Below, in pieces: positions 1-64,000 of a stretch of 64,000 nucleotides of DNA. The stretch's first letter is position 1. Each line of letters begins with the position of its first letter. Made by a program: the position numbers and the translations under genes. The DNA is from Phycisphaerales bacterium (GTDB lineage: Bacteria; Planctomycetota; Phycisphaerae; Phycisphaerales; UBA1924), in contig JAJDDC010000040.1 in assembly GCA_029260515.1 (NCBI GenBank), positions 186,001 through 250,000 on the forward strand. The letters run 5' to 3'. The notes under the pieces were generated by a model. That model saw only the letters and a program-made list of their open reading frames with translations, made no database searches and was not told where the DNA came from.

Positions 1-1129
1 CACCCACGTTGCGCCTGCGGTACGTCAGTTCAACATCATCACCGACGCGTTTGACACGCCAGAGCCCGAACCGCCGCCCGGCGGCCAGCGTCTGCGCCGG
101 GCGCCCGCTCGCGACCGACCGAGCCTGATCGTCACCCAGCAGCATCGGCGCGACGTACACCACCGCCTCGTCCACCAGGTCGTGCTCGAACAGCGAGCCG
201 AGCAGCGCCGGACCAGCCTCGCACAGAATGCTCGACACGCCCATGCGCTCCCCGAGCGTCCGCAGCAGCATCTCCAGACGCAGGCGGCCGTTGTCCTCGG
301 GCACACCCAGAATCATCACGCCCGCCTCCTCAAGGGCGCGGCGTTTCTCATCCGTGATACCCGCCGTCACCAGATCCTTCGAGCACGCGACCACCGTCGG
401 GACGTCACGCGCGGTGCGCACAACCCTTGCACCGATCGGCGTGTCCAGGTCCGTGTCGATCACCACGCGCGTGGCGACGCGGCGCACACGCCGCACATCG
501 CGCGCATTGAGTGTCGGATCGTCGGCGAGCACTGTCCCCGATCCCGTCAGCACCGCGTCCACGCGTGCACGCAACCGGTGCACTCGCACGCGCGACGCGG
601 GCGAGCTGATCCACTTGCTCTCGCCCGTCCGTGTCGCGATCCGCCCGTCGATCGTCTGCGCCCACTTCGCGATCACCCAGGGCAGTCCGGTGGTAACCCG
701 CCTGACGAACGGATCGCCCACACCTGTCGCGAGCGTGCTCTCGACGCACAACCCCGCGCGCACACCGCGCGATCGCAATACCTCCGCCCCACCCCCCGAA
801 TCTGGCGCCGGGTCGGCTCTCGCGAACACGACGCGCTCGATGCCCGCCTCGACAACCGCCTCCGTGCAAGGCGGCTGCTTGCCCGTGTGACAGCACGGCT
901 CGAGTGTGCAGTACAGCGTCGCCCCGCGTGGATCCTCGCCCCGCCGCCGACAGTCCGCGATCGCCTCGCGTTCGGCGTGCAGACCGCCGAACTCCCGATG
1001 GTGTCCCAGCCCGATCACGCGCCCGTCGCGCACGATCACGGCCCCCACCATCGGGTTCGGCTCCACAAGCCCCGCGCCCCGCAGCGCGAGCCGCGCCGCC
1101 AGGTCCAGCATCCGCCGCGTCTCGTTCAC
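1..1129 (-). CDS. ribD: Bifunctional riboflavin deaminase-reductase RibD (3' end off window)
   Basis: RibD deaminates the pyrimidine intermediate of riboflavin synthesis and then reduces its ribosyl side chain. The reading frame is open for 376 codons and leaves the left edge without a stop; the family is about 350-380 residues, so almost all of it is here. The N-terminal deaminase domain shows the zinc site: HAE with His51, then PCCHTGKQPPC with Cys79 and Cys88. The reductase domain starts near residue 150 with WVIAKWAQTIDGRIA. No ATG fits the extreme N-terminus. I chose the GTG at 1129, which leaves a normal short lead before the first helix; the ATG at 1111 is the alternative. It lies 34 bases after the RNase HII gene on the same strand and may be co-transcribed with it. 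Confidence 0.93.
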   Translation of the reverse strand, partial: MNETRRMLDLAARLALRGAGLVEPNPMVGAVIVRDGRVIGLGHHREFGGLHAEREAIADCRRRGEDPRGATLYCTLEPCCHTGKQPPCTEAVVEAGIERVVFARADPAPDSGGGAEVLRSRGVRAGLCVESTLATGVGDPFVRRVTTGLPWVIAKWAQTIDGRIATRTGESKWISSPASRVRVHRLRARVDAVLTGSGTVLADDPTLNARDVRRVRRVATRVVIDTDLDTPIGARVVRTARDVPTVVACSKDLVTAGITDEKRRALEEAGVMILGVPEDNGRLRLEMLLRTLGERMGVSSILCEAGPALLGSLFEHDLVDEAVVYVAPMLLGDDQARSVASGRPAQTLAAGRRFGLWRVKRVGDDVELTYRRRNVG

Positions 1130-1163
1130 GCCAAGAGCGTACGCCCCACCGCAACGCGGACGC

Positions 1164-2132
1164 CTAAGCGATCCGCACCATCTCCGCCCGCTCCGCCCCC
1201 CCCACGACCCCCTCGGCGTCGCGCAGCCAACGCCGCGCATCGGTCGTATACCCCGCCGTCGGCTTTAGCTCCGGCGCCCGCCCGCCCCAGTACCGGTTAA
1301 ACCGCGCCATCGCCAGCTCGCGCACCAGCTTGGCCGTCATCGACGCCAACGCCACCGGCATGTGGTGGTCCTCGCACTCGGGGATAAACAGCGCCCCGAC
1401 GTCCCGCCCGTCGCGGGCGGCGTACCGGCTCGCCCGCGCCGAACGCTCGAGCGTCTCGAACTCCTCGCCCAGTGCGGGCGCGACGATGTGCGAGTAGTCG
1501 CTCCGCCCGCTCTGGCGGTCGCACACGAGGCGTACCGGGCCCTCGTTCCCCCACCGCTCGCTCGTCTCGAGCATCAGATCGGCGACGATCGCGGCCGTCA
1601 CCGCCGCCTTGCTACCGCACCCGCGCACCCGCTCGTTAAACCCCCGCTCGCACAGCGACACGCAGCGGAGTGCCACCAACTCGATCCCCGCCTGCTCCAT
1701 CGCGCGGGCCACGACGTTCCCCGCGATCGCGACCTGTTCGGGCGTGCTCGACACCGGCAGCTCAACAGGTCCGCCGCCGTACCAGTCGTGGGGCTCGAAC
1801 TCGGCGCCGAGCGTTGCGAAGAGTGCCTCGTCGCGCGCGCACACCTCGCCCCGCGCGCTCAGCATCGACAGCACCCCCCGCTCCAGGTGCGTCAAGGGGT
1901 GCTTGGTCTTCAGGTTGTTCGCGAGCTTGAGCTTCTTGGAGTCCGCGACCGCGACCCGCCCCCGCTTGTCGCCCCCGCCCCGGCACACGCCCTTGGAAAG
2001 CAGCTTCCACAGGTCCGGCGCGTGCCCGTCCGGTTTCCACCCACGCACCCGGAACGTCGCCATCCCCACGCACAGTGGCCCGAGCATCGGCCCGTACCCC
2101 GCCTCGTCGATGCCGCAATAGATCAGGTCCAC
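1164..2132 (-). CDS. rnhB: Ribonuclease HII, long divergent form
   Basis: A 322-residue RNase HII homologue. RNase HII cuts the RNA strand of RNA-DNA hybrids and starts removal of misincorporated ribonucleotides. The catalytic opening is GIDEAGYGPMLGPL (Asp9, Glu10), where typical enzymes read GIDEAGRGPLAGP. A further acidic site, VCDRQSG with Asp205, and the C-terminal helix SMTAKLVRELAM match the family. The protein is about 100 residues longer than the usual 200; extra sequence falls between the first motif and the central acidic residue. The Arg-to-Tyr change in the G-R/K-G motif, which normally contacts the ribonucleotide junction, is notable. The family fold is clear; exact substrate preference is not. 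Confidence 0.85.
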   Translation of the reverse strand: MDLIYCGIDEAGYGPMLGPLCVGMATFRVRGWKPDGHAPDLWKLLSKGVCRGGGDKRGRVAVADSKKLKLANNLKTKHPLTHLERGVLSMLSARGEVCARDEALFATLGAEFEPHDWYGGGPVELPVSSTPEQVAIAGNVVARAMEQAGIELVALRCVSLCERGFNERVRGCGSKAAVTAAIVADLMLETSERWGNEGPVRLVCDRQSGRSDYSHIVAPALGEEFETLERSARASRYAARDGRDVGALFIPECEDHHMPVALASMTAKLVRELAMARFNRYWGGRAPELKPTAGYTTDARRWLRDAEGVVGGAERAEMVRIA

Positions 2133-2192
2133 GCGGCCACCCTAGCCCTGCCCACCGGGCGGGCGGCCAATCGACAACTCATGCACGCCCCG

Positions 2193-3884
2193 TCAGGGCG
2201 ACACAGCCTCGTCGTAGAACGCCTCGAGATCCCCCCGGAGCTTTACGAGCGACGGCTGATGGATGTACATCATGTGCCCCGCTTCATACTCGTGGATCTC
2301 GATGTTTGTCCGCATCTCCGGCGCGAGCCCCATGTGGCTCATCGTGTGCTCGGTCCCGAAGAAGGGCGTCGCCAGGTCGTAGTACCCCGACGCGACGAAC
2401 ACACGCATGTGCGGCTGCTTGTGCATCACCGACCGCATCCGCTCCGCCACATCCAGGTACTGGTTGTTCCCCGCCGACCCGTACTCCCAGGGCCCGACGC
2501 CCGTCAGGATCTCGTAGGGCAGGTCCGACGCGTACCCCAGCTCCTCGCGCACGTACGAGTTCAGGCCCGCCGTGTAGATCGCCTGGATCGCCGCGTACGA
2601 CGGGTCGTACTCGTACGAATCGCCCGCCGCGTCCCGGTCGATGCCCGTGAACCGCGAGTCGAGGCGCCCGACCGTCCGGCGCTGGTCGCGCAGGAGTTCC
2701 TTGGTGAAGTTGTAGATCACCGGCCGCAGGTTCGCCCGCTCGACGTAGTCCACACCCAGGCCCGTGTACCCCGCCACCCGCTCGGCCACCACCCGCGCCC
2801 GCTCGGGCTCCAGCCGGTCGCCCTGCATCAACGCCGACGCGTACTCACCCGCCGCGAACTCCTTGACCTCCGCGAGCAACTCCGCGATCTCGCGCTGCTG
2901 GTACCGGTCCGCCAGGGCGCCGTGGTAGTGCGCCGTCGCGGCGTACGTCGGCAGAAAGCAGACATAGGGCAGGTCGTTGCTCGGGTTGAACCGCGCTGTC
3001 TGGAACTGCAATATCGAAGACACCAGCACGATCCCGTTCAGGTTCATCCCGTGCGTGTCGTGCAGCTCCCGCGCCAGCCCCGCGGCCCGCGTCGTCCCGT
3101 AGCTCTCGCCCGCGATGAACTTCGGGCTCCGCCACCGACCGGTCCGCGAGACGTGCCTGCGGATAAACTCGGCGACCGACCGGATGTCGGACTCGACGCC
3201 GTGGAACGACCTCGCCTCGTCCTCGTCGCTCGCCCGCGAGTACCCCGTCGAGACCGGGTCGATGAACACGAAATCCGAACGATCCAGCAGCGAGAACGCG
3301 TTGTCCCGCAACCCGTACGGCGGCGCCCCCGGGTTCCCCATCTCGTCGGCGTACTCCACAATCCTGGGCCCGAACAGCCCCATGTGCAGCCACACGCTGC
3401 TCGACCCCGGGCCGCCGTTGAAGCTGAACGTGATCGCCCGCTCCGCCGCGTCCGGGACCGTGAACACCGCCAACGGGTCGTGCCCGGCGTCGATCAACGC
3501 CCGGGCTATCGCCTCTGCGTTCGCGTGCGGGCCGTCGTAGGTCGCGACCAGCGCGTCGTACTCCTCCGCCCCGAGCAGGCGCCGCCCGACCACCGCGTTC
3601 GGCGTCGTGGGATCGAACTTCCTGTACGCGATCGAGAAGATCCGCGCCCGCTCCTCGTCCTCGTCATCGACCAGCGACATCGTGTCCGCGATCGCCATGT
3701 AGTCCACGACCCGGTCGCCGACTTGGAGGCGGTGGACGCTGACAGCGGGCTTCTCCGGGTAGCGGACGTATGCCGCCCGCGCCGCGTCGTCGCCCCCGGC
3801 GTCGTCCTGGGCGGTGGCGTGGGCGGCGAACACCGCGAGAATCCCGGCGAGCCGGACGGTCCATCTGATCACGTTGTCGTGCAT
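2193..3884 (-). CDS. Secreted serine carboxypeptidase-like protein (peptidase S10)
   Basis: A 563-residue S10-family peptidase homologue, predicted to remove C-terminal residues from peptides outside the cytoplasm. Residues 1-25 form a signal peptide ending at AHATA-QDD. The S10 oxyanion motif FNGGPGSSS lies about one third of the way in. The catalytic triad can be read as Ser261 in AGESYG, Asp503 in GYYDLATP and His537 in EAGHMMY. The spacing fits the alpha/beta-hydrolase fold of the family. It is monocistronic, between the RNase HII gene and a tRNA-Leu on the same strand. Specificity cannot be read from sequence. Confidence 0.88.
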   Translation of the reverse strand: MHDNVIRWTVRLAGILAVFAAHATAQDDAGGDDAARAAYVRYPEKPAVSVHRLQVGDRVVDYMAIADTMSLVDDEDEERARIFSIAYRKFDPTTPNAVVGRRLLGAEEYDALVATYDGPHANAEAIARALIDAGHDPLAVFTVPDAAERAITFSFNGGPGSSSVWLHMGLFGPRIVEYADEMGNPGAPPYGLRDNAFSLLDRSDFVFIDPVSTGYSRASDEDEARSFHGVESDIRSVAEFIRRHVSRTGRWRSPKFIAGESYGTTRAAGLARELHDTHGMNLNGIVLVSSILQFQTARFNPSNDLPYVCFLPTYAATAHYHGALADRYQQREIAELLAEVKEFAAGEYASALMQGDRLEPERARVVAERVAGYTGLGVDYVERANLRPVIYNFTKELLRDQRRTVGRLDSRFTGIDRDAAGDSYEYDPSYAAIQAIYTAGLNSYVREELGYASDLPYEILTGVGPWEYGSAGNNQYLDVAERMRSVMHKQPHMRVFVASGYYDLATPFFGTEHTMSHMGLAPEMRTNIEIHEYEAGHMMYIHQPSLVKLRGDLEAFYDEAVSP

Positions 3885-3934
3885 GCCCCGAGCATACCGG
3901 GCGCCCCGCGCCGATCACGCACGGACCACACCCC

Positions 3935-3971
3935 AAAAAACAACAGGGCCGGGCCCGAAGTGGCCCGGCCC
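3935..3971 (-). terminator. Rho-independent terminator after tRNA-Leu
   Basis: Read on the minus strand, a perfect 10-bp GC stem (3962-3971 with 3946-3955, 6-base loop) is followed by a T-rich run with six Ts at 3940-3935. It sits 9 bases after the tRNA-Leu 3' end and would end that transcript before the downstream peptidase gene. Confidence 0.85.
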
Positions 3972-3979
3972 GTCGTCAA

Positions 3980-4065
3980 TGCGGATGAGAGGGATCGAAC
4001 CTCCACGGGGTTTTACCCCCACTAGGACCTGAACCTAGCGCGTCTGCCAATTCCGCCACATCCGC
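3980..4065 (-). tRNA. tRNA-Leu (anticodon CAG)
   Basis: An 86-nt class II tRNA. The 7-bp acceptor stem pairs GCGGATG (4065-4059) with CATCCGC (3987-3981), and A at 3980 is the discriminator base. The anticodon arm is a CTAGG stem around loop TTCAGGT, giving CAG at 4031-4029. The long variable arm built on GGGG/CCCC is typical of leucine tRNAs, and the T loop TTCGATC is standard. The 3' CCA is not encoded, so it must be added by nucleotidyltransferase. Confidence 0.96.
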
Positions 4066-4206
4066 GAATCGGGCGAACGCTAGCACCCCGCGCCCGCCCT
4101 GGCAACGCCGCGCCACCCAGACGCTCCCCGCCCCGCCCCGACAGAAACGCGGCGGCGATCCCGCCCAAGAATCCGGGGGCCCCGAACGCGGGCCGGGGGT
4201 CTCGCA

Positions 4207-5088
4207 ATGCCCAGCCGTCGTCGATCAACTCTTCTCCGTGCCGCTCTCGTCATCGTTCTCGTCTGGGGCGTCTTTGCGGCCTGGCTGCTCGGGACCGCGT
4301 GGCGCCGTGTGCCCCTCTTCGAGCCGACCACACGCGCCATCTCCTCGTCGCCGATCCTGACCGGGGCCGACTACGCCGCCCTCATCGACACGCACCCCAG
4401 GCCGTTCGTCTACCGCGTCGATCACGCTCGCGGCGCCGTCCTCGTCTTCGGCGCCGAGCACACCATGGACCCCGCCGACCCGCAGCTCGACCGCGTCCGC
4501 AGTGCGTGGGACGATCTCGGCCCGACCATCGCGCTCATCGAGGGGCGCCTGGGCATGATGTTCCCCGCGTTCATGGACCCGGTGCGGACCTTCGGCGAGA
4601 CCGGCGCCGTCCACGCCCTCGCCCGGCGCGACGCCGTCCCCACGTACTCGTGGGAGCCCCCGCCCGAGGCGATCTGCCAGGCCGCGCTCGACCAGGGCTT
4701 CACTCCCGAGCAGGTCGCGCTGCGACTCATGCTCAATCCCTACTTCTCGAATCTCCGCCACGGGCGCCCCGACAACCCAGAGGCATTCGTCGCCGACCGC
4801 CTGCCCGACCGCGCCCGGTGGCCCCAGATCGCCGACGTGCTCACATCCGTCCCGGCCATCGACGAGGCCTGGGCACGCCACTTCCCCAACGGCCCCGACT
4901 GGCGCGACGTCTCCGACCAGTTCGGCCTGCCCGGCGTTCTGGGCCAGATGGACCTCAACACCGTCCGCGACGAGCATCTCCTCGACGCCATCGCGAGCCT
5001 GCTGGCACGGGGCGAGCGTGTCTACGTGATCGCCGGCTCGAGCCACGCGGTGAAGCTCGAGCCGGCGATCCGTTCGCTGGTTCCCTAA
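4207..5088 (+). CDS. TraB/GumN/TIKI-family membrane-anchored protein
   Basis: A 293-residue protein with one N-terminal membrane segment (about residues 10-32) and a domain outside the membrane. It carries the paired signatures of the TraB/PrgY/GumN superfamily: FGAEHTMDP near residue 92, an Ala-Leu-Ile-Glu-Gly stretch soon after, and IAGSSHAVKLEP near the C-terminus. In related animal TIKI proteins these histidines and glutamates form a metalloprotease site. The bacterial substrate is unknown. It converges on recA with a 13-base gap. The family assignment is fair; a peptidase role is inference. Confidence 0.7.
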   Translation: MPSRRRSTLLRAALVIVLVWGVFAAWLLGTAWRRVPLFEPTTRAISSSPILTGADYAALIDTHPRPFVYRVDHARGAVLVFGAEHTMDPADPQLDRVRSAWDDLGPTIALIEGRLGMMFPAFMDPVRTFGETGAVHALARRDAVPTYSWEPPPEAICQAALDQGFTPEQVALRLMLNPYFSNLRHGRPDNPEAFVADRLPDRARWPQIADVLTSVPAIDEAWARHFPNGPDWRDVSDQFGLPGVLGQMDLNTVRDEHLLDAIASLLARGERVYVIAGSSHAVKLEPAIRSLVP

Positions 5089-5101
5089 CCGCCGCCCGGG
5101 C

Positions 5102-6298
5102 TCAGGCCCCCGCGGCCTCGACCGCCGCCGCCTTCTTGCGCTGCGGCATGCGGTTGTCGAGGATCTTCTCGCGGATCTCCTCGAACAGCTCCGTGTTCTC
5201 GCGGAGGAAGTCCTTGGCCCGCTCGCGCCCCTGGCCCAGACGCAGCTCGCCATACGAGTACCACGCCCCGGCCTTGTCGCACACCTTGTCCTCGACCGCC
5301 ATGTCGATCAGGTCGCCCGTCGCGCTGATGCCCTCGTTGAACATGATGTCGAACTCCGCCTGGCGGAACGGTGGCGCCACCTTGTTCTTCACCACACGCA
5401 CCCGCACGTGGTTGCCCACCGGCACGTCACCGTCCTTGAGCGTCCCCGTCCGACGGATGTCGATCCGCACCGACGAATAAAACTTCAACGCCCGTCCGCC
5501 CGGCGTCGTCTCGGGCGAGCCGAACATCACCCCGATCTTCTCGCGGATCTGGTTGATGAAAATAACCGTGCAGCTCGACCGCGCGATCACGCCCGTCAGC
5601 TTCCGCATCGCCTGCGACATCAGCCGCGCCTGCAGCCCCACGTGCGTGTCGCCCATCTCCCCCTCGATCTCCGCCTTGGGGATCAACGCCGCCACCGAGT
5701 CGATCACGATCACGTCCACCGCGTTCGACCGCACCAGCAGCTCGCAGATCTCCAGCGCCTGCTCGCCCGTGTCCGGCTGGCTCACCAGCATGTCGTCGAT
5801 GTCCACGCCGATGGTCCGGGCCCACGTCGGGTCCAGCGCGTGCTCGGCGTCGATGAACGCCGCCACGCCCCCCCGCTTCTGCGCGTTGGCGATCACCGTC
5901 AACGCAAGCGTCGTCTTGCCGCTCGACTCGGGCCCGAACACCTCGACGATCCGCCCCCGCGGGATCCCCTTGCCCCCCAGCGCCAGGTCGAGGCTCAGCG
6001 CCCCCGTCGAGATCCCCGGGATGTTCAGGTACGCCTCCTCGTCGAGGCGCATGATCGAGCCCTTGCCGAACGCCTTGTCGATCTGCGACAGCGTCCGGTC
6101 CAGCGTCTCTCGCTTCTTGGGATCAAGCTCGGGCTTGGGCTTCGCCGGCGCCTTCTCCGGCGCGAGCACCTCGACCGCCGCCGCCGGCTTGGGCGATTCC
6201 TTCGTCGCGGCCGCGCCCTTGGGCGCGTCCTTGGTCGTGGTTGGGGTCGCGGTGGCTGTGGACCCGTTGCTCGAGCCGCTATTGGTAGCGCGTGCCAT
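5102..6298 (-). CDS. recA: Recombinase RecA with N-terminal extension
   Basis: RecA forms filaments on single-stranded DNA and drives strand exchange and SOS induction. The Walker A motif GPESSGKTT is at about residues 122-130, and the conserved RecA core follows to residue ~380. The ATG at 6298 was chosen because it is preceded by an AGAAAGGA ribosome site; an upstream in-frame ATG at 6364 has no such support. The product is 398 residues, longer than the usual ~350. The excess is an N-terminal Ser/Thr/Ala/Lys/Pro-rich low-complexity tail of about 60 residues, probably disordered. A promoter-like sequence lies ~190 bases upstream. Confidence 0.97.
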
Positions 6299-6614
6299 AT
6301 CGAACCGTCCTTTCTGCCGTGCGGGGCCTCGGGCGCTGTTGGGGACGGGCCGACCACCGCGCAAGCGGCTCGCCCTGAATCCCCGCAGCCTTGCGGGCGC
6401 ACGGGTCTCGACGCTGGGTTCGTCCGGCGGCCGTCCTGGCCAACCGATCCGACCGGGGGCGGCGTCGCTCGCGGGCCCGGTTCCCGGACCGTATCAGACC
6501 CCGAACCTGCTGTCAACGTCAGGGACACGGTCGGGTACCCAACTAGCGGATATTTTTTGCCTGTGTCAGGCCATGCCGCTCCACAGCGGTCCAAGCCCAG
6601 ACGGAGGATCCCCC
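6299..6614. other. Intergenic region between divergent recA and a small exported-protein gene
   Basis: This 316-base stretch lies between the recA start and the divergent gene at 6615. It holds the minus-strand promoter candidate described separately and a GGAGGA ribosome site at its right end for the plus-strand gene. I saw no convincing LexA-type palindrome, RNA gene or ORF in it. Confidence 0.6.
6488..6516 (-). promoter_or_regulatory. Candidate sigma-70 promoter of recA
   Basis: On the minus strand, a perfect -35 hexamer TTGACA (6516-6511) is followed after 17 bases by TACGGT (6493-6488). It would start transcription near 6481, leaving a leader of roughly 180 bases before the recA ATG. 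Confidence 0.5.
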
Positions 6615-6968
6615 ATGACGACCCAGAAACCGGGCCGACTCGCCCGCCCCTGGCTCCTCGCCCCCGCGGCCATCGCCGTCGTGATCGCCCTCGGCCTCGC
6701 CGCCGCCCCGGGCGACCACGACCGCTTCGAGTACGGCGAGCTCACCATCGTCGGCGACAACGCCCTGTTCGTCACCGAGACCAAGGCCGTCCGCCTCGAG
6801 GCGCCCGACGCCAAGGGCAGCGCCCGCACCACCGACCGCGGCCGCTCCCGCGTCCGCCTGGACGTCAAGCTCAAGCACCTCAACACCCTCGGCGCCGCCG
6901 GCTGGGTCTTCGTCTCCGCCTCCAGCGTCGAGGAGGGCGAGACCTACCTCATGCAGCGGCGCCGATAG
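6615..6968 (+). CDS. Small exported protein with DUF4177-like C-terminus
   Basis: A 117-residue protein starting at the ATG at 6615, 5 bases after a GGAGGA site. Residues 12-30 are a hydrophobic signal or anchor segment. The C-terminal part, with LDVKLKHLNTLGAAGW, a valine-rich strand and a basic end, resembles the short DUF4177 fold, in which a Leu-Asn-x-Leu-Gly-x-x-Gly-Trp motif is typical. No function is known for that fold. The gene precedes a zinc-ribbon membrane protein on the same strand, 64 bases away. Confidence 0.7.
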   Translation: MTTQKPGRLARPWLLAPAAIAVVIALGLAAAPGDHDRFEYGELTIVGDNALFVTETKAVRLEAPDAKGSARTTDRGRSRVRLDVKLKHLNTLGAAGWVFVSASSVEEGETYLMQRRR

Positions 6969-7032
6969 GAACCGCCCCAGAGGTCAGCACGAACACGCGT
7001 CCGGCCGATAGACGGCCATGGAGACCGGACCC

Positions 7033-7743
7033 ATGGACACCGTCTGCCCCAAGTGCAAGGCCGACATCACCCCCGACGACGTCAACGTCGCACAGAACGT
7101 CGCCTACTGCCGCGCCTGCGACACCCTGCACAAGCTCTCCGACCTCGTCGAGCGTGAGTCCTTCGACGACGCCGCGGCCGGCGAGATCCCCGCCGGCGCC
7201 TGGCTCCGCGACGACGGGCGCCAGACCCGCGTCGGCGCCACCATGCGCTCGGTCGGGACGGCGATCTTCTTCCTCATCTTCTCGACCTTCTGGAACTCGA
7301 TCGTCGCGATCTTCGTCGTCGGCGCGATCGGCTCCCTGCTCGGTGGCGATTCATCCGTCTCGATCGGCGAGGGCGACAACGCCCGCCCGATCGAATCGGG
7401 CGACTCCTTGTTCGTGCTGCTGTTCATGATCCCGTTCGTCCTCGTCGGCCTCGGCACGCTCGCCGTCGCGCTGCTCGCGCTGTTCGGCAGGGTCGAGGTC
7501 ACGCTCCGCCCGGGCCAGGGCCGTGTTTTCACGGGCCTCGGCCCGATCGGCTGGTCACGCCGCTTCGACAGCACACGCGTCAAGAACGTCTCGATCGAAA
7601 CCGCCAACTCCTCGACCAACGGCAAGCCCGACCGCCAGGTGGTCATCGACGCCGCCGACCGCACGGTCAAGCTTGGCACGACGCTCTCGCGCGCGAGGCG
7701 CCGCTGGATAGCCGCGGCGTTGCAGCGCCTGCTCGTCGCCTAG
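7033..7743 (+). CDS. Membrane protein with N-terminal zinc ribbon
   Basis: A 236-residue protein of unknown role. It opens with a zinc-ribbon-like pair, CPKC and CRAC, separated by about 20 residues. Two or three membrane helices lie around residues 70-95 and 115-145. The last ~90 residues are soluble, with beta-rich character (GRVEVTLRPGQGRVFTGLG). The start at 7033 is preferred over the in-frame ATG at 7018 because a GGAG stands ahead of it. Its stop overlaps the stop of the converging DUF2231 gene by four bases in a CTAG palindrome. I do not recognise a specific family. Confidence 0.75.
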   Translation: MDTVCPKCKADITPDDVNVAQNVAYCRACDTLHKLSDLVERESFDDAAAGEIPAGAWLRDDGRQTRVGATMRSVGTAIFFLIFSTFWNSIVAIFVVGAIGSLLGGDSSVSIGEGDNARPIESGDSLFVLLFMIPFVLVGLGTLAVALLALFGRVEVTLRPGQGRVFTGLGPIGWSRRFDSTRVKNVSIETANSSTNGKPDRQVVIDAADRTVKLGTTLSRARRRWIAAALQRLLVA

Positions 7744-8279
7744 TCGTCGTCCTCGGGCGCAGGGACGGCGTCCGCCGGCGTCGCCTGCATCGCCGCACGC
7801 ACGCCGTGCACGTGCACCAGCTCGCCGCCCATGTGCCCCGCCCACGCCAGGCGCGACGCCGCGTAGCCATAGACCACCACGAACACGACAGCGCCGATGC
7901 CCACGGCGACCCGCCTGGGCGTCCCCTTCTTCAGCCCCGCCCCCAGCCCCACGACCACGACGAACAACGCCGTCGTGACGATAAACATCGTCCGCGCCCA
8001 CTCGCCCATGTGCTCGTGCTCGCTGATCGCCCGCTCCGCGGCGACGCTCGTCGCGACGACCGTGTGCTCCGTCGCCTCGCCCGACATCACCGCCGCGAAC
8101 GAGGCGCCGGTCCCGCCCAGCAGCAGCAGCAACGCCGCGAGCATCCACGCCAGGCGCCGCGGCTTGTCGACCGCCCCGATCAGCATCGGGACCCACGCGA
8201 CCATCAGCAACGCGATCGGGAAGTGCACGACCAGCGGGTGGGCGCTGTCCCACGGCTGCATCGGGGGGAACAGGTTCAT
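7740..8279 (-). CDS. DUF2231-family membrane protein
   Basis: A 179-residue protein with four predicted membrane helices. The N-terminal signature HPLVVHFPIALLMVAW is characteristic of DUF2231. Two histidine-rich loops (EHEHMGEW and the AGHMGGELVHVHGV segment) may bind metal or heme; related proteins occur beside redox and cytochrome genes. Here there is no such neighbour. It overlaps the convergent upstream gene by four bases. Confidence 0.8.
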   Translation of the reverse strand: MNLFPPMQPWDSAHPLVVHFPIALLMVAWVPMLIGAVDKPRRLAWMLAALLLLLGGTGASFAAVMSGEATEHTVVATSVAAERAISEHEHMGEWARTMFIVTTALFVVVVGLGAGLKKGTPRRVAVGIGAVVFVVVYGYAASRLAWAGHMGGELVHVHGVRAAMQATPADAVPAPEDDD

Positions 8280-8340
8280 GCGAGCTCTCCAAGGGCGGTC
8301 GTGACCGGCCCGGTCAGCACCGAGCGTACCGAGACCCGGC

Positions 8341-8787
8341 TCAACTCGCCTCGATCGCCGCGATCATCTGGTCCAGGTCCTTGTTGACGCACTTGACCAT
8401 GTACCCGTTCATCAGGGGCCACAGCGGCCTCGTCAGCTTCGCGCCAAACGAGACAGCCTTCAGCCGCCCGGCCATCTCGAACACCGTCCCGCCGTTCTCT
8501 TCGCGGAACGCGTGGTCGAAGTGCATCTCGCACCCGCACGAGTTCGCGCTCATCGTGTAGCTCTTGCCCGCCTCGAACGCGGTGATCTCCATCTCCTCCG
8601 TCCGCTCCTTTTTGCCCATCAGACGCGTCTCCTTGAACCGCGTCCCCTTCCCGAACGGCCCGTCGGTCAGCACCTCGAAGCTCTTGATCCCGTCGATCGT
8701 TCTCGCGGCGAAATCGAAGTCCGTGAACGACGCGAACGCTTTCTCGACCGGCGCCTCGATCCGACGCGTGATCACCCAGTTGCCCAT
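8341..8787 (-). CDS. SRPBCC (START-like) family protein
   Basis: A 148-residue protein of the SRPBCC/polyketide-cyclase fold. It begins with the typical strand-helix MGNWVITRRIEAPVEKAFASFTDF (in part), has the central beta-sheet, and ends with the long C-terminal helix that closes the cavity. Such proteins bind hydrophobic ligands or act as cyclases, co-chaperones or toxin-like proteins; the ligand here cannot be read. A CGC motif at residues ~84-86 is unusual. It is divergent from the carboxyltransferase gene, with about 100 bases between the starts. Confidence 0.8.
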   Translation of the reverse strand: MGNWVITRRIEAPVEKAFASFTDFDFAARTIDGIKSFEVLTDGPFGKGTRFKETRLMGKKERTEEMEITAFEAGKSYTMSANSCGCEMHFDHAFREENGGTVFEMAGRLKAVSFGAKLTRPLWPLMNGYMVKCVNKDLDQMIAAIEAS

Positions 8788-8889
8788 GGTTCTGCTCCGA
8801 TCCGCCCGCCGCCCCCGCCCCCCACTCCGGGCGCCGGGCCTCTATCCTGTGCCTCGCCGCCAAGCCTACCCGCACGAGACCACCCGATC

Positions 8890-10653
8890 ATGGCCGACCC
8901 GAGTCCCAACACACTCCGCTCGAGCACCGACGAGTACCTCGCCACAGAGGCCGCGATCCGCCAGGGCGGCGGCCCGAAGGCCATCCAGCGCCAGCACGAC
9001 AAGGACCGCCTCACCGCCCGCGAACGCGTCGCCAAACTCATCGACGAGGGCGCCCCCTTCCAGGAACTCGCCCTCTGGTCCGCCCACGGCATGTACGCCG
9101 ACCACGGCGGCGCCCCCGCCGCCGGCGTCGTCACCGGCATCGCCCGCGTCCAGGGCCGCCCCCACATGATCATCGCCAACGACGCCACCGTAAAGGCCGG
9201 CGCCTTCTTCCCCATGACCTGCAAGAAGATCATCCGCGCCCAGACCATCGCGCGCATGGCCCGCCTCCCCCTCATCTACCTCGTCGATTCCGCCGGCGTC
9301 TTCCTGCCCATGCAAGAAGACGTCTTCCCCGACACCGACGACTTCGGGCGGATCTTTTTCCTCAACTCCGTCATCAGCGCCGAAGGCATCCCCCAGACCG
9401 CGGCCATCATGGGCTACTGCGTCGCCGGCGGCGGCTACCTCCCCGTCCTGTGCGACACACTCATCATGACCGAGGGCTCGGGCCTCTACCTCGCCGGCCC
9501 CGCACTCGTCAAGGCCGCCATCGGCCAGGACGTCACCGACGAAGAGCTCGGCGGCGCCTCCATGCACGCCGCCATCTCCGGCACCATCGACTTCAAAGAA
9601 CCCACCGACGACGCCGCCATCAACCGCGTCCGACGACTGGCCTCGAAGTACCCCGACGACGACCTCTCCTGTCTCATGACCGAGAGCCAGAAGGCCAAAC
9701 TTCGCGCTTTCTTCGATCGCGCCGAAGACGCCGTCGATCAGGGCGTCAACCCCCGCGAGCTCCTCGGCTCTGGCGGGCACGAGCCCTACCGCGACCCCTC
9801 AGACATCTACACCCTCTTCACCGACAAACCAGGCCAGCAGTACGACGTCAAGGACATCCTCGCCTGCATCGTCGACTCCGCTGCCCAGCCCGACGGCGAC
9901 CACGAGACCCTCGCCCCCGACCTCGACGAGTACAAGCCCGACTACGGCCCCTCCATCGTCTGCGCCTACGCCCACATCAACGGCCAAGCCGTCGGCGTAC
10001 TCGCAAACCAGGGCAAGCTCACCCAGCAAGCCACCCCCGGCGGCAAGTCCGGCCCCTCCAAATCCACCAACATGCCCCGCGTCATCTACGAACAAGCCGC
10101 CGACAAAACCGCCCGCTTCATCATGGACGCCAACCAACGCAAGATCCCCCTGATCTTCTTCCACGACACGACCGGTTTCATGGTCGGCCGCGACTCCGAA
10201 CAGGCCGGCATCATCCGCTCGGGCGCCAAAATGGTCAACGCCATGTCCAACTCCGTCGTCCCCAAGATCGTCGTCATCATGGGCGGCAGCTACGGCGCCG
10301 GGAACTACGCCATGTGCGGCCGCGCCTTCGACCAGTTCCTCAGTTTCGCCTGGCCAGGCGCAAAGTGCTCCGTCATGGGCGCCTCCCAGGCGACGGGCGT
10401 GCTCGCGATGATCGAAGAACGCTCCCGCCAGCGCAAGGGCGAAGAGATCGACAAGGACACCCACGACCAGATCCTCGCCGCCGTCCGCGCCAGCTACAAC
10501 GAGCAGCAGGACATCCGCCACGCCGCCAGCCGGGGCTGGGTGGACCGGATCATCGAGCCGCACAGGACGCGGGAGGAGCTGGCCGCGGCGCTGGAGGCGG
10601 CGGGGAACTGGGACTACTCGCGGGAGTTCAGGACTGGCGTACTACAGACCTGA
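8890..10653 (+). CDS. Acyl-CoA carboxylase carboxyltransferase (beta) subunit, methylcrotonyl-CoA-carboxylase-like
   Basis: A 587-residue carboxyltransferase of the crotonase fold. These subunits move carboxyl groups from biotin to acyl-CoAs. Details favour the methylcrotonyl-CoA group: the stretch from DSAGVFLPMQEDVFPD through FGRIFF and SAEGIPQTAAIMG, then the glycine loop AGGGYLP. The second half holds the other oxyanion site (GGSYGAGNYAMCGRAF). The start ATG at 8890 gives the full N-terminal domain. No biotin carboxylase/carrier subunit lies beside it, so its partner is elsewhere. HMG-CoA lyase, enoyl-CoA hydratases and an acyl-CoA dehydrogenase lie 7-13 kb downstream, consistent with leucine degradation. 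Its 3' end borders a lower-GC stretch. Confidence 0.9.
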   Translation: MADPSPNTLRSSTDEYLATEAAIRQGGGPKAIQRQHDKDRLTARERVAKLIDEGAPFQELALWSAHGMYADHGGAPAAGVVTGIARVQGRPHMIIANDATVKAGAFFPMTCKKIIRAQTIARMARLPLIYLVDSAGVFLPMQEDVFPDTDDFGRIFFLNSVISAEGIPQTAAIMGYCVAGGGYLPVLCDTLIMTEGSGLYLAGPALVKAAIGQDVTDEELGGASMHAAISGTIDFKEPTDDAAINRVRRLASKYPDDDLSCLMTESQKAKLRAFFDRAEDAVDQGVNPRELLGSGGHEPYRDPSDIYTLFTDKPGQQYDVKDILACIVDSAAQPDGDHETLAPDLDEYKPDYGPSIVCAYAHINGQAVGVLANQGKLTQQATPGGKSGPSKSTNMPRVIYEQAADKTARFIMDANQRKIPLIFFHDTTGFMVGRDSEQAGIIRSGAKMVNAMSNSVVPKIVVIMGGSYGAGNYAMCGRAFDQFLSFAWPGAKCSVMGASQATGVLAMIEERSRQRKGEEIDKDTHDQILAAVRASYNEQQDIRHAASRGWVDRIIEPHRTREELAAALEAAGNWDYSREFRTGVLQT

Positions 10654-10663
10654 CTTACTATCA

Positions 10664-10801
10664 TTGGCTGCCACGCCAATTCGAGAAGATACGCATTGCG
10701 CCGCACAAGTGGCCTCCCCCGAGAAAGATACGACCGATGCCGCGTACCTGCTCAAGTCTGCCAAGGCAGTGAACCAACTTGGACTACAAACCACACAATG
10801 A
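10664..10801 (+). CDS. Possible short ORF upstream of the insert's membrane gene
   Basis: A 45-codon frame from a TTG to a TGA that overlaps the start of the next gene by 23 bases. Its C-terminal half (SPEKDTTDAAYLLKSAKAVN) looks protein-like and the overlap resembles translational coupling. It could also be the tail of a gene truncated when the low-GC segment joined the carboxyltransferase gene. There is no good ribosome site. Weakly supported. Confidence 0.22.
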   Translation: MAATPIREDTHCAAQVASPEKDTTDAAYLLKSAKAVNQLGLQTTQ

Positions 10802-11339
10802 CCGCCAAATGCTTTCATATCTATGGCTAGGATTCCGGTCTACTTACGGCCCCGTCATTTCATTTCTTGGCCTGATTCTCGCCTTGATGGCGTTCTGGAC
10901 TCTGGGCGAGACGCTCCTATCTGCGGCATGGCTGATTGCGGCCCTTGCAGTTGCACTCTTGATAGCACTTGCGCTCTTCGGCGCACTGTGGCACGCCACA
11001 ACGCGAGAAGGCGAGCTTTACCCCCGCGTGTTGCATGTACAAACAGCTCCCGCACCGTATCCGAATGACAAGGTGTTATTGACGATCAGTCCGAGTTCGT
11101 TTTTCTTAAGGAATGCAGAGGCAACTGTCTTCGTCGCTATCAACGGAACAGAGATTCCGGCCGCGCTGGGGCGCGTTGTAGAAATTCAAACAGACATGAA
11201 AGTACAAGTGCTCGCAGCCGTGATCACCAGCAACGCAGACGTCGCTACTCGATTCCCTCCTGAGGACGATGAGGGGCTGAGGTCGATCATCATCAAACCC
11301 GGTATTCCAGATTCACTAAGAGCATTTGCCAATGCCTGA
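10779..11339 (+). CDS. Unrecognised two-helix membrane protein of the low-GC insert
   Basis: A 186-residue protein with a short hydrophilic N-terminus, two closely spaced membrane helices (about residues 24-45 and 48-72) and a soluble C-terminal domain of ~110 residues rich in beta strands. The first codon used is TTG at 10779; the next in-frame ATG is at 10809. Base composition is near half GC, far below the surrounding genes, and codon use is relaxed. Its end overlaps the next gene by 8-14 bases, so the two are probably one transcript and work together. I do not recognise the family. Confidence 0.65.
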   Translation: MDYKPHNDRQMLSYLWLGFRSTYGPVISFLGLILALMAFWTLGETLLSAAWLIAALAVALLIALALFGALWHATTREGELYPRVLHVQTAPAPYPNDKVLLTISPSSFFLRNAEATVFVAINGTEIPAALGRVVEIQTDMKVQVLAAVITSNADVATRFPPEDDEGLRSIIIKPGIPDSLRAFANA

Positions 11340-11742
11340 ATCAGAACAAAAACAGCGAATTGTCTATCGAGTTGCCGCCGTGCTTGACCAAGACATGCAA
11401 ATCGTGATCAATGCTGGTGGGCAAGACGGCCTCAAAGTGGGTGACGAATTCCTTATCTACAGCTTGAGCGTGGAACCGATCGTAGATCCAGTGACGAAGC
11501 AACCGCTGGAGAATCTAGTCACGATACGTGGCTACGGTCGGATCGTCTTCGTGCAAGACCGAATAGCGACAGTGCAATCTTCGAAGCAAGTCCGGCTTGC
11601 ACACACCCGCCCTGGCTCGCTGTCAAGTATCGCGGGCGCCTTTGCATCGTTGTACCCGGATCGTGTTTACGAAGATGAAGTCAAAGCCTCGCGTCCCTTC
11701 GACGACCCCCAAGTTGGAGACTACGCCAGGCTGATTTCGTAG
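11326..11742 (+). CDS. Small protein with FlgT C-terminal-like beta domain
   Basis: A 138-residue soluble protein. The central part, INAGGQDGLKVGDEFLIYS followed by dP-T-K-Q-P-L and a G-Y-G-R-I-V-F-V strand, resembles the small beta-barrel seen at the C-terminus of FlgT and in stand-alone bacterial proteins. That domain has no assigned activity on its own. The start could be 11326 or the ATG at 11332. It is tightly coupled to the preceding membrane protein and shares its low GC. A partner or sensor role for the membrane protein is inference. Confidence 0.65.
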   Translation: MPMPESEQKQRIVYRVAAVLDQDMQIVINAGGQDGLKVGDEFLIYSLSVEPIVDPVTKQPLENLVTIRGYGRIVFVQDRIATVQSSKQVRLAHTRPGSLSSIAGAFASLYPDRVYEDEVKASRPFDDPQVGDYARLIS

Positions 11743-11760
11743 GCACTGAGCCGGGTGCCC

Positions 11761-11791
11761 GCCCAACGCGCAGCGAAGCGGAGCTTTAGGC
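11761..11791. repeat. Imperfect inverted repeat, faintly attC-like
   Basis: GCCCAACGC at 11761-11769 pairs with GCTTTAGGC at 11783-11791 across 13 bases, with one wobble and one mismatch. It stands between the convergent genes of the low-GC insert. The outer bases look like integron attC core ends (GCCTAA... and ...GTTGGGC on the minus strand) but the element is only 31 bases, shorter than known attC sites. It may simply be a bidirectional terminator hairpin. Confidence 0.4.
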
Positions 11792-11836
11792 GGCGGCGAT
11801 CGCGGAGATCGTCGGTATGACACAAAAGCCCTTGCG

Positions 11837-12451
11837 CTATTGTGCCATTCTCTCTAGTTTCTTCGACTTCAGTGCCAGATACTCCACGTCTTGATCGTTC
11901 AACCCAAACTGCATACATGCCTTGGCAACCTCAGCGGCTCGACTGGGCTCGCCCGATTTTTCCAACAGAATGATGAGCCGTTTCGGAACGCTCACATGTA
12001 CAAACGTCGGCAAGTCTGAAACCTCTGTCCGAAGAGCCGGCAAGAGTACGGGCGCCTCCAATAGCCATTGCCAGCATGCCCACTCACACCATTGAAGTGC
12101 GTCAGGCCGATCGTTCCGCGCACTGTAGGTGACCTCCGCAAGATTCTGGAGGAAGAAATGCCGGGAGACAGGATGACTTTGCTGATTCCGCACTGTTAAC
12201 ATCTCGTCTATGTCGCTGCCCGCTGACGATGCGGAGACCATGCTCATTGGAACAGATCGGCCGCCCCGAATCTGCATGGTGTTAGGCACGGTTTGCATCG
12301 ACTCGGGACGAGTGGCAACCGGCATCGATGTAATGAAACCCCACGCCGATGCGGAATCACATGCCTCGTCCTCATCCAAGCCCATGAGCCGGAGAAGGAA
12401 CGTCCGCCCGGTCAGCCGGTCCACACACTCTGCATTGAAGTGTTGAACCAT
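11837..12451 (-). CDS. Unrecognised protein of the low-GC insert
   Basis: A 204-residue protein from the ATG at 12451. The first ~35 residues (VDRLTGRTFLLRLMGLDEDE, then an Ala-rich helix and a glycine) resemble a short N-terminal module seen in other planctomycete proteins, where it precedes membrane or unknown domains. A middle segment is Met/Ser/Gln-rich. The C-terminus (KRLIILLEKSGEPSRAAEVA) is helical and TPR-like. Composition matches the low-GC insert. It converges on the two-gene module, separated by 94 bases that hold an inverted repeat. No function can be assigned. Confidence 0.6.
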   Translation of the reverse strand: MVQHFNAECVDRLTGRTFLLRLMGLDEDEACDSASAWGFITSMPVATRPESMQTVPNTMQIRGGRSVPMSMVSASSAGSDIDEMLTVRNQQSHPVSRHFFLQNLAEVTYSARNDRPDALQWCEWACWQWLLEAPVLLPALRTEVSDLPTFVHVSVPKRLIILLEKSGEPSRAAEVAKACMQFGLNDQDVEYLALKSKKLERMAQ

Positions 12452-12610
12452 CGCTTTATCGTAACGAATCTGGTTGATTGCGCCCTCCCGCGCGCGCAAA
12501 CACCTCGCCCTCCCCCTCCCAACCCTGGACGCCGCCCGCCGACGCCGTAGCGTTGGCCCATGACCAGCCCGGACCACCTCGACGCCATCGCCCTGACCGA
12601 CCCGTCTTCC

Positions 12611-12649
12611 ACCCTCTCCCCTTGGGGGAGAGGGCAGGGTGAGGGGTCT
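12611..12649. repeat. Hairpin repeat element, copy 1
   Basis: CCCTCTCCCC then TTGGGGGAGAGGG forms a strong stem, followed by CAGGGTGAGGGG. A near-identical copy starts 70 bases downstream. Such CCCTCTCC/GGAGAGGG elements recur in many bacterial genomes and often create spurious peptides. Here it lies within an ORF. Confidence 0.8.
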
Positions 12650-12680
12650 CCGTCTGCTCCTTCTTCTCCGCCGCCTCCCT

Positions 12681-12721
12681 CCCTCTCCCCCGTGGGGGAG
12701 AGGGCCGGGGTGAGGGGGTCT
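12681..12721. repeat. Hairpin repeat element, copy 2
   Basis: Second copy of the element at 12611, with the stem CCCTCTCCCCC / GGGGGAGAGGG and the same trailing G-rich tail (CCGGGGTGAGGGGG). One inserted base relative to copy 1 changes the reading frame of the encoded peptide partway through. Confidence 0.8.
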
Positions 12722-12791
12722 CCTTCCTCTCCGCCCCCTCCCTCCTCCTCCGGCGCCACGCCTGACCGCGTCAGCGGCAGCCGCGCCTCCC

Positions 12792-12819
12792 CCGGTCCCC
12801 GGTCCCCGGTCCCCGATCC
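12792..12819 (+). repeat. Four-unit 7-bp tandem repeat
   Basis: CCGGTCC occurs three times in tandem, followed by CCGATCC, within the ORF at 12560. A gain or loss of one unit would shift the reading frame, because 7 is not a multiple of 3. Confidence 0.9.
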
Positions 12820-13156
12820 CCAGCAACGCGCCGCGTTGCTCCGCCACTACCTCGAAGGCGAGTCCGACCTCATCTCCCTCGCAGAAATCCACGACCTCGA
12901 CCTCGATGACATGCTCGCCTTCCTCGAGCACCCGGACACCCGCGCCCGCATCGACCGCCTGAACAAACTCGCCGCCCAGCGTGCCACCGACGCCGCCCTC
13001 GCCGCCCGCTCCGAGGCGGTCACCACCCTCCGCGACCTCACCCGCCGCCACGCGGCAACGCCCACCGACGCCCTCGCCAGCTGCCGCGCCGCCACCCAAC
13101 TCCTCAGGCTCGCCGCCGCCCCCGCCGCCGGCCCCCGGAAATCTCTTTCACCCGGC

Positions 13157-13185
13157 TTGACAACCCCCCGGCCGGACGCAATACT
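13157..13185 (+). promoter_or_regulatory. Strong promoter directly upstream of arsR
   Basis: A perfect -35 TTGACA (13157-13162), a 17-base spacer and the -10-like AATACT (13180-13185). The predicted start of transcription falls at or next to the arsR ATG at 13192, so the message would be leaderless or nearly so. Confidence 0.7.
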
Positions 13186-13191
13186 TGCACG

Positions 13192-13566
13192 ATGGCACAA
13201 ACGAGCAAGAAACCCCCACGCACCCCCGCCTCCGCCGCACGCCGGCGCGCCCCGCTCGACCGCCTGCTCGACCCCGAGCTCTTCCGGGCCCTGGGCGACC
13301 CCACACGCCTGCTCCTGCTCGCCTGCCTGTGCAAGTGCGCCCGCGAGTGCACCGTCTCCGAGGTCGGCGGCTGCTGCGACGTGGACCTCTCCGTCGTCTC
13401 CCGCCACCTCGCCACGCTCGAACGCGCCGGCGCCGTCCGCTCACGCCGCGAGGGGCGCACCGTCTTCTACGCCGCCTCGTTCGACCACCTCACCACATCT
13501 CTCCGATCCCTCGCCGACGCCCTCGACGACTGCGCCCGCTGCCGAACGCCGGGCTGCAACTGCTGA
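13192..13566 (+). CDS. arsR: ArsR-family metalloregulator
   Basis: A 124-residue winged-helix repressor. The core FRALGDPTRLLLLACL and the recognition helix region DLSVVSRHLATLERAG are typical of ArsR/SmtB proteins. It is rich in cysteines (CLCKCAREC and GCC ahead of the recognition helix, CARCRTPGCNC at the C-terminus), fitting arsenite or another soft metal as inducer. It is followed by arsM after 49 bases, so it probably represses its own operon and is released by As(III). A strong promoter abuts the start codon; the operator is expected to overlap it. Which cysteines bind the metal is inference. Confidence 0.9.
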   Translation: MAQTSKKPPRTPASAARRRAPLDRLLDPELFRALGDPTRLLLLACLCKCARECTVSEVGGCCDVDLSVVSRHLATLERAGAVRSRREGRTVFYAASFDHLTTSLRSLADALDDCARCRTPGCNC

Positions 13567-13615
13567 CACGAGAAACCCGCCGCGCTCCCGGTGCGGCCGC
13601 GAAAGGAACACCCCC

Positions 13616-14569
13616 ATGACCGACAAGAACACCCCCTGCTGCGACGACACCTGCTGCCCGCCCGAGGGCGACACATCGACCGCGACCAAGGCCGACGTCC
13701 GCGACACCGTCCGGGCCGGGTACGGCGAGATCGCCCGCTCGGGCCAGTGGTCGTCCGTGAGCACACAGCCCGCGAGCGAAGCCGGCGCCGAGGCGTCCTC
13801 GTGCTGCGGCGGCGGCGGCGGGTGCTGCGGGCCGACGACGCTCACGCCCGATCAGGTCGCCATCGCAGTCGGGTACGTCAGCGACGAGCTGACCGGCCTG
13901 CCCGTGGGCGCGAACATGGGCCTCTCGTGCGGCAACCCCACCGCCCTCGCCTCACTCGCGCCCGGCGAGGTCGTGCTCGACCTGGGCTCGGGCGGCGGGC
14001 TTGACTGCTTCATCGCCGGGCCCAAGGTGGGCCCCACCGGCCGCGTCATCGGCGTGGACATGACTCCCGACATGCTCACCAAGGCCCGCAAGGGGCTCGA
14101 CGCGTACCGCAGGCACGCGGGCCTCGACAACGTCGAGTTCCGCCTGGGCGAGATCGAGAACATTCCCGTTGCCGACGCGAGCGTGGACGTGGTCATCTCC
14201 AACTGCGTGCTCAACCTCTCGCCCGACAAGGCGCGCGTGTGGCGCGAGATCGCCCGCGTCCTCAAGCCCGGCGGCCGCGTCGCGGTCTCGGACCTGGCGC
14301 TGCTCAAGCCCCTGCCCCAAGACGTGCTCGACGACGTCGAGGCGCTCATCGGGTGCGTCGCCGGGGCGGTGCTCGTCGAGCAGACCCGCGCCGACGCCGC
14401 GGCCGCGGGGCTGACGGACATCGAGCTCATGTCCAAGCCCGAGTACATCGCCGCGATGACGGACTGGCAGGACCCCCTGTACAAGGGCATCCTGTCGCGG
14501 CTGCCCGAGGGCGCGTCCCCGAGCGACTACATCACCAGCCTCGACGTGAGCGCTCGCCGCCCCGCGTGA
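13616..14569 (+). CDS. arsM: Arsenite methyltransferase ArsM
   Basis: A 317-residue SAM-dependent methyltransferase that converts As(III) to methylated arsenicals. A GAAAGGA ribosome site precedes the ATG. The SAM-binding motif I is VLDLGSGGGLDCF, followed by the acidic VIGVDMTPDM. Three cysteines characteristic of ArsM are visible in GLSCGNP, ISNCVLNLS and IGCVAGAV. The N-terminus carries extra vicinal cysteine pairs (CCDDTCC and SSCCGGGGGCC), which may load arsenite. Co-transcribed with arsR; no arsenite pump or arsenate reductase lies alongside, so detoxification here relies on methylation. Confidence 0.93.
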   Translation: MTDKNTPCCDDTCCPPEGDTSTATKADVRDTVRAGYGEIARSGQWSSVSTQPASEAGAEASSCCGGGGGCCGPTTLTPDQVAIAVGYVSDELTGLPVGANMGLSCGNPTALASLAPGEVVLDLGSGGGLDCFIAGPKVGPTGRVIGVDMTPDMLTKARKGLDAYRRHAGLDNVEFRLGEIENIPVADASVDVVISNCVLNLSPDKARVWREIARVLKPGGRVAVSDLALLKPLPQDVLDDVEALIGCVAGAVLVEQTRADAAAAGLTDIELMSKPEYIAAMTDWQDPLYKGILSRLPEGASPSDYITSLDVSARRPA

Positions 14570-14584
14570 GTGTCTCGCAGGCCC

Positions 14585-16285
14585 CTACTTCACCTTCCCG
14601 AGCAGCAGGAACCGCCGCGGCTGCAGCTCGTCCTTCAACCCGTCCAGGGGCGTCGCCGTCATCGTGTCGTTGCTCGCGTGGTTCACCCACAGGTTCACCG
14701 GCCGGATGACCGCGAGCTTCTTGTCGTGCTTGACGATCACCTGCGCCTGCAGGCGTGAGCGGTCGATGAAGTACCACGTGCCGTTGGAGTACCGCCACAT
14801 GGTCTCGCGCTTCCACTGCTCGCTCGGGAACCGGACCGCGAGCACCTTCGCGCCCTTCTCGACGTCCGTCCACGCCTTGGTCGCCCGCGTCGCCAGCGCC
14901 TTTTTGTCGCCGCCCGCGTAGCTGTCCGAGGGCAGCGGGTTCTCGCGGATGATCAGCTCTTCGAGCGACTTCTGCTTCTTCGCCAGCCCCGCCTTGAACG
15001 CGTCCAGCTCCTCGCGCACCGCGGGCGCCCCGGCCGGGTCCAGCGCCGCGTACAGCGTGTACTTCTCCTCGGCCCACTCCACCCGCTGGGGGATCCCGCC
15101 CGTGAAGAACATCGGCTTCTGCTCGGCCACCGCCTCGTCGGCGTACTGGCCCGCCTCCGCCATGTCCGCACGGATCTGCCCGGGCAGCGTCTGCTTCTCC
15201 TGCTCGGCCTGCGCGTAGAACGCGTTGTACCGCTCGAGCATCGCGTTGCCCGAGCCCTCCACGTGCTTGCCCTCGTCGGTCTGCTGCTCCATCAGGCGCC
15301 GGTACTTCTGGGCGATGCGGATCAGCTCGTTCTTGGACGCCTCGCCCTGGGCGAAGACCTCAGCGGCCTGCGGACGATCGGTTTGGAAGAGTCCCAGGTT
15401 GCCGTACATCGCGGACAAGCCCCGGATGCGTTCCAGGTCGGCGCGCAGGTCGGGGTAGTTTGCGGGGTTGATGATCTGCTGGAGGCGAGAGTGGATGGGC
15501 GAGAGGTACGCCTCGGAGGCCGTGATAGATTTTTTCTGGGTTGCGAGCCGATCCACCTGCTCGGCGACGCCGGCCCCGTTGGCGGGCAGAGGCTTGAGCG
15601 TGTCGCCCGCGAAGCCCGCCTTGCGCTGTGCCTGCTCGATGGTGTACATCGCCTGCGCCAGGATCCGGTGGTCGAAGGCGTCCTTGTCCTCGACGCCTTT
15701 GAGCTGCACGACGAGCTGGTCGAGCGCCCTCGTGTACCCCTCGACCTCGCGGAGGTGGAAGCGGGCGTTCTTGAGCTGTTCTTCCTGCTTGTAGTCGAGA
15801 CGAACGGTCGCGTCCGCCGGCGTCTTCGCGGGCTCGGTCTCGCCTGCGTCCGGCTTCTCGGCGGGCTTGTCGGTCTCCTTGGTGGCGGCGGTCTTGCCCG
15901 CGAGGCGGTCGTCGAGGGCCTTGATCTGCACGGTTGCGGCGTCGAGCGAGGCGCGTGCCGCGGCGACGCCCGCGTCGTCGGCGGGCAGGCCCTCGAGCGC
16001 AGTCTGGGCGGGCTCGACGTACGCGCGGGCCTGGTCCAGGCGGAGCTTGGTGAGCTTGGCCTTGGAACCCTTGGGCGGCTCGGCGCCGGGGCCGGCCGAG
16101 TCGAGGGCGAGCTTGAGGTTCGACTCCAGGTTGGAGATGTGGCTGAGCGCGTGGTCGAGCAGTTGCTGCTGTTGGGCGGTCAGGTCCAGGATGAGGACCG
16201 GGGCCGGGCGGGCGGCGCGCGCGGGGGTGGGCGCGGCCATAAGAACGCAGATGGCGGCGATCGCCGCGGCGGTGAACTCTCGCAT
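14585..16285 (-). CDS. Large exported helical protein, unknown function
   Basis: A 566-residue protein from the ATG at 16285, which follows a GAGGAGA ribosome site. Residues 1-22 form a signal peptide ending at ARA. The first ~400 residues are strongly helical, with Gln/Glu/Lys/Ala-rich coiled-coil stretches (LTAQQQQLLDHALSHI, EEQLKNARFHLREVEG) broken by an Ala/Glu/Pro/Lys linker. The last ~90 residues are different, with aromatic strands (KRETMWRYSNGTWYFIDRSR), and may form a small beta domain. A periplasmic scaffold or envelope role is plausible but unproven. Confidence 0.75.
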   Translation of the reverse strand: MREFTAAAIAAICVLMAAPTPARAARPAPVLILDLTAQQQQLLDHALSHISNLESNLKLALDSAGPGAEPPKGSKAKLTKLRLDQARAYVEPAQTALEGLPADDAGVAAARASLDAATVQIKALDDRLAGKTAATKETDKPAEKPDAGETEPAKTPADATVRLDYKQEEQLKNARFHLREVEGYTRALDQLVVQLKGVEDKDAFDHRILAQAMYTIEQAQRKAGFAGDTLKPLPANGAGVAEQVDRLATQKKSITASEAYLSPIHSRLQQIINPANYPDLRADLERIRGLSAMYGNLGLFQTDRPQAAEVFAQGEASKNELIRIAQKYRRLMEQQTDEGKHVEGSGNAMLERYNAFYAQAEQEKQTLPGQIRADMAEAGQYADEAVAEQKPMFFTGGIPQRVEWAEEKYTLYAALDPAGAPAVREELDAFKAGLAKKQKSLEELIIRENPLPSDSYAGGDKKALATRATKAWTDVEKGAKVLAVRFPSEQWKRETMWRYSNGTWYFIDRSRLQAQVIVKHDKKLAVIRPVNLWVNHASNDTMTATPLDGLKDELQPRRFLLLGKVK

Positions 16286-16473
16286 GTCGTCTCCTCGGCC
16301 CGCGTCGGTGTGAGCATCCGGGCGAACGCCCATTGTGCTCGATCGCGGTCGGTCGGACAAGCGCCCGGCTCCGGAGGCGCCGTCCGTGTGGTCGCGGGTC
16401 GCTTCGTGTGCGAGCGGGCGGCCGCCACGGGCGCCCCGGGATACCCTCACACCGAGATGTGAGGAGGAACAGG

Positions 16474-16965
16474 ATGCCGAGCCCGACACGCCGACGGAAC
16501 ACGACCCTGGCGATCATGACGATCGCCCCGCTCCAGGGGTGCGTGTTCTACGACATCGAGCGCCAGCTCGTCCGTGCCAACGACACGCTGGTGCGTGTCG
16601 AGACTGCGCTGGAAGAGGTGCAGCGGACGAACGAGAACCTCGTCGAGCTCCAGTCGCAGCTCCGCACCCTCGACACCATCGACGGCTCGCTCTCGAGCGT
16701 TGACGGCTCGCTCGACAAGGTGGACGGGGAGCTGGACAGGATCGAGTCCTCGCTCTCGGCGCTCGATGCGCACATGGCCTCGCTGCGGGGCACGATCACG
16801 AGCATCGACCGGGCGATCCCGTTCCTGAGTGTCTCGACCCCGGTCGAGGCCGAGGGCGAGGCGGGCGAGGGCGAGGCGGGGGCCGGCGTGGACTCGGGCG
16901 ACGGGGCCCCCGGCGGCGAAGATCGCCCGGAGCCCGAGGCGTCGGAGACCGAGGACGACGGGTGA
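16474..16965 (+). CDS. Coiled-coil lipoprotein
   Basis: A 163-residue protein from the ATG at 16474, 7 bases after a GAGGAGGA site. The lipobox LQGC places the lipid-modified cysteine near residue 23. Residues 28-110 are an uninterrupted coiled coil with repeated L-x-x-x-D/E-x-S heptads (SSVDGSLDKVDGELDRIESS). The C-terminus is Glu/Gly-rich and disordered. Its last four bases overlap the GTG of the ATP-grasp gene, so the two are translated together. A membrane-tethered spacer role is a guess. Confidence 0.75.
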   Translation: MPSPTRRRNTTLAIMTIAPLQGCVFYDIERQLVRANDTLVRVETALEEVQRTNENLVELQSQLRTLDTIDGSLSSVDGSLDKVDGELDRIESSLSALDAHMASLRGTITSIDRAIPFLSVSTPVEAEGEAGEGEAGAGVDSGDGAPGGEDRPEPEASETEDDG

Positions 16966-17867
16966 ACGGCCAGCTCGTTGCGCTGGCGACGTGTGCGCAC
17001 CATGACGGCTTCATCGCGGGCGATGACGAGGCACTCGCCCGGAGTCTCGACGCGCTGGGCTACGAGATCCGGCGCCCGTGCTGGGACGACCCGGGTGTGG
17101 ACTGGGCCTCGTTCGCGGCGGTGCTGATCCGCACCACCTGGGACTACCAGGAACGACTGGGCGAGTTCCTCGCGTGGGTTGAGCACGTGGGCGCCCGGAC
17201 ACGGCTGTTCAACCCCCCCGAGATCGTACGCGCAAACGTGGACAAGCGGTACATGCGCCTGCTTGCGGGCGCGGGTGTGCCGACCGTGCCCACGGCGTGG
17301 ATCGAGTCGTGCGGGGGCGAGCGGGCGGTGCGGGACGCGCTCGAGACACTCGGGACTGACTCTGGCGTGCTCAAGCCGGTGGTCGGGGCGGGCGCTTCGG
17401 GGATGCTCGTGTTCGGCGCTGGCGAGATCGAGGCTGCGGGCGTGCATGCCGACGAGTTGGTCCGTGCGTACGGCGGCGTGCTCGTCCAGCCGCTGCTCGG
17501 GTCCGTCCGCACGCGGGGCGAGTTGAGCCTCGTGCTGATCGACGGTGCGTGCACGCACGCGGTCCGCAAGTCCCCGGCCCCGGGTGAGTGGCGAGTGCAG
17601 ATCGAGTTCGGCGGCGCCTACGAACCCGAGACGCCCGGCGGGGGCGAGCGGGACGTGGCGGCCCGGGCGGTGCGGGCGCTGTGTACGGGCGGGGCGCCCT
17701 TGTACGCCCGGATCGACCTGGTCGAGGTCGATGGCGTGGGGCCGGCGGTGATCGAGGCCGAGCTGGTCGAGCCCGAGCTGTTCTTCGCCTGGGCGCCCGA
17801 GGCCGGTGGGGCGCTGGGGCGGGCGCTTTCGCGACGCCTGGGCGGGCAGGTACCATCGGGCGCATGA
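16962..17867 (+). CDS. ATP-grasp family protein
   Basis: A 301-residue protein related to the glutathione-synthetase/RimK type of ATP-grasp enzymes, which join a carboxylate to an amine or thiol with ATP. It has the pre-grasp N-terminus (RTTWDYQERLGEFLAWV), the ATP-binding strands (VLKPVVGAGASGMLVF), the loop with LVQPLLGSVRTRGELSLVLID, and the metal-binding end (YARIDLVEV...VIEAELVEPELFF). The GTG start overlaps the preceding stop (GTGA), and its stop overlaps the HMG-CoA lyase ATG. The substrate is unknown; its place in this operon does not identify it. Confidence 0.8.
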   Translation: MNGQLVALATCAHHDGFIAGDDEALARSLDALGYEIRRPCWDDPGVDWASFAAVLIRTTWDYQERLGEFLAWVEHVGARTRLFNPPEIVRANVDKRYMRLLAGAGVPTVPTAWIESCGGERAVRDALETLGTDSGVLKPVVGAGASGMLVFGAGEIEAAGVHADELVRAYGGVLVQPLLGSVRTRGELSLVLIDGACTHAVRKSPAPGEWRVQIEFGGAYEPETPGGGERDVAARAVRALCTGGAPLYARIDLVEVDGVGPAVIEAELVEPELFFAWAPEAGGALGRALSRRLGGQVPSGA

Positions 17868-18832
17868 GCGATCGCGTTCGCATCACGGACGTGGCCCCCC
17901 GGGACGGCCTGCAGAACGAGCCCGGCTCGATCCCCACCGACGAGAAGGCGGAGCTTGTCGGGCGCCTCGCGAGCGTCGGCGTGGACGAGGTCGAGGTGTC
18001 GAGCTTCGTGAGCCCACGCTGGGTGCCCCAGCTGGGCGACGCGGCGGAAGTGTTCGCGCTCGTGGCGGCCGCGAAGCCGGCGGATGTTGTGTTCTCGGCG
18101 CTGGTCCCCAACGAGAAGGGGATGCGGGCGGCGCTGCACGTCAACGAGCACGCGGGGCGGCGTGTGATCGACAAGGTGGGCGTGTTCACCGCCGCGAGCG
18201 AGACGTTCAGCGAGCGGAACACGAACGCGACGATCGCCGAGTCGATCGGGCGGTTCGCGCCTGTTGTCGCGGGCGCCCGCGCCGACGGCATGGCGGTCCG
18301 TGGGTACGTCTCGTGCGCGATCGCGTGCCCGTTCGAGGGACCGATACTGCCCACGAGGGTCGCGGAGGTGTGCGCGCGCCTGCTGGACCTGGGCATCGAC
18401 GAGCTCGACCTGGGCGACACGATCGGCGCTGGCGAGCCAGAGACCATCGACGCGCTGCTGATGGAGGTCATCGACCGGCTGGGGGGGAGGGCGGTCAACG
18501 ACCGTGGGGACCCGGTGCTCACCCTCCACCTCCACGACACGTTCGGGCGGGCCGCGGCGTGTGTTACACGGGCGTTGGAGATCGGCGTGCGGTCGTTCGA
18601 CGCGTCGGTCGCGGGGCTGGGCGGGTGCCCCTACGCGTCGGTCGAGGGCGAGCGGGCGCCGGGCAACATCGCGACCGACACGCTGGTGCGCACGATCGAG
18701 GAGGCGGGGTTCACGACGGGCGTGGACAGGTCGCGCCTCGCGGCGGTCGCGGCGTACGCGGCCCGGATCGTCAACGCCTCGCGCCTCGACCACCTCGACG
18801 AGGCGGGCGAGATCGATGAGGAGGGCCTGTGA
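17864..18832 (+). CDS. mvaB: Hydroxymethylglutaryl-CoA lyase
   Basis: A 322-residue TIM-barrel lyase that splits HMG-CoA into acetoacetate and acetyl-CoA, the last step of leucine degradation. It shows the HMGL-like opening APRDGLQNE with the catalytic Arg and metal-binding Asp, the two metal-binding histidines in TLHLHDTFGRA, and the active-site cysteine loop VAGLGGCPYA. The length matches the family (~300). It overlaps the ATP-grasp gene by 4 bases and the next hydratase by 4 bases, so it is part of one transcript. Confidence 0.93.
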   Translation: MSDRVRITDVAPRDGLQNEPGSIPTDEKAELVGRLASVGVDEVEVSSFVSPRWVPQLGDAAEVFALVAAAKPADVVFSALVPNEKGMRAALHVNEHAGRRVIDKVGVFTAASETFSERNTNATIAESIGRFAPVVAGARADGMAVRGYVSCAIACPFEGPILPTRVAEVCARLLDLGIDELDLGDTIGAGEPETIDALLMEVIDRLGGRAVNDRGDPVLTLHLHDTFGRAAACVTRALEIGVRSFDASVAGLGGCPYASVEGERAPGNIATDTLVRTIEEAGFTTGVDRSRLAAVAAYAARIVNASRLDHLDEAGEIDEEGL

Positions 18833-19581
18833 TCCGCGTCGAGCGCGACGGCGGCGTGGGTCTGCTCCTGCTCGACCGGGCGGCGCAGCGCAACGCGTTG
18901 ACGCCGGAGATGCTCGCGGGGCTGCCCGGGCGGGCGCGGGAGCTGGCGGAGGACTGCCGGGTGGTTGTGCTCGGGGGTGAGGGGCGTGTGTTCTGCGCGG
19001 GGTTCGATCTCAAGATGTGCGCCGCGGATTCGACGGGCGGGACAATGCGTGCGCTGCTCGCGGGGCTCGCCGAGGCGATCGCAGTCTTGCGGACGCTGGA
19101 GGTCCCGGTCGTTGTCGCGGCGCACGGCGCGGCGATCGCGGGCGGGGCGGCGCTGCTCGGCGGCGGAGACGTTGTCGTCACCGACACACACACGAAGATC
19201 GGGTACCCGGTCGTGAAGATCGGCGTGAGCCCCGCGGTGTCGGCGCCGTTCCTGGCGAGCGGTGTCAACGGCGGCGGTGTCCGCCAGCGGCTGCTCGACC
19301 CGGGACTGATCGACGGCGCGGGCGCCCACCGCATCGGGCTCGCGCACGAACTCGTGGCCGAGCCCGGCGCCGTCCGTGCGCGGGCGGTCGAGATCGCGCG
19401 TACGCTCGCGTCGAAGCCCGGGGGGGCGGTCGGCGCGACGCGGGCGTGGCTGGACGAGATCGAGGCGGGGCTTACACCCCTGGGCGCTGGCGCCGCGGCG
19501 CGCGGGCTCAGGGCGAGCCTCTCGATCGCGGGCAACGAGGACGAGCGGGCGAGGCTCGCACAGATGTGGGGCACGAAGTGA
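18829..19581 (+). CDS. Enoyl-CoA hydratase/isomerase homologue lacking catalytic glutamates
   Basis: A 250-residue crotonase-fold protein. The CoA-binding and oxyanion features remain (FCAGFDLKM; HGAAIAGGAALLGGGD). The two catalytic glutamates of enoyl-CoA hydratase are both replaced: the GGGxE position reads GGAA, and the second site, usually PE, reads YPVV. It may catalyse another reaction, as crotonase relatives do, or support the adjacent homologue. The start GTG overlaps the HMG-CoA lyase stop, and its own end overlaps the next gene by 4 bases. Confidence 0.8.
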   Translation: MIRVERDGGVGLLLLDRAAQRNALTPEMLAGLPGRARELAEDCRVVVLGGEGRVFCAGFDLKMCAADSTGGTMRALLAGLAEAIAVLRTLEVPVVVAAHGAAIAGGAALLGGGDVVVTDTHTKIGYPVVKIGVSPAVSAPFLASGVNGGGVRQRLLDPGLIDGAGAHRIGLAHELVAEPGAVRARAVEIARTLASKPGGAVGATRAWLDEIEAGLTPLGAGAAARGLRASLSIAGNEDERARLAQMWGTK

Positions 19582-20336
19582 GCGAGTTGGCGACACTGGA
19601 ACTCAACGGCGGCGTTGCGACGTTGACGCTGCGACGGGTCGGGCAGCGCAACGCGCTGTCGGTCGATCTGCTCGAGGCCCTGCACGCGCGGATGGACGAG
19701 GCGGATGCGATCGAGGGGCTGCGGGTGCTCGTCGTGGCCGGGGAGGGGCGGGCGTTCTGCGCGGGGATGGACCTGAAGCAGGTGGTCGTGGCCGAGTCGG
19801 GCGACCCGGGGCTGGCGTTGCGGCTGCTGTCGTCGCTGGGGGAGCTGACGCTGCGGCTGCGCCGCCTGCCGGCGGTGACGGTGGCGTCGGTGAACGGGGC
19901 GGCGATCGGGGGCGGGTGCGGGCTGTCGTGTGTGTGCGACATCTCGGTCACGCACGAAGGCGCGAAGCTCGGATTCCCCGAGGTGGATATGGGGCTGTGC
20001 CCCGCGGTCGTGGCGCCGTGGGTTGTTCGAAAGGTTGGCGCAGGGATGGCGCGCAAGATCCTGCTGATGGGCGGGCTGATCGAGCCGGGCGAGGCGCTGC
20101 GAGTCGGGCTTGTCAACGAGCTGGTCGGATCGCGCGAGGCGCTGGACGAGCGCGTCGGGGAGATCGCGGCGCGGCTCGCGGACGCGAGCGGGCACGCGCT
20201 GGCGGCGACCAAGTCGCTGCTCAACGAGCTGGACAACTCGCTCGATGCGGGGCTGATCGGGCGCGGGGCAGAGCTGTCGGCGCGGGTGCTCGCGACGCCC
20301 GAGGCCCAGGCGGCGTTGTCTGCGCGTCTGCGCTGA
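19578..20336 (+). CDS. Enoyl-CoA hydratase/isomerase family protein
   Basis: A 252-residue crotonase-fold protein with FCAGMDLKQ and NGAAIGGGCGLS. The first hydratase glutamate is a glycine here, but the second is kept (LGFPEVDMGLCP). In the family this pattern fits hydratases and isomerases with altered chemistry; a methylglutaconyl-CoA hydratase role would complete leucine degradation between the carboxylase and HMG-CoA lyase but is not proved. The GTG start overlaps the preceding stop. It ends the run of five overlapping genes that starts with the lipoprotein. Confidence 0.85.
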   Translation: MSELATLELNGGVATLTLRRVGQRNALSVDLLEALHARMDEADAIEGLRVLVVAGEGRAFCAGMDLKQVVVAESGDPGLALRLLSSLGELTLRLRRLPAVTVASVNGAAIGGGCGLSCVCDISVTHEGAKLGFPEVDMGLCPAVVAPWVVRKVGAGMARKILLMGGLIEPGEALRVGLVNELVGSREALDERVGEIAARLADASGHALAATKSLLNELDNSLDAGLIGRGAELSARVLATPEAQAALSARLR

Positions 20337-20473
20337 TGCCGTCGGCGTATGTGGGAACACACAGCGGCTTGGACGGGATGTGATCGGGGCATTCTGAGGG
20401 CCCGGGGCCTATACTTTGTCCGGGCGACGCGGGCCGGTTCAGGCCCCCGCCCAAGAGGATGGGCCGAGGACGA

Positions 20474-21367
20474 ATGAGCGCACTGCCGCTGCCAGTTCGT
20501 GTTGAGGGGCGGGGAGATCGGGCGCGGGTGGGCGTACTTACGCTGGACCCGGGCGATCGGCCGGTCGTGGTGATCGATCGGGCGTTGGTCGCCCGCCTGG
20601 ACGCGACCCTCGACGCGCTGCCGGCGGATCTGACTGGGCTGGTTGTTGTTTCGGGTTCGCCGCGTGCGTTCGTCGCGGGCGCTGATCTGAAGGAAATCCA
20701 CGACGCGGACGACGCCGCGCTGCTCAAGTACCTGGAGCACGCCGCGGGCGTGTTCGGGAGGCTGAGCCAGCTGCCCTATCCGACCGCTGCCGCGATCAAC
20801 GGGGCGGCGCTGGGCGGGGGGCTCGAGCTGGCGATGCATTGCGACGGGCTGATCGCGGCTCCCTCGGCGGGCGGCAAGCCATACCCGGTGGGGCTGCCGG
20901 AAGCGGGTCTGTGCATCTGCCCGGGCTGGGGTGGGACGAACCTCATGGCGGCTCGGATGAGCGCCGAGGACGCGATCCGGCGGACCGCGGTGGGCAGGAC
21001 AATGACGTTCGACGAGGCGGGGGACGCGCGGCTGTTCGACGAGGTATGCGACGAGCCCGAGAGGCTCGTCGAGTGCGCATCGGCATGGGTCGCGGGGCGG
21101 GCGGCGCCCGAGCGCGACGGGGCGCCGAGCCAGTGGATCGGTCGTGCGGCGAACGCGGGCCGCGTCCGATCGGCGTTGGACGCGTGCCGGGACGAGATCG
21201 GGACGAGCGAGCAGGGCGCCGCGGTGGCGGACTGCGTCGCGGCGGGGCTCGACGGGGGCTGGGATGTAGCGATCGCGCGGGAGCGGGGGCATCTGGTCCG
21301 CCTGCGCCGTACGCCAGCTGCCGTGAATGCGATCGAGGGCTTCTTCGCGAAGACCGCGAAGCGCTGA
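20474..21367 (+). CDS. Enoyl-CoA hydratase/isomerase family protein with both glutamates
   Basis: A 297-residue crotonase-fold protein. The N-terminal strand VLTLDPGDRPVVVID resembles the hydratase half of FadB/FadJ multifunctional proteins. Both hydratase glutamates are present: GGGLELAMHCD and GLPEAGLCICP. Of the three homologues here it is the best candidate for a true enoyl-CoA hydratase. The ATG at 20474 has a GAGG five bases ahead; the ATG at 20459 sits too close to its purines. A TATACT -10-like hexamer lies at 20410, without a good -35. It stands alone, 78 bases before the acyl-CoA dehydrogenase, and is probably co-transcribed with it. Confidence 0.87.
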   Translation: MSALPLPVRVEGRGDRARVGVLTLDPGDRPVVVIDRALVARLDATLDALPADLTGLVVVSGSPRAFVAGADLKEIHDADDAALLKYLEHAAGVFGRLSQLPYPTAAAINGAALGGGLELAMHCDGLIAAPSAGGKPYPVGLPEAGLCICPGWGGTNLMAARMSAEDAIRRTAVGRTMTFDEAGDARLFDEVCDEPERLVECASAWVAGRAAPERDGAPSQWIGRAANAGRVRSALDACRDEIGTSEQGAAVADCVAAGLDGGWDVAIARERGHLVRLRRTPAAVNAIEGFFAKTAKR

Positions 21368-21444
21368 CGGGGCCTACGCCCCACGAGAAATGACGAACGG
21401 GATCGGCCTCGCGGCCGGATCCCGGCGACGACGGAGACGACGCG

Positions 21445-23406
21445 ATGGCCGACCTGAAGAAGATGAAGGGTGTGAGCGAGCGTGATCAGAAGATGATCGC
21501 GGACGCCGAGACGCTGCTCGGACCCGAGCCCGGCTCGATGGGCGTGGTCAAGAACTACTTCTGGGGGAACCTGCGGGATGACCTTCTGTTCCCGTACCCG
21601 GACATCGCCAAATCCAGCCCGCAGGAGACGGCCGAGTGTGACCAGTTGCTGGCGCGGCTCGAGGAGTACCTCAAGAACGAGCACCCCGCGGTCAAGATCG
21701 ACCAAGAGCAGTACATGCCCGAGTGGGTCATCCAGCGGCTGTTCGACCTTGGTGTTCTGGGCATGACCATCTCCAAGGAGAGCGGCGGGCTGAGCATGGG
21801 CATCACGAGCTACAACCGCGTGCTCGACCTGATCGGGTCGTACTGCGGTTCGACGGCGGTCGTCGTGTCCGCCCACCAGTCGATCGGGTGCAAGGCCGTG
21901 ATGCTGTTCGGAACCGATGAGCAGAAGAAGCGGTGGCTGCCCAAGCTGGCCCGCGAGTGGCTCAGCGCGTTCTGCCTGAGCGAGCCCAATGTCGGGTGCG
22001 ACGCGGGCGGGCAGGAGACGCGGTGCGAGCTGTCCGCTGACGGGTCGCACTACATCCTCAACGGCGAGAAGAAGTGGGCGACGAGCGGCGCGATCTCGGG
22101 GCTGTTCACCGTCATGTGCAAGCAGAAGATGGGCGACGGCAAGGAGAAGGTGACGGCGTTGGTGTGCACGCCGGACATGGACGGGATCGACATCTTCCAG
22201 AAGAACCGGTCCAAGTGCGGGATCCGTGGGACATGGCAGGCGCGGATCCGGTTCAACAACGTGCGGGTGCCGCGTGAGAACCTGCTGCACAAGGAGGGGC
22301 GGGGGCTGAACGTCGCGCTGAGCTGCCTGAACTTCGGGCGGTGCACGCTCAGCGCGGGCATGCTGGGCGGGGCGCGTCGGGCCAAGGAAGAGTCGATCAA
22401 GTGGGCGCAGACCCGCTACCAGTTCGGGCGCCCTCTGGCGGACTTCGACCTGGTCAAGCAGAAGGTCGCGCACATGACGGCGCTGTGCTACGCGATGGAC
22501 TCGATGCTGTACATGACGACCGGCATGCTGGATCGCGGCGACGAGGACATCATGCTCGAGACCGCGGCGTGTAAGGTGTTCTGCTCGGAGATGGGGTGGC
22601 GGTGCGTCAACGACGCGGTCCAGATCATGGGCGGCGAGGGGTACATGACCGAGAACGAGGTCGAGCGGATCTTCCGCGACTCTCGGATCAACATCATCGT
22701 CGAGGGCGCCAACGAGGTGATGCAATCGTTCATCTTCGCCTACGGCGGGAAGCAGCTGGCGGAGAAGATGCTGGGGGTCAAGGAGTCGCTCGAGGCGGGC
22801 AAGCTCTCGCCTGCGGTCGTACGGGCGGGCATGCCCCTGTTCAGTGAGGTCATCCTGGGGATCCGCAGGCGGGCGCCCGAACCGCCGCAGGTCTCCGATG
22901 AGCTGCGACCGCACGCCGAGCGGATGTGCCGCCTGATCTCAGAGCTGACGTACCAGTTCAAGAAGGCGAGCAAGATTCACGATGTGAAGATCATCGAGCG
23001 TCAGGTGGTGCAGGCGCGGATCGCGGACGCGGCGTTGTACCTGCACGCGTGGGCGTGCACGCTCAGTCGCCTGGACCACGACCTACGCCAGGGCGCCGAG
23101 GGCACGGAGCACGAGGCGAACAAGGCGGGCGCGCTGCACTTCTTCGAGATCGCGGAGATCGAGATCAACAACCGGTTCCGTGGGCTTTACGAGAACGCGG
23201 ACGGGTCGATGCGCGTGGCGGCCGAGGCGGCGCTGCGGCACTCGGACACGCTGCCCAACGCGGAGTTCATCATCCCCGAGAAGTCACCCAATGCCCAGGG
23301 CACGGGGCGCGAGCCGACGCAGGAGGGGATCAAGCAGTTCCCGGGCACGCCCAACCGGTACGTCGCGGGCGGCACGGGCCGCGAGGCGATGGAGCCCGCG
23401 GGCTAA
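21445..23406 (+). CDS. Acyl-CoA dehydrogenase, long VLCAD-like form
   Basis: A 653-residue flavoprotein that inserts the alpha-beta double bond in acyl-CoAs. The core covers residues ~60-450: the FAD/substrate motif FCLSEPNVGCDAGG, the IRGTWQARIRFNNVRVP strand, and the catalytic base Glu420 in IVEGANEVMQ. The extra ~200 C-terminal residues are helical, as in very-long-chain acyl-CoA dehydrogenases, where they mediate membrane or dimer contacts. Electrons would go to ETF, not encoded here. It lies just after a hydratase and in the neighbourhood of HMG-CoA lyase, so branched or long-chain acyl substrates are both possible. Confidence 0.92.
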   Translation: MADLKKMKGVSERDQKMIADAETLLGPEPGSMGVVKNYFWGNLRDDLLFPYPDIAKSSPQETAECDQLLARLEEYLKNEHPAVKIDQEQYMPEWVIQRLFDLGVLGMTISKESGGLSMGITSYNRVLDLIGSYCGSTAVVVSAHQSIGCKAVMLFGTDEQKKRWLPKLAREWLSAFCLSEPNVGCDAGGQETRCELSADGSHYILNGEKKWATSGAISGLFTVMCKQKMGDGKEKVTALVCTPDMDGIDIFQKNRSKCGIRGTWQARIRFNNVRVPRENLLHKEGRGLNVALSCLNFGRCTLSAGMLGGARRAKEESIKWAQTRYQFGRPLADFDLVKQKVAHMTALCYAMDSMLYMTTGMLDRGDEDIMLETAACKVFCSEMGWRCVNDAVQIMGGEGYMTENEVERIFRDSRINIIVEGANEVMQSFIFAYGGKQLAEKMLGVKESLEAGKLSPAVVRAGMPLFSEVILGIRRRAPEPPQVSDELRPHAERMCRLISELTYQFKKASKIHDVKIIERQVVQARIADAALYLHAWACTLSRLDHDLRQGAEGTEHEANKAGALHFFEIAEIEINNRFRGLYENADGSMRVAAEAALRHSDTLPNAEFIIPEKSPNAQGTGREPTQEGIKQFPGTPNRYVAGGTGREAMEPAG

Positions 23407-23541
23407 GGATCGCGGCCGTCTGATCGGCCTCCTGCCCGCCTCCGGGCGGGCCGATATGTTCGGATGGCGCCCGAGGCGCCGGTCACAGCTACCCTTCCCG
23501 CCCCGATATACGGGGCGTGGATGATGCACACGGAGGGCCGC

Positions 23542-24669
23542 ATGCCCCGACGCAAGTCGTACGAAGCGAAGATCGACTTCCTGCAGATTCTTGACGAGAA
23601 CGGGAAGCTGGATGCGCGTCTGGCGAAGGACACGCTCACCGACGAGCAGGTGGTCGCGTCGTACGAGCAGATGTGGATCTGCCGCGAGTACGACGAGACC
23701 GCGTTCAAGCTCCAGCGCTCGGGACGCATGGGCACCTACCCCCAGAACAAGGGGCAGGAAGCCGCAGCGATCGGCTCGGCGCTTGCGATGAAGAAGGGCG
23801 CCGACTGGCTGGTCCCCTGCTACCGCGAGAACGCCGCCCTGTTCATGCACGGCCTGCCGATGCACTACATCCTGCTGCACTGGATGGGCGACGAGCGTGG
23901 CAACCAGGTGCCCGAGGGCGTGAACCAGACGCCCATCTCGATCCCCATCGGGACGCACATGCTGCACGCGACGGGCATCGCGTGGGCGATGAAGCTGCGG
24001 GGCGACGAGGACAGCGCGGTCATCACCTACTTCGGCGACGGGGCGACGAGCGAGGGTGACTTCCACGGCGCCATGAACTTTGCGTCCACGCTCCAAGTCC
24101 CGTGCGTGTTCATGTGTCAGAACAATCAGTGGGCGATCAGCGTGCCCCGCTCCGAGCAGATGCGGTCGCCGACGGTGGCGCAGAAGGCGATCGCGTACGA
24201 GATGCCGACGATCCAGGTAGACGGGAACGACATCTTCGCGGTGTACAAGGCGGTGAAGGACGCGCGGGACCGTGCGGTCGATGGCGGCGGGCCGAGCTTC
24301 ATCGAGGCGGTCACGTACCGCCTGGGCGACCACACGACCGCGGACGACGCGCGTCGGTACCGCGATCAGGCCGAGCTGGACTCGTGGCTGGAGAAGGACC
24401 CGATCATCCGGATCCGCAAGTACCTCGAGTCCAAGGACCTGTGGAGCGAGAAGGACCAGAAGAAGCTGGGCGAGCGTGCGAAGAAGATCGTCGCGGAGGT
24501 CGTGAAGACGGCCGAGGGGATCGAGGACCCGACGACCGACGACATCTTCAACTACACGTTCGCGGGGCTGTGCGACGAGCTGGAGACGCAGCGCGAGACG
24601 TTGCGGACCAACTCGTTGGGGCAGTTCCCGGAGCAGGCGGGGCTGCGCGGGCGTGCGGAGCGTGTCTGA
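23542..24669 (+). CDS. pdhA: 2-Oxoacid dehydrogenase E1 component, alpha subunit
   Basis: A 375-residue thiamine-diphosphate enzyme subunit that decarboxylates pyruvate or a branched 2-oxoacid and passes the acyl group to the lipoyl domain of E2. The ThDP motif runs from GDGATSEGDFHGAMNFAS to QNNQWAIS (GDG...NN). The phosphorylation-loop region is GDHTTADDARRY. The ATG at 23542 is preceded by GGAGG; other in-frame ATGs upstream (23521, 23524) lack it. It is the first gene of an operon with a small FlbD-like gene, E1 beta and E2. Pyruvate versus branched-chain preference cannot be settled by sequence alone; nearby leucine-degradation genes make the latter worth considering. Confidence 0.9.
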   Translation: MPRRKSYEAKIDFLQILDENGKLDARLAKDTLTDEQVVASYEQMWICREYDETAFKLQRSGRMGTYPQNKGQEAAAIGSALAMKKGADWLVPCYRENAALFMHGLPMHYILLHWMGDERGNQVPEGVNQTPISIPIGTHMLHATGIAWAMKLRGDEDSAVITYFGDGATSEGDFHGAMNFASTLQVPCVFMCQNNQWAISVPRSEQMRSPTVAQKAIAYEMPTIQVDGNDIFAVYKAVKDARDRAVDGGGPSFIEAVTYRLGDHTTADDARRYRDQAELDSWLEKDPIIRIRKYLESKDLWSEKDQKKLGERAKKIVAEVVKTAEGIEDPTTDDIFNYTFAGLCDELETQRETLRTNSLGQFPEQAGLRGRAERV

Positions 24670-24938
24670 TGCTGATCAAGGTGATCGACACCAAGGGCAG
24701 GCAGCGGTGGATCAACGCCGCGTATGTCAAGGCGCTCCGGGCGAGCGGGAGTATGACGGAGATCGAGGTCGCGGGCTGGACGAGCAAGGTGCGTGTTGCC
24801 CAGGAGCTGGACGAAGTGGCGGCGGCGATCAACATGGCGATGCCCGAGTTCGGGGCGCCGATCGGGGCGGAGGCCGCCCAGAACCAGGGCCAGGCAGCCT
24901 CGCAGGCGGCGGTAATCGGGATGGTGCTGGGCGGGTGA
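24669..24938 (+). CDS. Small FlbD-like protein inside the dehydrogenase operon
   Basis: An 89-residue protein whose ATG overlaps the last base of the E1 alpha stop codon, so it is translationally coupled. The first ~60 residues match the layout of FlbD, the short protein of flagellar operons: MLIKVIDTKGRQRWINA, then T-E-I-E-V strand, V-A-Q-E-L-D-E-V-A helix. The remaining tail is Ala/Gln/Gly-rich. FlbD has no established enzymatic role. Its placement between E1 alpha and E1 beta is odd. A structural or regulatory role in the complex is possible but only inferred. Confidence 0.7.
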   Translation: MLIKVIDTKGRQRWINAAYVKALRASGSMTEIEVAGWTSKVRVAQELDEVAAAINMAMPEFGAPIGAEAAQNQGQAASQAAVIGMVLGG

Positions 24939-24992
24939 GTTCGTAGGATCTACAGCGGGCCGGATGACCACGGCCCGAGCAGGGAAAGAAGC

Positions 24993-25967
24993 ATGGCGCA
25001 GCTGACACTCGTGCAGGCGATCAACCAGGCACTCGACCAGGAGATGGAGCGCGACGAGCGCGTCGTCGTCCTGGGCGAGGACGTCGGCGTCAACGGCGGT
25101 GTGTTCCGCGTGACCGAGGGGCTGGCCGAGAAGCACGGCAAGCACCGGTGCCAGAACACGCCGCTCGACGAGTCGGGCATCATGGGCACGGCGATCGGGC
25201 TGGCGATGGCGGACATGCGCCCGATCCCGGAGATCCAGTTCGAGGGCTTCCTCGGCCCTGCGTATGACCAGCTCGTGAACCATGCGGCGCGGTTCCGGAC
25301 GCGGACGCGGGGGGCGATCACGATCCCGCTGACGGTGCGTGTGCCCGTCGGGGGCGGGATCCACGCGCCCGAGCTGCACTCGGACTCGCCCGAGGCGATC
25401 TACGCGCACACGCCGGGGCTGAAGGTGGTGATGCCGTCTACGCCTCACGACGCGAAGGGGCTGCTGCTTGCCAGCATCCGCGACCCGGACCCGGTTGTGT
25501 TCTTCGAGCCCAAGCGTGTGTACAGGTCGTTCCGCGAGGAGGTGCCCGAGGATGACTACGAGATCGAGATCGGCAAGGCGAAGGTCGTGAGCGAGGGCGA
25601 GGACCTGACGGTCGTGAGCTGGGGGGCGAGCGTGTTCCAGTGCCTGGAGGCGATGGACAACCTGCCCGAGGACGTGAGCGTCGAGCTGATCGACCTGCGG
25701 ACGATCTACCCGATCGACATGGACACGATCATCGCGAGCGTCGAGAAGACGGGGCGGTGCGTGATCGTGCACGAGGCGCCCAAGACGTGCGGCATGGGCG
25801 CCGAGCTGACGGCGCGGATCCAGGAGCACTGCTTCCTGAGTCTCGAAGCGCCCGTCCAGCGTGTGGCGGGGTTCGACACGGTCATGCCGTACTACAAGCT
25901 GGAGCTGGATTACCTGCCGGACGCGGCACGGATCGGCGAGGGTGTGAAGGCTTGTCTGGCGTACTGA
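24993..25967 (+). CDS. pdhB: 2-Oxoacid dehydrogenase E1 component, beta subunit
   Basis: A 324-residue partner of the E1 alpha subunit; the two form the heterotetramer that binds thiamine diphosphate. The N-terminal VVLGEDVGVNGGVFRVTEGL and the strand PEIQFEGFLGPAYDQLVNHA with its conserved Glu for ThDP activation are typical. The C-terminal transketolase-like domain shows ELIDLRTIYPID. A GGGAAAGAA ribosome site precedes the ATG. It is 54 bases after the FlbD-like gene. Confidence 0.93.
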   Translation: MAQLTLVQAINQALDQEMERDERVVVLGEDVGVNGGVFRVTEGLAEKHGKHRCQNTPLDESGIMGTAIGLAMADMRPIPEIQFEGFLGPAYDQLVNHAARFRTRTRGAITIPLTVRVPVGGGIHAPELHSDSPEAIYAHTPGLKVVMPSTPHDAKGLLLASIRDPDPVVFFEPKRVYRSFREEVPEDDYEIEIGKAKVVSEGEDLTVVSWGASVFQCLEAMDNLPEDVSVELIDLRTIYPIDMDTIIASVEKTGRCVIVHEAPKTCGMGAELTARIQEHCFLSLEAPVQRVAGFDTVMPYYKLELDYLPDAARIGEGVKACLAY

Positions 25968-25968
25968 G

Positions 25969-26000
25969 CAGGCATTGGGGATTCGGCAACAGGCATTAGG
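25969..26000 (+). repeat. Short direct repeat between pdhB and pdhC
   Basis: CAGGCATTGGG (25969-25979) and CAGGCATTAGG (25990-26000) differ at one base and are separated by ATTCGGCAA-type spacer. The 42-base gap between the E1 beta and E2 genes is mostly this. It resembles runs of GGCATT/GGGATT units often seen between planctomycete genes. No role is apparent. Confidence 0.55.
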
Positions 26001-26009
26001 AAGAACCAG

Positions 26010-27374
26010 ATGGCGCACGCGAAGAGCACGGATCCCAATGTTTTCATCCTCCCGGACCTGGGCGAGGGCGTCCACGAGGCGGAGTTGATCGCCTGGAAGG
26101 TCAAGGAGGGTGACACGGTCGAGGAGCACGAGACCATCGCCGAGATGGAGACGGACAAGGCGTTGGTCGAGGTGCCCAGCCCGAGGGCGGGGACGATCAA
26201 GACGCTGCACGGCAAGCCGGGCGAGGTCCTCAACGTCGGCAACCCGCTCGTGACGTACGTCGGGGGCTCTGGGGGTGACAACGGGTCGAGCAAGGGCAAG
26301 GCCAAGGCCGCGCCCGAGCCCGAGACCGCCGAGATCGCGGTCAGCGAGGAGCGTGAGGACGCGGGGACCGTCGTCGGCGCGATGGGGGGCGAGCTGAGCG
26401 GCGTGACCGCCCAGGAGGGCAGGGCCCTCGCGACGCCGGCGGTGCGGCGCCTTGCGCGGGACATGGGCTTGGACATCAACAGCGTGCCCGGCTCGGGCAT
26501 GGGCGGGCGGGTGCTGGCGAAGGATGTCAAGGCGTACAGCGGGGGTGGCGGCGCGCCGGCGGCGCCCGCGCGATCCGCGCCGATGCCGACGTTCACGCAG
26601 CCGAGCGCCCCCACCCCTTCGCGGGCGCCCGCCCCCAACCAGCAGACGCAGATCGCGCCGGGCGCGGACACAGCCCGGGTCCCGTTCCGGGGTGTGCGCC
26701 GGACGATCGCGAATCGTCTGCGCGAGAGCGTGAACACCGCCGTCCACTTCACGGTGATGGACGAGGCGGACGTGACGGCGCTCGACGCCCTGCGCAAGCA
26801 GCTGGCGGCGGCGTCGGGCGAGAAGGTGAGTTTCCTGCCGTTCGTGTGCTCGGCGGTGAGCCGGGTGCTCGCGGGCAAGTTCGGGACGCTCAACGCGACC
26901 GTCGAGGGCGAGGGCACCGACGAGATGACGATCGTCCAGCACCGCGCCGTGCACATGGGCATCGCGACCGACACAGAGAGCGGGCTGATGGTGCCCGTGC
27001 TGCGTGACTGCGACAAGCTGGGCGTGCTCGAGATCGGGCGCCAGGTCGGGGCGATCGCGGGGGCGGCACGCTCGCGCTCGATCCCGCGCGAACAACTCAT
27101 GGGCTCGACGTTCACGATCAGCAACGTGGGGAGCTACGCCGGGCGGTTCGCGACGCCGGTGATCAACTCGCCCGAGGTCGGGATCCTGGCGGTCGGGCGC
27201 AACCGCGAGGGGATGGTCGTCAAGGACGGGTGGTTCCGGACGGGCAAGCTGATGCCCCTGAGCCTGGCGTGCGACCACCGTGTCGTGGACGGTGCGACAG
27301 CGGCGCTGGCGCTGGCGGAGATCGTGCGCCTGCTCCAGGACCCGAACCAGCTGTTGACGCCGGCCCGGGGGTAG
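26010..27374 (+). CDS. pdhC: 2-Oxoacid dehydrogenase E2, dihydrolipoamide acyltransferase
   Basis: A 454-residue E2 that carries the acyl group on lipoate and transfers it to CoA. One lipoyl domain (residues ~10-85) has the lipoylated lysine in EMETDKALVEVP. An Ala/Pro/Glu linker leads to the E3/E1-binding domain (ATPAVRRLARDMGLDINSVP, then G-x-G-G-R). A second flexible Ala/Pro/Ser linker precedes the catalytic domain, which ends with the active-site His and Asp in CDHRVVDGATAAL. E3 is not in the window. The E1 alpha/beta plus E2 order is standard. Confidence 0.94.
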   Translation: MAHAKSTDPNVFILPDLGEGVHEAELIAWKVKEGDTVEEHETIAEMETDKALVEVPSPRAGTIKTLHGKPGEVLNVGNPLVTYVGGSGGDNGSSKGKAKAAPEPETAEIAVSEEREDAGTVVGAMGGELSGVTAQEGRALATPAVRRLARDMGLDINSVPGSGMGGRVLAKDVKAYSGGGGAPAAPARSAPMPTFTQPSAPTPSRAPAPNQQTQIAPGADTARVPFRGVRRTIANRLRESVNTAVHFTVMDEADVTALDALRKQLAAASGEKVSFLPFVCSAVSRVLAGKFGTLNATVEGEGTDEMTIVQHRAVHMGIATDTESGLMVPVLRDCDKLGVLEIGRQVGAIAGAARSRSIPREQLMGSTFTISNVGSYAGRFATPVINSPEVGILAVGRNREGMVVKDGWFRTGKLMPLSLACDHRVVDGATAALALAEIVRLLQDPNQLLTPARG

Positions 27375-27544
27375 AGGCCCCGGGCGCGACGCCCACGTGC
27401 GTGCGGATCGCATCACGGGGTGTCTCGGCGGCATGCGGGGACGAATTCAAGAGAGTTCGTCAGCGGGCGGGGAGAATCCGCGGTACCCATTCGAGACCCG
27501 CCGCGGCACGCCGCGGACGGGCATCGACACGAAGGGAGACCGCC

Positions 27545-29323
27545 ATGAAGACCCGATTCGCGACCATCGCCGTGCTCGCTCTTGCGCTGTGCGCAGGGGG
27601 CGTCAATGCCGCGGGCGAGTCCTCGGAAACCGAGCAGAAGCCGCCGCAGCGGTCGTCGGCGTCGAAGGCTCGTGTGCAGGCGGCCCCCGCCGTACGCCGT
27701 GCGCCGACACGGGCGGCGCCCGCGGCCAGGCGGGCCCCCGCGCCTCGCCCGAGCGTGAGCCGTTCTCGCCCGTCGGCGCCGACGCGGGCCTCGCGTCCGA
27801 CGAGCAGCCGCCCGAGCACGGTCCGCACGCCGCAGCGCCGACCGAGCCCCGCCGCCTCCCGCCCGTCGGCCCGCCCGACGACCGGCTCACGGCCCCGCCC
27901 ATCGACGGTCTCTCGGCGTGACGTGCGGGCGCCCGCCCCCAGCCGAACAACGGCGCGCCCGCCGACAACGCGCCGCCCGACCCTGCCGCGCGTGACCACG
28001 ACGCGGCCGATCCGTCCCAACTCCGCGAGGCCGACCGATGTGACGCCCCGCACTCGCCCGAGCGTCGCGCCACAGCGGAAGCCCACGAGCATCTCGCGGC
28101 CCGCGCCCAGCGTGCGCCGCCCCGAGTCCCGGACAGCGCCGGGCGTGACGCGCCCGGGGGCGCGTCCGAGCACGAGGACGGTTCGCCCGACTCCCCCTTC
28201 GCGCCCGACGACCGGGCAGCGCCCCGCGACGGGGCAGCGGCCGGGATCGACGGATCGGCGCCCGGGCGTCTCGCGTCCGACACCATCGAACCAGGGCGGC
28301 GCCATCCGCCGGCCTTCGGCGCCGAGGCCGCGCACACCGGTGGTGCGCCCGCAGCGACCCGGGATCGGCGAGGGGCGCCCAGGCGGCGTCGTCCGGCCGA
28401 GCAAGAACAGCAACATCCCGTCGCGCCCGAAGATCAAGCAGACCACGCCCCGCCCGGGGCCGGGCATCGGTTCCGACGGCGGGCGCCCGTCATCGGGCAA
28501 CCGCGGCGGGTACAGCGGCCAGGGATTCGACCGGCCCTCGACGCGGCGCGGTGATCATGGCGGCGACCACGGCGGGCGTCACTGGAACAACTATTACGGC
28601 TCGCCGCACCACCCGCACTGGACGCACGCCGACCGGCACGGCATCCACTACGGCGGACACCCCTACCACCACCACTACGACCACGGGTATCACCACCGCC
28701 ACTCTGGGTTCAGCTTCGGACTGTGGATCTCGTTCCGCGGCGTGCCCTGGTACTACTGCCCGACATACCGCTCGGACACGTACGTGTACGTCAGCCACGT
28801 GTACGAGTCGCATTACTACTTCGGCGCGGGGACCGGCGCCCGTGCCGACCGCGCGGTCGCGACGATCGACGCGGGCTGGCAGGAGTTGGAGCGTGGGCAG
28901 TACGACCGGGCGCGGCGTTCGTTCGCCCAGGCGTCCGCCGACGCACCGGATTGGGGCCTGCCCAAGATCGGGTACGCGCTGGCGCTGGCGGGCGCGGGTC
29001 ACGACGCGGCGGCCGCGCCCGTGATGCGCCTGGCGATGGCCGAGGACCCGTACGCGGCGCTCGAGGCGCCGTGGTCCGATGAGCTGGGATACCTGCTCGA
29101 CGCTCTGGACGTGCGGTACACTGACCTGGCGCTCGACGGCGTCGAGCCGCACGAGACTTGGTTCATGGCCGCGAGTTTGCGGCTGATGCTGGGCGACGCC
29201 GACGGCGCGAGCGAGGCGGTGTTCAACGCGGAGGCCGCGGGCGCCGGCGCAGAGCCGATCTCGGGACTGCTCGAGGTGCTCACTGCGACGGAGGCGGCGC
29301 CATCCGACGGCTTGGCCGAGTGA
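27545..29323 (+). CDS. Exported protein with long Arg/Pro/Ser/Thr-rich region and His-rich segment
   Basis: A 592-residue secreted protein. Residues 1-22 are a signal peptide (MKTRFATIAVLALALCAGGV...). Residues ~35-335 are almost only Arg, Pro, Ser, Thr, Ala and Gly, very basic and certainly disordered, with repeated units such as R-P-A-T-G-Q-R-P-G. A segment at ~345-395 is rich in His, Tyr and Gly (HHPHWTHADRHGIHYGGHPY). Next is an aromatic, possibly membrane-touching strand (FSFGLWISFRGVPWYYC). The last ~190 residues form TPR-like helices. The low-complexity part could bind anionic polymer or metal at the cell surface; this is inference. No homologue is recognised. Confidence 0.75.
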   Translation: MKTRFATIAVLALALCAGGVNAAGESSETEQKPPQRSSASKARVQAAPAVRRAPTRAAPAARRAPAPRPSVSRSRPSAPTRASRPTSSRPSTVRTPQRRPSPAASRPSARPTTGSRPRPSTVSRRDVRAPAPSRTTARPPTTRRPTLPRVTTTRPIRPNSARPTDVTPRTRPSVAPQRKPTSISRPAPSVRRPESRTAPGVTRPGARPSTRTVRPTPPSRPTTGQRPATGQRPGSTDRRPGVSRPTPSNQGGAIRRPSAPRPRTPVVRPQRPGIGEGRPGGVVRPSKNSNIPSRPKIKQTTPRPGPGIGSDGGRPSSGNRGGYSGQGFDRPSTRRGDHGGDHGGRHWNNYYGSPHHPHWTHADRHGIHYGGHPYHHHYDHGYHHRHSGFSFGLWISFRGVPWYYCPTYRSDTYVYVSHVYESHYYFGAGTGARADRAVATIDAGWQELERGQYDRARRSFAQASADAPDWGLPKIGYALALAGAGHDAAAAPVMRLAMAEDPYAALEAPWSDELGYLLDALDVRYTDLALDGVEPHETWFMAASLRLMLGDADGASEAVFNAEAAGAGAEPISGLLEVLTATEAAPSDGLAE

Positions 29324-29335
29324 TCGTCCGGGCGG

Positions 29336-29923
29336 TCAGCGCCGGCGGCGCGGGGCGAGCAGCCCACCCGCGAGCAGCGGGAGCGTCGCGGGCGCGGGGA
29401 TCGCGAAGCGGAGGTTGTCCACCCAGAGTTCTTGGCCCGAGATGCCGAAGCTCTCGATGTCGCCGGTCACGGTGAGGCGTCCGAACGAGGGGCCTCCGCC
29501 GAGGTCGGCGACGTCGATCGTTGCGCCGCCGACGCTCATGCCATCGACGTCGTAGAACGTTGCGGTGGAGATCATGTCGCCGTTGACGAATATGTTGTTG
29601 TCGCCGCCGAACTGCCCGAAGAAGATGGTGACCGAGGGGACGCTTGAGAAGGGGACGGCGAGTTCGAGGCGGACGTTGTTGAGCTCGAGGTCGAACCCGT
29701 CGCCGCCGGCCATGAGGTTGTCGTCCACGCGGGCGCGGTTCGAGAACATAGAGCCGGGGGTGAAGTCGAGGATGTCGAACGTGATCCCGTCGGACGTGAA
29801 CGAGTCACCGACCATGTACTCGTCGCCGACGGTGAGGTCGTTGAAACTCGCGAGGTCAGCGGCGGCGAGGCCGGCGGTGGCAACGAGAGCGATCGCGCCC
29901 GGCAGGAGTCGTGCGGCTGGCAT
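29336..29923 (-). CDS. PEP-CTERM-type exported protein
   Basis: A 195-residue protein with an N-terminal signal peptide (cleavage near AGLAAA-DLA), a beta-rich middle of alternating Asp/Gly/Phe strands, and a C-terminal sorting tail: IPAPATLPLLAGGLLAPRRRR reads as Pro-Ala-Pro, a hydrophobic helix, and a basic end. In planctomycetes this PEP-CTERM variant is processed by an exosortase and the protein is attached or released at the surface. It converges on the Arg/Pro-rich exported gene with a 12-base gap. The body fold resembles a carbohydrate-binding-like jelly roll but no family is certain. Confidence 0.82.
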   Translation of the reverse strand: MPAARLLPGAIALVATAGLAAADLASFNDLTVGDEYMVGDSFTSDGITFDILDFTPGSMFSNRARVDDNLMAGGDGFDLELNNVRLELAVPFSSVPSVTIFFGQFGGDNNIFVNGDMISTATFYDVDGMSVGGATIDVADLGGGPSFGRLTVTGDIESFGISGQELWVDNLRFAIPAPATLPLLAGGLLAPRRRR

Positions 29924-30062
29924 ACTTGGTCCCCTTGCTGCTGGCCCGGCTCTATGCCGGGTGTCCTAATCCATCCTGCCCCAGGTCCGGGAAGATGCCA
30001 GCGGATTGGCGACAAATGGGCGCGGCAGCCTGTTTCATCGCGCAAGATCGGCTCAGATGCGA

Positions 30063-30893
30063 TCAGGGGGAGGGCGTTAGCCCATCGCCGGGCAGCGTCA
30101 TAACGACCTTCGTGTAGGCGACCTGGAAGCCCAGTCGCATCGCGTTCCGCTCGGTCGCGATGCCTGGACGCGACTGGATGCACACGAGCGAGGCGCCCTG
30201 GCGGCGGGCCTCGTGCACGCGGGCGGCGATGAGGGCCAGCTGTGCGCCGCGTCGTCGGTACTCGGGTGTCACGCCGGCGCCGAAGAGGCAGGATGTGCGG
30301 ACTCCGGTGTCGAGCTGGGCGACCTCCATGCCGCCACCGCCCTGGGGTTTGCCGTCGAACATCGCCAGGAACGTCGTGCTCCTCGGGTGGACGACGGATC
30401 GGCGGATGGACTCGCGGAAGTGGTCGTCGGGCGAGACATCCGGCGGCAGGAAGCAGGAGATGGCGATGTCTGTATATGCGAGCAGCAGCGGCTCGTCGCC
30501 AGGGTCGAGGCGGTGGATCTTCATGCCCCCGGCGAGCGATGGGGGCGCGTGGGTGTCGTCGTGCGTCAGGTCCTTGGCGAGCACGTTGCCGAACTCGCGG
30601 AGGCGGAAGCCGCGGGCCGCGAGGCCCTTGACGAGCGAGTCGTGGGCGAACGGGCAGACCTCGATCTGGGGCTCGACACCTCGGCGGACGTAGAAGTCCA
30701 CGAACCGGTCGAGTTCGACGTCGGAGACGGGCCCTTCGAGCCCGAGCCCGACCGCCTGGTTCGACCAAGCGCCCGGGGCGGTGAAGGCCATGACCCCGCC
30801 CGCGATCGCCTCGCGGGTGTCGGCGATCTCGCCGACCGAGCGGGCCTGGCGGGTCTCCTCGAGGCGGGCGATCTCGATGGGGGCGAGGGGCAT
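30063..30893 (-). CDS. GNAT-family acetyltransferase
   Basis: A 276-residue protein. The C-terminal half is a GNAT domain that would move an acetyl group from acetyl-CoA to an amine; the CoA-binding loop is GAGVTPEYRRRGAQLALI and the last strand ERNAMRLGFQVAYTKV is typical. The N-terminal half may be a second, degenerate GNAT unit. The ATG at 30893 was preferred; an upstream ATG at 30953 would overlap the divergent gene. Divergently arranged from the metallohydrolase gene, with 50 bases between starts, so the promoters overlap. Confidence 0.8.
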   Translation of the reverse strand: MPLAPIEIARLEETRQARSVGEIADTREAIAGGVMAFTAPGAWSNQAVGLGLEGPVSDVELDRFVDFYVRRGVEPQIEVCPFAHDSLVKGLAARGFRLREFGNVLAKDLTHDDTHAPPSLAGGMKIHRLDPGDEPLLLAYTDIAISCFLPPDVSPDDHFRESIRRSVVHPRSTTFLAMFDGKPQGGGGMEVAQLDTGVRTSCLFGAGVTPEYRRRGAQLALIAARVHEARRQGASLVCIQSRPGIATERNAMRLGFQVAYTKVVMTLPGDGLTPSP

Positions 30894-30943
30894 CGCGGTC
30901 CAGGGTAGGCATGGGCGACCGGCGCGTGGGCTACGCTCGTCGC

Positions 30944-31951
30944 ATGAGCACATGGAACTGGCAGGTGTTGCGTGCGGGGCGGCTGCTTCTCGACGCGGGC
31001 GGGATGTTCGGCATCATCCCCAGGGTCGTCTGGGAGCGGGGGATCACGACCGACGATCGGCACCGGATCGAGCTGTCGCACAACTGCCTGCTTCTTGAGT
31101 CGGCACAGACGGATCCCGCCCTCGGTCGCCCGCGCAGGGTCCTGATCGAGGCGGGCACGGGCGACAAGCTGGACGCGAAGATGCGCGACATCTTCGGCCT
31201 CGACGGGCGAACGGTCGAGACCGCGGTCGTCGAGGCGGGGGTGGACCCGGCACAGATTGACACGGTCGTCGTCAGCCACCTGCACTTCGATCACGCCGGG
31301 GGGCTGACGCGGCGCGTCCGCGCGGGCGAGACGCCCGACTGGGTCGCGCGCAAGCCGGGGTCGGCGTCGGGAGATTGCGACGAGATCAGGTTCACGTTCC
31401 CCAACGCCGAGCTGATCGTGCAGCGGCGCGAGTGGGTGGACGCGCGGGCGAACGACTCGGTGATGACGAGGACGTACTTCCGGGACCACATCCTGCCCTT
31501 CGAGGACGAGTCGCTCACGCTCGCGGATGGGCGCCCACGGATGCGGCTTGTGGACTCTCCCCGCCCGTTCCCGCTGAACCGCAAGCCGTCGCGCGACGAG
31601 GCGCCCGCGACCGACGTCGCGGCCCGGATGACCGACATCCTGCCCGGGATCTCGGTCTTCCTCACGCCCGGGCACACCTGGGGCCAGCAGGCGGTAATTT
31701 TCCGCGACACGCGGGGGCGAGATGTCGTGTTCACGCCCGACGTCATGCCCACGGCCCACCACGTCGGGGCGGCGTACTCGCTGGCCTACGACGTGGAGCC
31801 GTTCACATCGATGGTGACGAAGCGGTGGTTCCTGGGCGAGGCGGCCGACCGGGGTTGGACGCTGGTGCTGGACCACGAGCCTGGGAACCCGCTGCAACGG
31901 GTCTCGCGGACGGAGCGCGGATGGTTCGATCTGACCCCCACCGACGCGTGA
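30944..31951 (+). CDS. Metallo-beta-lactamase-fold hydrolase
   Basis: A 335-residue MBL-fold enzyme. The zinc motif is VVVSHLHFDHAGG; a second His lies in LTPGHTWGQQAV, an Asp in VVFTPDVMPTAHH, and the last His in LVLDHEPGNP. The arrangement resembles quorum-quenching lactonases and related hydrolases, but the substrate is not shown. Length is slightly above the usual 250-300. The gene starts 50 bases from the divergent GNAT gene. Confidence 0.85.
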   Translation: MSTWNWQVLRAGRLLLDAGGMFGIIPRVVWERGITTDDRHRIELSHNCLLLESAQTDPALGRPRRVLIEAGTGDKLDAKMRDIFGLDGRTVETAVVEAGVDPAQIDTVVVSHLHFDHAGGLTRRVRAGETPDWVARKPGSASGDCDEIRFTFPNAELIVQRREWVDARANDSVMTRTYFRDHILPFEDESLTLADGRPRMRLVDSPRPFPLNRKPSRDEAPATDVAARMTDILPGISVFLTPGHTWGQQAVIFRDTRGRDVVFTPDVMPTAHHVGAAYSLAYDVEPFTSMVTKRWFLGEAADRGWTLVLDHEPGNPLQRVSRTERGWFDLTPTDA

Positions 31952-32021
31952 GTACCTCGTAGGACGCCGCCCGACGCCCCCCGACGCGGCGCCACTACAA
32001 TCCGGAACGCCCGGAGGACCC

Positions 32022-32759
32022 TTGAGCACGACGCCGACCAAGCCGCCACCCGCCACGCCAGTGCAGGCGCCGCCGCCCGCGGACGCCGCGGGCGAGCCTG
32101 CGGACGGCGGGCCGGTCGGGGGGGGCGCCATCGCGGAGGCGGGCGCACGCAAGCCCCACCCCCGCACGCGTCAGCAGACGTTCATGGACCGGGTCGAGGC
32201 GTTCATCTCGCGTCTGAGCACACGGAACCACTTCTGGCACCGCGTGTGCTCGCTGATCTGGCTGCCCTACGCGTTCCGGTCGGGCATCCGGATGAAGCGG
32301 GTGGACGACAAGACGTTCAGCGCGACGCTGCCGTTCCGGCGGTTCAACCGCAACTGGTACAACGCGATGGCGGGCGCCGCCCTGCTGGGCAACTCGGAGA
32401 TCGCGGGCGGGGCGTACGTGTTCGGCGAGTGCGGCGGGGACTACGAGGTCGTGTGCAAGCGGCTGGAGTACACGTTCCTTCGCCCGTGCTTCGGGCCGGC
32501 GGAGTACCGGATCACGCCCGAGAAGCCGGTGGGCGATCTGGTCGCGACGGGCGACGAGTTCAACATCACGGTCGAGATGGAGATCGTGCAGCTGCTGCCC
32601 ACGCTGACGGGGCGCAAGGGCGACAAGAAGGCCGCCAAGAAATCGGCCAAGCGCGGGCGGGACCGGATCGTGGGGCGTGAGAAGCGCGTCGGGCGGTGCA
32701 CGGCCGTCTTCCACGTCACGCCCAAGGCGCACCAGAAGACCAAGAGACGCCGACGCTGA
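32022..32759 (+). CDS. Hotdog-fold (DUF4442-like) protein
   Basis: A 245-residue protein starting at TTG 32022, 5 bases after GGAGG. Residues 1-45 are Pro/Ala-rich and disordered. The middle (MKRVDDKTFSATLPFRRFNR, then NAMAGAALLGNSEIAGG) has the layout of DUF4442/PaaI-like hotdog-fold thioesterases. Related proteins hydrolyse acyl-CoA; the catalytic residue is not certain. The C-terminus is Lys/Arg-rich with a basic tail, unusual for the family and possibly for membrane or nucleic-acid contact. It is followed after 20 bases by a membrane protein gene. Confidence 0.7.
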   Translation: MSTTPTKPPPATPVQAPPPADAAGEPADGGPVGGGAIAEAGARKPHPRTRQQTFMDRVEAFISRLSTRNHFWHRVCSLIWLPYAFRSGIRMKRVDDKTFSATLPFRRFNRNWYNAMAGAALLGNSEIAGGAYVFGECGGDYEVVCKRLEYTFLRPCFGPAEYRITPEKPVGDLVATGDEFNITVEMEIVQLLPTLTGRKGDKKAAKKSAKRGRDRIVGREKRVGRCTAVFHVTPKAHQKTKRRRR

Positions 32760-32779
32760 TTCCGGCGTAAGCTCGCGCC

Positions 32780-33973
32780 ATGGACGACGCAGGCGCCTCG
32801 CCAGCACGCTCGTACAGCCCGTTCCTGTGGGCGGCGTACCTCGCCTGCTCGTGGACATGGTGTATCGGGATGTTCCTGCCCGCGCTGCTCGTCCGAGACT
32901 ACGGGTGGACGGGGGCGGTCGTGTTCTTCGTGCCCAACGCGCTGGGGGCGGCGGCGATGGGCTGGGTGATCGCCTCGCCCTCGTCGAGCCAACGCATCAC
33001 AAAGAACCACGAAGGGGCGGCGGTCCTGTTCAGCGCCGTCACGATCGCGTTCCACGTCTTCTTTCTGATCTGGGCGCTCGGCCAGGTCAACCGGATCGGG
33101 GGCGTTCCGACCTGGGGGCTGGGCGTTGTCGGCGGCGGCGCGGTCGGCGTGATCGTGCTCATGCGTCTGGTCCGGGGGGGCGGGGGGCCCGGGCTGGGCG
33201 GCGTCTCGTGGCTCGTGTGGTTGGTCTCGGTGGGTGTGCTCGCGTTGCTGCTCGCACGCCCCGCGTTCACGCCCGACACGGCGAGGTATCTTCCCCCCAC
33301 CGCCGTCACGGGCTCGCTGCTCTGGCTCGCGCCGGTGTGCGTCTTCGGGTTCGCGCTGTGCCCGTACCTCGATCTGACGTTCCACCACGCCCGCCAGCAG
33401 TCGTCGGGCGGGCGGCTCGCGTTCGGCGTTGGGTTCCTTGTGCTCTTCCCGGTGATGATCGGGCTGACGATGGTGTACGCCGGGCCGTTCATTGCGCTGC
33501 TCGCCGACGACCGCGGCGTGACCCTGGCGTGGGCGCCCTGGGTGGGCGTCGCGGTGCTGACGCACCTTGTGGTGCAGCTGCTGTTCACCGTAAGCGTGCA
33601 CCAGGAGCAGATCGCGGCCTCGGGGCTCGCGGACCGGGGGCGATTGCTGATGGTCATGCTCGCGGGTGCGGCGATGGTCCTCGGGCTCGTGCACCCCGAG
33701 CTGCCCGGCGTCGGCGAGATGTCGGGCGCGGAGGTTGTCTACCGCTGCTTCATGGCGTTCTACGGCCTGGTGTTCCCGGCGTATGTCTGGCTCGTCATGA
33801 TCCCGCGCGACGGCACGGACGCGCCGGGGTTCATGCGCCGGGCGCTGCGGGTGTGGGCGCTGAGCGTTGGGATCGCGGCGCCCATGTTCTGGATGGGCTT
33901 CATCGGCGGGCGGGAGATCTGGCTGGCGCCCGGGATCGCGGTCGTGCTGCTGGCGAGGCTGTTCGCGCGGTAG
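32780..33973 (+). CDS. Multi-pass membrane protein, unknown function
   Basis: A 397-residue protein with ten or more predicted membrane helices across its length and short polar loops. The ATG at 32780 gives a first helix at residues ~14-36. Loops with conserved-looking aromatic and charged residues include ACSWTWCIGMFLPALLVRDY and FALCPYLDLTFHHARQ. The architecture would suit a transporter or signalling protein, but I do not recognise the family. It lies 20 bases after the hotdog-fold gene and converges on queG with a 7-base gap. Confidence 0.72.
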   Translation: MDDAGASPARSYSPFLWAAYLACSWTWCIGMFLPALLVRDYGWTGAVVFFVPNALGAAAMGWVIASPSSSQRITKNHEGAAVLFSAVTIAFHVFFLIWALGQVNRIGGVPTWGLGVVGGGAVGVIVLMRLVRGGGGPGLGGVSWLVWLVSVGVLALLLARPAFTPDTARYLPPTAVTGSLLWLAPVCVFGFALCPYLDLTFHHARQQSSGGRLAFGVGFLVLFPVMIGLTMVYAGPFIALLADDRGVTLAWAPWVGVAVLTHLVVQLLFTVSVHQEQIAASGLADRGRLLMVMLAGAAMVLGLVHPELPGVGEMSGAEVVYRCFMAFYGLVFPAYVWLVMIPRDGTDAPGFMRRALRVWALSVGIAAPMFWMGFIGGREIWLAPGIAVVLLARLFAR

Positions 33974-33980
33974 CGCGGCC

Positions 33981-35066
33981 TCAACGTCCCGCGTCCAGGC
34001 GGCGGAGCACCTCGCACGCTGTGGCACGGACCATCGCGTCCTCGCCCTCGTCGGCGGCGATCGAGTCGACACGCCCGCGGAGTCTGGGGTCCTCGCGGGT
34101 CTTGAGCGCGTTGCCCGCGGCGATCAGGGCGTTGCGGCGCATCATCGTGAGCGTCGCCCGCTTCATCGAGCTCTTGGCGAACGCACGACGCCTGTCATCC
34201 TCGCACCAATCGAGAACTTCCAGCAGGTCGAACGAGTCGCGTCTGGGCGTGTAGGCGTCGGCGATCGGCGGCTCGCCCGGATCGGGGGCGCGGCGGGGTG
34301 AGTTGTGCGGGCAGACCTCCTGGCAGATGTCGCACCCAAAGATCCAGTCACCGATGGCCTCAACAAACTCGGGATCGATCGGCGTCCGCTTCTCGATCGT
34401 CAGGTAGCTGATGCATCGGCGGGCGTCCACGGAGTAGGGCGTGATCGCGTCGGTCGGGCAGGCGTCGATGCATCTTGTGCATGTGCCGCAGTGGTCGGTG
34501 ACAACGGGCTGGTCATTGGGGGCCTCCAGTTCGAGCGTCGTCGCGACGCCCCCGAGCAGGAGGTACGAGCCGAGGGTCGGGTTGATGACGAGCGTGTGCT
34601 TGGCGACCCATCCGATGCCGGCACGGGCGGCGAGCTCGCGTTCGAGGACGGGAGCGGTATCGACGAAAGCGCGGAACCCGGCGCCCGGGAACGCGTCGCG
34701 GGCGCGGTCGCACAGCGCGTGCAGACGCTTCTTGATCACCTTGTGGTAGTCGTCGCCCCGGGCGTACCGGGCGATTCGCCCTCTGGGCGGGGCAAGCTCA
34801 GCGTCGTCGGTGTCGCCGCGCTGGGCATAGCGGTCGGCGACAACGAGCAGCGATCTGGCGTCGTCGAGGAGGCCCGACGGGTTTTCGCGGAGCGTCGCGT
34901 TGCGGGCGAGGTAGTCCATCTCGCCGTGCTTGCCCCGCGCGAGCCAGTCGCGGAGCTCGTCGCGTCGGTGTGTGGGAGCCGCATCGCAGACGCCCGAGGC
35001 GGCGAAGCCCAGATCGTCGGCGAATCTCAGCAGCTGGCGGGCGTTGTCACGAGGCGTGGAGCCCAC
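33981..35066 (-). CDS. queG: Epoxyqueuosine reductase QueG
   Basis: QueG reduces epoxyqueuosine to queuosine in tRNA, using cobalamin and two 4Fe-4S clusters. The 361-residue product has both clusters' cysteines (CGTCTRCIDACPTDAI and CDICQEVCPHN), the FVDTAPVLERELAARAGIGW region, and a C-terminal HEAT-like helical domain. No ATG fits; the GTG at 35066 is preceded by GAGGAGG and gives the complete N-terminus. It ends 7 bases from the convergent membrane protein. Confidence 0.93.
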   Translation of the reverse strand: MGSTPRDNARQLLRFADDLGFAASGVCDAAPTHRRDELRDWLARGKHGEMDYLARNATLRENPSGLLDDARSLLVVADRYAQRGDTDDAELAPPRGRIARYARGDDYHKVIKKRLHALCDRARDAFPGAGFRAFVDTAPVLERELAARAGIGWVAKHTLVINPTLGSYLLLGGVATTLELEAPNDQPVVTDHCGTCTRCIDACPTDAITPYSVDARRCISYLTIEKRTPIDPEFVEAIGDWIFGCDICQEVCPHNSPRRAPDPGEPPIADAYTPRRDSFDLLEVLDWCEDDRRRAFAKSSMKRATLTMMRRNALIAAGNALKTREDPRLRGRVDSIAADEGEDAMVRATACEVLRRLDAGR

Positions 35067-35091
35067 GGCGCGCCCTCCTCGTGTGGTTTGT

Positions 35092-35958
35092 TTAGCGGGC
35101 CGCGGTGAGCGGGCCGCGACGGCCGCTGAAGCCGGAGGGGGCGCCCCAGCGGTAGAGCTTCTCGGCCGTCTGTGCCAGGATCTCGTGCGCGTCGGCGAGT
35201 TCGGACATCCACAGGCGGGGCCACTCGTAGACGATCCAGCCGTCGTACGCGTCGTGGGCGAGCGCGCCCAGCAGCGCCTCGACGCCCATGTCGCCCTCGC
35301 CCAGCGCGACCGGGCGGCCGTGGTCGAGGTCTGTGAGCTTGACGGCCGCGAGTCGCCCTGCCAGCAACGCCAAGCCCTCGCGTGGCGCCTCGCCCGCGGC
35401 CCGCGCGACGGCCGGCGAGTAGGCGGCCATGAGCAGCGGGTGGTCCACCTCGTCGATGATGCGGCACAGGTCCTCGGCACGCGGGATCGAGCCGGCGTTC
35501 TCGAGGACGATGGTCACGCCGGTATTCCGCGCCGTGGAGCACGCGAGGCGGAGGCGCTCGACGATGCGGCGGACACCCGATCGGCGTGGCTCCTTGGCGG
35601 ACAGTTCGAAGCCGAAGACGCGGACGGCGGGGATCTCGCGTTGGGCCGCGGCCTCGACCATCGCGTGCGCCTCGCGGACGGGCCTCTCGGTGTCGGTGAT
35701 CGCGTGCCCGATGACGGGGGGCCAGACGGGCTTGTCGAAGCGGATGGAGGTCGCCAGGCACATGGGCGAGACGCCCGCGTCCTCGAACAGGTCGCGGACC
35801 TTGGCGGCGCCGGTGAGCAGGGGCTCGCAGGCGATGTCGGTCGAGGCGTGCCCGAATGTGCGGAGCTCGACGCCGCGGTAGCCGTGACGCCCGGCCATGG
35901 TGCAGACCTCTTCGAGGGTCCATTCGGGGCAGGCGATGGTCGAGAAGGCGAACTTCAT
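35092..35958 (-). CDS. Sugar phosphate isomerase/epimerase-like TIM barrel protein
   Basis: A 288-residue protein of the AP-endonuclease-2/xylose-isomerase-like TIM-barrel family. It opens with MKFAFSTIACPEWTLEEVC, follows with HGYRGVELR, and keeps metal-ligand-type residues: Glu in IVLENAG, Asp/His pairs further on, and the final Glu in IVYEWPRLW. Such enzymes isomerise or epimerise sugars, sometimes for inositol or ketose breakdown. It lies 25 bases upstream of queG on the same strand and is divergent from tryptophan dioxygenase. The substrate is not determined. Confidence 0.82.
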   Translation of the reverse strand: MKFAFSTIACPEWTLEEVCTMAGRHGYRGVELRTFGHASTDIACEPLLTGAAKVRDLFEDAGVSPMCLATSIRFDKPVWPPVIGHAITDTERPVREAHAMVEAAAQREIPAVRVFGFELSAKEPRRSGVRRIVERLRLACSTARNTGVTIVLENAGSIPRAEDLCRIIDEVDHPLLMAAYSPAVARAAGEAPREGLALLAGRLAAVKLTDLDHGRPVALGEGDMGVEALLGALAHDAYDGWIVYEWPRLWMSELADAHEILAQTAEKLYRWGAPSGFSGRRGPLTAAR

Positions 35959-36090
35959 GGCGGTGTCGGGCTCCGGGTCTGGCGGCAGCGGGCGCGAGGG
36001 GGGATCGTATCGCCCCGGGGCGCCGGCGTCCGGGGTGAACCCGGGCCGAGCGGCGCCCGGCGGTCTGGGCCCGACGCGTAGCATGAGCCC

Positions 36091-36921
36091 ATGACCCCAC
36101 GCGAACTCGAGCCCGGCATCCACACCGACCTGGGCACGTCCATCACCTACTCGGGCTACCTGGACCTCGACCGCCTGCTCGCGGCCCAGCATCCCCGGTC
36201 CGACCACCACGACGAGATGCTCTTCATCATCCAGCACCAGACCACCGAGCTGTGGCTGAAGCTGGTGATCCACGAGCTGTCGGCGGCGATGACGCATATC
36301 CGCCACGACGAGCTAGAGCCGTGCTTTAAGATCCTCGCCCGTGTCAAGCACATCCAGCACCAGCTCCTGAGTCAGTGGGACGTGCTCGCGACGCTGACGC
36401 CGACCGAGTACGTGCAGTTCAGGCACGTGCTGGGCACGGGCTCGGGATTCCAGAGCGTGCAGTACCGGCTGGTTGAGTTCATGCTGGGCAACAAGGACCG
36501 GAACCTGCTGCGCGTGCACGCCCACGACGAGGGCGCGACGCGGGAGCTGACGGAGGCGCTCGAGGCGCCGAGCATCTACGACGAGTTCCTGCGGTACCTG
36601 TCGCGGCGTGGGCTGGCGATCCCGAAGGCCGTCCTCGATCGCGACGTGTCCGAGGCGCACGAGGCGGACCCGGGCGTCGTCGAGGTCTTCAAGACCATCT
36701 ATTCCGATCCCAAGGAGCACTGGGACGCCTACGAGATGTGCGAGAAGCTCGTGGACGTGGAGGAGCAGTTCTCCGTCTGGCGGTTCCGGCACATGAAGGT
36801 CGTCGCGCGCATCATCGGGTTCAAGACCGGCACGGGCGGATCCTCGGGCGTGCCGTTCCTCCGCAAGGTCATCGACCACGTCTTCTTCCCGGAGCTGTGG
36901 GACGTGCGGACGCACCTGTAA
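36091..36921 (+). CDS. kynA: Tryptophan 2,3-dioxygenase
   Basis: A 276-residue heme enzyme that opens the indole ring of tryptophan to N-formylkynurenine, the first step of the kynurenine pathway. The family blocks are all present: [34 protein letters not shown], the [16 protein letters not shown] substrate region, and heme-ligand His234 in [11 protein letters not shown] followed by GTGGSSG. Length is normal. No other kynurenine-pathway gene is nearby. It shares a 132-base divergent promoter region with the epimerase-like gene. Confidence 0.96.
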
Positions 36922-36939
36922 CCCCGGGCGTCGCGCGCG

Positions 36940-37779
36940 TCAGGAGTCCAGCTCGGGCAGCGTGATTGCGAAGTCCGTGCCCTTGCCCGGCTCGGAGTGC
37001 AGGTCCAGGCGTCCGCCCATCGCCTCGATGATCCGCCGGGCGGTGGGCAGGCCCAGGCCGGTGCCCCCGGGCTTGGTCGTGTAGTAGGGATCGAACAGGC
37101 GGGCGCGGGTCTGCTCGTCGATGCCGGGGCCGGTGTCTATGACGTGGAGGCGCACGACCGGGCGCCGATCGGCCTCCTGGGTCCGCTCGGCACGCAGGAT
37201 CAACTCGCGAGGCCCCTGCGCGCCGGCGGCGCCCATCGCCTGCACGGCGTTGAGCATCAGGTTGAGCACCGCCTGCTTGAGGTGGGGCGTGTCGATCCGG
37301 GCGAGGAGGGGCGTCGGCGCCGTCTCCGCACGCAGGCGCACGCCCTGGCTCTGGGCCTGGGGCAGGAAGAAGTCCCCCAGCTCCTCGACGACTGTGTTGA
37401 GATCGCCGGGTGTTGGCTCGAGGCGGAGCTCGCCGGCGAACTCGAGGAAGTCCTCGAGGATCCCCCGCAGACGTTCGGCCTCGCGGGCCAGGGCCTCGAC
37501 ACGCCGCCCCATCCGTGCCCGCTCGGACTCGTCGAGCTCCAGCTCGGCGATGCCCTCGGCCAGGAGCTGGGCGTTGAGACCGATCGTCGACAGCGGGTTG
37601 CGGATCTCGTGCGCCAGGCCCCTGGTCATCGAGGCGACCTCGGCCTGACGCTCGGCGACTCGGAGTCTGCGCTCGGCCGCCCGTGCGCGCGCCACCGAAC
37701 GGCGCACGATGACACGCGATGCGATCGCGACGCTGAGCGCGCCGACCGCGAGACCGATCAAGAGTGCCGCGGCTACCAC
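36940..37779 (-). CDS. Small membrane histidine kinase (NtrB/AtoS type)
   Basis: A 279-residue sensor kinase. One membrane helix (residues ~2-22) is followed by a short Arg/Ala/Glu-rich coiled linker and no obvious sensory domain. The phospho-acceptor box is GLAHEIRNPLSTIGLNAQLL (His57). The ATPase domain has the N box region LKQAVLNLMLNAVQAM, the G1 box DTGPGID and the G2 box GTGLGLPTARR. The start is GTG at 37779. No response regulator is adjacent, so this is an orphan kinase. It is downstream of the cold-shock gene on the same strand, 85 bases away. Confidence 0.88.
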   Translation of the reverse strand: MVAAALLIGLAVGALSVAIASRVIVRRSVARARAAERRLRVAERQAEVASMTRGLAHEIRNPLSTIGLNAQLLAEGIAELELDESERARMGRRVEALAREAERLRGILEDFLEFAGELRLEPTPGDLNTVVEELGDFFLPQAQSQGVRLRAETAPTPLLARIDTPHLKQAVLNLMLNAVQAMGAAGAQGPRELILRAERTQEADRRPVVRLHVIDTGPGIDEQTRARLFDPYYTTKPGGTGLGLPTARRIIEAMGGRLDLHSEPGKGTDFAITLPELDS

Positions 37780-37864
37780 GAGCGGCCCACTGGCTGAGCC
37801 GGGTCCCCTCGTGTGCGGACGCCCGCGTCAGAGGGGTGGGCGATCCCAGCCGGGCCCGGCGACA

Positions 37865-38152
37865 TCACCGACGCGGCGTCCTCGTGTACGAGCGGCGCGG
37901 GACGACGACCTCGGGGTCGGATTCGGAGCGGGCGGCGCGGGTGGCCTTCCAGCCCTTCTCGCCCTTCTCGGCGTCGTAGTTGACCTTGGAGCCGTCCTTG
38001 AGCGCACGGAAGCCGTCGCCGGCGATGACGGTGTAGTGCACGAAGATGTCCTGGCCCTCGGGGCCGACAATGAATCCGAACCCCTTGCGCGGGTCGAACC
38101 ACTTCACCTCGCCCTCGATGCCTTCTATCCGCCGCAGCGGTTCGTCAGTCAT
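37865..38152 (-). CDS. Cold-shock-domain protein
   Basis: A 95-residue protein. The cold-shock domain has RNP1 as KGFGFIV and RNP2 as DIFVHYTVI within GEVKWFDPRKGFGFI. The C-terminal ~25 residues are a basic tail. Such proteins bind single-stranded RNA and resolve structure. The ATG at 38152 fits the domain start. A promoter-like sequence lies about 200 bases upstream, so the mRNA has a long leader. Confidence 0.92.
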   Translation of the reverse strand: MTDEPLRRIEGIEGEVKWFDPRKGFGFIVGPEGQDIFVHYTVIAGDGFRALKDGSKVNYDAEKGEKGWKATRAARSESDPEVVVPRRSYTRTPRR

Positions 38153-38475
38153 GCCAGCGTCCCCGCACCTCAAAGGCAAGGCCCGGGCTCCCCCCCGGGA
38201 ACCCCAACCGCCGCCCGCGACCGGGCGTCATGATTCCGCATCGTGCCACGGGGCGAGGCGTCGGACGTCGCCATGCGCACGCGACCAGATGCCCATGGGG
38301 CGTGGATGGTGCGCGAGTAGACACCCGAACGCCGATCTCGTGACGGCGGCTGACCCAGATTACCAGACCATGGCGTGGGGTCAAACGCCGGGCTCCGAAG
38401 TGTGTGCCGATCGCGGGCCCGGGGAACGCAGGGCCCGTTCTGGCAGCGGTTTGACGCCCTGGGGCCGCCCCTCGA
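38153..38475. other. Intergenic region and long leader of the cold-shock gene
   Basis: These 323 bases between the cold-shock gene start and the pnp stop hold a minus-strand promoter (38357-38385) and then a GC-rich leader of about 200 bases with self-complementary segments (CCCGGG-rich near 38190). The part from 38390 to 38475 shows nothing recognisable beyond the end of the pnp transcript. Confidence 0.6.
38357..38385 (-). promoter_or_regulatory. Candidate promoter of the cold-shock gene
   Basis: On the minus strand, TTTGAC (38385-38380), 17 bases and TAATCT (38362-38357). Predicted start near 38350, leaving a leader of about 198 bases to the ATG at 38152. Confidence 0.6.
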
Positions 38476-40686
38476 TCAGTCGGCGGCCGGGGCGGCGTGC
38501 TCCCTCGCCTCGCCGGCGCCCTGCTTGGCGGCGTCGTCCTGCAGGGCGGCCTTGCGGCTGAGCTTGATCCGCCCCTGGTCGTCCACGTTGATGACCTTCA
38601 CACGCACCACGTCGCCGATTTTGACGACGTCGGAGACCTTCTCGACATAGCCGTCGGCGAGCTCGGAGATGTGGCACATGCCGTCGGTGCCGGGGATGAG
38701 CTCGATGAAGGCGCCGAAGTCCTTGGTCGAGACGACCTTGCCCTCGTAGATGGTCCCGGGCTTGACCTCCTCGCACAGGGCGGAGATCTCGGCCTCGGCG
38801 GACTCGATGCCCGAGGCGTTGGGGCAGGAGATGGTGACTGTGCCGTCGTCCTCGACGTCGATGCCGACGCCGTGCTTGTCCTGCAGCGCGCGGATGGTCT
38901 TGCCTCCGGGCCCGATGAGCTTGCCGATCTTGTCGGGGTCGATCTTGATGGTGACCAGGCGGGGGGCGTAGGGGCTGATCTTGGCGCGGGGTTCAGGGAT
39001 CACGGACTCCATGGTCTCGATGATCTCGATGCGCCCGTCGCGGGCCTGATCGAAGATAACCTTGACCTGGTCGAGTGTGAGGCCGCGGGCCTTGAGGTCG
39101 AGCTGGATGCCGGTGATGCCCTCGCGGGTGCCGGAGACCTTGAAGTCCATGTCTCCGAAGAAGTCTTCCTCGCCGATGATGTCGGTGACGAAGACCTCGG
39201 AGCCGCCCTGCTCGTCGGTGAAGCGTCCGACGGAGATGCCGGCGCAGGTGTTGCGGATGGGCACGCCGGCGTCCATGAGCGCGAGGCAGCCGCCGCAGAC
39301 CGAGGCCATCGACGAGGAGCCGTTGGACTCGGTGATGTCGGAGACGAGGCGGATGGTGTAGGGGAAGTCCTCGGGGGAGGGGAGGATGCCAAGCAGCGAC
39401 CGCTCGGCCAGGGCGCCGTGCCCGATCTCGCGTCGCCCCGGGCCCATGATGCGGCGGGCCTCGCCGACGCAGAAGGGCGGGAAGTTGTAGTGGAGGTAGA
39501 ACTTCTTGGAGTACTCGGGGAGCAGGCCATCGACGATCTGCTCGTCCTTGCCTGTGCCCAGGGCGCAGGTGACGATGGACTGGGTCTCGCCGCGCTGGAA
39601 GAAGGCGGCGCCGTGGGTCCGGTCGAAGATGCTGACGGCGCCCTCGATCGGGCGGATGTCCTTGTAGCCCCGACCGTCTGCGCGCTTGCCCGACTCGACG
39701 ATCAGCTTGCGGGTGACCTTCTTCTCGAGCGTGCGGAACGCCTCCTTGGCGTGGCGGCGGTTCTGCTCGGTCTCGACGGCCTGCCCGGGCGTGCCCACGG
39801 TGTTGACGGCGAAATGCTCGTCGAGCATCTTGTCGCGGACGGCCTTGACCGCGACGTCGCGGTCGGCCTTGCCCGGGACCTGGCGGGCCTTGGTCAGCTC
39901 GGCCTCGCAGGCGCTCTTGACCTTGGCCATGATGTCGTCGGGGACGGTGGCCATGTTGTCGCCCAGGCGCTTGGGGACGCCGCACTGGGAGACGAGCTCG
40001 TCGATGATCGTGAGGATCTTCTTGATCTCGGTGAAACCGAACTCCATCGCGGCGAGCACGCCGGCCTCGTCCACCTCGGCGGCGCCGACCTCGATCATGT
40101 TGATCCCGTCCTTGTGCCCGGCGAGGACCAGGTCAAGGTCGGAGTAGTCGAGCTGGGTGACGGTGGGGTTGACGATGTGCTGGATGCCGTCGTCGGTGTG
40201 GATGCGGGCGACGCGGACGGTCGCGATCGGGCCGTCGAAGGGGGCGTCGGTGAGCGCGAGCGCGGCGGAGGCGCCGACGGCGGCGATGACGTCGGCGTCG
40301 TTCTCCGTGTCGTGGCTCATGACCCAGCACTGGATCTGGACCTCGTCGATGAAGCCCTCGGGGAACAGCGGGCGGATCGGGCGATCGATCATCCGCATCG
40401 TGAGGACTTCCTTCTCGTTGGGCGCGCCCTCACGCTTGCGGAAGCCTCCCGGGAACTTGCCGGCGGCGGTGGTCCGCTCGCGGTAGTCCACCTGCATGGG
40501 GAAGAAGTCGAGGCCCGGGCGGGGGTCGGCGCGGACGACGGCGCAGAGCACCGTGGTCTGGCCGTGGGTGACGAGGACGGCCGACGATGCAAGCTTGGCG
40601 ACCTTGCCGGTCTCGATGCGGAAGGGGCGGCCGCCGATCTCGGTCTCGACACGATGGGTGGAGAGGAACGTGGTGTTGTCAGACAT
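38476..40686 (-). CDS. pnp: Polynucleotide phosphorylase
   Basis: A 736-residue 3'-5' exoribonuclease that degrades RNA phosphorolytically as a trimer and joins the degradosome. It has two RNase PH-like domains (first with QTTVLCAVV, second with RRDIR-region ADGRGYKDIRPI and HGAAFFQRGETQS), a helical linker, then a KH domain (GKLIGPGGKTIRAL, residues ~600) and an S1 domain (YEGKVVSTKDFGAFIEL). The Ala/Glu-rich end is short. It lies downstream of rpsO, the usual order, but a terminator separates them. Confidence 0.97.
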   Translation of the reverse strand: MSDNTTFLSTHRVETEIGGRPFRIETGKVAKLASSAVLVTHGQTTVLCAVVRADPRPGLDFFPMQVDYRERTTAAGKFPGGFRKREGAPNEKEVLTMRMIDRPIRPLFPEGFIDEVQIQCWVMSHDTENDADVIAAVGASAALALTDAPFDGPIATVRVARIHTDDGIQHIVNPTVTQLDYSDLDLVLAGHKDGINMIEVGAAEVDEAGVLAAMEFGFTEIKKILTIIDELVSQCGVPKRLGDNMATVPDDIMAKVKSACEAELTKARQVPGKADRDVAVKAVRDKMLDEHFAVNTVGTPGQAVETEQNRRHAKEAFRTLEKKVTRKLIVESGKRADGRGYKDIRPIEGAVSIFDRTHGAAFFQRGETQSIVTCALGTGKDEQIVDGLLPEYSKKFYLHYNFPPFCVGEARRIMGPGRREIGHGALAERSLLGILPSPEDFPYTIRLVSDITESNGSSSMASVCGGCLALMDAGVPIRNTCAGISVGRFTDEQGGSEVFVTDIIGEEDFFGDMDFKVSGTREGITGIQLDLKARGLTLDQVKVIFDQARDGRIEIIETMESVIPEPRAKISPYAPRLVTIKIDPDKIGKLIGPGGKTIRALQDKHGVGIDVEDDGTVTISCPNASGIESAEAEISALCEEVKPGTIYEGKVVSTKDFGAFIELIPGTDGMCHISELADGYVEKVSDVVKIGDVVRVKVINVDDQGRIKLSRKAALQDDAAKQGAGEAREHAAPAAD

Positions 40687-40896
40687 GGTGCTTGGACCCT
40701 GGACTGTGACGCGCGGGCTGGGCCATCTGCCCCGCGTCGCGTGGTTGCCGGGCGTCGATCAGGTCAACGGATCGTCGGCGCCGGGATGTGTGTCCATCGG
40801 GTCGAGCGTCTGCCCGAGAGGCAGAAGGCATGCCGCACTGTGGCGTGTCGCCCAGTGCGCCGTGCCCACTGCCACTCCGACGCGGGACCCGATACG

Positions 40897-40930
40897 AAAA
40901 AAGCCCGCCGACGCGTTCGCGTGGGCGGGC
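40897..40930 (-). terminator. Rho-independent terminator after rpsO
   Basis: On the minus strand a 12-bp stem with one G·G bulge (GCCCGCC+ACGCG against CGCGT+GGCGGGC, 40930-40903) is followed by TTTTTT (40902-40897). It lies 9 bases after the rpsO stop and would attenuate read-through into pnp. Confidence 0.9.
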
Positions 40931-40939
40931 CGTGGTTGG

Positions 40940-41209
40940 TTACTTGCGGAGGCCGAGGGCCTGGATAGTTTCGAGGTACTTGCTGCGGTCTGTCTTCTTG
41001 AGGTAGCGGAGCAGTCGGTTGCGCCGCGCGACCATCATGACCAGCCCGCGCCGGCTGTGCCTGTCCTGCGTGTTGTCGCGCATGTGCGTCGCGACCTGCT
41101 GGATGCGGCGTGTGAGCAGGGCGATCTGAACCTCGGGCGAGCCCGTGTCGCCTTCGCTGCGCGCGAACTGCGAGACGGTCTCTTGCTTGATGTCTGCTGC
41201 GAGAGGCAT
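40940..41209 (-). CDS. rpsO: Ribosomal protein S15
   Basis: An 89-residue small-subunit protein that binds the central domain of 16S rRNA. The whole S15 pattern is visible: TGSPEVQIALLTRRIQQVATH, D-x-x-S-R-R-G-L, and RRNRLLRYLKK. Length is exactly normal. It is followed by its own terminator and then pnp, as in many bacteria, where S15 and PNPase regulate their own leaders. Confidence 0.98.
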   Translation of the reverse strand: MPLAADIKQETVSQFARSEGDTGSPEVQIALLTRRIQQVATHMRDNTQDRHSRRGLVMMVARRNRLLRYLKKTDRSKYLETIQALGLRK

Positions 41210-41420
41210 GTGTCGTTCACGCTCCTGCGCCGGGCGCCGTCGCCCGGGTCTGTTCGGGTGCTAGAAGGTCCGTCGTGCGGACGAGAACCCTAGGCCCGGG
41301 CGCCCTCGGGATCAAGATTCGATGGGGTCAGGACGTCCCGGCCCGCGGCCTCTGGGCGGACGTGATAAGGAGTCGGCGAGCACGACCGCAGACAGCCCTC
41401 CCGTCTGTATGATCGCCGCC

Positions 41421-42692
41421 ATGCCCGAGACCACAGGGGCCCCGGCCCTTTCCAAGCGCGTCCGCACGCTCAAACCATCGTCCACGGTCGCGATGGGCGC
41501 CAAGGCCCGGGCGATCAAGGAGAGCGGCAAGGACGTGATCAGCTTCGCCCTGGGCGAGCCGGATTTCGACACGCCACAGCGGATCAAGGACGCCGCCATC
41601 CAGGCCCTCAACGAGGGGCAGACGCACTACTCGGCGACGCTGGGCACGCCAGAGGCCCGGGGGGCGATCGCGGCCAAGCTCACGGGCGAGAACGGGATCC
41701 GTGGCCTTGGCGGCGAGCACGTCGCGATCTCGGCCGGGGCGAAGCACTCGCTGTACACAGTCGCGAACTGCCTGTTCGACCAGGCCGTGCCCGGCGAAGC
41801 CCCGGGCGAGGCGGTGATCCCGGTCCCGGCATGGGTCAGCTACGCCCCGATCGTCGAGCTCGCGGGCGGGCGGGTGGTCGAGGTCCCGACGACGCCGGAG
41901 TCGGACTTCAAGGCGAACGCGGCCCAGATCCGCGACGCGATCACGCCACGGACGCGGCTGCTTGTCCTCAACTCGCCCTCGAACCCGTGCGGGACGATGT
42001 ACACCGAGGAGGAACTGCGCGACATCGCGGCGGTCGTCGAGGAAGCGGCGCGGACGGTCGCGCCGAACATCGTGATTCTGTCGGACGAGATCTACGAGAA
42101 GATTGTGTACGGCGGGATCCCCCACTTCTCGATCGGCTCGATCCCGGGCGTCGCGGAGCGCACGATCACGGTCAACGGCCTGAGCAAGGCGTACGCGATG
42201 ACGGGGTGGCGGGTCGGGTACGCCGCGTGCCCGGGGGAGTTTGGAACGAGGCTCATCAAGGCGATGGGCGCGCTCCAGGGGCAGATGACGACGAACATCA
42301 CATCGTTCCTGTACCCGGCTATCCCGGTCGCGCTCAACGAGTGCGCCGCGGAGGTCGAGGCGATGCGGGCGGCGTTCGCGGAGCGGGCGGTGCTCGCCGC
42401 ACGGCTGCTGGGTGAGGTGCACGGGCTCGACGCGCCCAAGCCGACCGGCGCGTTCTACCTCTTCCCCCGGGTGAGTGCGCACTTCGGCAAAGCCTCACCC
42501 GGCGGACGGACACTGGGTTCGGCGCTGGACTTTGCCGAGGCGCTGCTCGAGGAGAGGCTCGTCGCGACCACGCCCGGGGAGGACTTCGGCGGGTGCGCCG
42601 ATGAGCACGTCCGTGTCTCGTTCGCCTGCTCGGAGGCGCAGATCACAGAGGGCATCTCTCGGATCGCGGCGTTTGTGGACAGCCTGCGCTGA
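41421..42692 (+). CDS. Class I aminotransferase (aspartate/prephenate type)
   Basis: A 423-residue PLP enzyme of the class I, subgroup I-gamma/beta. The PLP lysine is Lys256 in NGLSKAYAMTGWRVGY; other family marks are ALGEPDFDTP, the substrate-binding SNPCGTMYT and ILSDEIYEK. Such enzymes transaminate aspartate and often prephenate. It is followed after 19 bases by a prephenate-dehydratase gene, suggesting a role in phenylalanine synthesis (prephenate to arogenate or phenylpyruvate to Phe). Start 41421 is preferred; 41409 is 4 codons earlier in frame. Confidence 0.9.
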   Translation: MPETTGAPALSKRVRTLKPSSTVAMGAKARAIKESGKDVISFALGEPDFDTPQRIKDAAIQALNEGQTHYSATLGTPEARGAIAAKLTGENGIRGLGGEHVAISAGAKHSLYTVANCLFDQAVPGEAPGEAVIPVPAWVSYAPIVELAGGRVVEVPTTPESDFKANAAQIRDAITPRTRLLVLNSPSNPCGTMYTEEELRDIAAVVEEAARTVAPNIVILSDEIYEKIVYGGIPHFSIGSIPGVAERTITVNGLSKAYAMTGWRVGYAACPGEFGTRLIKAMGALQGQMTTNITSFLYPAIPVALNECAAEVEAMRAAFAERAVLAARLLGEVHGLDAPKPTGAFYLFPRVSAHFGKASPGGRTLGSALDFAEALLEERLVATTPGEDFGGCADEHVRVSFACSEAQITEGISRIAAFVDSLR

Positions 42693-42711
42693 GTATCGCC
42701 CCGGGGCTCGC

Positions 42712-43260
42712 ATGACCACGCGGATCGGATACCTCGGCCCGGAGGGCACCTTCACAGAAATCGCCGCCCGGGCGATGTCCGGCGCGGGTGACGTGCTCGT
42801 GCCCCTCGCCGACACGGGCGAGATCGAGCGAGAGCTGCTCGCGCGGCGGATCGGCGCGGGCGTGCTGCCCCTGATGAGCTCGCGGGCGGGGGGGGTGGAG
42901 GCGACGGGCGAGCTGATCGAGAGGCTGGGCGAGATGGTCCGCATCGTCGATGACCACGCGGAGGCGGTGACCTTCCGCTTGTCACGTCGCGCGGGCGACG
43001 GCGAGGCGTTGCGCGAGGTGCTGAGTCATCCGAAAGCTCTGGCGCAGTGCGCCGCGTTTGTTGCGAGGTCGGGCGCGACGACGCTCGAGACCAGCAGCAC
43101 GGCCGAAGCATGCGCGCTGGTCGCCGGGTCGGGCGAGACGGGGCTCGGCGCGATCGCGGCGCCTGGGGCGGGGGCGGCGCGCGGGCTTGTCGAGCACCCC
43201 GGGGCGGTTGAAGACGAGCCGGGCGGGGTGACACGGTTTGTGCGCATCGAACTCGCGTGA
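42712..43260 (+). CDS. pheA: Prephenate dehydratase domain protein without ACT domain
   Basis: A 182-residue prephenate or arogenate dehydratase. The motifs YLGPEGTFTEIAA near the N-terminus, SHPKALAQC and TSSTAEAC in the middle, and GGVTRFVRIE with the catalytic Thr at the end are all visible. The protein ends there: the C-terminal ACT regulatory domain of PheA is missing, and there is no chorismate mutase domain. It would therefore not be subject to phenylalanine feedback. The gene follows an aminotransferase and precedes a TPR-sulfotransferase whose start is 25 bases downstream. Confidence 0.82.
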   Translation: MTTRIGYLGPEGTFTEIAARAMSGAGDVLVPLADTGEIERELLARRIGAGVLPLMSSRAGGVEATGELIERLGEMVRIVDDHAEAVTFRLSRRAGDGEALREVLSHPKALAQCAAFVARSGATTLETSSTAEACALVAGSGETGLGAIAAPGAGAARGLVEHPGAVEDEPGGVTRFVRIELA

Positions 43261-43285
43261 TACGCCCGTGACGCTAGGATCCGCC

Positions 43286-44776
43286 ATGCCCGCGCCGCCG
43301 CCCCCGCAGGAAGTCATCGAGCAGGCGAGGAAGCTGCTCTACGCAGGGCGTTTCTCGGAGGCCATATCGGTGTGCGAGCGGGCGCGTCGGGCCCACCCGG
43401 GGTCGGCAACGCTGATGCTCATCCACGGCGCCGCCCTGACGCGATTCGGGACACCCCGCAAGGCGATCCCCTTGATCCGCCGGGTCATCGAGCGGGATCC
43501 TTCTCGTCACCAGGCGCACATCGAGCTCGGCTCGGCGCACCAGGCGGACACGGATCTGGAGAAGGCGGGCGACGCGTTCGAGAAGGCGGTCGCCCTCGCG
43601 CCGGACAGCCCTGACGCGGCCGCGGCGCTCGGGTCCCTCCGTCGCTTGCAGGGAGACCACGAGGGCGCGATGGCCGCAGTCGAGGGGCTGGTCCGGGACG
43701 GGAAGGCCAACGGCCCGTGCATGCTGCTGTTCGCCGAGCAGGCTCGGCGCCTCGGGCGCGTGCGTGAGGGCATCGACGCCGTTCGTGCGTACCTGCGGCG
43801 TGACGAGGTGTGGCCCTTCTACATACGGCGCCTGACATGGGCGCTCGGCGACCTGCTCGACGCCGCTGGTGAGTACGACGAGGCCTTCGCGTGCTTCACG
43901 CGTGTCAGCGAGACCGACCGGGTGCGCTGGAACCCGGACGGGTACAGCGCCGCGGTGGATGCGGTGATCGCGGCGTGGACGCCTGACGTGATCGCCACGC
44001 TCCGTGAGTCGGGGGTTGATACTGATCTGCCTGTGTTCATCTTCGGCATGCCGCGGTCCGGCTCGACGCTGACCGAGCAGATCATCGCCAGCCACCCGAG
44101 GGCATGCGGCGGGGGCGAGCTGGCGTTGCCGCACAAGTTCGCGGCGCAGCTCCTCTCCGATGGCGGAAACGAGTTCGCGCTGATCACGGACCCCGGCGTC
44201 CTCAACCGCGCCCGCCTCTCGCGGTTCGGACGCTCGGTGGCCAAGCGTCTGAGTGGACTCGACAGGGCGGCACAACGCGTCACGGACAAAGGACTCAACG
44301 CCTGCTTTCACCTCGGCCTGATCGCGGCGGCGCTGCCCAACGCCAGGCTCGTGCACTGCGTGCGTCACCCGCTCGACACCTGCATCTCGTGCTTCTCACG
44401 CGATTTTCGCGACAAGCACGCCATGGCGTTCACGTGCGACATGACGTGGCTCGGGCGGTACTACAACGACTACAGGCGGATGATGGCCCACTGGGAGGGC
44501 GTGCTCGATGCCCCGATCCACCGCGTCGAATATGAGCGGATGGTCGCGGACCAGGTCGGCGAGTCGAAGAAGCTGATCGACTTCGTGGGCCTGGAGTGGG
44601 ACGACGCGTGCGAGCGATTCCACGAGCGTAAACGCGTTGTGCGGACGGCGAGCGAGTTCCAGGTGGACCAGCCGATCTACACGAGCTCGGTGCGTCGGTA
44701 CGAGAAGTACGCCGCCCACATCGGGCCGTTGCGGGCCGCGATCCGCCCGGAGTACCTGGACGAGGCGCACGCCTGA
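43286..44776 (+). CDS. TPR-sulfotransferase
   Basis: A 496-residue fusion. The N-terminal ~220 residues are TPR-like repeats (GRFSEAISVCERARRAHPGS, ADTDLEKAGDAFEKAVALAP). The C-terminal domain is a PAPS-dependent sulfotransferase: the 5'-phosphosulfate loop is FIFGMPRSGSTLTEQII and the 3'-phosphate loop is RHPLDTCISCFSRDF. Such fusions, common in planctomycetes and proteobacteria, are thought to sulfate peptides or polysaccharides but the acceptor is unknown. The start at ATG 43286 is favoured over 43238, which overlaps the previous gene. Cytoplasmic. Confidence 0.88.
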   Translation: MPAPPPPQEVIEQARKLLYAGRFSEAISVCERARRAHPGSATLMLIHGAALTRFGTPRKAIPLIRRVIERDPSRHQAHIELGSAHQADTDLEKAGDAFEKAVALAPDSPDAAAALGSLRRLQGDHEGAMAAVEGLVRDGKANGPCMLLFAEQARRLGRVREGIDAVRAYLRRDEVWPFYIRRLTWALGDLLDAAGEYDEAFACFTRVSETDRVRWNPDGYSAAVDAVIAAWTPDVIATLRESGVDTDLPVFIFGMPRSGSTLTEQIIASHPRACGGGELALPHKFAAQLLSDGGNEFALITDPGVLNRARLSRFGRSVAKRLSGLDRAAQRVTDKGLNACFHLGLIAAALPNARLVHCVRHPLDTCISCFSRDFRDKHAMAFTCDMTWLGRYYNDYRRMMAHWEGVLDAPIHRVEYERMVADQVGESKKLIDFVGLEWDDACERFHERKRVVRTASEFQVDQPIYTSSVRRYEKYAAHIGPLRAAIRPEYLDEAHA

Positions 44777-44819
44777 GGGCGGAGGGCGCCGGCGGCGGAA
44801 TCCGAACGAGATCGGTGAG

Positions 44820-45296
44820 ATGGACCCCTCTGCGCCCCACTGTCACGCCCGTCGCACGCTCGCGGGGATCGTCCGCGCGGGGGGCGTCTTGTACGCGGCG
44901 CTGTCCGTGCTCCCCCTCGTGTTTCTCGTCGCCGCGGGCGGCGGCTGGGCGGGCGAGCGGGCGACGGTCATCTCGACCACGAAGCACGACGGGCGGGTCT
45001 ACGACGGGTTTGCACTCGCATACGAGGGACTCGCCGGCGGCGTGCTGCTCTGGGGCGAGTTGCTGATTGTGCTCGGGGCGCTCGCGCTGTCGTTTGCACG
45101 CGGGCGGCTCGCGCTCGGGGCCCACGGCGTGCTCGCGGCGTGGGCACTGCTGCTGGCGGCGAACGTCTGGTGGGTCGTGCTCTCGGGTGGGTACGGTCCG
45201 ATGCGGTGGATGCTCCCGATCGTGACGCTCGGGGCGGCGCTCGTGATCGGGCGCGGGCTGCTGGCGCCCCGCGGGCAGCCGTCGGCATCGGCCTGA
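44820..45296 (+). CDS. Small four-helix membrane protein
   Basis: A 158-residue protein with four predicted membrane helices at ~residues 18-40, 70-92, 98-118 and 126-147, and a short cysteine/histidine-bearing N-terminus (APHCHARR). It is unrecognised. The ATG at 44820 is the first in frame after the sulfotransferase; the weak purine run GGTGAGA precedes it. It converges with scpA, stops 4 bases apart. Confidence 0.65.
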   Translation: MDPSAPHCHARRTLAGIVRAGGVLYAALSVLPLVFLVAAGGGWAGERATVISTTKHDGRVYDGFALAYEGLAGGVLLWGELLIVLGALALSFARGRLALGAHGVLAAWALLLAANVWWVVLSGGYGPMRWMLPIVTLGAALVIGRGLLAPRGQPSASA

Positions 45297-45299
45297 GAC

Positions 45300-46154
45300 T
45301 CAGCCCCGGGGTGTCGTCTGTGCGGGCAGTTCGCTGTCTGCGCCGACCGGTGGTTCATCGGGCTCGTCGCCCAGCGAGATGGTGATCTCTCCGCCGGCCT
45401 GCTCTTGGCGGACGAGCACGCGCTGGTCGCGGATGAGGACGAGCAGGGCGAGGAAGAGGCCGATCATCTCACCCCTGGTGCGTCCCTCGAAGACGCGGCG
45501 GAAGCGGAAGGTTGGTCGCCCGTCGGGGTCGGGCTCGCCGTCGCGGCGGAGTCGGTCGAGCAGGTCGGCCTCGTGCAGCTCGATGGGCGTGTCGTCGGAG
45601 ACGACCTCGTGGGCGCCGACGCGTTCGAAGTTGATCGAGGCGACGATGCCCTGGAATGCCTCGAGCAAGTCGGATAGTCCGACGTCTTCGAGCTCGAGAT
45701 CGTCGAGCTCGGCGATGTGCCCACGGATAAGCTCGCGGTCGGCGCCGGCGGGCGCGACCGGGGCGCGGCGTTCCCAGTCCTCGCGGCGCTGGTCGAGTTC
45801 GTCGGCCGCGTCGCGGTATTTTTTGTACTCGAGCAGCTGGCGGACCAGCTCGGCCCGGGGGTCCTCCCGATCGGCGTCGTCGCGGGCGCCGGGGTCCTCG
45901 CCCTCCTCGCCCCCTGGCTCGGGGTTGATCATCCGCGACTTGATTTCCATCAGTGTCGCGGCCATGACCAGGAACTCGCCCGCCAGGTCGATGTCCACCC
46001 GCTCGATGCCCTCGAGGTACGACACGTACTGCCCGGCGATCGTCGCGACCGGGATGTCGGTGATGTCCACCTCCGCCCTGCGGATGAGGTAGAGCAGCAG
46101 GTCGAGCGGACCCTCGAATGCCTCGAGTCGGACGCGGTATCCCTTGTCGCTCAC
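45300..46154 (-). CDS. scpA: Segregation and condensation protein A
   Basis: ScpA is the kleisin that bridges the SMC dimer and helps compact and segregate chromosomes. The 284-residue product has the N-terminal kleisin domain (RLEAFEGPLDLLLYLIRRAEVDI and FLVMAATLMEIKSRML-type helix), a long acidic, Arg-rich middle (GGEEGEDPGARDDADREDP), and a winged-helix C-terminal domain. The start is GTG at 46154. ScpB and SMC are not in the window. It diverges from kdsD with 60 bases between. Confidence 0.9.
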   Translation of the reverse strand: MSDKGYRVRLEAFEGPLDLLLYLIRRAEVDITDIPVATIAGQYVSYLEGIERVDIDLAGEFLVMAATLMEIKSRMINPEPGGEEGEDPGARDDADREDPRAELVRQLLEYKKYRDAADELDQRREDWERRAPVAPAGADRELIRGHIAELDDLELEDVGLSDLLEAFQGIVASINFERVGAHEVVSDDTPIELHEADLLDRLRRDGEPDPDGRPTFRFRRVFEGRTRGEMIGLFLALLVLIRDQRVLVRQEQAGGEITISLGDEPDEPPVGADSELPAQTTPRG

Positions 46155-46214
46155 GCTCGCCCTCCGTGGTCTGGCCAGGCGCTGGGCCCGGCGTGGGCAG
46201 TGTACCCTTCCATC

Positions 46215-47300
46215 ATGGCACGCCCAGCCCAGAAGCAGGCCCAGGAGCAGGCCCAGACCGGCGCCGACGCCGCGGGAGACCCGGTGTCGTCGCGCGATCT
46301 GGCGGGCGAGGCCGCGTTCGTCCGGGGCGTTCTCGGGGACGAGGCCCGAGCGGTCGCGGCACTGTGCGACCGGATCATCCCTGCTCTCCACGAGGCGTGC
46401 GACCATATCGAGGCGTGCGCGAAGAAGGACGGGACCGTCCTCGTCTCGGGCCTGGGCAAGAGCGGGCTTGTGGGCGCCAAGATCAGCGCCACCTTCGCCT
46501 CGCTGGGCATCGCGTCGCACCCGGTCCACCCGACCGAGGCCGCCCACGGCGATCTGGGGCGGTTCCGTCCCGCCGACGTCGCGCTGTGTCTTTCGCATTC
46601 GGGCGAGACCGACGAGGTGGTGGCGCTGGCGGCGAGCCTCAAGCAGGACGGGCTGCCCATCATCGCGATCACGCGGGGGGCGGGCGAGGGCGAGGATCCG
46701 TCGCGTCTGGAACGGATCGCGGACGTCGTGCTCGTGGCGCTGGTGCGTGAGGAGGCGGGCGGGGAGTTTTTGGCGCCCACATCCTCGACCACGGCGGCGA
46801 TGGCGATCGGGGATGCGCTGGCCCTGGCCGTCGCACGCAGACGCAACTTCACGCACGCGGACTTCGCAAAGCGACACCCGGGCGGGCAGCTGGGCGGGAT
46901 GCTCCGCCCGGTGACCGAGCTGCTCCGGTTCCGGGCTGGGGTGAACCTGCCCGTGGTCGGGCCCGGGACAATCGCGGGCGACGCGCTCAACGACGCGGAC
47001 CGGAGCGGGCGGCGCCCGGGGGCGTTGCTGGTGGTCGAGGACGGGCGACTCGTGGGCATCTTCACCGACGGCGACCTGCGGCGTCTGGTCCTGCGGGACC
47101 CGGGTGAGCTGGCGCGTCCGATGGGTGATGTGATGACCCGGGGGCCCCGGACGCTCCGCGACACTGCCCTGGCGCGCGACGCGGTCGCCGCCTTCCGCGA
47201 GCACCGCCAGGACGAGATCCCGGTCGTGGACGCCGATGGGCGCCCGGTGGGCTTGCTGGACGTGCAGGATTTGATCACCATGCGGCTGGTGCGGGACTGA
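46215..47300 (+). CDS. kdsD: Arabinose-5-phosphate isomerase (KpsF/GutQ/KdsD)
   Basis: A 361-residue enzyme that converts ribulose-5-phosphate to arabinose-5-phosphate, the first step toward Kdo for lipopolysaccharide. The SIS domain (residues ~50-195) has the sugar-binding loop SGLGKSGLVGAKISATFASLG (part) and SHSGETDEVV, followed by AKRHPGGQLG. Two CBS domains occupy the last third (GALLVVEDGRLVGIFTDGDLRR and DEIPVVDADGRPVGLLDVQDL, in part). The N-terminus has an unusual ~30-residue Gln/Ala-rich extension. It is followed after 56 bases by a LptC-like gene, as in E. coli. Confidence 0.9.
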   Translation: MARPAQKQAQEQAQTGADAAGDPVSSRDLAGEAAFVRGVLGDEARAVAALCDRIIPALHEACDHIEACAKKDGTVLVSGLGKSGLVGAKISATFASLGIASHPVHPTEAAHGDLGRFRPADVALCLSHSGETDEVVALAASLKQDGLPIIAITRGAGEGEDPSRLERIADVVLVALVREEAGGEFLAPTSSTTAAMAIGDALALAVARRRNFTHADFAKRHPGGQLGGMLRPVTELLRFRAGVNLPVVGPGTIAGDALNDADRSGRRPGALLVVEDGRLVGIFTDGDLRRLVLRDPGELARPMGDVMTRGPRTLRDTALARDAVAAFREHRQDEIPVVDADGRPVGLLDVQDLITMRLVRD

Positions 47301-47356
47301 AGACGTCGGGGGACCCCGGCGGGTGCGAAGGGCCCGCCTGCGGTACGATTGTGGTC

Positions 47357-50300
47357 ATGACACGGAACGGACGCCGCGGCATGGCCGAACGGACCGGCCT
47401 GTACGTCGCCGCCACAATGGCGGGGATCTTTATCCTTTTGGTGCTGGTCTTCGCGATGCGGGGCGGGGGCGCGGGCGCCCAGAGCTTCGGCGACGAGACC
47501 GAGCTGCCCCCGGGCGTGACGCCCCTGACGAGCCCGGTGGGCTCGGGGATGTACGTCGAGTTGGCGGACAAGGACGACCCGACGCGGCGGGCGGGGCTGA
47601 TTACGGCCGAGTCGGTCGAGCCGCTGGGCCCGATCGAGACCGACGTCACGCAGCCGCGGGTCTGGTACTACCTGCGCGACGGGCGGACCCTGCACGTCGA
47701 GGCCGACAAGGGGCGGTTCTTCTTCCCGGGCGGGCAGCGGAACTCGGCGCCCGAGTACGGGCACATCCAGGGCGACGTGAAGATCCGCGTCTACGACCCG
47801 GTCCCCGGCGGCGAGCGCCCGGTCATCGGGCGCGACGAGCCGTTGCTGACGGCGACCGCGGTCGAGCCCCTCGAGTTCGACCTGCGCAACGCGCGGCTGG
47901 CGACGACAGGGCGCGTCGTGATCACGACGCCCGAGGTCGAGTTCGCGGGCTCGTACCTGACGGCGGTGATCAACCAGGTCAAGGAGCGGCTGGAGCTGCT
48001 TGAGATCCGCAAGGGCGAGCACATCACGTTCACACCGTCCGAGCCCGAGGACGACGCAGTCGCGGACGGCGAGACGACGAGCGGGGATGCGAACGATGCC
48101 GAGCCCGACGCGCTGACGACGGCCGCCGACTCGGGCACGACCGGCGCCCCCGGCGCGCCGGCCAGCCCCGCGGCGCCCAAGATCGACGAGTACCAGATCT
48201 CGTTCCTCGACGGCGTCGAGATCACCCGCGCCACCCAGCGCGCGTGGGCGGACAAGCTGGACCTGTGGGTCCGCCTGCGCGATAACACGATCACCGCCGA
48301 CGCGTTCGGCGGCCCGCTTGATTCGTCCTCGTCCGCCTCGGACCCCGCCTCGGACCCCGCCGCGGACGAGCCGGCTGTCACGGACACGCTCACGGACGGC
48401 AAGACGAACGAACCGCCCGCGCCCGGCGAGCCGATCACGCTCAAGTGGACGGGCGCGCTGGTCGCCAAGCCGCTCAATACGTCGCCGGGCGAGTTGGAGG
48501 GCACGGACCTGGCGTTCCGTTTGACCGCCGAGAAGACGGGCTTGGTGCGGGGCGAGGACCCGACGCTGGGCGTGACCGGGCACATGGTGGCGCTCGAAGG
48601 ACGGGCGGCCTCGCGTGAGTTCATCATCTCGGGCCCGGGCGGCACGATCGACCTGGACTGGCAGGGCACGGGGCGGTACGTCGGCTCGCGGGCGATGATC
48701 AGTTTGTCCGCGGGGACGATCCACTCGCGGGGCCCGACCGTGCTCGAGGGCGTGCTCGACCCGGGCGCGACGGGCGCGGCGGGCCCACGGGGCAAGATCC
48801 GGTGCACCGAGCAGGCCGATTTTCAGTTCAGCGTCGTGGACGGCATGATGACGCAGGACCTGGAGCGGGTGACGTTCCTGGGCGACGTCGAGGCGACGGA
48901 CGGCGAGGCGAGGCTCGAGGGCGCCGAGGCGCTGACGGCGTTGTTCGTCCCGGTCGAGGGTGGGCCCAGCCGACTGGCGCAGATCGAGGTCGAGGGGGGC
49001 ATCGCGAGCGACGGTCAGGGCCAGTCCGCCAGCGCCGACCGCATGCGGATCGACCTGGCCCCGGGCGTCAACTCCGACGAGCTGGACCCGACGCGGTTCA
49101 TCGCCGACGGCGGCGTGCAGCTCGCTTCGGGCGACGCATCGCTGCGGGCCGAGCGCGTGGACGCTGGTCTGGCGCGCAACGAGGACGCGGACGTGATCGT
49201 GACCGAGGTGTACGCCGCGGGCGCGGTCGAGTACGACGGATCGGACGACACATGGGCCAAGGCCGACGAGATGCGGGGCGACGGCGTGCTCCAGCAGATC
49301 ACGGTGCTCGGCTCGCCGGCGCAGGTCGGCAAGGGCGGGGCGTTGATCTCGGGCTTCGAGATCGACCTGGACGGCGTCGGGCGGGGCGCGCAGGTGTACG
49401 GGCCGGGCCGCTTCGAGATGGACGACTCGGTCGAGGCGCCCCAGCGTCTGTCGGGCATCGCGTGGGCGTCGTGGCAGGAGGGGATGGTGTTCGACGACTA
49501 CGCCGGGCGGATCGAGCTGACTGGCGGGGCGAAGGCCGAGTCGCGGCCCGATGCGTTGACGCTCGATTCGTTGTCGGCCGATCGCGTTGTGATCGAGTTC
49601 ACGCCTATGCGCGAGCCCGGGTCGTCCGAGGCTGAGGGCGCGGCGGGCGAGACGACAGAGCGCGAGCTTGTGCGTGTGCGCGCGTACGGGCGTGCGGGCC
49701 CGGTCGCGACGCAGGCGAGCGTCGAGACGCGGATCTACGCCCTGGACGCGCCCGAGCGGGCCGAGCAGGTGTACTTCCTCGAGGGCCTCCAGATCGACGC
49801 GGAGGTCGCGACGAACACGCTGAGCGTGCCGTCGCCCGGCAAGATGCTCTCGCTGGACCGGCGCCCGGAGGCGATCGACGCGGAGCGCCCCGAGGGCCTG
49901 CCACTGATCGCGCGGGGACCGGGCCAGGCGTTGATCACGTGGGAGGGCTCGATGTCGCTCGAGCGGACGACGGGCGAGGCGATACTGCACGACTCGACGC
50001 GGATCGTGCACCAGAGCCTGCTCGACGGTCGGTACACGGAACTCGAGTCCGAGGATCTGGTCGTCCGGTTCCGCGAGCTGGCGGGCGAGGGCGGCGCGGG
50101 CGCGCTGCGTGGCGAGCTTGTGTACGCGGACGCGACCGGGGCGGTGTACTTCCGCAACGGCTCGCGCGAGCTGATCGCCGACAGGGCCCGGTACGACGCG
50201 CAGCAGGGCGAGCTGGCGGCGATCGGCTCTGGCGCCAACAGCGTGACGCTCTTCGACGCGTCACGCCCCGCGCCGATCCGATCGCGCGCGATCATCTGGG

Positions 50301-50377
50301 ACCTGGTCACGGACCGGATCGACGTGAACGCGCCGGTGTCGTCTGCGATCCCGCTGGGCGCGGACGACGCGCCGTAG
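47357..50377 (+). CDS. Very large LptC-like protein (OstA-fold, putative LPS export)
   Basis: A ~1006-residue protein with one N-terminal membrane helix (~residues 17-36) and an outside domain. Residues ~100-225 match the LptC beta-jellyroll pattern (WYYLRDGRTLHVEADKGRF, GDVKIRVYDP, RVVITTPEVEFAGSYL), and similar strand runs recur over the rest (GKIRCTEQADFQFSV, RIDLAPG), suggesting several stacked OstA-like repeats. LptC normally has ~190 residues. Acidic Ala/Glu/Asp linkers occur near 235 and 330. Beside kdsD it fits LPS synthesis/export. Start uncertain (47351 GTG, 47357 ATG or 47381 ATG). Confidence 0.75.
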   Translation: MTRNGRRGMAERTGLYVAATMAGIFILLVLVFAMRGGGAGAQSFGDETELPPGVTPLTSPVGSGMYVELADKDDPTRRAGLITAESVEPLGPIETDVTQPRVWYYLRDGRTLHVEADKGRFFFPGGQRNSAPEYGHIQGDVKIRVYDPVPGGERPVIGRDEPLLTATAVEPLEFDLRNARLATTGRVVITTPEVEFAGSYLTAVINQVKERLELLEIRKGEHITFTPSEPEDDAVADGETTSGDANDAEPDALTTAADSGTTGAPGAPASPAAPKIDEYQISFLDGVEITRATQRAWADKLDLWVRLRDNTITADAFGGPLDSSSSASDPASDPAADEPAVTDTLTDGKTNEPPAPGEPITLKWTGALVAKPLNTSPGELEGTDLAFRLTAEKTGLVRGEDPTLGVTGHMVALEGRAASREFIISGPGGTIDLDWQGTGRYVGSRAMISLSAGTIHSRGPTVLEGVLDPGATGAAGPRGKIRCTEQADFQFSVVDGMMTQDLERVTFLGDVEATDGEARLEGAEALTALFVPVEGGPSRLAQIEVEGGIASDGQGQSASADRMRIDLAPGVNSDELDPTRFIADGGVQLASGDASLRAERVDAGLARNEDADVIVTEVYAAGAVEYDGSDDTWAKADEMRGDGVLQQITVLGSPAQVGKGGALISGFEIDLDGVGRGAQVYGPGRFEMDDSVEAPQRLSGIAWASWQEGMVFDDYAGRIELTGGAKAESRPDALTLDSLSADRVVIEFTPMREPGSSEAEGAAGETTERELVRVRAYGRAGPVATQASVETRIYALDAPERAEQVYFLEGLQIDAEVATNTLSVPSPGKMLSLDRRPEAIDAERPEGLPLIARGPGQALITWEGSMSLERTTGEAILHDSTRIVHQSLLDGRYTELESEDLVVRFRELAGEGGAGALRGELVYADATGAVYFRNGSRELIADRARYDAQQGELAAIGSGANSVTLFDASRPAPIRSRAIIWDLVTDRIDVNAPVSSAIPLGADDAP

Positions 50378-50407
50378 CAGGGCGGCGCGGGGCCGGTTTC
50401 CATCAAC

Positions 50408-50971
50408 TCAGGTCGAGGTGCGGTCCACGACGCGGTAGGACTCGCGCTCGCCGCGCCCGCGCAGGGGGTAGTCCTTGCGGAGCGGGTGGGCGGGGTAGTC
50501 CTTCCATGTCAGGATGCGTCGCAGGTCCGGGTGGTTGCGGAAGCGGACGCCGAACATGTCGAACACCTCGCGCTCGGGCCACTCGGCGCCGGGCCAGATG
50601 TCGGTGACCGAGTCGAGCCACAGCGCCGGGTCCTCCTCGATCCCGTCGGTCGGGATGGAGGGGTCCAGGTGCGTCTTGACGCAGAAGCGGTCGGTGCGTG
50701 CGTACGAGCACAGGACGTAGGCGACGCCGAACCGTCCGGGCGTGGCGCTGGGGTAGTCGAGGTAGTCGATGCCGACGACGTCGGAGAGGAAGTCGTAGTC
50801 GCAGCGCGGGTCCTGGCGGAGGAACGTCATGACCGCGTGCAGGTCGGCGGGCTCGACGATGAGCGTTGAGCTGCCGCGGAACTCGGTAGCCCGGAGGCGT
50901 TTGCCCGAGAACGCCTGCTTGACGGCGGCGAAGGTCGGGTGGTCCAGCTTCGGGGTGCTCTGCTCGCTCAT
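50408..50971 (-). CDS. nuoC: NADH-quinone oxidoreductase subunit C, standing alone
   Basis: A 187-residue complex I subunit of the peripheral arm. The signature WPGAEWPEREVFDMFGVRF followed by NHPDLRRIL is diagnostic. The C-terminus is Arg-rich. Usually nuoC sits among nuoB and nuoD; here both flanks on its strand are unrelated, so the gene is isolated from the rest of complex I. ATG 50971 is used. The neighbour converging is the LptC-like gene. Confidence 0.93.
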   Translation of the reverse strand: MSEQSTPKLDHPTFAAVKQAFSGKRLRATEFRGSSTLIVEPADLHAVMTFLRQDPRCDYDFLSDVVGIDYLDYPSATPGRFGVAYVLCSYARTDRFCVKTHLDPSIPTDGIEEDPALWLDSVTDIWPGAEWPEREVFDMFGVRFRNHPDLRRILTWKDYPAHPLRKDYPLRGRGERESYRVVDRTST

Positions 50972-51156
50972 GTGCTCGCTCGTGTGGCTCTGACTGTGGC
51001 GGCGATTCGGGGTGGGGGGAGACTGTATCAGCCAGGGGTGCGCGGCGCGGGATCTGCGCCGGCAATGTCCGCGCCGGTTACACCCTGCAGGGGATCAGAG
51101 GGGGGGTCCGATACCCACTCGCCCGCGGCGGAGCCGGCGGACCGGAGACCCCCGCG

Positions 51157-51417
51157 ATGCAGACCCTCTTCGACAGCGACACCCACGACGCCAGCGAGAG
51201 CCCCGCCCCGGGGCGTCTGAGCCGCGACCAGGTGATCGATCACATCCTGACCATCAACCCCTCCGCCGGGCGGGATTTCCTCGAGCAGTTCGGGCGTCGG
51301 CGCCTGGACGGGTACCTCGACCGCCTTGTCGCGGCGGGCTCGCCCCGGGGGCGTGACGCACGGTGGATCCGCGACGGGGACACGCCTGCGATCCAGGGAC
51401 GCTACCGGCGCCGTTGA
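51157..51417 (+). CDS. Small conserved-looking soluble protein
   Basis: An 86-residue protein with a disordered Ser/Asp/Pro start and a helical core (SRDQVIDHILTINPSAGRDF, then LDGYLDRLVAAG), ending in a basic tail. The core reads like a well-folded helical hairpin, and codon positions look constrained. The family is unknown. It is followed by a hairpin and T-rich stretch, so likely monocistronic. Confidence 0.6.
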   Translation: MQTLFDSDTHDASESPAPGRLSRDQVIDHILTINPSAGRDFLEQFGRRRLDGYLDRLVAAGSPRGRDARWIRDGDTPAIQGRYRRR

Positions 51418-51430
51418 CTCAGCTATGACC

Positions 51431-51472
51431 GCCGGGCGGGGGCGTGGTGGGCCCCCGTCCGGCGATTTGTTC
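51431..51472 (+). terminator. Candidate rho-independent terminator
   Basis: A 13-bp stem with one wobble (GCCGGGCGGGGGC at 51431-51443, GCCCCCGTCCGGC at 51451-51463; 7-base loop) followed by GATTTGTTCT. It stands 14 bases after the small gene at 51157. The T-run is interrupted, so efficiency is uncertain. Confidence 0.6.
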
Positions 51473-51704
51473 TCGGACTCGGGGTCGAGTTGCCGATGGT
51501 CCTGTCCGGGCATTGCGGGCTCAAGACGCGGGCGAGCGTCGTCCGATAAAGCCCCCATGGCACGCCCGGGTCGGAGACCCATCGGGCGATGAACAGACCA
51601 AACCATCGCCCGTCCGGGGGAGACCCGGTGGGCGGACGAGCAACGCGGCCCGGGGGGATCCCGCCGGGGGCGCCGGACTGTCAGCGAGAACGGAGACTCC
51701 ACAG

Positions 51705-53129
51705 ATGCTCTTGTCCACCCACCACGCACGGACCGCACTCACGCTCGCGACCCTGGCAGGCGCCGCCGCCCTCACGGGGTGCGCCAGCGACGCAACAACC
51801 GCCGGGAACGACGCGCCCCGCGAGCCGGCGATCGACCTTGCCGAGTCGTCCCCCACCACCTACCAAGAGGTCGAGCAGCCCCGCTACCGCCAGGCCCAGG
51901 TCGGCCCGCAGGGCGCCCGCACCACACCGACGCAGCGCGAGGGTGGGCTGTCGTCCAACACCTGGTCGCACATCGACGGCGCCTGGACGATCGTGGGCGT
52001 CGCGAGCTCGGCCGAGCCCCCGGCCGCGAGGCGGTCAGACCCGCTCGCCGGCTCCGCGTTCCGCAACCACGACCCGCGGAACCGCGAGTTGTCCGTCCGG
52101 CTGTACGGCGAGGAGCTGGGCACGACGCTGCCCCGCGAGATCAACCCTGACGCGCTGTCGAAGGCCGTCGCGAACATGCGGCAGGTGACGTACTCGCCCG
52201 AGGGCGCGGACTTCGATCCCTCGGTCTCGCCCGACGGTCGCCAGGTCGTGTTCGCATCGACGCAACACCGCCCAACGAGCGACATCTATATCAAGGACGC
52301 GAACTCGCGGGTCGTGACTCGCCTGACCGAGGACCCCAACCAGGACGTGATGCCCGCGATCAGCCCCGACGGGCAGTACGTGGTCTACGCCTCGAACCGC
52401 TCTGGCAACTGGGACCTGTACATGATGCCCGTGAGCGGGGGCAAGGCTGTCCAGCTCACCAGCGACAACTCCAACGAGCTGCACCCCTCGTGGTCGCCCG
52501 ACGGGAGCAAGGTCGTCTTCTCGCGTCTTGGCGCCACCAGCCAGCGTTGGGAGATGTGGATCGTGGACGTGCACAACACGTCGGGCGCCCAGTTCATCGG
52601 GTACGGCCTGTTCCCCGAGTGGTGCCCCGTCCCGGGCACCGGGCGACAGGGCGCGGACAAGATCGTGTTCCAGCGCTCACGCGAGCGGGGCGATCGGGCG
52701 TTCTCGATCTGGACGATCGAGTACACGGAGTCGCCCTCGCAGGCCGGTCGAGAGACCGAACTGATCGCCAGCGCCAGCGAGGCCCTTATTAACCCGAGCT
52801 GGAGCCCGGACGGCAAGTTCGTGCTCTACGCCTCGGTCCCCAACACCGCCGGCTGGAACAACGGCAACGCCGACCGCCCCGAAACCTCAAGCCTTTGGAT
52901 GATCGCCGACGACGGGCGTGGACGCGTCAAGCTCACGGGCGGCTCGGCGGTTGACCTGATGCCCGTCTGGGGCGCCAACGGCAAGATCTACTTCGTCTCC
53001 GACCGCGGGGGCAACGAGAACCTCTGGTCGTTCGACATCGGCCCGGCTGTCCAGGCCGCCAGCGCGCAGATCCCGGAGATCTCGCCCAACGACCGCCCGT
53101 ATGTCGAGGCGCCGAGCTACTCCGACTGA
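51705..53129 (+). CDS. TolB-like beta-propeller lipoprotein
   Basis: A 474-residue protein with signal peptide and lipobox LTGC (Cys near residue 25). Residues ~60-150 form a linker and a small N-terminal domain. Then come PD40-type blades: DPSVSPDGRQVVFAS, MPAISPDGQYVVYASN, HPSWSPDGSKVVFS, NPSWSPDGKFVLYAS, LMPVWGANGKIYFVSD. The arrangement resembles the TolB propeller of the Tol-Pal envelope system but as a lipoprotein, and Pal is not beside it. It may bind peptidoglycan-related or outer-membrane partners. It is 106 bases ahead of a second lipoprotein gene. Confidence 0.85.
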   Translation: MLLSTHHARTALTLATLAGAAALTGCASDATTAGNDAPREPAIDLAESSPTTYQEVEQPRYRQAQVGPQGARTTPTQREGGLSSNTWSHIDGAWTIVGVASSAEPPAARRSDPLAGSAFRNHDPRNRELSVRLYGEELGTTLPREINPDALSKAVANMRQVTYSPEGADFDPSVSPDGRQVVFASTQHRPTSDIYIKDANSRVVTRLTEDPNQDVMPAISPDGQYVVYASNRSGNWDLYMMPVSGGKAVQLTSDNSNELHPSWSPDGSKVVFSRLGATSQRWEMWIVDVHNTSGAQFIGYGLFPEWCPVPGTGRQGADKIVFQRSRERGDRAFSIWTIEYTESPSQAGRETELIASASEALINPSWSPDGKFVLYASVPNTAGWNNGNADRPETSSLWMIADDGRGRVKLTGGSAVDLMPVWGANGKIYFVSDRGGNENLWSFDIGPAVQAASAQIPEISPNDRPYVEAPSYSD

Positions 53130-53235
53130 GACCCATTCGCAGATACCCGCCACGCGTGGCGCCCCAACGGGCGCCCCGCGCTTTGGACGCCCCACCCGGG
53201 GTGTGGAACGGACACGGGGCAGGAGGCCTCGCGTG

Positions 53236-54012
53236 ATGGGCATGGACGCCATGAAATCCGAACAGCTCCGGCTGCTTCCCCTGATGGTCCTCGCGATCCT
53301 GGGGGCGTTGCAGGGCTCGTGCGCCAATCGCCAGACGCTGCAGTCGCCCAACGTCCTCGTCGCCCCGTACCAGGCCGCGGGCGGGGACCTGCTCTGGGCG
53401 ATCGCGCCGTTGCGCAACGAATCGGGCGTGAGCCGTGTTGACACGCTCGCGGTCGCCGACGAACTTGCCGCGGCGGTCGAGCAGGCCCGAGGACTCCGGG
53501 CCATGCCCGTCAACCGCGTCGTCGAGACGATGCGGGCACTCAACATGCACGGCGTGAAGAACGAGGACGACGCCCGCAAGCTCGCGCGTGCCTTGGGCGC
53601 CGACGCCATTGTCGTTGGCTCGATCACCTCGTGGGACCCGTACGACCCGCCGACAATCGGGCTGAGCGTCGCGTTGTACGCCGAGCCCGGCGCGCTGGGC
53701 GGGCGCGGTGACGACATCGACCCGCAGCGGCTCTCGCGCCTCTCGACCGAGTACCACGACGACGCCCGGTCACGCTTCGGCGGACGACCGCTCAACATCG
53801 CATCCGACCACCTCGACGCCCGGGACCACGGCGTGCTCATGGAACTCAAGGACTACGCCCGCGGGCGGGCCGACCCCGAGTCCGCGCTCGATTGGAAGAT
53901 CTACACGGCCAGCATGGAGCTGTTCACCCAGTTCGCGGCGCACCACGCGGTGCGTGTCCTGCTCGACAACGAGTGGGTTCGCCTCTCGCGTGTCGCCAGG
54001 ATCGACGACTGA
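53236..54012 (+). CDS. Lipoprotein with LpoB/CsgG-like domain
   Basis: A 258-residue lipoprotein. The ATG at 53236 follows AGGAGG by 9 bases. The lipobox LQGSC gives the modified cysteine at residue ~28. The domain after it (LLWAIAPLRNESGVSRVDTL, VNRVVETMRALNMHG, then ARALGADAIVVGSITSWDPY) has the alternating strand-helix order of the CsgG/LpoB/FlgO group. Those proteins act in secretion, peptidoglycan synthase activation or flagellar outer parts. Which applies here is not clear; flagellar genes lie 2 kb away. It shares orientation with the TolB-like gene. Confidence 0.72.
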   Translation: MGMDAMKSEQLRLLPLMVLAILGALQGSCANRQTLQSPNVLVAPYQAAGGDLLWAIAPLRNESGVSRVDTLAVADELAAAVEQARGLRAMPVNRVVETMRALNMHGVKNEDDARKLARALGADAIVVGSITSWDPYDPPTIGLSVALYAEPGALGGRGDDIDPQRLSRLSTEYHDDARSRFGGRPLNIASDHLDARDHGVLMELKDYARGRADPESALDWKIYTASMELFTQFAAHHAVRVLLDNEWVRLSRVARIDD

Positions 54013-54056
54013 CCCGCCCGGCGCCCCCGCCCGGCGATGAGCCGGAAGGAGCCCAG

Positions 54057-54314
54057 GTGGACCACCCCCGACAAGAGCACTCGAGCGAGCAGGACGCCTC
54101 GGACCTGAGCGTCCGCCTGGTCTCCGGGCGCCACCGGTGGCGCGTGACCTGCGCCCGGGGGCACGAGCCGGCGATGCTCGAGTGCCTCGTGGAGCACGCC
54201 CTGAGCGAGGATTCCCCGATCCGACTGGAGGATGTGGCGCTTATCCGGGCCCGCCTGGCCGGAGTCCTCAGGATCGGAGTCAACAAGGCCCCCACTACGC
54301 CCGATAGAGCGTGA
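54057..54314 (+). CDS. Small soluble protein upstream of xerC
   Basis: An 85-residue protein from the GTG at 54057, which follows GGAAGGA. The sequence has a Ser/Asp/Gln-rich start and a middle that looks folded (SVRLVSGRHRWRVTCARGHE, then LECLVEHALSED and a final helix). Unrecognised. Its end is 56 bases from the recombinase ATG, so it is likely co-transcribed with it. Confidence 0.55.
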   Translation: MDHPRQEHSSEQDASDLSVRLVSGRHRWRVTCARGHEPAMLECLVEHALSEDSPIRLEDVALIRARLAGVLRIGVNKAPTTPDRA

Positions 54315-54370
54315 GCCACAACACCCTCCCACGCGGGAGGACGGACCCTCCCGCGCCCAGGAGCGACCAG

Positions 54371-55384
54371 ATGTCCACCCTGCCAATCACCCTGGCCTTC
54401 ACGCATTACCTCACCGAGGAGCGGCATTTCAGCCCGTACACCGCGAGGTGTTACGGCGCCGACCTGCGGCAGCTCGTCGAGTACCTCACCGACGAACTCG
54501 GTGTTGACCCCGACGAGGCCCGCGAACAGAACGCGATGAACGCCCGGGAGGGCGCGAACCACGCCGACGCGGACGGCTCGATCACAGGGGTCATCTGCAA
54601 GGGCGACCCGGACACCATCCGGAACTTCCTCGCCCACCTGGGCGACCAGCAGTACTCGCCGGCCACCATGGCCCGCAAGATCGCGACGCTCCGCTCGTTC
54701 TACAAGTGGGCCGACCGTCGGGGACTCGTTGACGGCAACCCGATGACCCTGATCCGCACGCCCCGCCAGAACAAGCGGCTGCCCAAGGCCATCACCATCG
54801 AGCAGGTCGAGCGTCTGCTCTCGGCCCCCGATGACAGCGACGTCCTCGGACGGCGAGACCGGGCCATGCTCGAGACCCTGTACTCGACGGGCATCCGTGT
54901 CTCCGAGCTTGTCGCCCTCGACGCCCAGGACCTGGATGCATCCGGCGAGGCCCTGCACGTCCGCGGCAAGGGGCGCAAGGAGCGGCTGGTCCCCCTGGGC
55001 TCGCACGCACTGGGCGCGGTCCGGCGCTACATCGACATGCTCTCGCATGACCCCCGCTTCGCCGAAGCATGGCGCGCGGCGAGCGGTGGCCAGGGCCGCT
55101 GCGCCCTGTTCCTGAACAAGCACGGCAGCCGCCTGAGCTCGCGCTCGGTCCGGCGCAAGCTCGACAAGTACCTCCGTCAGGTGGGGCTCGACCCGACCAT
55201 CAGCCCGCACACGCTGCGTCACAGCTTCGCGACGCACCTGCTCGAGAACGGCGCCGACCTTCGGTCCGTTCAGGAGCTGCTCGGGCACCAGTCGCTCTCG
55301 ACCACGCAGGTGTACACCCACCTGTCCGCGCAGCACACCCGCGACGCGTACAACCAGGCGCACCCGCGGGCCGAGGCCGGCTGA
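54371..55384 (+). CDS. xerC: Tyrosine recombinase XerC/XerD
   Basis: A 337-residue site-specific recombinase that resolves chromosome dimers at dif. All catalytic residues are visible: Arg176 (STGIRVSEL), Lys200 (VRGKGRKER), His280 and Arg283 (PHTLRHSFATHL), His306 (LGHQSLSTT) and nucleophile Tyr315 (QVYTH). It is about 35 residues longer than usual; the extra lies in the N-terminal core-binding domain (Asp/Glu/Ala/Asn-rich, residues ~45-75). XerC and XerD cannot be separated safely. A terminator follows. Confidence 0.9.
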   Translation: MSTLPITLAFTHYLTEERHFSPYTARCYGADLRQLVEYLTDELGVDPDEAREQNAMNAREGANHADADGSITGVICKGDPDTIRNFLAHLGDQQYSPATMARKIATLRSFYKWADRRGLVDGNPMTLIRTPRQNKRLPKAITIEQVERLLSAPDDSDVLGRRDRAMLETLYSTGIRVSELVALDAQDLDASGEALHVRGKGRKERLVPLGSHALGAVRRYIDMLSHDPRFAEAWRAASGGQGRCALFLNKHGSRLSSRSVRRKLDKYLRQVGLDPTISPHTLRHSFATHLLENGADLRSVQELLGHQSLSTTQVYTHLSAQHTRDAYNQAHPRAEAG

Positions 55385-55416
55385 GGCCCACCGGCACATC
55401 TCCCCCGAAACAGCTC

Positions 55417-55455
55417 CAACCCCGCGACGCCGCAAGCCCGCGGGGTTGTTTTCTT
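55417..55455 (+). terminator. Rho-independent terminator after xerC
   Basis: A 10-bp stem (CAACCCCGCG at 55417-55426, CGCGGGGTTG at 55439-55448, 12-base loop) followed by TTTTCTTG. It ends the lipoprotein-recombinase transcript. Confidence 0.88.
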
Positions 55456-55469
55456 GTGCCGGTGAGCGG

Positions 55470-55557
55470 TTGATCACGAAGGTCGCGAAGAGCGCGAAGG
55501 CCTAGGCTGATTCTTATTTCTTCGTGATCTTCGCGGCCTTCGCGGCCTTCGCGTTCG
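55470..55557. repeat. Imperfect inverted repeat with CGCGAAGG units
   Basis: The left arm (GATCACGAAGGTCGCGAAG... to 55500) and the right arm (55521-55553, ...TTCGTGATCTTCGCGGCC and two more TTCGCG units) are inverted copies around a T-rich centre. On the minus strand the right arm reads CGCGAAGGC twice in tandem. It fills the gap between xerC and folK. Confidence 0.75.
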
Positions 55558-55567
55558 ATTGATGGGG

Positions 55568-56059
55568 TCAGGCGTCGAGCGAGGCCAGCAACCCTCCGAT
55601 TGTCTGGCCCTTATGAGGCACGGGCCAGGACGGGACAAGCTCTGCGAGTGGGGCAAGGACGAACCGGCGCTCGTGCATGCGTGGGTGCGGGACGGTCAGG
55701 CCGGGCTCGTTGATCTTTGCGTCGGCGTATAGGAGCAGGTCCAGGTCGAGCGTGCGGGGCCCCCACCGTTGCCCGTCGGACCGCTCACGCCCGTGCGTGC
55801 GTTCGATCTCGTGCAGGCGTTCGAGCAGCGCGCGCGCCGAGAGTGTCGTCTCGATGATGGCGGCGGCGTTGATGAACAGGCCCTGGGTGATCGGGCCGAC
55901 CGGCTCGGTCTCGTGGAACGAAGACACGCGGACATTGCGCACGCCTGGCGTGGACGCGATCGCCTCAACCGCGCCGCGCAGGCGCCCCTCGCGGTCGCCA
56001 AGATTCGAGCCCATCGCGATCGCGCACTCGGTCCACGTATTGTCCACGGCGTCGTTCAC
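55568..56059 (-). CDS. folK: Hydroxymethyl-dihydropterin pyrophosphokinase FolK
   Basis: A 163-residue enzyme that transfers pyrophosphate from ATP to 6-hydroxymethyl-7,8-dihydropterin in folate synthesis. Diagnostic parts are IAMGSNLGDREGRLRGA near the start, the substrate loop with FHETEPVGPITQGLFINAAA, and RWGPRTLDLDLLLY followed by VPHPRMHERRFVLAPL. Length is normal. No other folate gene is adjacent. It lies downstream of fliA on the same strand with 120 bases between. Confidence 0.96.
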   Translation of the reverse strand: MNDAVDNTWTECAIAMGSNLGDREGRLRGAVEAIASTPGVRNVRVSSFHETEPVGPITQGLFINAAAIIETTLSARALLERLHEIERTHGRERSDGQRWGPRTLDLDLLLYADAKINEPGLTVPHPRMHERRFVLAPLAELVPSWPVPHKGQTIGGLLASLDA

Positions 56060-56179
56060 GCGGGACTCAAGCGCGCCCAGCCCCGCCTGGCAAGACAGCC
56101 GCCCCGCGCGGGGCGGGGCGGCTGGTCTGGATCTGGAGGTTGGCGGCGACCGGCGGGGTCTGGCCCGGGCGGCTCGGTC

Positions 56180-57037
56180 TCAGCCGGTGGGCTCGAGTTC
56201 CCGCATCCGGTGCTGCATCTGGGCCTTGAGACGGGCCAAAATCGAGCTATGCATCTGGCTGACCCGGCTCTCGGAGAGGTCGAGTGTGGCCCCGATCTCC
56301 TTCATGGTCATGCCCTCGTAGTAGTAGAGGATGACGATGAGGCGCTCGGCCCGGGTGAGACCCTTGGTCATCATCTCCTTGATGTCCTTGCGCTGGACGT
56401 CGTGGATGGGGTCGCCCTGGTTGTCGTCCTTGATGATGTCGATCTCGCGGAGTTCACGCCCGCCGTCGGAGTTGAACGCGCGGCGGGTGATGCTCGTGAC
56501 ACCGACGGCGGCCGAGTCTCGCTTGTACTTGAGGAACTCGTCCTGCTCGATGTTGAGGCGGCGGGCGATGTCGTCGTCGGTGGCGCGCTGCCCGGACTCC
56601 ATCTCGACCTTCTGGCGTGCCTGCTCGACGCGGGACGTCCGGTGGCGGACGAGCCGCGGCACCCAGTCCATCGAGCGCAGCTCGTCGAGGATCGCGCCAC
56701 GGATCCGCGGGGCGCAGTACGTCTCGAACTTGACCTTGCGCTCCAGGTCGAACGCGTCGATCGCGTCCATGAGCCCGAAGAGGCCCGCGGACATCAGGTC
56801 CTCGATGTCCACCTCGTCGGGCAGACGGGCGTAGATGCGCTCGGCGTTGTACTTCACCAGGTGCAGATACTTCTCCATGAAGAAGTTCCGCAGCTCCTGG
56901 GACGGTTTCTTTTTGTACTCGACCCAGAGGCGTTCGACCGGTTTGTTGTCGAACGGCGTCGGGGCGCCCGAGGGCTCGGCGTGCCTCGCCGTGTGCCGCC
57001 CGCTGCGGGCGCGCGCCGAAGACTTCATGGCCGTCAT
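56180..57037 (-). CDS. fliA: Flagellar sigma factor FliA (sigma-28)
   Basis: A 285-residue alternative sigma factor of the FliA/WhiG group. The order is: a disordered N-terminal tail of ~30 residues, region 2 (KYLHLVKYNAERIYARLP; DLMSAGLFGLMDAIDAFD; FETYCAPRIRGAILDELR), region 3 (DWVPRLVRHRTSRVEQARQ), and region 4 (LTRAERLIVILYYYEGMTM, then EIGATLDLSESRVSQMHSS). It directs late flagellar transcription and is normally held by FlgM. ATG 57037 has AAGGAG six bases ahead. It closes the flagellar run. Confidence 0.94.
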   Translation of the reverse strand: MTAMKSSARARSGRHTARHAEPSGAPTPFDNKPVERLWVEYKKKPSQELRNFFMEKYLHLVKYNAERIYARLPDEVDIEDLMSAGLFGLMDAIDAFDLERKVKFETYCAPRIRGAILDELRSMDWVPRLVRHRTSRVEQARQKVEMESGQRATDDDIARRLNIEQDEFLKYKRDSAAVGVTSITRRAFNSDGGRELREIDIIKDDNQGDPIHDVQRKDIKEMMTKGLTRAERLIVILYYYEGMTMKEIGATLDLSESRVSQMHSSILARLKAQMQHRMRELEPTG

Positions 57038-57190
57038 GGTCGACTCCTTGACCCACTCGCACGACGCGGCACGAAAGACTGCACCACGAATGCGTCGCCA
57101 ACTCCGCCGAGCCGTCCTTGGCCCGACGGGGCGAGTATACAGGAATCCGTCACGCCGCACGCCCCGGCGGGACCAGTAGTTTCGAACAGA

Positions 57191-57544
57191 TCACGCCGCG
57201 GCACGGGCTTGCGCCTCCTCGACCGGCCCGGGGTCCGGGTTGTGCGGGCTGCGCGGTTCTTGCGCGTCCTGCGCCGCGATCTCGTCGGGGAGCTTGACCT
57301 CTGGGACCGGGCGTGCCACGCGGCGCCCGGCCGCGTGGTCGAGAACCGCCCGCCCCGCGACCCAGGCGAGCGCGACGCCCAGCACGTACCCCGCCCCCAT
57401 GCAGATCAGGGCGCGGGTCAGGATCTGCGACGCATCCAGATCGGCGCCGAGGCCCGCGACGCACGCGACCGCGAACGCCGACATCGCGACGATCCCGGCG
57501 ATCACTCGTATAGGTGGTGGTGTGGCGTGCGGTGGTGACGGCAT
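57191..57544 (-). CDS. Small membrane protein in flagellar run
   Basis: A 117-residue protein from the ATG at 57544. Two membrane helices (~residues 12-34 and 47-69) are followed by a soluble tail rich in Pro/Glu/Ala (ARPVPEVKLPDEIAAQD). Unrecognised. It lies between flhG and fliA, in the same direction, so it may serve the flagellum, but this is only by position. Confidence 0.6.
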   Translation of the reverse strand: MPSPPHATPPPIRVIAGIVAMSAFAVACVAGLGADLDASQILTRALICMGAGYVLGVALAWVAGRAVLDHAAGRRVARPVPEVKLPDEIAAQDAQEPRSPHNPDPGPVEEAQARAAA

Positions 57545-57673
57545 GGCGGTGTGGGAACGCCACCGAGCCGGCGCACCCGGTCGTCTATCGAGCCGATCTG
57601 GCCCCCGCATGAGAAAAACCGGCGCGGATTGGCACAAGTTGCTGTCAGCACCCCGCACATCCGGCGCCGTGTG

Positions 57674-58675
57674 TTACGCCGAGCCGTTCACGCCCTTGGC
57701 GCCCTGCTCGCTCCAGTCACGGAGGCTCTTGGCCAGACGCATGATGTCGCGAGAGACGCCGCTGTGGGGCGAAGAGATCATGAACGGCTTGCGGCGTTTG
57801 ACCGCCGCCGAGACGCGTCGGTCCTTGCGGATCGACCCGACCAGGCCCAGGTCGTAACTGAGGAACCGACGGCACACGCCCGCGACCCGTGTGTGCACGT
57901 TGTCGGCCTCGCGCAGGCCCGCCTGGTTGACGATCAGTCCGATCCGCGGCGGCTCGAGCTTCTTCTCGCGGGCCGGCTGCACGACGCACTTGATCAGCGC
58001 GTACGCGTCGGCGATCGACGTCGGCTCCGGCGTCGCAACGACGAGGCAGAGGTCCGAGGCACGAATCATCGAGGTCACGCTGTCGTGGATGCCCGCGCTC
58101 GTGTCGATCAGCACCAGGTCGCTCGTCTGCTCGATCTCGATCAGGCGGTCGATGAGCGAGTCTCGGGCGGCCCTGGGGAGGTTGGCCATGCGTGCGACGC
58201 CGACAGATCCGGGCACGAGACGGAACCCGCCCGGCGCCGTCAGGGCGATCTGATCGAGCGTCTGGCGTGAGCCGCGGACGAGCGAGTGCTCGAGGCGTGT
58301 GCTCGGGAGCATGCCGCACAGGACGTCGGCGTTGGCCAGGCCCAGGTCGGCGTCAAGGAGCGTGGTTTTCTTGCCCAGCGAGGCCAGCGCGATCGCGAGG
58401 TTGACAGAGGTGCTTGTCTTGCCGACCCCGCCCTTGCCCGAGGCGATGGCGATAACGGGCGCGGCGCGCTCACGCGGGCCCTTGCGGGGGCGTTGTTCGC
58501 TCGGCGTTCTGGCTTCGGTCTTTGTGCGCGCGGGCGGCGCTTCGCGCTCAGGATCGAGCGCACGCACCAGGGCGCGAAGGCGCGAGGCCTGGTCCTCGTG
58601 GCGTCCGGCCGATGCGACGGCGCCACCATCCGGGGCCTCGGGCCCCGCCGCGGGACGCGGAACAGCTTGCGTCAT
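57674..58675 (-). CDS. flhG: Flagellar number regulator FlhG (MinD-like ATPase)
   Basis: A 333-residue MinD-family ATPase that, with FlhF, sets flagellar number and position. The first ~75 residues are a disordered tail. The deviant Walker A is IASGKGGVGKTSTSVNLA, followed by the LDADLGLANADV switch and VLIDTSAGIHDSVTS. The C-terminus keeps an Arg/Lys-rich helix (FLSYDLGLVGSIRKDRRV...). It overlaps the flhF stop by 4 bases (ATGA). Confidence 0.93.
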   Translation of the reverse strand: MTQAVPRPAAGPEAPDGGAVASAGRHEDQASRLRALVRALDPEREAPPARTKTEARTPSEQRPRKGPRERAAPVIAIASGKGGVGKTSTSVNLAIALASLGKKTTLLDADLGLANADVLCGMLPSTRLEHSLVRGSRQTLDQIALTAPGGFRLVPGSVGVARMANLPRAARDSLIDRLIEIEQTSDLVLIDTSAGIHDSVTSMIRASDLCLVVATPEPTSIADAYALIKCVVQPAREKKLEPPRIGLIVNQAGLREADNVHTRVAGVCRRFLSYDLGLVGSIRKDRRVSAAVKRRKPFMISSPHSGVSRDIMRLAKSLRDWSEQGAKGVNGSA

Positions 58676-60402
58676 CTCCCTACCTCCACACCATCCCCGA
58701 GAACCATCCGTGCAAGACGATCCGGGCGGGCGGCCTCCATGTCGTCGGGCACCTCCTGCCCGGTCGTCACGTAGCTGATCGGGAGCCCGCACAGGCGGGC
58801 CGCCTCCAGGATCATCCCGAAGCTCTCGGCCTCGTCGAGCTTGGTCAGGATCGCCCGGTCGGGGCCCAGGGCGCCGAACCGCTCGATCGTCCGCTCGAGC
58901 ACCTTGCGGCCCACGGTCGTCGAGATGACCATGTGCGTCTGGTCGGCCTTGGCCGCCTCCAGGAAGGCCCGCAGCTCGTCGAGCCGCTTGGCGTCGTTCT
59001 GGCTCCGCCCGGCGGTGTCCATCACAATCAGGTCGCAGTCGCTGAGCGCCTCGATCGCGCTGGCGACGTCCGCGGGCGTCATCGCGACTTTCAGCGGCAG
59101 CCCGATGATCCCGGCGTACGTCCGGAGCTGCTCGACGGCCGCGATCCGATAGGTGTCGGTCGTGATCAGGCCCACCCGTTTGGCGTGGCGGAGCTTGTGC
59201 GTCGCGGCCAGTTTGGCGACCGTCGTCGTCTTGCCCACGCCCGTCGGGCCGACCAGCGCGATCACACTCGGGCGGCCCGAGGCGTCGCGCTCGCGGGGGG
59301 CCTCGACGCCCGTCGGCAGGCGTTGCTCGATGCGGCGCAGGGCCGCCTCGCGGACGACCCGCTCGTCACGCAGCTGCTCGTGGCCGAGCTCGTCGCGGAC
59401 CTCGCCCACGATCCGCTCGGCCTCGTCTGCGTCCACATCCGCATCGGTCAGTCTCGTGTACAAGTCGAGCAGGGGTTCCGGGGTCGCGCCGTCGAACGCC
59501 CCCGAGGCGCCCCCACCGTTCCTGGTCGCGGCGCGGCGGGTCGAGACGAGCACCTGGCCCATCATGCGGCGGAGCTCGCCGATCTCGTGCTCCAACGCTT
59601 CGGGGCGGGATGCGGGGCGGTCGGGCGCGGGCTTGGACTCGATCGTCGTGGGGCGCACGCCCTTTGAAGGCTGTGGCGGCGCGGCCTGCCCGGGCGCCTG
59701 GGCGAGCGGGATCGCCGCGAGCAACTCGTGGGATTTGTTCTGTGCCGGTTGCGAGGATTCAGCCCGATCGGGCTCGGAAGGCGTGGACGCCTTCTCCGCC
59801 TGCTCGAGCCTGGCGGCGCGCTCGGCGAGGACGCTCGCGGCCCGTTCCAGGGCGCCGCGGAGCGGCTCGGGCGTGCATGACGGGCCGGGGAGTCCGCCCT
59901 CGTGGGTGACCGCTCGGCGCCCGTTGTCGATGCGAGCGGGAGCCGGCTCGGCGCCAGCAACCGTCGTGGGCGCGGGCACGACCGGCGAACTGGGCGGGGT
60001 GTAGGTGGCGGCGTCCGGTTCCGGCGAGCCGCCGGCTGTCGCCGCGGCGCCGGCGGCGTGGGCGAGAGCGGCAGTTGGGCTGGGGTTGTGGGCGTGGCGG
60101 GCTGCCGGGCGGATCGGCTTGGTCACGATCGATGAGGCGAGCGTTGCGGCCGCGTTCTCGGGGGCGTCCTGGCGGGCGACGGGCACCCGTCCGACGGCCC
60201 GTGTCGAGACACGGCGCGGGGCGTGCTCGCCCGCGGCCTTGCCGGTGGTCGCGGTCACCTCGACCATCGGGCGTCCGCCGAAGCCGAGGACCCCACCCAC
60301 CCTGAACGAGCGGGTGTGCACGATAACCGCGTCGCGGCCGAGGTCGCGTTTGACCTGCGCGAGCGCGTCGGCCATCGTCCGGGCGTTGTACGTTTTGAGC
60401 AT
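58672..60402 (-). CDS. flhF: Flagellar GTPase FlhF
   Basis: A 576-residue SRP-type GTPase that places the flagellum at a pole. The start MLKTYNARTMADALAQVKRD is typical. Residues ~70-290 are a long Ala/Pro/Thr-rich disordered segment. The NG domain follows: the N-helical part, then the P-loop VGPTGVGKTTTVAKLAA, TDTYRIAAVEQLRTYA, MDTAGRSQND, and TKLDEAESFG. It overlaps flhG by 4 bases and is 109 bases after flhA. The linker is longer than in most FlhF proteins. Confidence 0.95.
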   Translation of the reverse strand: MLKTYNARTMADALAQVKRDLGRDAVIVHTRSFRVGGVLGFGGRPMVEVTATTGKAAGEHAPRRVSTRAVGRVPVARQDAPENAAATLASSIVTKPIRPAARHAHNPSPTAALAHAAGAAATAGGSPEPDAATYTPPSSPVVPAPTTVAGAEPAPARIDNGRRAVTHEGGLPGPSCTPEPLRGALERAASVLAERAARLEQAEKASTPSEPDRAESSQPAQNKSHELLAAIPLAQAPGQAAPPQPSKGVRPTTIESKPAPDRPASRPEALEHEIGELRRMMGQVLVSTRRAATRNGGGASGAFDGATPEPLLDLYTRLTDADVDADEAERIVGEVRDELGHEQLRDERVVREAALRRIEQRLPTGVEAPRERDASGRPSVIALVGPTGVGKTTTVAKLAATHKLRHAKRVGLITTDTYRIAAVEQLRTYAGIIGLPLKVAMTPADVASAIEALSDCDLIVMDTAGRSQNDAKRLDELRAFLEAAKADQTHMVISTTVGRKVLERTIERFGALGPDRAILTKLDEAESFGMILEAARLCGLPISYVTTGQEVPDDMEAARPDRLARMVLGDGVEVGR

Positions 60403-60511
60403 CTTCGGCGCCGTCCCTGGCCCTCTGAGGGCGGCGGGCAATGTACCGACTTTCCACCGGCCCCGCGCGACCCCGAACAGACGCCCGGGGGCGCATCTGG
60501 ACGGCCTGTGG

Positions 60512-62710
60512 TCAGGCCGCGGAGTGGGCGCCGACGCCCTCGACCGTCCCGCTGGTTGCCGACGCCCTTGCGGGCGCCCGCGGCTCGGGGGGCGTGACCA
60601 GACCGAGGGATTCCACCTCCACCCCGCCGACGACCTCGTTGTACCCAAGCACCGCCGCCTGCGGGAGATGCGGCTCGAGGATCTGGCGGACGACCGCCCG
60701 GACCTGGGGCGAGGCGATGACCACGGGCGGGTGCCCTGCGGCGGTAACCCTTTCCAGGGATTCAACCATGCCCGCGGCGAAGGTCGCCGCGACACGGGCG
60801 GGCAGGTTCACGCTCGTCGCGCCGCCCGACCGGTCGATGTAGGCCTCGATCTGCGACTCGAGGGCGGGGTCGAGGGTGACACAGACAATCCGGGGTGTGC
60901 CGTCGGCGCCGACGGCGGCGTACTTCTGGCAGATCGTGCGGCGGAGGGCGTGGCGGACGTACTCGCACAGCACGTCGGGGTCCTTGGTCTTGGCGCCCCA
61001 GTCGGCGAGTGTCTCGAGGATCGTCTCCATGTCCCGGATAGGCACCCGCTCGCGGAGCAGGCACTGGAGCACCTTCTGCAGGTCGCCGACGCGGACGACC
61101 GCGGGGACCGTGTCCTCGACAAGCTTCTTGGCCTTCTCCTTGAGGCCCTCGAGCAGGTTGTTGACCTCCTCGCGGGTGAGCAGCTCGTCGGCGTGCGTTT
61201 TTACAATCTCGGTGATGTGCGTCGCGAGCACACTCGAGGGTTCGACGACGGTGTAGTTCATCGTCTCGGCGCGCGGGCGCTGCTTGGCGTCGATCCACCA
61301 GGCGTCGAGCCCGAACGCCGGCTCCTTGGTCGCCTCGCCCGTGATCGTGCCGGTCGCCACGCCCGAGTCCATCGCCAGGAGTTTTCCGGGCTCGATGCGC
61401 CCCCGGGCGATCTCGGCGCCGCGGATCCGCACGCGGTACTCGCTCGCCTCGAGCTGCATGTTGTCGCGGATGCGGACCGGCGGCATGACCAGCCCGTACT
61501 CGATGGCGAGCTGGCGGCGTACCGCCGTGATGCGTTCGAGCAGATCGCCCCCCTGGTTGGGATCGACGAGTGAAACGAGCGCATAGCCCACCTCGAGCTC
61601 GAGCACGTCCACCTTGAGTAGATCCTCAACGGGCGCTGGCTCGGGCGGGGGCGCGGCCTCGGACTCGGCACGGATCGCCTCGGCCTCGTCGCGCCGGCGC
61701 GTCGTGAGCAGCATCCCGCCCCCCAGCAACGCCAGGCCAACACCCGTGACGAGCAGGGGCAGCGTCGGCAGGGGCGAGAGCGAGAGGACGGCGAGGAAGA
61801 CGGCGGTGATCAGCAGACCCTTGGGCTGGCTCGTGACCTGGCCCGTCAGCTCCGTGCCCAGATCCGCCTTGGCGCTGGACCGCGTGACGATGAGGGCGGC
61901 CGCGATCGAGATGATGAAGCTGGGGATCTGGCTGGTCAGCCCGTCTCCGATGGTGAGCTTGGTGAAGACGCTCGCGGTCTGACCCGCGGGCCAGCCCTTC
62001 TCGATCATGCCGACAGCGAACCCGCCCGCGATGTTGATCGCGGTGATGAGGATGCCCGCGACAGCGTCTCCCCGGACGAACTTGCTGGCGCCGTCCATGG
62101 CGCCATAGAAGTCGGCCTCGCGGCTGATCTCGTCGCGCTTCGCCTTGGCCTCGTCCTCGCTGATGATGCCGGCCGAGAGCTCGGAGTCGATCGCCATCTG
62201 CTTGCCGGGCATGGCGTCGAGGGTGAACCGCGCCGCGACCTCGCTGATGCGCCCCGCGCCCTTGGTCACGACAATGAACTGCACGATCATCAGGATGCCG
62301 AAGATGATCACGCCGACGAAGAGGCTCCCGCCGGCGACGAAGCCGCCGAAGGCGCTGATTACGTGACCCGCGACGCCCATCGCCTCCTCGGGTGTCGCGG
62401 CGTCGGCGGTCAGGATCAGCCGCGTCGAGGCGATGTTCATCACCAGGCGCAGCAGCGTTGTCGCCAGCAGCAGCGAAGGGAAGACGCTGAAGTCCAGCGC
62501 CTTCTTCATGTAAAGCGTCGTGAGCAGGATGATGACCGCCAGCGAGATGTTGGCGCTGATCATCAGGTCCAGGATCGGGGGCGGGAGCGGGATCAGGATC
62601 ACGACGAGCAGCATCACGAACCCGACCGGCACGATCAGCCCGCGGTGACGCGCGATCGTGTGCACCCAGTCGGGGAGCGTGAAGCCGGTTGTCCTCGCCT
62701 GCTCGGCCAT
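60512..62710 (-). CDS. flhA: Flagellar export gate protein FlhA
   Basis: A 732-residue export-gate subunit. The first ~340 residues hold eight membrane helices with the conserved FHIPEP region (SVFPSLLLATTLLRLVMNIASTR in part; AGRISEVAARFTLDAMPGKQM in part). The cytoplasmic domain (~380-700) takes part in chaperone-substrate docking and contains ITEIVKTHADELLTRE and VASPQVR-type elements. The C-terminal tail is Ala/Pro-rich. It lies directly after flhB, 14 bases apart. Confidence 0.96.
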   Translation of the reverse strand: MAEQARTTGFTLPDWVHTIARHRGLIVPVGFVMLLVVILIPLPPPILDLMISANISLAVIILLTTLYMKKALDFSVFPSLLLATTLLRLVMNIASTRLILTADAATPEEAMGVAGHVISAFGGFVAGGSLFVGVIIFGILMIVQFIVVTKGAGRISEVAARFTLDAMPGKQMAIDSELSAGIISEDEAKAKRDEISREADFYGAMDGASKFVRGDAVAGILITAINIAGGFAVGMIEKGWPAGQTASVFTKLTIGDGLTSQIPSFIISIAAALIVTRSSAKADLGTELTGQVTSQPKGLLITAVFLAVLSLSPLPTLPLLVTGVGLALLGGGMLLTTRRRDEAEAIRAESEAAPPPEPAPVEDLLKVDVLELEVGYALVSLVDPNQGGDLLERITAVRRQLAIEYGLVMPPVRIRDNMQLEASEYRVRIRGAEIARGRIEPGKLLAMDSGVATGTITGEATKEPAFGLDAWWIDAKQRPRAETMNYTVVEPSSVLATHITEIVKTHADELLTREEVNNLLEGLKEKAKKLVEDTVPAVVRVGDLQKVLQCLLRERVPIRDMETILETLADWGAKTKDPDVLCEYVRHALRRTICQKYAAVGADGTPRIVCVTLDPALESQIEAYIDRSGGATSVNLPARVAATFAAGMVESLERVTAAGHPPVVIASPQVRAVVRQILEPHLPQAAVLGYNEVVGGVEVESLGLVTPPEPRAPARASATSGTVEGVGAHSAA

Positions 62711-62724
62711 GCCTGATCAGTCTC

Positions 62725-63828
62725 CTACGCGCCCGCGCCGGCGGCCTCGCGCCGCCGCGCCCCGCCCGCGTCCTCGTCCAGCCTGTATACGTACGCCAGG
62801 ATCTCCGCGACCGCCTTGTAGTGCTCGGGCGAGATCTCCTGGCCGACGTCGACGCCCCAGTACAACGCCCGCGCCAGGGGCGGGCGTTCGACGATCGGCA
62901 CCTTCGCGAGCCGCGCAAGCTGCCGGATGCGAAGAGCCAGAAAGTCCACGCCCTTGGCGATGACCCGGGGGGCGCCCATCGCGTCCTCGTCGTACTTGAT
63001 CGCGACGGCGAAGTGCTCGGGGTTTGTGATGACGACGTCGGCCTGTGGGATCGCCGAGGCGATGCGCTGCTGGGCGATCTCGCGGGCGAGCTTCAGGCGC
63101 CTGCCCTTGATCTCGGGGTCGCCCTCCATGCTCCGGCGTTCGTCCTTGACCTCCTGCTTGGTCATCTTGAGGTCCTGGGTGTGCTGCCATCGCTGGTAAG
63201 CGAAGTCCGCCAGCGCGAGCACGAGCAGGACCGCGACGAGCCAGATCGCCAGTTCGAGGATCACCCGGACGATCACGTACATCGCGGGCGCGGCCCCGAG
63301 CCTGGGCGTCGCGGCGAGCATCGGGATCCGCCCGAGTAGCACGAACCAGACGACGCCGATCACGATGACGAGCTTGAGCGAGTTGACCACGGTCTTGACG
63401 AGGTTCTTCTTGCTGAACAGCTGCTTGGTCCCCTTGATGGGGTCGAGCTTGCTGAGCTTTGGGCGGATGGGCTCGCCGGTGATGAGCCAGCCCACCTGGG
63501 CGAACTGCGAGGCGTAGGCAGCGAGCGCCGCGATAAGCGCCAGGGGCGCCAGCGCCTGCACGCCCTCGCCGAACGCGTACTGCGTCGCCAGCCAGAGCGA
63601 ATCGACCGAGAGGGGATTGCCCGGCGTCTCGCTGGCGAGGATGCGTCGCATGAGGCGGGCGAAGCCGTCCATGATCCCGCCGCCCAGGATGACGAGCAGG
63701 ACGACAGAGGTGAGCAGCCCGACCGCGGCGCCGAGGTCCTGGCTGCGCGCGACCTGGCCCTTGTCGCGCGACTCGGACATGCGCCGCGTTGTTGGTTGCT
63801 CGCTCTTTTCTCCGAGGTCCTCGGCCAT
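62725..63828 (-). CDS. flhB: Flagellar export switch protein FlhB
   Basis: A 367-residue protein with four membrane helices and a cytoplasmic domain that switches export substrate. The opening EKSEQPTTRRMSESRDKGQV is typical. The cleavage motif, NPTH in most FlhB, reads NPEH here at residues 269-272 (Asn269-Pro270), the exact positions of the Salmonella site. The tail after ~355 is Ala/Arg-rich. It is followed directly by flhA and preceded by fliR, whose stop touches its ATG. Confidence 0.94.
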   Translation of the reverse strand: MAEDLGEKSEQPTTRRMSESRDKGQVARSQDLGAAVGLLTSVVLLVILGGGIMDGFARLMRRILASETPGNPLSVDSLWLATQYAFGEGVQALAPLALIAALAAYASQFAQVGWLITGEPIRPKLSKLDPIKGTKQLFSKKNLVKTVVNSLKLVIVIGVVWFVLLGRIPMLAATPRLGAAPAMYVIVRVILELAIWLVAVLLVLALADFAYQRWQHTQDLKMTKQEVKDERRSMEGDPEIKGRRLKLAREIAQQRIASAIPQADVVITNPEHFAVAIKYDEDAMGAPRVIAKGVDFLALRIRQLARLAKVPIVERPPLARALYWGVDVGQEISPEHYKAVAEILAYVYRLDEDAGGARRREAAGAGA

Positions 63829-64000
63829 CTAGGGCCCCCCCGCCGCGGGCGCGGCCAGGCCCGTAGCCCAGTCGCCCACGCGCCCGACCACGTCCACGAT
63901 GTGCTCGCTGGCGACCTCGGCGACGACGAAGATCGTCAGCGCGAGCATCAGCAGTCCCGCGAGCATCTTGATCGCGAAGCCGACGCTGAGCACGTTGATC
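63829..64000 (-). CDS. fliR: Flagellar export protein FliR (5' part off window)
   Basis: The last 57 codons of a membrane protein that enters from the right edge. The reading frame gives INVLSVGFAIKMLAGLLMLA, then a hydrophobic helix and a short acidic helix ending in a Gly/Pro-rich tail. This matches the C-terminus of FliR (family pattern P-Q-x-N-V-F-x-I-G-F). The stop TAG at 63831-63829 abuts the flhB ATG. FliR-FlhB-FlhA is the common order. Confidence 0.85.
   Translation of the reverse strand, partial: INVLSVGFAIKMLAGLLMLALTIFVVAEVASEHIVDVVGRVGDWATGLAAPAAGGP

Follow-up and report, generated by a model that had tools for sequence, protein, structure and literature searches.

What does a protein do that appears to be exported from a planctomycete cell and whose N-terminal half is nearly all arginine, proline, serine, threonine, alanine and glycine? 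An earlier note had described such a protein in the stretch of 64,000 nucleotides analyzed here (the window), with a signal peptide in front of the basic half, a His/Tyr-rich segment behind it and a folded, TPR-like C-terminus. We found each of these parts in the order described (Table 1), and we compared the protein with its orthologues, with known families and with similarly built proteins across the Planctomycetota.

Table 1. Features of the gene and its upstream context in the window.
Feature	Position	Strand	Basis
Gene of 592 codons (592 aa), start ATG 27545, stop 29323	27545..29323	+	ORF reading; whole-length orthologues
AAGGGAGA, ribosome-binding-site-like (Shine-Dalgarno-like), upstream of the ATG	27532..27539	+	read from the sequence
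Signal peptide, residues 1-22, likely cut after VNA	27545..27610	+	by eye and script heuristic; AlphaFold2 helix 3-17
Arg/Pro-rich basic disordered region, residues 25-331 (307 residues)	27617..28537	+	composition, Arg spacing, R-P order, pLDDT about 30-45
Gly/His-rich then His/Tyr-rich segment, residues 332-387	28538..28705	+	sequence composition
Conserved aromatic stretch GFSFGLWISFRG..WYYCPTYR..YVYVS.VY..HYYFGAGTG, residues 388-431	28706..28837	+	conserved in three orthologues; two weak AlphaFold2 strands
TPR-type helical domain, residues 432-583, net acidic	28838..29293	+	AlphaFold2, Foldseek, VIA-align, family alignment
Context: pyruvate dehydrogenase-type E1 alpha, E1 beta and E2 genes (pdhA-pdhB-pdhC)	23464..27374	+	Pfam; synteny with two orthologue loci

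Comparison of orthologous sequences supported translation of the N-terminal half and confirmed the three-part anatomy. The gene is present in a single copy in its own genome and has two orthologues, each with the full architecture and with 46% identity to the window protein from end to end: L052 (JAJDDI010000062.1, Phycisphaerales bacterium OFTM92; its coordinates coincide with those of G001/L003, the same place) and L053 (JAUHXM010000045.1, Phycisphaerae bacterium 3_bin.101). In the Arg/Pro-rich (RP) region, frame 0 was the sole frame open in all three, and alignments in this frame scored well above shuffles (z of 8.4, 8.5 and 4.7). An antisense frame of the region also scored (z of 5.7, 5.5 and 7.0), as would be expected from a mirror of the sense frame, and it has stops in the other two orthologues. 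We rejected a frame or annotation artefact because only frame 0 is open in the three orthologues and the C-terminus folds in that frame (AlphaFold2); the objection raised in the earlier note, that the N-terminal half might be untranslated, was thus not borne out. A longer reading from GTG 27230 (697 aa) was also rejected, since it runs into the E2 gene and would leave the signal peptide internal.

The basic half is conserved in composition and order more than in exact sequence. The signal-peptide-like start (MKTRFATIAVLALALCAGGVNA-AG) was recognized by eye and with a simple script, and both relatives start similarly. In the RP stretch, counted here as 309 residues, six residue types account for 81% of the total (P 20.1%, R 19.7%, S 12.6%, T 11.0%, A 9.4% and G 8.1%) and the net charge is about +57. 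The corresponding stretches, as cut, were 309, 347 and 230 residues long in the three orthologues, with net charges of +57, +56 and +38 and low sequence identity; given lengths this different, the exact residues are less well kept than the make-up and order of the region. Next come 105 residues that in the window protein include 19 His along with 14 Tyr; the matching stretches have 18 His in L053 and 12 His with 25 Tyr in L052. Eight His between residues 338 and 423 are invariant across the three.

The C-terminal domain was predicted to be an ordinary TPR fold, and most of the rest of the protein was predicted to be disordered. In the AlphaFold2 model of the whole protein, pLDDT was below 50 for nearly all of residues 16-426, and the prediction was confident only for the TPR domain, with block pLDDT of 76-97 for the helices of residues 432-583. 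A model of the C-terminal 247 residues, made with six sequences, had nine helices, mostly at pLDDT 80-97, preceded by two weak strands and, further upstream, disorder. The best Foldseek matches in the PDB were TPR or TPR-like, with E-values that do not pass 0.001, and the chains listed by VIA-align were all TPR or TPR-like. About 70 residues superposed on TPR chains at 1.1-1.4 Å, whereas over the full length the rmsd was large, which is consistent with a bend or spacer ahead of the last hairpin. The helical hairpins stack antiparallel as in a TPR solenoid, but the domain differs from the TPR superfamily in having a helical spacer between the second and third hairpins and in scoring below the gathering score of the Pfam TPR models (best E 0.038, 14.6 bits versus 27).

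No named family in Pfam, NCBIfam or PHROGs covers the window protein. Pfam and NCBIfam gave sub-threshold TPR-type matches only and PHROGs gave none, a sequence search of the PDB gave one weak match (PcrH, E 0.18), and relatives scanned against the family libraries matched TPR models only. We rejected links to HrpB1, HemY and PcrH-type proteins as weak TPR cross-matches; the NCBIfam equivalog for HrpB1/HrpK of type III secretion scored 13.8 bits against a cut-off of 123.85. PrsT of PEP-CTERM systems, YbgF/CpoB, MamA, PilF and NlpI are likewise bacterial TPR proteins, some of them exported. PilF, NlpI and MamA were among the fold matches, and the NCBIfam models for PrsT, YbgF and MamA touched relatives weakly, all far under cut-off (e.g., 37 bits versus 312 for PrsT). 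In the window protein itself, NCBIfam gave no match to PrsT (TIGR02917) at E up to 10 and none to YbgF/CpoB (TIGR02795), and the neighboring genes encode a dehydrogenase complex rather than tol-pal. We know of no Arg block with an aromatic block in PrsT, YbgF/CpoB, MamA, PilF or NlpI. Among the papers listed in searches of the literature, none described a layout of signal peptide, Arg block, aromatic block and TPR domain. Homology of the full protein to a characterized family was looked for in these libraries and not found, in agreement with the earlier note, which had known of no characterized equivalent.

The same layout recurs in other planctomycetes. Relatives of the window TPR domain were found in 20 of 60 related genomes, and most of them carry a signal peptide along with a variable stretch enriched in Tyr, His, Ser or Arg. 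We built a profile (A1) from 17 seeds, leaving out L017, L019 and L021 (different architecture); four of the seeds (the window protein, L003, L007 and L010) have both blocks. Searched against 246 planctomycete genomes, this profile found proteins in other classes with a signal peptide, an Arg/Ser/Pro/Gly-rich block, a His/Tyr/Trp-rich block and a TPR domain, and the layout was seen by eye in 12 of the 22 loci taken from the search (L030-L051). With a mixed profile (A6), matches at E ≤ 1e-7 came from 354 of 392 genomes; many of these matches may be generic TPRs.

We scored the layout by composition: a basic block was a stretch of 60 residues with at least 80% RPSTGANQK, at least 10% R/K and a net positive charge, and an aromatic block was a stretch of 40 residues with at least 30% HYWF. 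The window protein, L052 and L053 all have the order defined here, Arg block, then H/Y/W/F block, then C-terminal TPR. We took the best A6 hit per genome in rank order for 80 planctomycete genomes, excluding the window's own genome and skipping by hand five contig-end or short-frame cases (G236, G068, G327, G119 and G410). Both blocks preceded a C-terminal TPR domain in 62 of the 80, a number that is not an estimate of prevalence because the A6 seed included rows already known to have the layout. The basic block always came first, and 54 of the 62 proteins also passed the signal-peptide heuristic. Of 20 lower-ranked hits that we selected manually near the end of the listing (E of 3.5e-21 to 2.7e-19), 11 had both blocks. 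By hand count of family labels, the 62 proteins fall in 17 families and all 73 in about 21; two families (f30 and f38) contribute 35 of the 62, so the counts are not independent. As a control, we scored 207 stop-to-stop ORFs, each at least 250 aa long, taken from five related loci as well as the window. Four had both blocks; three of these are the window gene and its orthologues, and the fourth is an antisense ORF, so the pairing of blocks goes beyond chance. The architecture that the earlier note had proposed to search for in planctomycetes is thus not a one-off.

Some of these proteins have further repeats between the parts. In six (L089, L097, L114, L125, L136 and L139), alternating tracts such as DVDVDVDVDV, YKYKYKYKYK and NIDIDIDVDV precede the aromatic block; such tracts suit beta strands. 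Members of f30 (L087, L088, L090, L094, L096, L105 and others) have a repeated YDDGYxxGYxxGYxDGADDAS-type stretch between the aromatic block and the TPR domain.

What the set has in common is evenly spaced Arg, instead of Lys, next to a block of Tyr, Trp, His and Phe. The basic blocks of the 62 proteins contained 3330 Arg and 301 Lys (Arg/(Arg+Lys) 0.917), and their TPR domains 703 Arg and 342 Lys (0.673). This bias was not built in, because the windows used to call the block scored Arg and Lys alike. The Arg ratio of the block did not follow GC content (rho 0.14, p 0.26), whereas that of the TPR domain did (rho 0.49, p 4.6e-5; n=62), and in the four loci under 58% GC the mean ratio was 0.82 in the block versus 0.44 in the TPR domain. 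In 57 of 61 proteins, Arg residues were spaced more evenly than in shuffled sequences; z fell below -2 in 38 proteins and never exceeded +2. The standard deviation of the gaps was 2.51 in the window protein (shuffles, 4.33±0.52), 1.71 in L053 (3.74±0.49) and 3.61 in L052 (4.78±0.62). The order of residues is also biased in the window protein, in which R-P occurs 35 times and P-R seven times (shuffle means of 12.4 and 12.5). Charge is split along the chain: the basic block had a net positive charge in all 62 proteins (in part a consequence of the way it was called), the stretch from the aromatic window to the TPR domain was net negative in 58 of 62, and the TPR domain in 61 of 62. The aromatic windows held 1245 H/Y/W/F residues, among them 520 Tyr, 368 Trp and 202 His.

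The layout may have been assembled more than once, as judged from comparison of the TPR domains. In the group of the window TPR domain (A1, 26 members), the variable region was net positive in all 26 and the TPR domain net negative in 21; an aromatic window of at least 0.25 was present in 18, and the full Arg block was present in seven and missing in 19. A larger TPR group (A7) is closer to ordinary TPRs: hhalign E-values were 1.4e-16 between A1 and A7, 1.3e-8 between A1 and generic TPRs, and 3.7e-16 between A7 and the same generic TPRs. Generic TPRs interleave with both groups, and the comparison did not set A1 and A7 apart from other TPRs as one family of common origin. When the A7 model was run on the window's own genome, the window gene ranked below three matches to other TPR ORFs; by eye, two of these have a C-terminus that resembles a sulfotransferase.

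Based on these results, we tentatively favor, at somewhat less than even confidence, the interpretation that the window protein is a modular, self-associating envelope or matrix protein of planctomycetes. Arg over Lys, even spacing and a separate, adjoining aromatic block would be expected of a self-associating protein built on stickers, and it is on this ground that we propose a scaffold. The signal peptide would export the protein from the cytoplasm, from which we infer a location outside the cell. The long disordered block would provide evenly spaced Arg stickers and the neighboring Tyr/Trp/His/Phe block aromatic stickers, and the two would bind between molecules through cation-pi and planar contacts. 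The product would be a condensate-, gel- or mesh-like assembly that could also wet anionic surfaces, and the acidic TPR domain would remain folded and either dock a protein partner or limit charge repulsion. Extended to a phylum-wide class, in which the two kinds of sticker block assemble a condensate or glue outside the cytoplasm and TPR domains recruit partners, as a bacterial extracellular analogue of FUS- and Lge1-type scaffolds that contributes to envelope, adhesion or matrix, the proposal is rather doubtful.

There are precedents for parts of this design in Brosi_A1236 and Lge1, which are not homologues of the window protein. Brosi_A1236 is described as an abundant extracellular S-layer-type protein of anammox Planctomycetota whose disordered repeats bind each other, phase-separate into droplets and wet cells (PMC7482068). 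It is thus an exported protein of the same phylum with self-binding disordered repeats, but by its description it differs in having Ig-like beta domains with the disordered repeats at the C-terminus, and that description mentions no TPR domain and no Arg or aromatic blocks (PMC7482068). YTV-motif cell wall proteins of planctomycetes are likewise exported and lineage-specific, but are described as Cys-rich with YTV motifs, and the words TPR and tetratricopeptide are absent from the main text of that paper (PMC8567305). Substituting Lys for Arg in the disordered region of Lge1 increased the saturation concentration roughly tenfold, and replacing Tyr with Ala impaired condensation (PMC10406433). 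Condensate proteins of the Lge1/FUS type combine Arg with aromatic stickers, as does the window layout, but Lge1 is a nuclear yeast protein. Proteins of this type are eukaryotic and intracellular, and are not known to have a signal peptide.

The earlier note had suggested that such a basic protein could bind anionic polymers or metals, and the first of these is a close rival that can act together with self-association. The Arg-rich region would bind anionic polymers of the envelope or the extracellular space (peptidoglycan, lipopolysaccharide phosphates, sulfated or acidic polysaccharide, or extracellular DNA) and present the TPR domain at the surface, and the aromatic block would be minor. 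Arg binds phosphate and sulfate well, so the Arg bias does not single out aromatic contacts, and the charges of the three orthologues and the net-positive variable regions throughout the A1 group, 18 of them also aromatic-rich, fit this account. It leaves unexplained, however, why an aromatic block stands beside the Arg block in both samples, and as the whole explanation we consider it possible but on the doubtful side. Arg instead of Lys, evenly spaced and next to an aromatic block, makes self-association through Arg-aromatic contacts at least as likely. Counting against self-association, the Arg block is missing from most of the window's own TPR group, and even spacing of Arg could arise by repeat expansion.

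A further view, which we consider improbable, is that high GC content gave rise to the N-terminal half as a repeat-expanded spacer under weak constraint and that the TPR domain alone matters. The low identity and unequal lengths of the RP regions and the short variable regions of related TPR proteins from the same taxonomic order are consistent with a passive tether, but the Arg ratio of the block did not track GC content, Arg spacing is non-random, and the two-block order recurs across the family groups counted above. The metal-binding half of the earlier suggestion proved less general. A His/Tyr/Cys-containing segment that collects metal ions or haem outside the cytoplasm, with the rest as a tether, would account for the dense and partly invariant His in the window protein and L053, but Tyr outnumbers His in L052, His is a minor component of the aromatic windows across the set, and no metal-transport gene was seen in the conserved neighborhood. 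With His this minor, metal binding would be at most a local specialty, and we consider it quite unlikely.

The proposed self-associating scaffold matters for what it would say about planctomycetes, which have an unusual envelope, live attached or in aggregates, and have mostly unnamed exported proteins. The recurring order of Arg block, aromatic block and acidic TPR domain offers a testable handle on adhesive or matrix layers; if the proposal is true, it may be a case of a condensate-type design at work outside the cytoplasm, and if self-association fails, the layout is still a widespread planctomycete exported architecture that is nameless in the libraries searched.

The gene neighborhood is conserved among the orthologues. 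At all three loci the gene is downstream from the E1 alpha, E1 beta and E2 genes (with one extra ORF between in L053) and is followed by a gene of the metallo-beta-lactamase fold. We found no operon conserved across the phylum among the loci compared, and a search for plasmid-borne relatives found none. The only group shared with non-orthologous loci among those listed, family genes aside, was an acyl-CoA dehydrogenase (21445-23406 in the window), which is also near the gene in L052 and near the family gene in the distant loci L174 and L175 (f52 group); this is perhaps a coincidence. Convergent with the TPR-layout gene is a gene (29336-29923, minus strand) for a small, exported-looking protein with no Pfam or NCBIfam match, the end of which (PAPATLPLLAGGLLAPRRRR) resembles a PEP-CTERM-type sorting tail. 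Further along the window, at about 43316-43753 (plus strand), is a TPR ORF with a C-terminus that looks sulfotransferase-like by eye, and at least three more TPR ORFs of this kind (L187, L192 and L194) are present in the same genome.
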